From an uncultured Pseudomonadota bacterium (GTDB taxonomy: Bacteria; Pseudomonadota; Gammaproteobacteria; Burkholderiales; Usitatibacteraceae), in assembly GCA_946885905.1 (NCBI GenBank), contig CAMPHL010000043.1:1-10308 (forward strand): a stretch of DNA of 10,308 bases, in the 5' to 3' direction. Of the stretch, positions 1-10,308 are shown piece by piece (positions within the stretch are counted from its first letter, which is position 1; each line of letters begins with the position of its first letter). The translations under genes were made by a program, and so were the position numbers. Under the pieces are notes generated by a model. The model made no database searches and was not told the origin of the DNA. It saw nothing but the letters and a program-made list of their open reading frames with translations.

Positions 1-52
1 TCGCGCCCCCCCAACACCCCCACACCCCCCCCACCGGGCCCCGCGCGGCCCG
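1..52. other. C-rich low-complexity tract at the window edge
   Basis: Positions 8-34 consist only of C and A, with runs of seven and nine C. Positions 35-52 are GC-only apart from their flanks. The tract abuts sequence that encodes a normal LarA-family N-terminus, yet contains no in-frame start codon for it and would translate as a proline-rich stretch. It looks like a degraded contig end rather than genomic sequence, but the raw reads would decide. Confidence 0.5.
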
Positions 53-1450
53 GAGAAGAAAGTCGCCGTCGATTTCGGCGACCGCAAGGTCGACCTCGAG
101 GTGCCCGATTCGGCCGTCGTGGCCGAGTTCACGGACCCCGGGCTGCTCGACGATCCGGCGGCCGAAGTCGACAAGGTTCTGGCCAACCCGCTGGGCATGC
201 CCCCGCTCGCGGAGATGGCGAGGCCCGGAATGCGCGTGGCGATCGGCTTCGACGACATCACGCGCCCGGGCACGCCGGCCCGGCTGATCCTGCCGAAGGT
301 GGTCGAGGTCCTGAACAGGTCGGGCGTCCACGACCGCGACATCGTCTTCATCAGCGCCACCAGCAACCACCGCAAGGACACGCGCTCGGAGCTCGCCAAC
401 CACCTGGGGCCGGCGATCTTCAACCGCTTCCAGCCGCTGGGAAACATCCGCAACCACGATTGCGACGATCCCGCGGGCCTCGTCTTCCACGGCATCACCG
501 ACAGCGGCCGCTACGTCGAGCACAACCGCACGTTCCTCGAGGCCGACCTGCAGGTCTACCAGGGCAACGTGTCCGCCCAGGCATGGAAGGGATACACCGG
601 CACCGGGGTGGTGATCGGGCTCGCCTCGACCAGGAGCATCGCCTCGCACCACAGCTTGGCCACCGTGCCGGATCCGGAGAAGAAGAAGGAGCACCGGAAG
701 GCGGCGGGCACGAAGCTGCCCGGGATGAAGCCCGAGATGACCGCGGTGCTCGAGAAGGCTACCGGCAAGAAGACCTTCTACGTGAACGCCGTGAGCGCAA
801 TGGGCGGCAAGCCCATCGGCATTTTCGCGGGGCATGCGGGCGAGGCGACGCCGCCGGCCTGGGAGCTCGCGGGACGCTCGTTCACGCGCGAGGTCCCCCA
901 AGCCGACGTGCTCGTCGTGGGCCTGGGCGCGGCCTACTCGTATGGCTCGTCGGAGAACGCGCTCATCGCCGCCGTGGGGGCGCTCGTGCCCCCACGCTAC
1001 AGCCCGGAGCAGCCGGTGCTGCGCGAGGGCGGCGTGGTGATCGCGCTCTCGCCCACGAGCGGATGGATCGACCCCGACCGCTATCCCTCGTACCAGCGCC
1101 TCATCGACGTGTACGACAGGCACCACGACATCCGCGCGCTGGTCGACTACGAGGAGATCTTCCACGGCGACCCGGTGCTCATGCAGAAATACCGCCACGG
1201 CTTCGGCTACCCGGCGCTGCACGCCTTCTGGATCTTCTACGAGTTCGAGTACGCGTTGAAGCGCGCCGGCGCCGTGATCATGGCGGGCACGCGCAATCCG
1301 GGCGTGTTCCGCAGGCTCGGCTTGCAGACCGCGCCCGACTTCGACGAGGCATGGAAGGCTGCGCGCCGCTACGTGGGCGACAACCCGACGACCGTCGTGG
1401 CGCCGACTTTCTGGTCGCGGCCGCGCATCAAGTTCTCCGTGAAAGGGTAG
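53..1450 (+). CDS. LarA-family (DUF2088) nickel-pincer-dependent racemase/epimerase-like protein, 5' end not resolved
   Basis: This is a homologue of lactate racemase LarA, whose family uses the nickel-pincer nucleotide to racemise or epimerise 2-hydroxyacids in the cytoplasm. A GTG at 101 is available, but codons 53-100 read EKKVAVDFGDRKVDLE, the usual first strand of the family, so the true start lies further upstream in the damaged edge; the frame is open to the window start. Numbered from the GTG, 449 residues include an ITRP motif (R55) and SNHRKDT (H90), matching LarA R75 and H108. LASTRSIASHHS puts H184 at the nickel ligand H200. By alignment to Lactiplantibacillus plantarum LarA recalled from memory, H174 is replaced by Q160, and the GGxKxxxPG segment with the cofactor-tethering K184 is shortened to GTGVVIG (167-173). 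The substrate-binding YQxxK region is also replaced. Family membership is firm; the reaction is unknown and probably not lactate racemisation. larC starts 10 bp downstream. Confidence 0.85.
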   Translation, partial: EKKVAVDFGDRKVDLEVPDSAVVAEFTDPGLLDDPAAEVDKVLANPLGMPPLAEMARPGMRVAIGFDDITRPGTPARLILPKVVEVLNRSGVHDRDIVFISATSNHRKDTRSELANHLGPAIFNRFQPLGNIRNHDCDDPAGLVFHGITDSGRYVEHNRTFLEADLQVYQGNVSAQAWKGYTGTGVVIGLASTRSIASHHSLATVPDPEKKKEHRKAAGTKLPGMKPEMTAVLEKATGKKTFYVNAVSAMGGKPIGIFAGHAGEATPPAWELAGRSFTREVPQADVLVVGLGAAYSYGSSENALIAAVGALVPPRYSPEQPVLREGGVVIALSPTSGWIDPDRYPSYQRLIDVYDRHHDIRALVDYEEIFHGDPVLMQKYRHGFGYPALHAFWIFYEFEYALKRAGAVIMAGTRNPGVFRRLGLQTAPDFDEAWKAARRYVGDNPTTVVAPTFWSRPRIKFSVKG

Positions 1451-1460
1451 GCTTGGGCTC

Positions 1461-2780
1461 ATGACCACCCTGGCGCGTATCCACCTCGATCCCATCGGCG
1501 GGATCGCCGGCGACATGTTCGTCGCGGCGATGTGCGACGCCTTCCCCGAGCGCGTGGCGGGGCTGATGGCCGAGCTCCAAAAGATCACCCCCTACCCTGG
1601 AAGGCAGGGCGAGGGTCCCGGCATCGACGTCCTGCGCCACTCGGACGGCGTCCTCCACGGCCGCCGCTTCCACGTCGAGGAGCCGCCCGCCGAAATCCAC
1701 GCGCGGACGCATCACCACGGCGACGGCCACGCGCACGACCACCTGCACGTGCCGCACCGCGAGATCCGCGCGAACCTGCTCACGGCGGGATTGGATCCGG
1801 CCACCCTCAAGCACGCGCTCGCCCTCTTCGAGCTGCTGGCGCAAGCCGAGGGAGACGTGCACGGGATCGGGCCCGACGACGTCGCCTTCCACGAAGTCGG
1901 CGCCTGGGACTCGATCGCGGATTTCGTGGCCGCCGCATATCTCATCGCCGCGGCGGGCCCGCGCTCGTGGAGCGTGGGCCCGCTGCCGCTCGGCGGCGGA
2001 CGCGTCAAATCCGCCCACGGCGTCCTGGCCGTGCCGGCGCCGGCCACGACCTGGCTGCTCGAAGGCCTCGACGTGATCGACGACGGCGTGCCCGGCGAGC
2101 GCGTGACCCCGACGGGCGCGACCATCGTGCGATATCTCTGCGGAAATGCGCGTCACTCCGGTTCGGCAAGCTCCCCCGGCTCGACTCGTCATCCCGGCGA
2201 AGGCCGCGGCCCAATCACCATCGTGGCCAACGGCCACGGTTTCGGCACCATGAAGCTGCCGGGCATCCCGAACGTGCTGCGGGTGCTGGCCTTCGCCGAT
2301 TCACCCGCCCTTCCCCCGCCGCTCGACGAGGAAATCGCCACGCTCCAGTTCGAGATCGACGACCAGTCGGCCGAGGATCTCGCCGTGGCCCTCGACCGAT
2401 TGCGCGCAACGCCGGGCGTCCTCGACACGAGCCAGGCCCCGGTGGTCGGCAAGAAGGGACGGCTCGCCACCCACGTCCAGGTGCTTGCGAGGCTGGAGGC
2501 AGCCGACGCGGTCGCCGACCAATGCCTCGCGCAGACGACCACGCTCGGCGTTCGCATCGCGCGCGTCCTGCGCCGCGTGGCACCCAGGGCGTCGGTGGAA
2601 ACGGCCGATGGCGTGCGCGTGAAGCTTGCCTCGCGTCCCTCGGGCGAGATGACGGCGAAGGCCGAGATGGACGACATCGCCCGGGTGCCCGGCGGCAGGG
2701 TGCAGCGGCAGCAAGCCCGCAAGCGTGCGCAAGACCAAGCCCTCGGATCGGCAAGCCATGACGACCGCAAGCGCGATTGA
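1461..2780 (+). CDS. larC: LarC, nickel insertion protein for the nickel-pincer cofactor
   Basis: LarC inserts Ni(II) into pyridinium-3,5-bisthiocarboxylic acid mononucleotide, the last step of nickel-pincer synthesis, in a CTP-dependent reaction (family knowledge). The 439-residue protein has the N-terminal signature HLDPIGGIAGDMF (8-20), a histidine-rich loop with nine His between residues 80 and 99 (a plausible metal store), HEVGAWDSIAD (144-154), the PLPLGGGRVKSAHG region (174-187), TPTG (216-219) and a GxGFGT...LPGIPNVLRVL segment (258-276). In L. plantarum the gene is split into larC1/larC2 joined by programmed frameshifting; here it is one unbroken frame. Residues about 229-252 look longer than usual and contain a TRHPGEGRGP peptide encoded by a dispersed-repeat-like sequence. 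The ATG at 1461 lies 10 bp after the larA-like stop. The 3' end overlaps larE by 23 bp. Confidence 0.93.
   Translation: MTTLARIHLDPIGGIAGDMFVAAMCDAFPERVAGLMAELQKITPYPGRQGEGPGIDVLRHSDGVLHGRRFHVEEPPAEIHARTHHHGDGHAHDHLHVPHREIRANLLTAGLDPATLKHALALFELLAQAEGDVHGIGPDDVAFHEVGAWDSIADFVAAAYLIAAAGPRSWSVGPLPLGGGRVKSAHGVLAVPAPATTWLLEGLDVIDDGVPGERVTPTGATIVRYLCGNARHSGSASSPGSTRHPGEGRGPITIVANGHGFGTMKLPGIPNVLRVLAFADSPALPPPLDEEIATLQFEIDDQSAEDLAVALDRLRATPGVLDTSQAPVVGKKGRLATHVQVLARLEAADAVADQCLAQTTTLGVRIARVLRRVAPRASVETADGVRVKLASRPSGEMTAKAEMDDIARVPGGRVQRQQARKRAQDQALGSASHDDRKRD
2187..2206 (+). repeat. Dispersed-repeat-like insertion inside larC
   Basis: The 20 bases CGTCATCCCGGCGAAGGCCG match the left part of a small palindromic repeat common in proteobacterial genomes, whose translation often gives RHPGEGRxP or VIPAKAGI peptides (recalled knowledge). 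The stem CGGC/GCCG around a GAAG loop is visible. The expected right flank is decayed: an extra C interrupts the GGG that would pair with CCC. It keeps the larC frame and lies between two conserved LarC blocks, so it probably adds a surface loop. Confidence 0.5.
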
Positions 2781-3582
2781 GTCGCTCGAGGCCGTGCTGC
2801 GCGGCATGGGCCGCGTCGCGGTCGCCGTGAGCGGGGGAATCGACAGCCTCACGCTCGCCACGATCGCGGCTCGCACGCTCGGCAAGAGCGCGCAAATGTT
2901 CCACTCGATGACGGCGTCGGTCCCGCGGGAGGCGACGGCGCGCACGCGGGCGCTCGCCGACGAGCTGGGTTGGGGCCTCACGGTCATCGACGCGAAGGAA
3001 TTTTCCCGCAGCGAGTACGTGTCCAACCCCGTGAATCGCTGCTTCTACTGCAAGGAATCGTTGTACGCGGAAATCGCGCGCCACACCGACGCCCAGGTCG
3101 TCTCGGGCGCGAACACCGACGACCTTGGCGAATACCGGCCCGGCCTCGAGGCCGCCAGCGCGGCCGGCGCGCGCCATCCGTTCGTGGAAGCCGGGATCGA
3201 CAAGGCCACCATTCGCGCGATCGCCCGCGAGATCGGCCTTGGCGACCTTGCCTGGATTCCCGCCTCGCCCTGCCTTTCCAGCCGCGTCGAAACGGGAATC
3301 CGGGTCGAGGCGCCCATGCTTCGCCGCATCGAGTCGGCCGAGGCGGCGGTGCGGCCGTTCGTGCCCGCGAACGCCGCGGTGCGCTGCCGGGTGCGCGCCG
3401 GCGGCATCGTGATCGAGATCGACGAAGAGGTGCTGGAATCGCTCGACGAGGGCCGCAGGAGGCTCATTACCGCGCAAGTGGCGAAGACGTTCGGCAGGAA
3501 CCCGACGCTTGCCCCGTACCGTGTGGGCAGCGCGTTCCTAGTGAACTTTCCACCCGCCCCGTCCCAAGGGAGGGGGGAGTGA
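2758..3582 (+). CDS. larE: LarE, PP-loop sulfur transferase for the nickel-pincer cofactor, three-cysteine type
   Basis: LarE adenylates the carboxylates of the LarB product and replaces them with thiocarboxylates, an ATP-dependent step run twice per cofactor. With the ATG at 2758 the protein is 274 residues, close to the 276 of L. plantarum LarE; an upstream GTG at 2725 would add only 11 unconserved residues. The PP-loop motif SGGIDS is at 25-30, and EYRPGLEAASAAGARHPF (125-142) is typical of the family. Cys172 in ASPCLSSR matches the sacrificial Cys176 of L. plantarum. The NRCFYCKE motif adds C95 and C98, absent from the L. plantarum enzyme and present in LarE forms reported to bind a [4Fe-4S] cluster, so this one may recycle its sulfur (inference). 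The last residues, FPPAPSQGRGE, are encoded by a GC-rich hairpin. It overlaps larC by 23 bp and larB by 4 bp. Confidence 0.93.
   Translation: MTTASAIESLEAVLRGMGRVAVAVSGGIDSLTLATIAARTLGKSAQMFHSMTASVPREATARTRALADELGWGLTVIDAKEFSRSEYVSNPVNRCFYCKESLYAEIARHTDAQVVSGANTDDLGEYRPGLEAASAAGARHPFVEAGIDKATIRAIAREIGLGDLAWIPASPCLSSRVETGIRVEAPMLRRIESAEAAVRPFVPANAAVRCRVRAGGIVIEIDEEVLESLDEGRRRLITAQVAKTFGRNPTLAPYRVGSAFLVNFPPAPSQGRGE
3557..3577 (+). promoter_or_regulatory. GC-rich hairpin supplying the larB ribosome-binding region
   Basis: CCCC (3557-3560) and CCC (3563-3565) can pair with GGG (3568-3570) and GGGG (3573-3576), with a short AA apex and one G-G mismatch. The purine-rich right arm, AAGGGAGGGGGGA, lies directly before the GTG start of larB and is the only Shine-Dalgarno-like sequence there, so folding could reduce larB initiation unless larE is being translated through it. 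A similar element precedes the acyl-CoA ligase at 9343-9360. Pairing is read by eye; function is inferred. Confidence 0.45.
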
Positions 3583-4235
3583 TCGAGCACGGCATCCAGC
3601 TCGACCACCTGCGCGAGGCACGCCTCGGTTTCGACGAAGCCGTGTACAGCGCCGGCAAGACGGTCGCGCAGCTCGATGCGCTCATCGGCAACGCCCTCGA
3701 GATGCGCGCGCGGCGCCTCTTCACGCGCCTGGCGCAGGAAAAATTCGCCGCCCTCGCCCGCGAACACCGCGACGCGCTCGACTACGACCCGGTTTCGCGC
3801 ACCGCCTTCGCGGGCGACGAGCGGCGGGCCTGCGGCGAAGCGCGCGTGGCCGTCATCACCGGCGGAAGCTCGGACGTGGGCGCGAGCCGCGAAGCGGCGC
3901 GCACGCTCGAGTACCACGGCCAGTCGAGCGTCCACATGCCGGACATCGGGGTGGCCGGGCTCTGGCGGCTGCTCGCGCGCATGGAGGAGTTGAAACGCAT
4001 GCGCGTGGTGATCGTCGCAGCCGGGATGGAGGGCGCGCTGCCGAGCGTGGTCGCGGGCCTCGTTCCCGGCGCCGTGATCGCCCTGCCGACCTCGGTGGGC
4101 TACGGCGTTTCCGAGGGCGGGCATGCGGCCCTCACCTCGGCGCTCGCCAGCTGCGCGCCCGGGCTCGTCACCGTCAACATCGACAACGGCTACGGCGCCG
4201 CCTGCGCGGCGCTGCGGATGCTGCGCGCCGCCTGA
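3579..4235 (+). CDS. larB: LarB, nickel-pincer cofactor carboxylase/hydrolase (PurE-like fold)
   Basis: LarB carboxylates the pyridinium ring of nicotinic acid adenine dinucleotide at C5 and cleaves the phosphoanhydride, giving pyridinium-3,5-biscarboxylic acid mononucleotide. From the GTG at 3579, which overlaps the larE stop (GTGA), it is 218 residues. The PurE-like core shows ITGGSSDVGASREA (93-106), AGMEGALPSVVAGL (148-161), PTSVGYGVSEGG (170-181) and SCAPGLVTVNIDNGYGAA (191-208). C192 is 26 residues from the C-terminus, matching the catalytic Cys221 of the 246-residue L. plantarum protein. The N-terminus is about 28 residues shorter than that enzyme and begins near the LDHLREARLGFDEAVYSAGKT block, lacking the usual leading helices. 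The frame is open upstream, but extension would overlap larE heavily. Its neighbours argue against a purine-synthesis role. Confidence 0.9.
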   Translation: MIEHGIQLDHLREARLGFDEAVYSAGKTVAQLDALIGNALEMRARRLFTRLAQEKFAALAREHRDALDYDPVSRTAFAGDERRACGEARVAVITGGSSDVGASREAARTLEYHGQSSVHMPDIGVAGLWRLLARMEELKRMRVVIVAAGMEGALPSVVAGLVPGAVIALPTSVGYGVSEGGHAALTSALASCAPGLVTVNIDNGYGAACAALRMLRAA

Positions 4236-4242
4236 CAATCGA

Positions 4243-4247
4243 AGAGG
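4243..4247 (+). promoter_or_regulatory. Ribosome-binding site of the family III CoA-transferase
   Basis: AGAGG sits 8 nt before the ATG at 4256, within the only gap of note (20 bp) in the eight-gene block. No promoter or terminator is visible in that gap, so translation is probably re-initiated on the larB message. Confidence 0.55.
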
Positions 4248-4255
4248 ATTCTCCA

Positions 4256-5401
4256 ATGCTTCCCCTCACCGGAATCCGCGTGATCGAATTCTGCAACGTG
4301 GCCGCGGGGCCCTTTTGCGCGATGCTGCTCGCCGACATGGGCGCCGACGTGGTCAAGGTCGAGAACCCGCAGGGCGGCGACTCGATGCGGCAATGGCCTC
4401 CGCTCACCGCCGGCTACAGCGAGAACTTCGCCTCGCTCAACCGCAACAAGCGCTCGGTCACCCTCGACCTCAAGAACCCGGCCGACCGCGAGCGCGCGCG
4501 CAACCTGATCCTGGGCGCCGACGTGGTGCTCGAGAACAACCGCCCCGGCGTGATGGATCGCCTCGGACTGGGCTACCGGTCGTTCGCCGCTGAAAAGCCG
4601 TCGCTCGTGTACTGCTCCATCTCGGCCTTCGGCCAGGAAGGCCCGCGCGCCGGGGAAGGCGGCTTCGACCTCACCATGCAGGCGATGGCGGGGGTCATGA
4701 GCGTCACGGGCGAACCCGACGGCGCGCCGGTGAAATGCGGCGTGCCTTTGTCCGACTTCTGCGCCGGCCTCTATGGCGCGTATGCCATCGCGGCGGTGCT
4801 GCGCCGGGTGCAGCAAGGCGGTGCCGGCGAGCACATCGACGTTTCGATGCTCGGGACGTCGCTCGCGGTGGCGGCGCTGCAGACGAGCGAGTACTTCGGC
4901 AGCGGGCGCGACCCGGCGAAGCTCGGCTCCGCGCACCCGCGCAACGCCCCCTACCAGGCGTTCAAGGCGAAGGACGGCTACTTCGCGATGGCGGCTGGCA
5001 ACGACAGCCTCTGGAAAGCGGCATGCGACGTGGTCGGCATGCCCGGGCTCGTGCAGGATCCGCGCTTCGGTTCGACCACGCTGCGCGCGAAGCACCAGAA
5101 GGAGTTGAAGGCCATCCTCGAGGAGCAGTTCGGGAAGCACACCGCCGCGGAGATGCTCGGGAGGTTCCGCGCGGCCGGCGTGCCGTGCGCGCCGATCAAC
5201 ACGTATTCGCAGGCCCTGGAAGACGAGCAGGTGCGCCACATGCAGTGGGTGCAGGAAATCGCCTTGCCCACCGGCGCCGGGACGCGCACGTTCGCGTCCC
5301 CCCTGCGCTTCACCGGCAAGGGCTTCCCGATCCGGCGCGGCCCGCCCGCGCTGGGCGAGCACAACGACGAGGTCTTCCAGGACGCCAAGGCGGCCGAATG
5401 A
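4256..5401 (+). CDS. Family III (CaiB/BaiF) CoA-transferase
   Basis: Family III CoA-transferases move CoA between acyl-CoA and free carboxylic acids through an aspartyl-CoA thioester intermediate, usually as interlocked dimers in the cytoplasm. The 381 residues include LTGIRVIEFCNVAAGPF (4-20), LADMGADVVKVENPQGGD (25-42), NRNKRSVTLDLKNP (62-75), SAFGQEGP (123-130), GGFDLTMQAMAG (135-146) and VPLSDFCAGLYG (163-174), where D167 matches the catalytic Asp169 of formyl-CoA transferase. The C-terminal GPPALGEHNDEVF is also typical. Length is normal for a single-domain member. It follows larB by 20 bp and overlaps the next gene by ATGA, so it is very likely co-expressed with both. Formyl-, succinyl- or mesaconyl-CoA specificity cannot be assigned from sequence. 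Confidence 0.9.
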   Translation: MLPLTGIRVIEFCNVAAGPFCAMLLADMGADVVKVENPQGGDSMRQWPPLTAGYSENFASLNRNKRSVTLDLKNPADRERARNLILGADVVLENNRPGVMDRLGLGYRSFAAEKPSLVYCSISAFGQEGPRAGEGGFDLTMQAMAGVMSVTGEPDGAPVKCGVPLSDFCAGLYGAYAIAAVLRRVQQGGAGEHIDVSMLGTSLAVAALQTSEYFGSGRDPAKLGSAHPRNAPYQAFKAKDGYFAMAAGNDSLWKAACDVVGMPGLVQDPRFGSTTLRAKHQKELKAILEEQFGKHTAAEMLGRFRAAGVPCAPINTYSQALEDEQVRHMQWVQEIALPTGAGTRTFASPLRFTGKGFPIRRGPPALGEHNDEVFQDAKAAE

Positions 5402-6195
5402 GCGCCGGCGCCGCGGTGGCAACGAACGCGCCGGAGATCGTCGCGCAGCGACGCGGGACGACGCTCGAGGTGACGCTGGACCGGCCCGGCAAGATGAACG
5501 CGTTCTCGGCTTCACTCGTCGATGCGCTGTTGGCGGCGGTCAGCGCCGCGTACGGCGACGGCACGCGACTGCTCGTGCTGCGCGGCAACGGCAGGAATTT
5601 CAGCGCCGGCTTCGACATGGCGGGCGTCGACCGGCAATCCGAAGGCGACCTGCTGCTGCGCTTCGTCCGCATCGAGCAGCTCCTGCAGGCCGTCCACCAC
5701 GCGCCGTTCGAGACGCTCGTGCTCGCCCACGGCAGGAATTTCGGCGCGGGCGTCGATCTCGTCGGCGCCTGCTCCCGCCGCATCGCCACGCCCGATGCCA
5801 CCTTCCGCATGCCGGGCCTCAAGTTCGGCCTCGCCCTCGGCACCCACCGCTTCGCGCTCCAGGTCGGCGGCGATGTCGCACGCGACATCCTCGCGGAGTC
5901 GAAGACCTTCGGCGCCGAGGAAGGGCGGCGAATCGGATTCCTGACCGGGATTGCCGAGAAGGGTGAATGGCCGAAGGTCATCGAACGCATGGTGGCCGCA
6001 GCCGAGGCCCTTCCGCCCGACTCGCACGCCCGGCTCGTCGCCGCGACCCGCACCGATACGCGCGATGCAGACCTCGCCGAGCTCGTGCGCTCGGCCGCCG
6101 CGCCGGGGATCCGGCAGCGCATCGCCGCGTACCTGGCCGAATCGGCCGGGAACGCCGCCACCCCGGGCGCCGCGGGCGCCGTTTCGAAGGAATAG
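5398..6195 (+). CDS. Enoyl-CoA hydratase/isomerase (crotonase) family protein with altered catalytic glutamates
   Basis: Crotonase-fold proteins stabilise acyl-CoA enolates in an oxyanion hole and carry out hydration, isomerisation, hydrolysis or C-C cleavage. The 265 residues show the first oxyanion loop, GRNFSAGFD (65-73), the second loop, GRNFGAGVDL (112-121), and the following CSRRIATPDATF segment. The two acid/base glutamates of rat hydratase (E144 in GGCELA, E164 in PExxLG) align with D120 and with G140 in MPGLKFG, so simple hydratase activity is doubtful. Both oxyanion loops carry the same GRNF tetrapeptide encoded by identical 14-base DNA, which is unusual. The C-terminal tail, from about residue 245, is Ala/Gly-rich and likely disordered. 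The ATG overlaps the previous stop (ATGA); the next gene starts 2 bp after this stop. Substrate unknown. Confidence 0.85.
   Translation: MSAGAAVATNAPEIVAQRRGTTLEVTLDRPGKMNAFSASLVDALLAAVSAAYGDGTRLLVLRGNGRNFSAGFDMAGVDRQSEGDLLLRFVRIEQLLQAVHHAPFETLVLAHGRNFGAGVDLVGACSRRIATPDATFRMPGLKFGLALGTHRFALQVGGDVARDILAESKTFGAEEGRRIGFLTGIAEKGEWPKVIERMVAAAEALPPDSHARLVAATRTDTRDADLAELVRSAAAPGIRQRIAAYLAESAGNAATPGAAGAVSKE
6187..6191 (+). promoter_or_regulatory. Ribosome-binding site of the CoA-transferase-like subunit A gene
   Basis: AAGGA lies 6 nt before the ATG at 6198 and within the last codons of the crotonase gene. It supports the 6198 start, which also matches the expected short N-terminus of this family. 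Confidence 0.55.
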
Positions 6196-6197
6196 AC

Positions 6198-7013
6198 ATG
6201 CCCCCCAAGATCCTTTCCCTCGAAGAGATGGTCGGCCGCGTGCCCGATGGCGCCTCGCTCGCGCTGGGCGGCAGCTTCCTGCATCGGGGCCCCTTCGCGT
6301 TCGTGCGCGAGCTGATCCGGCAGGGCAAGCGCGAGCTCGAGATCATGAAGCAGTCGCCCGGCTACGACATCGACATCCTCTGCCGCGCGGGCTGCGTGAA
6401 GAAGGCGCGCGCCGGAATCGTCGCGATGGAAGGCAACTTCGGGCTCGCGCCCTGGTATCGGCGCGCGGTGGAGCAGAAGCAGATCGTGCTGGAGGAGCAC
6501 GCCTGCGCCACGCTCACTGCCGGAATGCGCGCCGCCGCGTTCGGGGTGCCCTTCCAGCCCGTGGGCGGCGTGCACGGCTCGGACCTGGCGGCGCTCAACA
6601 AGTGGGTCTCGATCAAGGATCCCTATGGCTCGGGCGAGGAGGTCTGGGTGATCCCCGCGATCCGGCCCGACATCGCGGTGATCCACGCGAACGAGGTGAA
6701 CGAGCTGGGCGACACGCGCATCTACGGAACCTTCAACTGGGACCGGATCATGACGCGCGCCGCGAAGCAGGTGTTCGTGGTCGCCGAGTCGTTGGAGAGC
6801 ATCGAGAGCTTCCAGGAGCAGCCGGAGCTCACGCTCGTGCCCGGATTCATGGTGCAGGCCGCCTGCGTGGTGCCGCACGGCGCATGGCCGGGCTCGTGCT
6901 GGCCGCTCTACGAAGTGGACTACCCCGCGGTGGAGGCGTACATGGACACCGCCGGCTCGCTCGATGCGCACATGGCGGCCGCTCCCGAGGTCAACGAGGG
7001 CGCGTATGCCTAG
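6198..7013 (+). CDS. Family I CoA-transferase-like protein, subunit A (glutaconate CoA-transferase/IpdA type)
   Basis: This is the alpha-type subunit of a heteromeric family I CoA-transferase or an IpdAB-like acyl-CoA hydrolase. The 271 residues begin with LSLEEMVGRVPDGASLALGG (7-25-like opening), followed by RGPFAFVRELIRQGKRELEIM (30-50), LCRAGCVKKA (61-70), the EEHACATLTAGMRAAAFGVPFQPV region (99-122) and the diagnostic VIPAIRPDIAVIHANEVNELGDTRIYG stretch. E99/E100 fall where GctA-like proteins have a conserved EE pair and IpdA has a functional Glu (recalled alignment). It is separated from the crotonase by 2 bp and overlaps subunit B by 8 bp, which supports co-translation and a complex. 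Length fits IpdA/GctA better than the succinyl-CoA:3-oxoacid enzymes. The order crotonase-A-B matches echA20-ipdA-ipdB of mycobacterial steroid degradation, but no other steroid gene is in view. Confidence 0.87.
   Translation: MPPKILSLEEMVGRVPDGASLALGGSFLHRGPFAFVRELIRQGKRELEIMKQSPGYDIDILCRAGCVKKARAGIVAMEGNFGLAPWYRRAVEQKQIVLEEHACATLTAGMRAAAFGVPFQPVGGVHGSDLAALNKWVSIKDPYGSGEEVWVIPAIRPDIAVIHANEVNELGDTRIYGTFNWDRIMTRAAKQVFVVAESLESIESFQEQPELTLVPGFMVQAACVVPHGAWPGSCWPLYEVDYPAVEAYMDTAGSLDAHMAAAPEVNEGAYA
6996..7000 (+). promoter_or_regulatory. Ribosome-binding site of the CoA-transferase-like subunit B gene
   Basis: GAGGG lies 5 nt before the ATG at 7006. It favours that start over the ATG at 6964, whose extra 14 residues are Arg-rich and out-of-frame with conserved subunit A sequence. 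Confidence 0.5.
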
Positions 7014-7722
7014 CTGGTCGCCCTTCTCCTACATCGTCACCAACCTCGCGCGCTTCATCCGGCCGGACGAAGTGACCTTCAGCGGGGTGAACTCGACCCC
7101 GCCCATGCTTGCCTGCCTGCTCGCCAAGCGCGCCTACGACTTCGAGTTCACCTACATCAACGTGGCGGGTGGCGTGCAGCCGACGCCCTCGAAGATCCCG
7201 ATCTCGAGCTCCGACCCGGTGCTGTCGGAAGGCTCGACGGCGATCTTCGCCAACGAGGACTTCTACGACCTGTGCACGCGCGGGGGTATGGACCTGTGCT
7301 TCCTCGGAGCCGCGCAGGTGGACGGCATGGGACGCACGAACGTTTCCGCCATCGGCGACTGGCATAACCCGAAGGTCCGCCTGCCCGGCGGCGGCGGCGG
7401 CGCGGTGATGCTGCCCACGGCCCGGCGCGCGGTCACCTGGCGCACGGAGCACTCGAAGCGGACGATGGTGGAGAAGCTCGATTTCGTGACCGCCGCGGGC
7501 GGCATGCACGGGGTAGTGACCCCGATCGCCGTGTTCGTGAAGAAGGGCGGCAGGCTCACGCTCCAGTCGTGGCACCCGGAGTCTTCGCTCGAGGAGGTGC
7601 GCTCGCGCACCGGCTTCGCCTTCGAAGCCGACGGCGCGGCCGCAACCGCGCCCCCCACGGCCCGCGAGATCGAGGCGCTGCGCTCGCTCGACCCGCAGGG
7701 CCGGTTCGAGCGCGACGCCTAG
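7006..7722 (+). CDS. Family I CoA-transferase-like protein, subunit B (glutaconate CoA-transferase/IpdB type)
   Basis: This is the beta-type partner of the preceding subunit; in family I enzymes the B subunit normally carries the glutamate that forms the acyl-CoA intermediate. The 238 residues include FSGVNSTPPMLACLLAKRA (24-42 region), FLGAAQVDGMGRTNVSAIGDW (the family's GAxQVDxxGNxN signature), HSKRTMVEKLDFVTAAGG and a C-terminal HPESSLEEVRSRTGF...PTAREIEALRSLDP block typical of the IpdB/GctB group. Where GctB-like transferases have an E-S/N-G catalytic motif before the proline segment, this protein reads NVAGGVQP, so the classical glutamate seems absent, as in IpdB. A hydrolase or C-C cleaving role is therefore as likely as CoA transfer. 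The gene ends at a TAG whose AG is already part of the 104-bp palindrome. Confidence 0.86.
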   Translation: MPSWSPFSYIVTNLARFIRPDEVTFSGVNSTPPMLACLLAKRAYDFEFTYINVAGGVQPTPSKIPISSSDPVLSEGSTAIFANEDFYDLCTRGGMDLCFLGAAQVDGMGRTNVSAIGDWHNPKVRLPGGGGGAVMLPTARRAVTWRTEHSKRTMVEKLDFVTAAGGMHGVVTPIAVFVKKGGRLTLQSWHPESSLEEVRSRTGFAFEADGAAATAPPTAREIEALRSLDPQGRFERDA

Positions 7723-7824
7723 AACCGGGGCCAGGTACGGGACAGGTACTTGTGCCAGGTCTCTCCTAGGCGCGCCTAGGAGAGACCTGGCACAAGTACC
7801 TGTCCCGTACCTGGCCCCGGTTCT
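7721..7824. repeat. Perfect 104-bp palindrome between convergent genes
   Basis: Every base from 7721 to 7772 pairs with its partner from 7824 back to 7773: 52 of 52 positions, with no spacer. The centre is CCTAGGCGCGCCTAGG, and pairing stops at 7720/7825. The element includes the last two bases of the TAG of the + strand gene and ends 4 bp before the - strand stop at 7829, so it fills almost the whole gap. RNA from either strand would fold into the same long hairpin, which could end transcription from both sides or serve as an RNase III target. Neither side has a T-run, so it is not a textbook intrinsic terminator. Alternatives are two inverted copies of a mobile repeat, or a local assembly fold-back. 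Confidence 0.95.
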
Positions 7825-7828
7825 GGCT

Positions 7829-9328
7829 TTACAGCAAGTCGACGAGCTTCAGCCGCTGCACCTTGCCCGAAGGGCCGCGAGGCAGCTCGGCGACGAAGTG
7901 GATCGCCTTGGGGGCCTTGAACTTGCCGAGGTGGGTGGCGCAGAACTCGCGCAGCTCGTCTGCCGTGCAGTCATGTCCTTCGCGCCGGATCACGCAGGCC
8001 ACCACTTCCTGCCCATAGTGCTTGTCGGGCATGCCCACCGCGGCGGCGTCGAGGACCGCGGGATGCTTGAGCAGCACCTCGTCGATCTCGCGCGGGGCGA
8101 TGTTCTCCCCGCCCTTGATGATCAGCTCCTTGATGCGGCCGGTGATGTAGAAGAAGCCGTCGGAATCGCGCACGCCGACGTCGCCGCTGCGCAACCAGCC
8201 GCCGGGGAAGAACGCGGCCTCGGTAGCTGCAGGATTCTTGTAGTAGCCCGGCGTCACCTGCGGCCCGCGGATCACGACCTCGCCCGGCTCACCGTCGGGC
8301 TTGTCCACGCCCTTCTCGTCCACGATCCTCGCCTCGCAGCCCGAGGGCCGTCCCACCGCGCCCACCTTGCGCAACTCCGGCTCGTAGGCGTTCGAAAACG
8401 CAGGCGCCACCGTTTCCGTGAGCCCCATCGTCTCGATCACGCCGATGCCGAACTTGCGCTGGAACGCGAGCAGGTGCTCCGGCGGCAACGGCGCCGAGGC
8501 GCTGCGGCAAAACCGGATGCGCGCGATCGACTCGCGCGCAGGCGCCGGGCCCTCGAGGAGGAAGCTCACGATCGTCGGGACGACGTTGATCCAGGTGCAC
8601 TCGTGCCGGATCGCCATGTCCCAGAACTTCTTCGCCGAGAACTTCGGCGGCATCACGAGCGAACCTCCGTGCGCGAGCGGAGCCAGCATCGTCACCGCGA
8701 AGGCATTGATGTGGTAGAGCGGCAGGATCGCAGCCACGCGATCCGAAGGACCGAGCCGGTGCTCGGCGCTGATCGTCCGCGCGTTGGCCGCGAGGTTGGC
8801 CTGCGTGAGGATCACGCCCTTCGGCTTGCCGGTCGTGCCCGAGGTGTACATGAGCAGTGCCAGCGAGTCCGGCTGCGGACCGACTGCCGCCGCCCCCTCG
8901 TCGCCCTCGTCCGGCAGCGCCGCCGCATCGGGATCGACCTCGATCACGGCGATGGGCCGCTCCATTCCGGCCACCAGCTCGCGCACCTTCGAAGCCCATT
9001 CGGGCGAGACGAAGACGAGCGCGCAATCCGAGTGATCGAGAACGTAGCGCATCTGCTCGGGGCCGGACATCAGATTGACGGGATTCACGCAGTAGCCGCC
9101 GTACATCGCGCCCAGGAGGATGCGCAGCGTGGCGAGGCCGTTGGGCATGACCAGCGACACGTGCGTGCCGGGCTGGAGCCCGTGACGCGCGAGATACGCA
9201 GCGATGCGGCGGCAGGAAAGCTGCAGCTCGGCGAAGCTCAGCGTGCGGCCGGTTTCCGCGGCGATGAAGTACGTGGCGTCGGGCCGGGCCGCGGCTTGCG
9301 CTTCGACCAGGGAGCGGATGGTGTTCAA
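7829..9328 (-). CDS. AMP-forming acyl-CoA ligase, sulfoacetate-CoA ligase (SauT)-like candidate
   Basis: Class I adenylate-forming enzymes activate a carboxylic acid with ATP to an acyl-AMP and then to the CoA thioester. The 499 residues contain the nucleotide loop YTSGTTGKPKG (161-171), LPLYHINAF (202-210), ETMGLTET (299-306), GWLRSGDVG (377-385, ribose-binding D383), GRIKELIIKGGENIAP (397-412) and GPSGKVQR (485-492) with catalytic K489, so the enzyme looks complete and active. The start is TTG at 9328, with GGGGGAGG just upstream; the first ATG is only at residue 61, inside a conserved block. It lies 37 bp after an acylating aldehyde dehydrogenase on the same strand. That pair and order resemble sauS-sauT, in which sulfoacetyl-CoA is made and reduced. 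Other short acids are possible, and the name is held back for that reason. Confidence 0.9.
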   Translation of the reverse strand: MNTIRSLVEAQAAARPDATYFIAAETGRTLSFAELQLSCRRIAAYLARHGLQPGTHVSLVMPNGLATLRILLGAMYGGYCVNPVNLMSGPEQMRYVLDHSDCALVFVSPEWASKVRELVAGMERPIAVIEVDPDAAALPDEGDEGAAAVGPQPDSLALLMYTSGTTGKPKGVILTQANLAANARTISAEHRLGPSDRVAAILPLYHINAFAVTMLAPLAHGGSLVMPPKFSAKKFWDMAIRHECTWINVVPTIVSFLLEGPAPARESIARIRFCRSASAPLPPEHLLAFQRKFGIGVIETMGLTETVAPAFSNAYEPELRKVGAVGRPSGCEARIVDEKGVDKPDGEPGEVVIRGPQVTPGYYKNPAATEAAFFPGGWLRSGDVGVRDSDGFFYITGRIKELIIKGGENIAPREIDEVLLKHPAVLDAAAVGMPDKHYGQEVVACVIRREGHDCTADELREFCATHLGKFKAPKAIHFVAELPRGPSGKVQRLKLVDLL

Positions 9329-9332
9329 GGAT

Positions 9333-9340
9333 CCTCCCCC
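9333..9340 (-). promoter_or_regulatory. Shine-Dalgarno sequence supporting the TTG start of the acyl-CoA ligase
   Basis: Read on the - strand, GGGGGAGG is followed by ATCC and then TTG. It is a strong match to the 16S rRNA tail with a short 4-nt spacer, and it supports TTG as the true start because no ATG or GTG sits near the conserved N-terminus. Confidence 0.55.
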
Positions 9341-9342
9341 TG

Positions 9343-9360
9343 CCCCCTCTCGAGGCGGGG
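9343..9360 (-). repeat. GC-rich hairpin in the aldehyde dehydrogenase-ligase gap
   Basis: Read on the - strand, CCCC-GC-CTC is followed by GAG-AG-GGGG, giving a stem with a two-base internal mismatch and CTCGAG at the apex. It has the same plan as the element before larB: C4, two bases, three bases, then the mirrored G-rich arm. It may be a member of a dispersed repeat family, a weak attenuator, or both. Confidence 0.4.
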
Positions 9361-9365
9361 CGACT

Positions 9366-10308
9366 TCATTTGCCCCAACGCTGGAAGTACTCCTTCAGCA
9401 GCTCCTCCACGCTCGGCACTTTCTCGGCGATCTCGGTCACGACGCGCGTCACGTTCATGTACTGGCGCACGTTCAGGTTGTCGGAGAAGTTGTTGTCGCC
9501 CCAGGTGCCGCAGCCCATCGAAAGCGAAACCGGCAGCGAATTGGAGAAGCTGCCGCCGTTGGCGACCACGTGCACCTGGTTCACGATCACTCGCGCCACG
9601 GGCAGGTGCAGGCCGAGCTCCAGCGCGCGCTCGGGGCGCTTCGAGTGCAGCGACACCGAGTGCCCCGCGCCCTGGAACTCGTAGATCCGGGCGACCATAT
9701 CCATGGCCGCCTCGAAGTCGGGAACGCGGTAGACCGTGAGGACCGGCGAGAGCTTTTCGCCCGAGAAGCGGTGCGCGGGCCCGGTGCCGGTCTCGGAAAC
9801 GAGCAATGCGCGCGCCCTGGCCGCCGCGGGCTCCGAGAGCCCGGCGCGCTGCGCGATCGCCGCGACCGATTGGCCGATGACCGCCGGCGAGAGCTTGCCT
9901 TCCGGCCACATCGTGGACTCGAGCCGCTCGCGATCCTCGCCCTTCACCTCGACGCAGCCTTCCTGCGCGAGCGCCGCGATCATCCGGTCCGCGATCGCCT
10001 CGACCAGCACGAGGCTGTTCTCGGACGAGCAGCTGGTGGCGTTGTCGAAGGTCTTGGAGAGCACGACCTTCCTCGCCGCGTCCTCGACGTCGGCGGTCTC
10101 GTCGATGATCGAGGCCACGTTGCCCGCGCCCACGCCGAAGGCGGGCGTACCCGAGGCATACGCCGCGCGGACGTTGGCCTGCGAACCGGTTGCCACCACC
10201 AGGTCGCACTGCCGCATGAGCTCGCCCGTCGTTTCCTTGGTCACGGGCGGCGGCAGCATCTGCACCAGGTCGCGGGGAGCGCCGATCCGGTCGAATTCGG
10301 CATGCACG
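9366..10308 (-). CDS. CoA-acylating aldehyde dehydrogenase, partial (sulfoacetaldehyde/acetaldehyde dehydrogenase type)
   Basis: These enzymes interconvert an acyl-CoA and the free aldehyde using NAD(P)H. About 313 C-terminal residues are present; roughly 150 N-terminal residues lie beyond the window. Visible features, numbered from the window edge, are VHAEFDRIGAPRDLVQML, typical of mid-domain sequence and hence not a true start, FGVGAGNVASIIDETAD (57-73), the catalytic-cysteine segment SKTFDNATSCSSENSLV with Cys93, and SGEKLSPVL. The C-terminal GCGTWGDNNFSDNLNVRQYMN is the hallmark of the EutE/AdhE/SauS group. FDNATSCSSEN favours the SauS-like branch over ethanolamine EutE (FDNxxPCxxEK), from recalled sequences. 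No microcompartment-targeting tail is seen. It is probably the first gene of a - strand unit with the ligase 37 bp downstream. Confidence 0.88.
   Translation of the reverse strand, partial: VHAEFDRIGAPRDLVQMLPPPVTKETTGELMRQCDLVVATGSQANVRAAYASGTPAFGVGAGNVASIIDETADVEDAARKVVLSKTFDNATSCSSENSLVLVEAIADRMIAALAQEGCVEVKGEDRERLESTMWPEGKLSPAVIGQSVAAIAQRAGLSEPAAARARALLVSETGTGPAHRFSGEKLSPVLTVYRVPDFEAAMDMVARIYEFQGAGHSVSLHSKRPERALELGLHLPVARVIVNQVHVVANGGSFSNSLPVSLSMGCGTWGDNNFSDNLNVRQYMNVTRVVTEIAEKVPSVEELLKEYFQRWGK

Follow-up and report, generated by a model that had tools for sequence, protein, structure and literature searches.

What would a set of nickel-pincer nucleotide (NPN) genes do when it runs straight into a block of genes for acyl-CoA chemistry? 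Such a run occupies positions 53-7722 of the window, by which we mean the whole stretch of 10,308 nucleotides analyzed here, from an uncultured bacterium of the Usitatibacteraceae. A first-pass annotation had read it as a dedicated catabolic link, in which a LarA-like enzyme fixes the stereochemistry of, or otherwise prepares, an acid that is then CoA-activated and dehydrated or cleaved. The features of the window are as follows.

53..1450, plus strand: LarA homologue, in a frame open from 2 to 1450, with no start codon inside the window
1461..2780, plus strand: larC, nickel insertion protein, after a 10-bp gap behind larA, with LarC1 and LarC2 in one frame
2758..3582, plus strand: larE, sulfur transferase of the CXXC-C type, overlapping larC
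3579..4235, plus strand: larB, with a GTG start overlapping the larE stop
4236..4255, plus strand: 20-bp gap between larB and caiB, containing AGAGGA, which resembles a ribosome site
4256..5401, plus strand: family III (CaiB) CoA-transferase (PF02515)
5398..6195, plus strand: atypical crotonase (PF00378), overlapping caiB
6198..7013, plus strand: subunit A of GctA/AibA fold, after a 2-bp gap (PF01144, PDB matches)
7006..7722, plus strand: subunit B of GctB/AibB fold, Val replacing the catalytic Glu, overlapping the A subunit (PDB matches)
7721..7824, no strand: perfect 104-bp palindrome without a loop, at the convergent junction that ends the eight-gene run
7829..9328, minus strand: AMP-forming acyl-CoA ligase (PF00501, 301 bits)
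9366..10307, minus strand: SauS-like CoA-acylating aldehyde dehydrogenase (NF047625), cut by the window end

The open reading frames, the bases between them and the profile matches bear out the run of eight genes on one strand with gaps of at most 20 bp. Its left end is less complete than had been stated: the gene order and gaps stand, but the larA start codon is missing, GAG being read at 53-55, and the nearest LarA homologues begin MKK(V). Bases 1-52 are C-rich and of low complexity, resembling a poor contig end. The window LarA protein is complete apart from its start Met. Consensus scans gave no promoter-like match (0.4 expected) and six terminator-like matches (4.4 expected), the latter on the minus strand only; at 4236-4255, where a promoter or terminator could have separated the two halves, these scans matched neither. 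The 104-bp palindrome had no match in the plasmid collection.

The three cofactor genes are all present. LarC1 (TIGR00299) scores 148 bits against a cut-off of 90 and LarC2 (NF052512) 97 bits against 50, with short in-frame inserts in larC relative to four aligned relatives; LarE (TIGR00268) scores 231 bits against 150, the RCxxCK and PCLSSR motifs being present in all five aligned LarE sequences; and LarB (NF033503) scores 248 bits against 175. The earlier claim of a full gene set holds. Together LarB, LarE (of the [4Fe-4S] type by motif) and LarC would produce the NPN, synthesis of the cofactor by the block itself being a function predicted from these genes.

Conservation of the pairing across genera had been set as a test beforehand, and the pairing passed it. 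In Pararhizobium (L001) and Filomicrobium (L002), both alphaproteobacteria, orthologues of the two halves lie within 21 kb of each other's company in a rearranged order, and these loci also have a TRAP-TAXI transporter in common; there the halves are separate by arrangement, not one gene run. Counting the window, the CoA half is found within 21 kb in three of five loci of the LarA clade, and an acyl-CoA ligase adjoins larACEB in all four relative loci. Pararhizobium haloflavum (now Neopararhizobium) carries both halves, and Variovorax sp. WS11 carries the lar half; a close A/B pair was found neither in Variovorax G002 (best A 30%, best B 33%) nor in the G1292 genome (best B 39%, partial). A Caballeronia plasmid carries the CoA half and no larA on the plasmid itself. 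The B-subunit relatives listed (best 120 of 1631) all share 83% identity or more with the window protein, and only 8 full-length LarA relatives reach that level among the 120 listed (best 120 of 204, scored from a capped set of candidates). An exact 8-residue pattern scan for relatives reaches close relatives only. Genome draws, which overlap and differ in their E-limits, recovered the LarA clade in the seed only (1/399, 1/385, 1/103, 1/101, 1/399 and 1/30); one draw gave 3/397, in which the seed was joined by G1292, a further member of the clade, and by G1097, whose LarA is distant. No LarA relative turned up in the plasmid collection at E 1e-20, and none in the viral contigs. Longest contigs of 35,683 and 42,534 occur in both the LarA and the B-subunit match lists, which suggests two more linked contigs; a third such match, at 4,725, could be chance, and all three were left out of the counts. 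The lar-CoA link is conserved but optional: it is not private to this genome, and the halves also occur apart.

This distribution bears directly on the possibility that two independent catabolic modules adjoin because acid-degradation genes gather on islands, with no shared pathway. Either half is found without the other, the halves lie apart in Pararhizobium and Filomicrobium, and the regulators differ, with LysR beside ligase-larA and IclR before caiB in G001. However, the LarA clade is very rare in the draws and yet has the CoA half nearby in three of its five loci, the two halves form one gene run in the window, and the LysR regulators on the larA side share 46-50% identity with the LysR found near the CoA half in Caballeronia. 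We regard coincidental neighborhood as improbable.

The residues of the LarA clade bear on what the enzyme itself may do. The window protein contains the Lar_N domain (Pfam; 145 bits, cut-off 23.3) and the LarA fold, and its best score among the Lar models, 186.8 bits to NF052592 (LarAH14/15/16), is far under the curated score of 740. In an alignment of the best 120 of 204 matches, minus three proteins shorter than 440 residues and with the window included (n = 118), the nickel-ligand His (H200 of LarA) is kept in every member, and the base His (H108) in 117, the sole gap coming from a row that lacks its N-terminal part. The NPN-site Arg is kept as well. The second catalytic His is absent in 115 of the 118, the window included; the H174 column holds Gln in 70 (among them the window), Thr in 16, Ala in 16, Gly in 10, His in 3, Ser in 2, Met in 1 and Asn in none. 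The NPN-tethering Lys (K184), termed 'universally conserved' in PMC11851776, is absent in 118/118, no Lys standing between YTG and GLAS; the corresponding motif here is YTGTG.

An ordinary NPN racemase would invert a free 2-hydroxyacid, the right enantiomer then entering CoA activation and dehydration. Where activity has been reported for a LarA homologue, it is that of a 2-hydroxyacid racemase or epimerase (PMC7583248, PMC11770544), and the clade keeps one base His, the nickel ligand and larBCE, with His in the H174 column of three members. The published racemase mechanism, however, requires two catalytic His, and the loss of the second together with that of the tether weakens this reading; in the single-His LarASp, lactate racemization was not detected (PMC12611868). 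We consider an ordinary racemase unlikely here. With the tether missing throughout, we infer NPN use from the neighboring genes and the remaining ligands. Given their loss of catalytic and NPN residues, Desguin et al. (2020) set groups 12, 13 and 16 aside as unlikely to be NPN enzymes, and suggested other NPN chemistry for homologues lacking one histidine (PMC7583248). That the LarA-like protein has likewise left NPN chemistry, with larBCE serving another enzyme, would account for the missing lysine and has that precedent, but is very unlikely, given that larCEB follows larA in five of five loci, that the nickel-coordinating His, catalytic His and NPN-site Arg are retained, and that non-covalent NPN is documented for one LarA (PMC11796402).

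Downstream, the first enzyme is a family III CoA-transferase by CoA_transf_3 (PF02515; 431 bits, cut-off 23.3, residues 4-370 of 381); its best NCBIfam match, succinate-glutarate CoA-transferase, scores 338 bits, under the cut-off of 750. The Asp of VPL-x-DF, which we take to be the catalytic Asp of the family, is conserved in three of three aligned rows. The crotonase (ECH_1, PF00378; 73 bits, cut-off 27; nearest PDB entry 3isa, 2.4e-71) has MPG in all five aligned rows, at what is presumably the position of PE in hydratases, with Gly replacing the second hydratase Glu; Asp and Gly would thereby occupy the two catalytic Glu sites of enoyl-CoA hydratase (5/5 rows). With Gly at this presumed second site, the dehydration of the CoA-activated acid suggested earlier appears doubtful.

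The last two genes had been called a two-subunit CoA-transferase-like protein. Their fold is indeed that of GctAB (CoA_trans, PF01144; 73 bits for the A subunit and 57 for the B subunit, cut-off 23), with PDB matches to 5mzw (3.6e-33) and 1poi (1.7e-29) for A and to 5n03 (1.8e-30) and 1poi (5.1e-18) for B. The catalytic Glu is another matter: at the GctAB Glu54 site, placed by alignment through the AibB Cys56 variants (PMC7756340), Val stands in the window and in 120/120 relatives listed (best 120 of 1631), and the L009 B subunit has Ile. AibB Cys56 and Glu72 correspond to Val and Ser in the window, Glu72 being placed by counting from Cys56. With Val in the place of the CoA-transferase Glu, lyase or hydrolase activity is probable for the pair, and CoA transfer is unlikely. 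A steroid-type reading after IpdAB was rejected: the B subunit is nearer AibB and GctB (1.8e-30, 5.1e-18) than the 6con and 6co6 chains (9.5e-6, 4.4e-5), and the A subunit is likewise nearer the AibA/GctA-type entries.

Taken together, the locus may be a patchy catabolic island in which an untethered variant nickel-pincer isomerase prepares an acid for CoA-dependent breakdown, a reading to which we would give an even chance. The island would be inherited patchily among Proteobacteria. The NPN would be loaded into a distinct LarA clade, probably without a lysine tether, and hydride transfer by the LarA homologue would convert an acid, for which hydroxy- and dicarboxylic acids are the likeliest candidates, either inverting it in one direction or relocating the hydride inside the molecule. 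The product could become a CoA thioester through the neighboring acyl-CoA ligase or, in the window, through the family III CoA-transferase; in the window and two other lineages, the atypical crotonase and the Glu-less GctAB-fold pair might then cleave or decarboxylate the CoA ester. The nearest models and PDB matches are glutarate, mesaconate, glutaconate and 3-methylglutaconate enzymes, which hints at a C4-C6 diacid as substrate. More specifically, the untethered enzyme, with its single base, might catalyze not racemization but an intramolecular hydride shift, on an acid that is already bound to CoA or will be, and so contribute a dedicated step to acyl-CoA degradation; we consider this version rather doubtful.

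Several observations count against the island reading: the CoA half is commoner than the LarA clade and also sits on the Caballeronia plasmid without larA; the tether Lys is absent in 118/118; Variovorax and G1292 lack a close A/B pair; the halves are separate in L001 and L002; His stands in the H174 column in 3/118; and the window keeps neither Cys56 nor Glu72 of AibB.

In the literature surveyed, NPN enzymes of known reaction are 2-hydroxyacid racemases and epimerases, which as a rule carry a conserved tether lysine and a pair of base histidines. A clade that drops the second His and the tether and is still joined to NPN genes makes the need for the tether testable, and likewise whether the cofactor does other chemistry; an intramolecular hydride shift, if true, would be a reaction type without report for the NPN cofactor in that literature. 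The CoA neighbors provide a pathway frame for a substrate hunt, and the recurring pairing points to an uncharacterized nickel-dependent step in a breakdown pathway.

Among known systems, the minus-strand genes recall the sauS and CoA ligase of sulfoacetate-type routes. In Variovorax (L018), a second sauS is followed by a ligase that shares 64.6% identity with the window ligase. The SauS-like fragment (313 residues) scores 477 bits over profile positions 152-464 of NF047625 (cut-off 600), and it and the window ligase together match this Variovorax pair; the Variovorax lar locus (L003) has a full-length SauS relative at 737 bits, above the cut-off. SauS also occurs elsewhere in the G001 and G1292 genomes and, at E 1e-100, in 35/172 genomes of the order, seed included. 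With the gene this common, SauS-lar co-occurrence is by itself weak, the tie to the lar pathway is a candidate only, and we keep a sulfonate substrate as a lead suggested by these matches.

The nearest solved sequences and folds are LarABw and LarASp, from Blautia wexlerae and Streptococcus plurextorum (PDB 9q3j, 9q2u/9q3k; PMC12611868). They and the window clade alike lack the second catalytic His, but LarABw and LarASp have an invariant Asn at the H174 site and the tether Lys, whereas the window clade mostly has Gln, Thr, Ala or Gly and a YTGTG without Lys; their neighbors are glycolysis or sugar genes, those of the window LarA CoA genes. The G1097 LarA (L013), of the LarABw/LarASp type, keeps YSGGYK. 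Judged by eye, its neighbors resemble a sugar-acid dehydratase and an aldolase. The LarA lactate racemase and the LarAH racemase/epimerase groups (PMC7583248, PMC11770544) have Lar_N, the nickel-ligand His and larBCE neighbors in common with the window; unlike the window clade, they normally possess the tether Lys and both base His.

The first-pass annotation knew of no dedicated link between nickel-pincer enzymes and CoA-thioester chemistry. PMC7702098 and PMC8914356 describe lct clusters of Anaerobutyricum and Anaerostipes that pair a LarA-type racemase with an acyl-CoA enzyme, as here; in those clusters the enzyme is a dehydrogenase of acyl-CoA, accompanied by ETF and lactate dehydrogenase, and serves neither acid activation nor C-C cleavage. 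In open-licence PMC literature, the literature covered, these clusters were the only published LarA-CoA pathway found. The A/B pair is closest in design to the 3-methylglutaconyl-CoA decarboxylase AibA/AibB and to IpdAB with EchA20 (PMC7756340, PMC5380842), which are also GctAB-fold pairs without the transferase Glu. The site holds Val in the window, Cys in AibB and Gly in IpdB; AibB Glu72 is not kept in the window, and IpdB is distant (9.5e-6 at best). Like the window pair, IpdAB works beside an unusual crotonase.

The lar and acyl-CoA genes of the window form a single run of eight co-directional genes, whose ORFs overlap at several stop-start junctions and are otherwise no more than 20 bp apart; their content was assigned with domain models.

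53-7722, plus strand, in order: LarA homologue, larC, larE, larB, family III CoA-transferase (caiB), crotonase-like protein, two CoA_trans-domain subunits (A and B)

In a profile search, the window scored above the cut-offs of the LarC1, LarC2, LarE and LarB models. LarE (2758-3582) aligns with four relatives that share its CXXC-C motif, which is described for the [4Fe-4S] type of LarE in a section of PMC9283937. Short in-frame inserts in larC (about 1602-1622 and about 2146-2210), absent in four relatives, look repeat-derived by eye. Positions 1-55 are a low-complexity, C-rich contig end of poor quality, in which larA lacks its start codon: its nearest relatives begin with Met, whereas the window reads GAG. 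Consensus scans of the window gave no promoter-like matches and no terminator-like matches on the plus strand; the minus strand had six terminator-like matches versus 4.4 expected.

A first-pass annotation had tied the lar genes to CoA chemistry, and their recurrence together supports this tie. Scanning the genome_contigs collection with LarA patterns, a method limited to close relatives, brought up three loci. Two of these are alphaproteobacterial, from Pararhizobium haloflavum (L001) and from a Filomicrobium MAG (L002). In both, lar genes and orthologues of the CoA half fall within one 21-kb stretch, so that the two halves occur together beyond the source genome, albeit rearranged, with gene order and strand unlike those of the window. 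Identities to the window are 59% (crotonase), 70% (A) and 77% (B) in L001, whose stretch ends at this point and covers no caiB, and 68% (caiB), 53%, 69% and 78% in L002. TAXI-type TRAP transporter genes, 73-75% identical from one locus to the other, lie alongside both. The third locus (L003), from Variovorax sp. WS11, consists of ligase-larACEB accompanied by genes for HupE_UreJ and SauS; that genome lacks a close A/B pair, with best matches at 30 and 33% identity. Genome G1292 carries a 55% identical larA within larACEB, next to a TRAP permease and a gene of the acetoacetate-CoA-ligase type. It likewise lacks a close B subunit, the best match being partial and 39% identical. Across the window and these four relatives, the larA-C-E-B order is kept in all five loci and the CoA half is found in three, the window included; an acyl-CoA ligase adjoins larACEB in all four relatives.

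Upstream of the Filomicrobium CoA half (L014, 950-6093) lie a marginal NicO gene and a molybdopterin oxidoreductase with an NADH-type partner, a pair whose domains resemble those of a formate dehydrogenase. A further locus (L013, 3580-10757) encodes a LarASp-type LarA that keeps the tether Lys; its larCEB genes are separated from larA by a sulfate-transporter-like gene, and by eye its lar genes adjoin dihydroxyacid-dehydratase-like and aldolase-like genes.

The CoA half also occurs without larA. On plasmid pNK82 of Caballeronia sp. NK8, caiB, crotonase, A and B are consecutive and 69, 51, 67 and 80% identical to those of the window. The ligase after B is 32% identical to the window ligase and 59% to the ligase that adjoins B in L001. 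The plasmid collection, which includes pNK82 but not the NK8 chromosome, gave no larA. A neighboring LysR gene is 46-50% identical to those divergent from ligase-larA in L001-L003, and an IclR gene shares 52% identity with its counterpart ahead of caiB in Filomicrobium; this likeness suggests a possible common inducer. The window B subunit is 90% identical to a Usitatibacter MAG counterpart among the matches listed, which makes a Usitatibacter-like betaproteobacterium the probable source of the window. The best 120 of the 1631 relatives of this B subunit are all at least 83% identical, versus eight full-length LarA relatives at that level among the best 120 of 204 matches. By these counts, the CoA half is commoner than this LarA.

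Two minus-strand genes, for a ligase and a SauS-like protein, run towards the end of the eight-gene block. They match a sauS-ligase pair elsewhere in Variovorax (SauS 61.5%, ligase 64.6% identity), and the Variovorax lar locus has a further SauS that shares 89% identity with the one in this separate pair. SauS is common, occurring in 35 of 172 genomes, seed included, so that a role for it in the window would be tentative. In two larA-carrying genomes, SauS genes lie away from the lar locus, beside succinyl-CoA-synthetase-like ligases (L016, 6512-10123; L017, 6320-9750). The convergent junction of the B subunit gene (catB) and the ligase holds a perfect 104-bp palindrome (7721-7824; arms 52+52, no loop), with no match in the plasmid collection, which may be a real element or an assembly fold-back.

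For the full-length family III CoA-transferase, the nearest models (succinate-glutarate, mesaconate and oxalate CoA-transferase) each scored below cut-off. The crotonase, with 3isa as closest structure in a PDB comparison, has MPG in all five aligned rows at what we take to be the position of PE in hydratases. For the A/B pair, the nearest PDB matches are AibAB and GctAB. At the site of the Gct Glu and of Cys56 in AibB, the B subunit has Val, as do the best 120 of its 1631 relatives. A Cys56-to-Val change in AibAB did not eliminate decarboxylation, according to PMC7756340, and IpdAB, with Gly at this site, is a hydrolase for which PMC5380842 saw no CoA transfer. Because of this Val and these two precedents, our reading is that the pair cleaves C-C or thioester bonds and is not a CoA-transferase. 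A 42% identical pair in Acetoanaerobium noterae (L009, 6133-7711) has Ile at the Glu site, and by eye its surroundings include acylating aldehyde dehydrogenase-like and ABC import-like genes.

Gene content, order, conservation, residue losses and fold are direct observations; the route that we propose goes further. The nickel-pincer nucleotide would be made and used, held in LarA without the tether, and LarA would act on a hydroxy acid or a diacid through hydride chemistry with a single base. A ligase or the CaiB-type transferase could then activate the product, which the crotonase and A/B pair would cleave. Of the CoA-linked racemase originally envisaged, the CoA link is supported; the weak part is racemisation itself, given the residue losses in LarA. 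Literature searches among open-licence papers found no published LarA cluster with the present CoA gene set. The lct clusters (PMC7702098 and PMC8914356), whose gene set differs, do provide a precedent for an acyl-CoA enzyme encoded next to a racemase of the LarA type.
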